Assembly (NCBI GenBank): GCA_965371325.1
Contig: CBDUXZ010000085.1
Span: 1 to 7,433, forward strand
Length of the DNA: 7,433 nt
Origin: CBDUXZ01 sp965371325 [NCBI: uncultured bacterium]
GTDB lineage: Bacteria; JAUYMQ01
Direction of reading: 5' to 3'
The notes beneath the pieces are model-generated. The model was not told the origin of the DNA. It worked only from the letters and a program-made list of their open reading frames with translations, and searched no databases. Within the stretch, counting starts at the first letter, position 1, and every line of letters starts with the position of its first letter. Of the stretch, positions 1 to 7,433 are shown one piece after another. Position numbers and translations under genes: made by a program.

Positions 1-200
1 AAAATCGAGTTGGCGAGGCCGTACCCGACGGCCACGTGAACACCCTCCGTCACCTTTATAACCCCCTGTTCGAACTCCGCGGAATGCGCGGCGAGGTCAA
101 CCTGCGCGCCCACATCGATCTCTTCATGCGTCCGCCCACCTTCGCCGCACCCATGGAAGGCGGCGGTCAAAACCAGCATAGGGATCACAAGGCGTTTCAT
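1..200 (-). CDS. Alkylsulfatase-type metallo-beta-lactamase-fold hydrolase, N-terminal part only (cut by window edge)
   Basis: Translating the minus strand from the ATG at 200 gives 66 codons that run off the left edge with no stop. Residues 1-18 (MKRLVIPMLVLTAAFHGC) look like a short export signal. It ends in Gly-Cys, so a lipoprotein is possible, but the -3/-2 residues (F, H) fit the lipobox poorly. After a short linker comes a stretch including HSAEF, GVIKVTEGVHVAVGYG and LANSI. This matches the block that opens the metallo-beta-lactamase domain of SdsA1/BDS1-type linear alkylsulfatases, which hydrolyse alkyl sulfate esters such as dodecyl sulfate. The start is supported by a strong Shine-Dalgarno (AAAAGGAG, 209-216) 8 nt upstream. 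The zinc ligands (HxHxDH), dimerisation domain and SCP2-like domain would lie outside the window. The family call is recalled from motif similarity, and substrate specificity is inferred. Confidence 0.75.
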   Translation of the reverse strand, partial: MKRLVIPMLVLTAAFHGCGEGGRTHEEIDVGAQVDLAAHSAEFEQGVIKVTEGVHVAVGYGLANSI

Positions 201-208
201 TGACACAG

Positions 209-216
209 CTCCTTTT
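209..216 (-). promoter_or_regulatory. Ribosome binding site of the alkylsulfatase-type gene
   Basis: On the minus strand AAAAGGAG lies 8 nt before the ATG at 200. It is close to the ideal anti-16S complement and fixes the start of a gene that is otherwise truncated here. Confidence 0.8.
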
Positions 217-224
217 GGTCGCGG

Positions 225-243
225 CGAGGGGCCGCGCCCCTCG
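225..243. other. Perfect GC-rich hairpin between the propeller gene and the alkylsulfatase-type gene
   Basis: CGAGGGGC (225-232) and GCCCCTCG (236-243) form an 8-bp perfect stem with a 3-nt loop. On the minus strand it ends 8 nt before the Shine-Dalgarno of the alkylsulfatase-type gene. No T-tract follows, so a classical intrinsic terminator for the upstream propeller gene is doubtful. A 5'-UTR stem-loop is equally possible. The rest of the 201-356 spacer shows nothing else convincing. Confidence 0.4.
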
Positions 244-356
244 AACGGAAGGTGGGCAGAGAATATCAGAGACGCGGGGAGCGCGGCGCCAATCGTGGAA
301 CCTGGGCCATAATCAGGAGAAGGCGTACCGGGGTAGATTGCCCGCGGAAAGCTTGA

Positions 357-2111
357 TTATCGATTGAAGGAAAGCCGGATCAACTTCGGCCGTCCCCCCT
401 CAATCTGCCAGCCGGGCAGGTTCGAATTGCTCGTCCAGATGTTTCCGTGTTCGTCTATGTCGATCTCGCGTGTAAAGGTCACACGCGTGGGAAGCGGATA
501 AACGGTGAATTTCTCCGTGCCCGGATCGAAATGAATGATCGAGTCCGAGTTCGTTCCGCAAATCCAGAGCGTGTCGGTCTTTTTGTCGACCACCAGCGCG
601 TAGGGCATGTCGCCCGGGCCCGTCGGCATGTCGTAGGAACGGAAGGAGCGGTCATCGGGATCGAAGCGATAGATTTTCGCCTCCGCGTAGGCGGGAATCC
701 ACAAAATACCCTTTGAGTCGAAGCGCAACCGGCGGGGACCAAAGAAGGGCGTGTCGATCATCTCGATCGCGCCGGTCGCTGGATCCAGGCGCCCGATGCG
801 CCGGTGGTTGAACTGGCTGAACCACACACCCCCGTCGGGGGCGATATCGAGACCGTAGGCGAGAGGCAGCATCTCCGGATCGCTAACCGCTATGTTCGCC
901 GATTCGAAAAAATCCGCCAGCCAGACCCAGAACTTCAGCGTCGAGATGAAGAACCGCTGGCTCATGGTGCGGGTCGGAAGGCGATGGAGGTCAAACTCGC
1001 CCGAGGCGGGATCAAACCGGGCGACGTGATTGCTCAGAAACAGCGTGTACCAGATGATTCCGTTCGAATCGAAGCGAAGCGTGTGGGGATACATGCCGGC
1101 GGAGGGCTGATCGTGCAGAGCGAACTTCTCGCTCTCCGGATCGAACCGCGCCAGGCCCTTCCCGAGACTGAGGGTCACCCAGACACCGCCGTCAGGCCCC
1201 ACCTGCAGGCTGTGGGGCGCCACGTGCGGCATTGCGTGGTAGTACTGCCGACCCCTTTGGGCAAAGGAACGCAGGACGCCGCCCGGCGGCACATCCCCCC
1301 GCGGAACGTCCCATTCCTCCCTCGTGGAGGTCGCGGGATCAAGCCGATAGACCTTGTCCATGATCCAGTCTGCAGCGTACACGCGCTCGTCGGCGCCGAC
1401 CACGATGTCGTGGAGCATGGAGGTCTGCGTGCCGACATCCCACTCCGTCACGATGACGCGGCCCAGATCTTCGTTTGCCCGCGGGTGTGGTTTTGAAGGC
1501 TTGTTGTTTTCGCCGACGGTATAAGCGGCGTTCAGCGCCAGGGGCGCCTCTTTCTTGAGCCGGTCGGTGATAAGGGCGCCCATCTCGGACATCTTGTCGA
1601 AGATGTCCTGCCACGCCTCGACGGGGCGGGGAATGCGGGTGTTCGGACTCCCCTGCTGGTGGCACATGGCGCACTGGATCGCGAACTCCGCGCGGAGCGC
1701 GGGATCCGAAAACTCGACCCGCGAAAACCATTCGCTGGCGGGGAGCTGGTGGATGGCATGGGCCCAGTCGACCGGGAGCATCTCGAAGTCGCGGTGCAGC
1801 GCTCCGGCCAACGTGACGGGCGTTTCCGAGACATCCAGGAAACCCACCCGCCTTGCCCGCACGGCGTAGGTGCCCGGCTCGAGGCCATTGATCCTGTATG
1901 CGCCGTCGGGGGCGCTGAAGACGGTTGTGGCCTTCTTGAGATCGGTATGCTCGACTGTCACCTGGACTCTGGTGATGGGCGCGCCGCCGGAACTGCGAAC
2001 GGTGCCACTCATTTCTCCCGCAATTGCAACCTTCGGCGAACAAACGAAGGACGCCGAAAACATCATAATAAGAAGCCCGAAGTGAATGAACCGTCTCCAA
2101 ACACCAATCAT
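357..2111 (-). CDS. Exported protein: carboxypeptidase-regulatory-like domain + CxxCH haem segment + Vgb-type beta-propeller
   Basis: Predicted product is 584 aa from the ATG at 2111. The frame is open further upstream, but this start has GAGG 6 nt ahead and places a signal peptide at the N-terminus: MIGVWRRFIHFGLLIMM..., with likely cleavage after AIA at residue 31. Residues ~33-112 form a carboxypeptidase-regulatory-like (transthyretin-like) beta-sandwich, with the typical APDGAYRINGLEPGTYAVRA core. Residues ~113-200 hold one haem c motif, C147-A-M-C150-H151. The later W167...M174-S-E-M177-G could supply a distal Met. Residues ~217-581 are a beta-propeller of repeated units (HDIVVGADERVYAAD, LQVGPDGGVWV, RFDP, LDIAPDGGVWFSQ), like Vgb streptogramin lyase. 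A non-repeat insertion sits near 380-417. The Vgb fold occurs in many proteins unrelated to virginiamycin resistance and I could not place the lyase catalytic residues, so I do not call it a resistance enzyme. A periplasmic or extracellular redox/sensor role is inferred. It is divergent from the sigma gene and co-oriented with the alkylsulfatase-type gene 156 nt downstream. Confidence 0.82.
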   Translation of the reverse strand: MIGVWRRFIHFGLLIMMFSASFVCSPKVAIAGEMSGTVRSSGGAPITRVQVTVEHTDLKKATTVFSAPDGAYRINGLEPGTYAVRARRVGFLDVSETPVTLAGALHRDFEMLPVDWAHAIHQLPASEWFSRVEFSDPALRAEFAIQCAMCHQQGSPNTRIPRPVEAWQDIFDKMSEMGALITDRLKKEAPLALNAAYTVGENNKPSKPHPRANEDLGRVIVTEWDVGTQTSMLHDIVVGADERVYAADWIMDKVYRLDPATSTREEWDVPRGDVPPGGVLRSFAQRGRQYYHAMPHVAPHSLQVGPDGGVWVTLSLGKGLARFDPESEKFALHDQPSAGMYPHTLRFDSNGIIWYTLFLSNHVARFDPASGEFDLHRLPTRTMSQRFFISTLKFWVWLADFFESANIAVSDPEMLPLAYGLDIAPDGGVWFSQFNHRRIGRLDPATGAIEMIDTPFFGPRRLRFDSKGILWIPAYAEAKIYRFDPDDRSFRSYDMPTGPGDMPYALVVDKKTDTLWICGTNSDSIIHFDPGTEKFTVYPLPTRVTFTREIDIDEHGNIWTSNSNLPGWQIEGGRPKLIRLSFNR

Positions 2112-2193
2112 TATGCGCCTCGCTTCGCGTGAACCATTCCCCAGCCCCCGCTCTTTTTCCCCTGAATACTCCGCCCGCGCCATCTTCCGGGGA

Positions 2194-2223
2194 ATTGTAA
2201 CGCGTGGCCTGCCTGATTTGCCA
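2194..2223 (-). promoter_or_regulatory. Candidate housekeeping promoter of the propeller gene
   Basis: On the minus strand TACAAT (2194-2199) is one mismatch from the sigma70 -10 consensus. An 18-nt spacer separates it from TGGCAA (2218-2223), a weak -35 (3/6 matches). Transcription would begin near 2187, giving a leader of about 75 nt to the ATG at 2111. A promoter here also argues against a start far upstream at 2264. The call rests mainly on the -10 box. Confidence 0.3.
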
Positions 2224-2247
2224 GGAACGCCCCGCGACGACCGTTCC
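2224..2247. repeat. Inverted repeat GGAAC-N14-GTTCC in the divergent spacer
   Basis: GGAAC (2224-2228) and GTTCC (2243-2247) are perfect inverted arms 14 nt apart, in the 338-bp region between the divergent propeller and sigma genes. GGAAC is also the common -35 core of ECF promoters, so each arm could be read as a -35 on one strand, but no matching -10 was seen at the usual spacing. It could be an operator. The remainder of 2112-2449 shows no credible gene. Besides the two candidate promoters it contains only an isolated TATATA at 2268-2273 with a poor -35. Confidence 0.3.
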
Positions 2248-2376
2248 AAATCCGACTCCCTCACTCGTATATACGCGCGATCCGGACGTGGCCAGGCTTG
2301 ACGGACGGACCTCGAGCGCCCAAGCTTTTCCAGGAGCAGATCCGTTCCCTGCTAGGAGCGATACAGGTTGTTCGTT

Positions 2377-2403
2377 GTATCGGAGTCCCCGTCACTGCGT
2401 CTG
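2377..2403 (+). promoter_or_regulatory. Candidate ECF-type promoter of the sigma gene (GTATC-N16-CGTCT)
   Basis: GTATC (2377-2381) is followed after 16 nt by CGTCT (2398-2402). The identical pair at identical spacing occurs before the AhpD-like gene (3120-3145). CGTC is a recurrent -10 core among ECF sigma promoters. Transcription would start near 2410, about 40 nt before the sigma ATG at 2450. Recognition by the encoded sigma factor (autoregulation) is inferred from the shared element. Confidence 0.45.
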
Positions 2404-2449
2404 GTCAACAGGGAAGCGTGATTCGCGGGACCCGGGTCAGAAGGGTGTC

Positions 2450-3055
2450 ATGCCGACGACCACACAAAGGGCGGATTTCGAGCAGGCTTATGCCGATCAT
2501 AGCGGGAAGATTCTCGCCTATCTGAGGCGCCTGACGCGCGATCCTCACCTGGGTGAGGAACTTGCCCAGGAGACCTTTATCCGGGTCAACCAGGGGCTGG
2601 ACAATTTTCGCGGCGAGGCGCGGCTTTCTACGTGGATCTACCGCATCGCGACGAACGTCTACCTGGATTTCTACCGAAGATCGAAGTCCCGGTTCCGCGA
2701 GATGCAGCCCTTCACATCGTCTTCGGTCCCTGCTCCGAGCTCCGATCCTGAGGAGCCGTCGGAGCCCAGGCTGGCGGATCGGCTCTGCGAGCAATCCGAA
2801 ATGGGGAACTGCGTGCGCGGCTTTGTCGACAGTCTCCCGCCCGAATATCGAAGCGTGATCGTTCTCCACGATCTTCAAGGCCTGAAAAACTCGGAGATAG
2901 CGCAAATCCTCGATTGCTCCCTCGGTACCGTCAAGATTCGCATCCACCGCGCCCGGCAAAGGCTGAGGGCCCTGCTCGCCCAGCACTGCGACTTCGAATA
3001 CAGCGAAGAGAACGTACTTCGCTGCGATCGGAAGCAGCCCTCGAAGCGCAGCTAA
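2450..3055 (+). CDS. ECF-type RNA polymerase sigma factor with a Cys-bearing C-terminal tail
   Basis: Product of 201 aa. The frame is open upstream, but the ATG at 2450 preceded by AGAAGGG gives the normal ECF length and begins directly at region 2. Region 2 spans ~10-79 (ADFEQAYADHS..., LAQETFIRV, ARLSTWIYRIATNVYLDFYRR) and binds core polymerase and the -10 box. A linker at 80-115 is rich in Ser, Pro and Glu. Region 4 spans ~117-175 (SLPPEYRSVIVLHDLQGL, SEIAQILDCSLGTVKIRIHRAR), a helix-turn-helix for the -35. Behind region 4 is a tail of ~25 residues with C180-DF and C192-D-R-K, a C-x11-C pair, with other cysteines at 113, 121 and 156. I recall similar Cys tails in related ECF factors, but no function is established here. 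There is no SnoaL-like extension as in ECF41 and no adjacent zinc-finger anti-sigma gene. The next gene encodes an AhpD/CMD-type protein, reminiscent of the ECF41-COE pairing, so signal sensing may be intrinsic. Confidence 0.9.
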   Translation: MPTTTQRADFEQAYADHSGKILAYLRRLTRDPHLGEELAQETFIRVNQGLDNFRGEARLSTWIYRIATNVYLDFYRRSKSRFREMQPFTSSSVPAPSSDPEEPSEPRLADRLCEQSEMGNCVRGFVDSLPPEYRSVIVLHDLQGLKNSEIAQILDCSLGTVKIRIHRARQRLRALLAQHCDFEYSEENVLRCDRKQPSKRS

Positions 3056-3119
3056 TCCCGGTTTTCCCGTCCACGCCAAGCCCCGGGAGAATATGACCGC
3101 CGCCCCCGATCTACCCGCC

Positions 3120-3146
3120 GTATCCTTTCTCGTTTCACCCCGTCTA
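3120..3146 (+). promoter_or_regulatory. Candidate ECF-type promoter of the AhpD-like gene (GTATC-N16-CGTCT)
   Basis: GTATC (3120-3124), 16 nt, then CGTCTA (3141-3146) lies in the 195-bp gap between the sigma and AhpD-like genes and repeats the element at 2377-2402. Transcription would start near 3153 and leave a leader of about 98 nt before the ATG at 3251. The long gap itself suggests that the downstream pair has its own promoter. The rest of the gap shows only two short CCCCGGGA copies (3081-3088, 3167-3174) and no clear terminator. Confidence 0.45.
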
Positions 3147-3235
3147 CGCAAAGAGAAGTGAGAAGACCCCGGGAAAGCGGCACGGCCTGCATGAACGGTG
3201 CGTCTCTCAACCACACGAGATCCCCATGACAGATG

Positions 3236-3242
3236 AAAGGAG
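3236..3242 (+). promoter_or_regulatory. Ribosome binding site that sets the AhpD-like start at 3251
   Basis: AAAGGAG ends 8 nt before the ATG at 3251. The in-frame ATG at 3233 lies just upstream of this site, so starting there would translate through the Shine-Dalgarno, and 3251 is preferred. Confidence 0.7.
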
Positions 3243-3250
3243 ATTTGGCC

Positions 3251-3835
3251 ATGCTCCGTGAAAACTCCGATCTGACCAACAAGGAGAAAGCGCTGGTAGC
3301 GCTCGCGGCGGCGATGGGAGGCGGTTGTCGAATTTGCGCAGACCGACTGCACCCCATGGCCCAAGCGGCAGGCGCATCGAACGACGAGATTGAAGGCGCC
3401 CTCCGTGAGGGTTTGCAGGCGAGGGAGGGGGCAAGCGCAATCATGAAACGAAAGGCCGAAACGCTTCTCGGTCACCGTATTCCCGCGCGGGGCGCAACCA
3501 GGGCTGCGGAAGAGCCGGGGATCGCCGGGCTCACCAGGCTGGCCGCCGCCGTTGCGGCCAACGCCGCGCCCGACGCGGCCAGGCATCTCGAGGGCGCGAG
3601 CGTCGCGGGCGTGACCGAAGGCGCAATCAACGTGGCCCTGGCGATCGCCCGGAAGGTTCGCACGAAGGCGCAGGGCTTTTCCGATGAGGAGATCGATCAG
3701 TCCCGTGAAGAGCGCCACCGCGAGGCGGCATCGCGGGTGAACGAGGTGGTCGCCGAATGCGACGGGAATCCCGAGAGCGAAACCTGTTGTGCCGAGGCGA
3801 CTCAGGGCAACGCGGACCACTGCGCCTGCGACTGA
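3251..3835 (+). CDS. Carboxymuconolactone decarboxylase/AhpD-like protein, duplicated domain, Cys-rich tail
   Basis: Product of 194 aa from the ATG at 3251. Two CMD/AhpD-type helical halves are visible. Half 1 (~8-72) has LTNKEKALVALAAAM, then C26-R-I-C29 and H34, then AGASNDEIEGAL. Half 2 (~91-147) has LTRLAAAVAANAAPDAARH112, then AGVTEGAINVALAIA. The halves align without gaps at an offset of 79. Family members use CxxCxxxH as a peroxidatic/thiol relay. Here half 1 keeps CxxC but has Leu where the His belongs (His is one residue later). Half 2 has Ala105/Asp108 for the cysteines but keeps His112. The C-terminal ~25 residues hold C170, C179, C180, H190, C191 and C193, suggesting metal binding or disulfides. 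A cytoplasmic alkylhydroperoxidase-like or disulfide reductase role is inferred. True gamma-carboxymuconolactone decarboxylation is unlikely, as no aromatic-pathway genes are nearby. It lies downstream of the ECF sigma gene and 23 nt before the small membrane gene. Confidence 0.85.
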   Translation: MLRENSDLTNKEKALVALAAAMGGGCRICADRLHPMAQAAGASNDEIEGALREGLQAREGASAIMKRKAETLLGHRIPARGATRAAEEPGIAGLTRLAAAVAANAAPDAARHLEGASVAGVTEGAINVALAIARKVRTKAQGFSDEEIDQSREERHREAASRVNEVVAECDGNPESETCCAEATQGNADHCACD

Positions 3836-3858
3836 TCTAAGAGGAAGGGGAAACGGTG

Positions 3859-4026
3859 ATGGAAATCTCTGGAACAACGCTGATTATTGTTCTGATCATC
3901 GCAGCGATCCTGCTTTGTACACGAGGTTGCTACCGCAGGTGCAGCGGAGGGTGCGGTCGGCCGGAAAAGCGGACGCTCATGGAAGGCACGACCCGAGGAG
4001 AAGCGCCACCGGAGGTCCCGTCCTGA
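3859..4026 (+). CDS. Small membrane protein (55 aa) with CX3CX3CX3C ladder
   Basis: I do not recognise this gene. It starts at the ATG at 3859 (an in-frame GTG at 3856 is an alternative), 23 nt after the AhpD-like stop, with AGGAAGGGG (3842-3850) 8 nt ahead. This is tight operonic spacing with a good ribosome site. The product begins MEISGTTLIIVLIIAAILL, giving one transmembrane helix at ~7-19. Immediately after it come C20, C24, C28 and C32, each four residues apart within basic, Gly-rich sequence (TRGCYRRC, SGGCGRPEKR). A soluble Glu/Pro-containing tail ends at S55. The positive-inside rule predicts the cysteines on the cytoplasmic side. A metal- or redox-responsive membrane partner of the AhpD-like protein or sigma factor is plausible but speculative. 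Support comes from position, ribosome site and clear membrane segment; no homologue is known to me. Confidence 0.68.
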   Translation: MEISGTTLIIVLIIAAILLCTRGCYRRCSGGCGRPEKRTLMEGTTRGEAPPEVPS

Positions 4027-4058
4027 AACCGCTGGAAGATGCAGGTTGACGCCATCGC

Positions 4059-4091
4059 CCTCGGGCCTGCGGAGATCAAGCATGCCCGAGG
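4059..4091. terminator. Possible bidirectional stem-loop between convergent genes
   Basis: CCTCGGGC (4059-4066) and GCCCGAGG (4084-4091) form a perfect 8-bp stem with a 17-nt loop, between the ends of the small membrane gene (4026) and the convergent protease gene (4097). The position suits a shared terminator, but the loop is long and neither strand has a T-tract, so the call is weak. Confidence 0.35.
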
Positions 4092-4096
4092 CGAGG

Positions 4097-4177
4097 TCAA
4101 TACCGGCGGCGCAATCCGACGGCGGCCAGCAGGAGGACGAGGAACAGGCCGAGGCCCCCAAGGGAGAGCGCCGGGAT
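4097..4177 (-). other. C-terminal sorting signal of the protease (IPTL-CTERM-like)
   Basis: Codons 1077-1102 encode IPALSLGG, a Leu/Val-rich transmembrane stretch, then RRRY at the end. This is the tripartite layout of IPTL-CTERM signals (motif IPTLxxWG, TM helix, basic tail), whose recorded partner is an exosortase. Here Thr is replaced by Ala and Trp-Gly by Gly-Gly, so it is a divergent member or a related class. Confidence 0.6.
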
Positions 4178-7100
4178 TGATGTCTGGGTACAGACGGAAG
4201 GTTGCCCCTCGCAGACAAATCCGGGATCGACCTGGCAGGCAAAACCGCAGCCGTCTCCAGGCGCCGTGCCACCGTCGTCGCATCCCTCACCTGCTGTCAC
4301 AATTCCGTCGCCGCAGACCTCGCTGCAAACCGAGGGCGCGCCGGTGCAGTTCCATCCGGACTCGAGCTGGCAGAGCCCGTCGCAGCCGTCTCCCGGCGCC
4401 GTGCCGCCGTCGTCGCACTGCTCAATCCCCTCCACCACGCCGTCTCCGCAGGTCGCGCAGGAGGGGTCGTTCGTCACGTCGAAGACGTTGTCACACTGAT
4501 CCGTCGTCTCGTTGCAGCTATCGTCCGTGCAGATGCTGCTGTCATCGCAGGCCACCGCCGTGCCTGCCTGGCAGTCGCTCACCGCGTCGCAGGTCTCCAC
4601 CCCGGTGCAGAACAGCCCGTCGTCGCAGGCGCTGTCATCGACCGTGTTGTCACACGAATCGGTCCCCTCGTTGCAGGCGTCCACCGTGCAGCCGACCCCG
4701 TCCGAGCAGTCCACCGGCGTGTCGGCGTCGCACGTCCCCGCCCCGTCGCACGTCTCCGCACCGTTGCAGAACGTCCCGTCCTCGCAGGATGAACCGGAGG
4801 CCTCGAACGTGCAGCTCGCCGAGCAGCAGTCCCCGCCCACCGTGTTCCCGTCGTCACACCCCTCACTCGCGGTAAGAATTCCATCGCCGCATACCTCGCT
4901 GCAGACAGACGGCGCACCGCCGCAGCTCCAGCCCGACTCCAGCTGGCAGCTCGCGTCGCAGCCGTCTCCAGGCGCCGTGCCGCCGTCGTCGCAGGCTTCG
5001 GTGCCCCCGATGATCCCGTCGCCACAGACAATGTTTGCGCCGTTGTAGACCACCAGTGCGAAGTCCTGATCGAAGTTGTCGCCGACATTGGGAACGCCGT
5101 TCCCGGCAATGTTCGAGGCTCTAACGGTGATCGTGAAGCTGCCCGTGGTTCCGGCCGGGAGCCAGACACTCTCCACGTTATTCGCGCCGTCGGCTGCTCC
5201 TCCCGTCTGCGACACATCCGCCGAGAAGTTATTGCCGCGATAGAGCACGGGGCCGCCTCCGCTGTCGATATTCACCTCGAGATCCAGATCGTTGATCCAG
5301 GCGTTCCCGACGGTGGGCCCGGGAGCATCGGTCCAGGCAAGGGTCACGCGAAAAGGGAGCGCAACATTCTGGATCGTCCCGGTACTTTGGTGGGTCTCTC
5401 CGGTGGCGTCGAGAATGGCCGTTTGATCGACGAGCGTACGCGCCGCACTGTCAAAGCTGCGCCCGAGGTTCATCCGGCCCATCCCCTGGGTGTTTGACGG
5501 CAGCGTATCGTTGGCGGCTACCCCGGTCATGCGCGTCGCGGCGTTCATGAGGTAGGCTTTGAGCATGGCCGGGGATGGCGCGGCGCGCCCCTGATTCAGG
5601 AACCACTGGCGCACCAGGGCGGCCCCGCCCGAAACCGCAGGCGTGGAGTGGCTGGTTCCGCTCGACCACGCGTAGAGCGTCTGGCCGGCGGGATGGAACT
5701 TGTCGCAAACGCCGACCCCGCTGTTTCCCGGATCCTGGGAGGCTGCGCCGCGGATGTGGGTCCCGGGCGCCATGATATCCGGCTTGATACGGCCGTCCTG
5801 CACGGGACCCCGGCTCGAGAAGCCGATCACGTCGTGCGCGTTATCCGCCCCCGAGTTTCCGACGCCGCAGCCGTCCGTCCCCGCCAGATTGAAGTTCTCC
5901 CCCGCTCCCACGACAAGCGTGTTCTTCGACGTGGCCCCGTCGTTCCCGAGATCTTCTCGCCGGCAGCCTCCATGATTTCCCGCGGCGAATACGATCAGAA
6001 TTTCCTGGTTCCCGACTTCGCCTCCGCCCGGTGCGGTTCCGGGACGCGCGTCGCGTGTCAGGGCATCAAACTCCTGCGAGTCCGCGGTGTAGCTGCTCAG
6101 AACGCGGGGCGGGCAGCAACCGTTGGGGTTACAACCGGAACCCCAGCTGTTCGAGCTCATTCGGGCCCCGTTCGCATAGGCGGCGCTCGTCAAGGCGGTG
6201 TGATCGGGGTTCGTCCAATTGGGGGCAAAGATCCGGGAGCTGCCTACCAGGGCGAAGGGGGCGATCCCCAATCCGTACTGGAAACCGCTACCATCCTCGA
6301 AGGCTGTGCCCGTGCTGTCGTTCAGGCCGCCGACGATCGCCGCGTTGATGGTGCCGTGGCCATCGATATCCACGTTGCTTGCCGCCGTGGTATCGATGGT
6401 GATTCCGGTCACTTTCTGCACGTAAGCGACACGGCTGCCACCCCCGGAATCGAGAAAGTCCGCGTGTAAATTCGCCGCCGTTATTTGCCCCCGGTCGAGA
6501 CCGCTGTCACTTACATTGACCGAAAAACTGAAATTGCTGGTGAAACCCAGACCGTTCAACCAGGCAAGGTAGCCGGGGCCGGTGGGCTGGGTGCCCGCCA
6601 CGTTGACCTGGTCGCCGAGAATCTGTCCCTGGATCTCGCCGGATAGCTTAGGCTCAACCCAGGGCTCCACGTTCACCACGTCGGGAAGCTTCGCGATGCT
6701 CTCCAGCGCATCCTCCGGGACAACCAGCCGCAGGTTCACGTAGGGGGGCACGTTCCACGCGTCGCGCAAAAGCTTCCGGGCTTTTCCCTTGATGATGTTG
6801 ATCGATTCGGCGACACCGGCGTGATCCACCAGCTGAACCGTGACCTTGACCTCTCCGGCGCCGCCTGCATTGAGGCTGGGATGAACACGGTAGGCGGGAT
6901 GATAGGGGCCCACGAACTGCACGAACGTGTTTCGGTGCACCAAGCTTCGGAGCTTCCCGAGCGCGGCGCCACTGGCCCTGATCAGATAAGCGTTGTTCGC
7001 CAGATAGGTGACGGCCTCGACGCTCCCCTGCCCCCGCACCTCGGTGAGCCACTCTTCCTTGATAGGGCCCGCGAACTGGATCAGATAAAGCCGGGGCGCC

Positions 7101-7433
7101 GGTGATGGGCGGAGGGCGAGGTCTTCTCGAACCGGCGGGAGGGGTTTCGTCGTATCGATTGAGCGATCTCGCAGGGTGATCCGGTTGAGATCATCCCGTA
7201 CGGTGACCGCTCTTCTCTGCGAGGGGGTGAGCGCGCCCGCCGTGTCGGCGCGCACGATATAGACCTTCCGGTCCGGATAGTCGATCACGAAGCGGGCGCT
7301 CAGGGCATCCGCGATGGCCAACCCCTCGCTGTTGTCCTTGAAGACGACGATTTTCGTGGTTCCACGATGGGCGGCGGTTTCTTTCACGACCTCCTGAGCG
7401 CGCACCGCCTCCGGACAGAAGTCAAAACAGGCG
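4097..7433 (-). CDS. Secreted subtilisin-family (S8) serine protease with Cys-rich repeats and C-terminal sorting signal; 5' end outside window
   Basis: The frame is open to the right edge. A GTG at 7405 could start it, but the codons before it (FCPEAVRAQEVV) read as protein and GGAGG is only 2 nt away, so I treat the gene as partial; the signal peptide is not seen. Numbering below is from 7405 (1102 codons). Residues ~101-250 hold two propeptide-like alpha/beta modules (LYLIQFAGPIKEEWL..., LRLVVPEDALESIAKLPDV). The S8 catalytic domain spans ~290-650: D300 (VSDSGLD), H350 (DGHGT), oxyanion N477 (FAAGNHGG) and S585 (SSGTSHSTP), all present, so activity is expected. A C-terminal beta-sandwich (~660-790; VTLAWTDAPG, INDLDLEV) resembles that of KP-43-type subtilases. 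Residues 794-1072 are Cys-rich repeats. The end, IPALS then a hydrophobic helix and RRRY, is an IPTL-CTERM-like anchor. Likely role: a cell-surface or released protease. It is convergent with the sigma cluster. Confidence 0.9.
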   Translation of the reverse strand, partial: ACFDFCPEAVRAQEVVKETAAHRGTTKIVVFKDNSEGLAIADALSARFVIDYPDRKVYIVRADTAGALTPSQRRAVTVRDDLNRITLRDRSIDTTKPLPPVREDLALRPSPAPRLYLIQFAGPIKEEWLTEVRGQGSVEAVTYLANNAYLIRASGAALGKLRSLVHRNTFVQFVGPYHPAYRVHPSLNAGGAGEVKVTVQLVDHAGVAESINIIKGKARKLLRDAWNVPPYVNLRLVVPEDALESIAKLPDVVNVEPWVEPKLSGEIQGQILGDQVNVAGTQPTGPGYLAWLNGLGFTSNFSFSVNVSDSGLDRGQITAANLHADFLDSGGGSRVAYVQKVTGITIDTTAASNVDIDGHGTINAAIVGGLNDSTGTAFEDGSGFQYGLGIAPFALVGSSRIFAPNWTNPDHTALTSAAYANGARMSSNSWGSGCNPNGCCPPRVLSSYTADSQEFDALTRDARPGTAPGGGEVGNQEILIVFAAGNHGGCRREDLGNDGATSKNTLVVGAGENFNLAGTDGCGVGNSGADNAHDVIGFSSRGPVQDGRIKPDIMAPGTHIRGAASQDPGNSGVGVCDKFHPAGQTLYAWSSGTSHSTPAVSGGAALVRQWFLNQGRAAPSPAMLKAYLMNAATRMTGVAANDTLPSNTQGMGRMNLGRSFDSAARTLVDQTAILDATGETHQSTGTIQNVALPFRVTLAWTDAPGPTVGNAWINDLDLEVNIDSGGGPVLYRGNNFSADVSQTGGAADGANNVESVWLPAGTTGSFTITVRASNIAGNGVPNVGDNFDQDFALVVYNGANIVCGDGIIGGTEACDDGGTAPGDGCDASCQLESGWSCGGAPSVCSEVCGDGILTASEGCDDGNTVGGDCCSASCTFEASGSSCEDGTFCNGAETCDGAGTCDADTPVDCSDGVGCTVDACNEGTDSCDNTVDDSACDDGLFCTGVETCDAVSDCQAGTAVACDDSSICTDDSCNETTDQCDNVFDVTNDPSCATCGDGVVEGIEQCDDGGTAPGDGCDGLCQLESGWNCTGAPSVCSEVCGDGIVTAGEGCDDGGTAPGDGCGFACQVDPGFVCEGQPSVCTQTSIPALSLGGLGLFLVLLLAAVGLRRRY
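4190..5026 (-). repeat. Six tandem Cys-rich modules in the protease: 2 DUF4215-like, 2 different Cys modules, 2 DUF4215-like
   Basis: Four modules follow the 'Myxococcus cysteine-rich repeat' pattern (CGDG...E.CDDG..A.GDGC...C): 4901-5026, 4784-4891, 4325-4450 and 4190-4315. The second is variant (GDCCSASC instead of GDGC). Between them are two modules of another pattern (C.DG.FC.G.ETCD...C....V.C.D...CT.D.CNE.TD.CDN): 4646-4786 and 4487-4627. Such modules act as disulfide-rich, probably Ca-binding stalks of secreted proteins; the Asp richness (CDDG) fits. The block bridges the catalytic part and the membrane anchor. Confidence 0.8.
4246..4993. repeat. Three near-identical ~37-39 bp DNA copies inside the Cys-repeat block
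   Basis: Copies at 4246-4282, 4379-4417 and 4955-4993 encode the CDDGGTAPGDGC core. The first differs from the third at one base over 37, and the second differs from the third at one base over 39. Synonymous positions are conserved too, suggesting recent duplication or gene conversion within the gene. Confidence 0.75.

Follow-up and report, generated by a model that had tools for sequence, protein, structure and literature searches.

A cysteine-tailed ECF sigma factor with an AhpD-like partner and a membrane cysteine peptide: a candidate thiol-based stress regulon

In the stretch of DNA analysed here (7,433 nucleotides; the window), three plus-strand open reading frames (ORFs) lie between two minus-strand genes and are read as encoding an ECF sigma factor, an AhpD-like protein of the CMD family, and a small membrane peptide (Table 1). 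We consider it moderately probable that they form part of a small thiol-based stress regulon under an ECF sigma factor that carries its own cysteine sensor. Sequence comparison with relatives supports the association of the genes, the conservation of the cysteine tails, the predicted promoter beside the sigma gene, and the thiol-rich genes behind it. Since the same arrangement and control sequence are found in other bacterial groups, the locus looks like a little-known thiol/metal stress switch.

Table 1. Features of the window, with the basis of each assignment
Feature	Position	Strand	Basis
Vgb-lyase-like propeller gene	357-2264	minus	
ECF sigma factor (sigma2 + sigma4), short cysteine tail, 201 aa	2450..3055	+	Pfam Sigma70_r2, r4_2
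Linker Cys121 codon, xMxxC, immediately N-terminal of sigma4	2810..2812	+	11-row alignment
C180-x11-C192 tail of sigma	2987..3025	+	alignment; AlphaFold model
Predicted cognate ECF promoter CGTATCCTTT-N12-CGTCTAC	3119..3147	+	held-out matrix
AhpD-like/CMD-family protein, two CMD repeats, 194 aa	3251..3835	+	PF02627; hhalign
CxxC active-site motif C26-RI-C29, first CMD repeat	3326..3337	+	
Degenerate second CMD repeat, CxxC replaced	3521..3700	+	hhalign
Cys-rich CMD tail, last 25 aa (5 Cys + 1 His)	3758..3832	+	
Single-pass membrane peptide, 55 aa, juxtamembrane CX3CX3CX3C + basic residues	3859..4026	+	direct reading, hydropathy
S8 peptidase with cysteine-rich repeats	4097-7405	minus	

The sigma factor and its relatives

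A preliminary description of this DNA had reported three consecutive same-strand genes at 2450-4026, each ending in a conspicuous cysteine pattern. The ORFs were found there, and so were the three patterns: C180-x11-C192 in the sigma factor, five cysteines and one histidine in the last 25 residues of the AhpD-like protein, and CX3CX3CX3C in the peptide. By Pfam the first product is an ECF sigma factor made of sigma2 and sigma4 only, and a structure search also returned ECF sigma factors; about 25 residues lie C-terminal of sigma4, and no SnoaL family was detected. The cysteines of the protein are residues 113, 121, 156, 180, and 192. C180 and C192 are placed on a beta hairpin (strands 180-184 and 190-194) in an AlphaFold model of modest local confidence (pLDDT about 65-70), Cys121 is invariant in an 11-row alignment though it lay outside the search pattern, and Cys113 is not conserved.

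A DNA pattern of the tail, run against genome contigs, returned 104 stretches, of which 11 encode sigma relatives (BLASTP E < 1e-3; one cut short), the closest being that of locus L019 (58% identical, BLASTP). The window sigma and ten relatives made up alignment A1, and a profile search added 19 genes to give 31 members including the window's, with A1 scores of 177 bits and up for tail-type sigmas and 146 bits and below for other ECFs. Loss of the tail cysteines, which the preliminary description had counted against its reading, was looked for, and the C-x11-C tail is kept in 31/31 members as opposed to 0/36 other ECF sigmas from the same genomes, in a group that the tail itself helps to define, since 11 of the 30 relatives were retrieved by the tail pattern itself and 19 by a profile containing the tail columns. 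The linker motif [E/Q]MxxC is present in all 31 members and in three of the 36 other ECFs. When a tree was built with the tail removed, the 31 tail-bearing sigmas fell into one 33-row group (96/87); its two further rows are L228, which is nested and has lost the cysteines, and the long-branch L141, so the tail label and the branching do not coincide exactly (3 changes).

Group sigmas occur in 13 of 297 genomes in the phylum of G003 (Desulfobulbaceae), in 5 of 132 in that of G004 (Zixiibacteriota), and in 1 of 299, namely G006 itself, in that of G006 (Betaproteobacteria). None was found among 235 genomes in the phylum of G012 (Myxococcota), and the phylum of G002 was represented by G002 alone. 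A plasmid search gave sigma matches that were all below 60% identity and no match for the CMD protein. In a virus collection, the translations of 13 tail-pattern matches were judged by eye not to be sigma factors; one weak sigma relative was also seen there.

None of the five window genes scanned is a classical anti-sigma, in line with the preliminary description, but this cannot be extended to the whole group: in all five Zixibacteria members a zf-HC2 (ZAS-like) gene abuts the sigma stop codon (three of the five Pfam-confirmed), and an anti-sigma route therefore exists within it. Small cysteine hairpins often hold structural zinc, and two cysteines 11 residues apart could be a plain zinc site. 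The linker and tail cysteines might then stabilise sigma4, with the switch lying in control of sigma transcription or in an unlinked anti-sigma and with the CMD operon as the target, an account that the zf-HC2 neighbours would suit. We regard it as somewhat unlikely, because the L228 sigma has lost both its linker and its tail cysteines with the ORF still open and its partner CMD has lost the cysteine tail too; this joint loss suggests that the cysteines of the two proteins are coupled, beyond a role in sigma folding.

The AhpD-like partner and the membrane peptide

The CMD protein of the window contains a CxxC and matches PF02627 with E=7e-8 (32.7 bits; gathering cut-off 23). Its start at 3251 is preceded by AAAGGAG, and an alternative ATG at 3233 is open as well. 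The earlier term "split" for this AhpD-like protein has to be corrected, as a single uninterrupted ORF encodes two CMD repeats. The second repeat has lost its CxxC, and the two are related by profile-profile comparison (hhalign, probability 95, E 2e-8); BLASTP between the two halves gave nothing significant. At L176 the divergent neighbour encodes a tandem CMD with CxxC intact in both repeats. A fold search with the CMD model (pLDDT 68) returned AhpD on top and RclX among the best, all at E 0.2 or worse, and a search of the genome contigs with query P0002 gave 198 stretches, among which no relative was confirmed.

The neighbourhood of C-x11-C sigmas, suggested earlier as the place to look for AhpD-like genes, did contain them. 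Scanning stop-to-stop ORFs within about 6 kb of the sigma gene, we found a CMD ORF near 16 of the 31 tail-type sigmas, mostly directly adjacent (5 of these 16 CMDs contributed to building the CMD model A2). At ten loci, some of them contig ends, no CMD was within reach, and the five Zixibacteria loci have an AhpD-like gene 2-4.4 kb downstream with one in-frame TGA at CRY-U, the L160 copy of which matches PF02627 at 1.8e-16 when TGA is read as U. Fourteen genomes had been chosen for an already-known CMD beside the sigma; the 14/17 obtained there is therefore flattering, and 16/31 is the fair figure. Of 57 further PF08281 (sigma-4) hits in 14 genomes, one lay within 2 kb of a CMD, namely L228, whose CMD keeps its CxxC.

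The cysteine tail is also a property of the partner. At least two cysteines lie in the last 25 residues of 16/17 sigma-associated CMDs, the exception being L019, compared with 2/27 other CMDs from the same genomes. These controls derive from 61 CMD places, 30 of them with DNA and 27 used, two rows being one protein; one of the two cysteine-positive controls ends at a contig edge, and the cysteines of the other lie in the core.

The peptide gene starts 23 nt past the CMD stop, with AGGAAGG ahead of its ATG. Hydropathy reaches a maximum of 2.79 at residues 3-19, and the four cysteines (C20, C24, C28, and C32) follow directly after this single hydrophobic stretch. Pfam and NCBIfam searches assigned the peptide to no family, and it had no significant sequence match. 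The nearest relative, L019, has the sigma and CMD genes and no room for the peptide, whereas L179 repeats the order of the window (sigma, promoter, Cys-tailed CMD, and membrane Cys peptide); the peptides of L179 and the window are not significantly similar by BLASTP (E 0.14). The expectation that homologues of all three genes would be found together is thus satisfied for sigma and CMD and for the trio of L179, but the full trio in window order was seen in L179 only.

Small one-pass proteins with cysteines in a basic post-membrane segment, counted up to about 2.1 kb from the sigma stop codon, occur at 16/31 tail-type loci and at 0/20 control loci. Eleven are of a SHOCT type and five of a Zixibacteria type, and in 14 of the 16 a cysteine lies no more than 20 residues after the membrane stretch. 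In G007, two SHOCT-type peptides are the first ORF behind a predicted promoter, one of them with its nearest tail-type sigma some 0.3 Mb away. Together, these counts, the order at L179, and the G007 sites indicate that genes like the third element recur as neighbours, and from its architecture and position the window's own peptide appears to belong to this class.

A predicted promoter and the genes behind it

Most tail-type loci share an ECF-type promoter sequence, TGTA(A/T)CC-TTT-N12/13-CGTC. The window site scored 19.6 with a held-out matrix and the next best 7.0 (P=0.001, both strands, whole window); under a stricter spacer penalty it scored 13.4, against a null 95% point of 11.1. Counted from the last base of the sigma stop codon, it begins 64 nt downstream, and 107 nt separate the end of its CGTC from the CMD start. 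L019 has a site at the same place (P=0.001), which is the sole GTATCC-N-TT-N12/13-CGTC match in its whole genome. The window scan gave no such site ahead of the sigma gene, and since the only good one follows it, the term "self-regulated", applied to the module in the preliminary description, is unsupported for the window, although CMD-first relatives do have an upstream site. As the site lies between the sigma and AhpD-like genes, the most likely arrangement is that the sigma factor drives the operon of AhpD-like protein and membrane peptide, which it probably switches on; the comparison with relatives supports this control well.

In CMD-first operons, TGTAAC-N17-CGTC stands 31-77 nt before the CMD start in 9/10 cases, with one spacer length (shuffle control, 4 of 3000). 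Across 20 whole genomes, TGTAACCT-N15-CGTC has 15 sites, 13 of them at tail-type sigma loci (one being the L228 locus), and the reversed-pattern control has 4 occurrences. A second form, TGTATCC-N-TT-N12/13-CGTC, lies directly after the sigma gene in sigma-first loci and is less exclusive, with 36 matches in 16 genomes, 15 at tail-type loci, and 8 in the reversed control; 13 of its 21 sites outside sigma loci were inspected, and 9 of the 13 have no recognisable target. The best site of a locus adjoins the sigma gene on the same strand in 25/31 (matrices omit the scored clade), and L164, L169, and L177 were without a good site among the 31 loci scanned. A score of 17 was reached at 26/31 tail-type and 0/20 control ECF loci; most of the 31 are training loci, from which the window and L019 were excluded. 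For the scan that gave the window score of 19.6 and the 25/31 figure, the training sites were picked by eye and the 12-nt spacer penalty was relaxed after the first scan had been seen.

The genes associated with the promoter in relatives largely share a theme of thiol and metal(loid) chemistry. Besides the CMD-sigma operons, which stand behind such sites, these are in G007 a SHOCT membrane peptide with a DGC-domain protein and a SHOCT peptide with a cysteine protein ("CFCP"), in G248 a DGC protein, and in G134 a small protein rich in Met and Cys, with ArsR and an ArsP-type permease after it. CFCP belongs to no Pfam family and is encoded near 11/31 sigmas and 0/20 controls. In G259 the genes behind such sites encode a UXX-star glutaredoxin, a protein of family DUF2173, and, ahead of CFCP, a small CxxC protein.

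Several of these neighbours would suit a module for sensing and handling a thiophilic metal(loid) such as arsenite or a methylarsenical. In addition to ArsR and ArsP behind the promoter in G134, an arsenite methyltransferase (ArsM; NF008823, above cut-off) is encoded near 4/31 sigmas (L170, L172, L179, and L180), ArsR adjoins ArsM in L172, and L178 has an LMWPc-family (ArsC-type) gene. The CMDs of the window and of the three partners scanned also match the AhpD domains of ArsM/AhpD-domain selenoproteins and the GSU3128 family (NF041537, NF045649, NF041047), but all of these matches, which for the three partners are to NF041537 and NF045649, fall below the curated cut-offs, and the proteins here differ in being stand-alone, Cys-tailed, and paired with a sigma factor. 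L165, initially taken as a fifth ArsM-like hit (5/31), is a general methyltransferase instead. A metal(loid)-specific module is on balance doubtful, as ArsM at 4/31 loci versus 0/20 controls is no clear difference (one control has an arsenosugar-type ArsM), and gene lists and BLAST revealed no ars genes in the window, L019, Zixibacteria, or Desulfobulbaceae loci. Arsenic specificity of the module is therefore only a hint.

Comparison with known systems and proposed mechanism

In ECF41 systems (SigJ, Ecf41Bli), as presented in the available text of PMC3426412, a CxxC COE gene beside the sigma gene is the target, there is no obvious anti-sigma, and the promoter is TGTCACA-N16-CGTC with a spacer of 16 +/- 1. 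The window shares with them the lack of an obvious anti-sigma, the adjacent CxxC CMD gene (here after a predicted promoter), a CMD-sigma or sigma-CMD order, the -10 CGTC, and the spacing, which is 16 nt after TGTAACC. In contrast, the large C-terminal SnoaL-like domain of ECF41 is absent here, the -35 is TGTA(A/T)CC-TTT, and both partners carry cysteine tails, while the word "cysteine" is absent from the main text of PMC3426412. An arrangement like ECF41-COE without the ECF41 C-terminal domain, as proposed earlier, is thus what we see, and ECF41 membership itself was rejected on the missing SnoaL domain and the differing promoter.

CorE and OrbS sense metals through C-terminal cysteines, according to the text available from PMC8999054, PMC3107203, and PMC9023288. 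CorE has a CXC in its linker, which per review is limited to former ECF44 members, and six cysteines in an extension of 38 residues (PMC8999054, PMC3107203). The window sigma resembles CorE/CorE2-like factors (ECF238, former ECF44) in its linker cysteine, short C-terminal cysteine extension, and lack of an anti-sigma, but with a single conserved linker cysteine and two tail cysteines spaced x11 it has neither the CorE tail spacing nor the linker CXC. The Fe(II)-sensing OrbS, which controls a siderophore regulon and is assigned to ECF243 (PMC9023288), has its cysteines just past region 4.2 as an on-board metal sensor. The short tail here is comparable, but C-x11-C does not follow the C-X2-C-X3-C-X5-C of OrbS.

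By analogy with CorE and OrbS, we infer that the thiols of the linker and tail do the sensing; which way the switch works, its signal, and the functions of the products are likewise proposals. The sigma factor would carry three cysteines at CorE-like positions, one in the sigma2-sigma4 linker and two lying close together on the C-terminal hairpin, and would become active when these thiols are modified or when a thiophilic metal(loid) is bound or lost. Active sigma would then transcribe from TGTA(A/T)CC-TTT-N12/13-CGTC, which in the window would drive the genes for the CMD protein and the cysteine peptide of the membrane and in CMD-first relatives the sigma gene also, giving positive feedback. 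By analogy with ECF41, the CMD gene is most likely the main target. The AhpD-like protein may reduce or capture the offending species via its CxxC and cysteine tail, and the peptide may place a cluster of thiols at the membrane, probably facing the cytoplasm. Against the sensor view stands L019, which has the sigma tail, yet a CMD without a cysteine tail and no membrane peptide.

The same locus bears on a disulfide relay, in which the AhpD-like CxxC and tail would reduce or oxidise the sigma cysteines, so that the target enzyme closes a feedback on its own sigma. The correlated presence and loss of cysteines in sigma and CMD, and the CMD as main target of the promoter, are consistent with such a relay, and AhpD-type proteins employ CxxC (PMC3426412, available text). 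We judge it unlikely, since L019 pairs a Cys-tailed sigma with a tail-less CMD and no signalling role was observed for ECF41 COE proteins in the available text of the same source. Still more speculative, and in our view quite improbable, is a thiol/metalloid-transfer feedback loop in which the cysteine tail of the AhpD-like target would load or unload the sensor thiols of the sigma, with the membrane peptide as a third station. A chance neighbourhood of an ordinary ECF sigma, a CMD gene with no connection to it, and a short ORF that is spurious would suit a peptide that is without a significant sequence match and missing in L019, but is highly improbable given the association, tail, and promoter results and the trio order of L179, and for sigma and CMD is already contradicted.

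The available text of the literature searched (PMC8103513 and PMC13188914 included) yielded no account of an ECF group that combines a C-x11-C tail with a CMD partner; a group number may exist, as the 2021 ECF re-classification and the 2025 selenoprotein-neighbourhood paper lie outside the literature compared. For the thiol-based stress regulon that we favour, this little-known ECF group gains a testable promoter, a predicted regulon, and defined cysteines as targets for mutation. Should the thiols prove to be the sensor, the group would add, beside CorE and OrbS, a further design of sigma factor that contains its own anti-sigma, and would unite small Cys-tailed AhpD-like proteins and a number of unnamed thiol proteins in a single stress response.

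An unnamed Cys protein near the sigma genes

An unnamed Cys protein carrying a VLIVPCRFCPAA-like motif was encoded at 11 loci (L159, L160, L161, L163, L166-L168, and L182-L185) of the 31 with Cys-tailed ECF sigma factors (C-x11-C tail plus linker Cys), versus none of the 20 control loci of other ECF sigmas. A Pfam scan assigned no family to the copies scanned.

Genes flanking the trio and variant CMD loci

In the window, the S8 peptidase ends in a hydrophobic segment followed by RRRY and resembles a surface-sorted protein, and the CAMCH (CxxCH) motif of the Vgb-lyase-like propeller protein could be a haem-binding motif.

Coordinates of flanking and variant genes
Feature	Position	Strand	Remark
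S8 peptidase	window 4097-7405	minus	DUF4215/myxo_disulf_rpt cysteine repeats
Vgb-lyase-like propeller	window 357-2264	minus	preceded by carboxypeptidase-regulatory-like domain
L228 sigma-CMD pair	1420-1971 and 1980-2255	both minus	
L172 second CMD match	G147:C298:16822-17022		one in-frame TGA inside

At locus L228, loss of the linker and tail Cys from the sigma factor goes together with loss of the Cys tail from the CMD (AhpD-like) protein; a DGC gene with the predicted promoter follows the pair. Locus L172 holds another CMD match, near which lie ArsR and ArsM genes.

In-frame TGA in Zixibacteria

In Zixibacteria (L160, L161, L182, L183, and L184), an AhpD-like gene lies ~2-4.4 kb downstream of the sigma gene. 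All five copies contain a single in-frame TGA at CRY-U-LTVH, with a hairpin predicted 3' of it, and this codon is, judging from sequence, a candidate selenocysteine codon.
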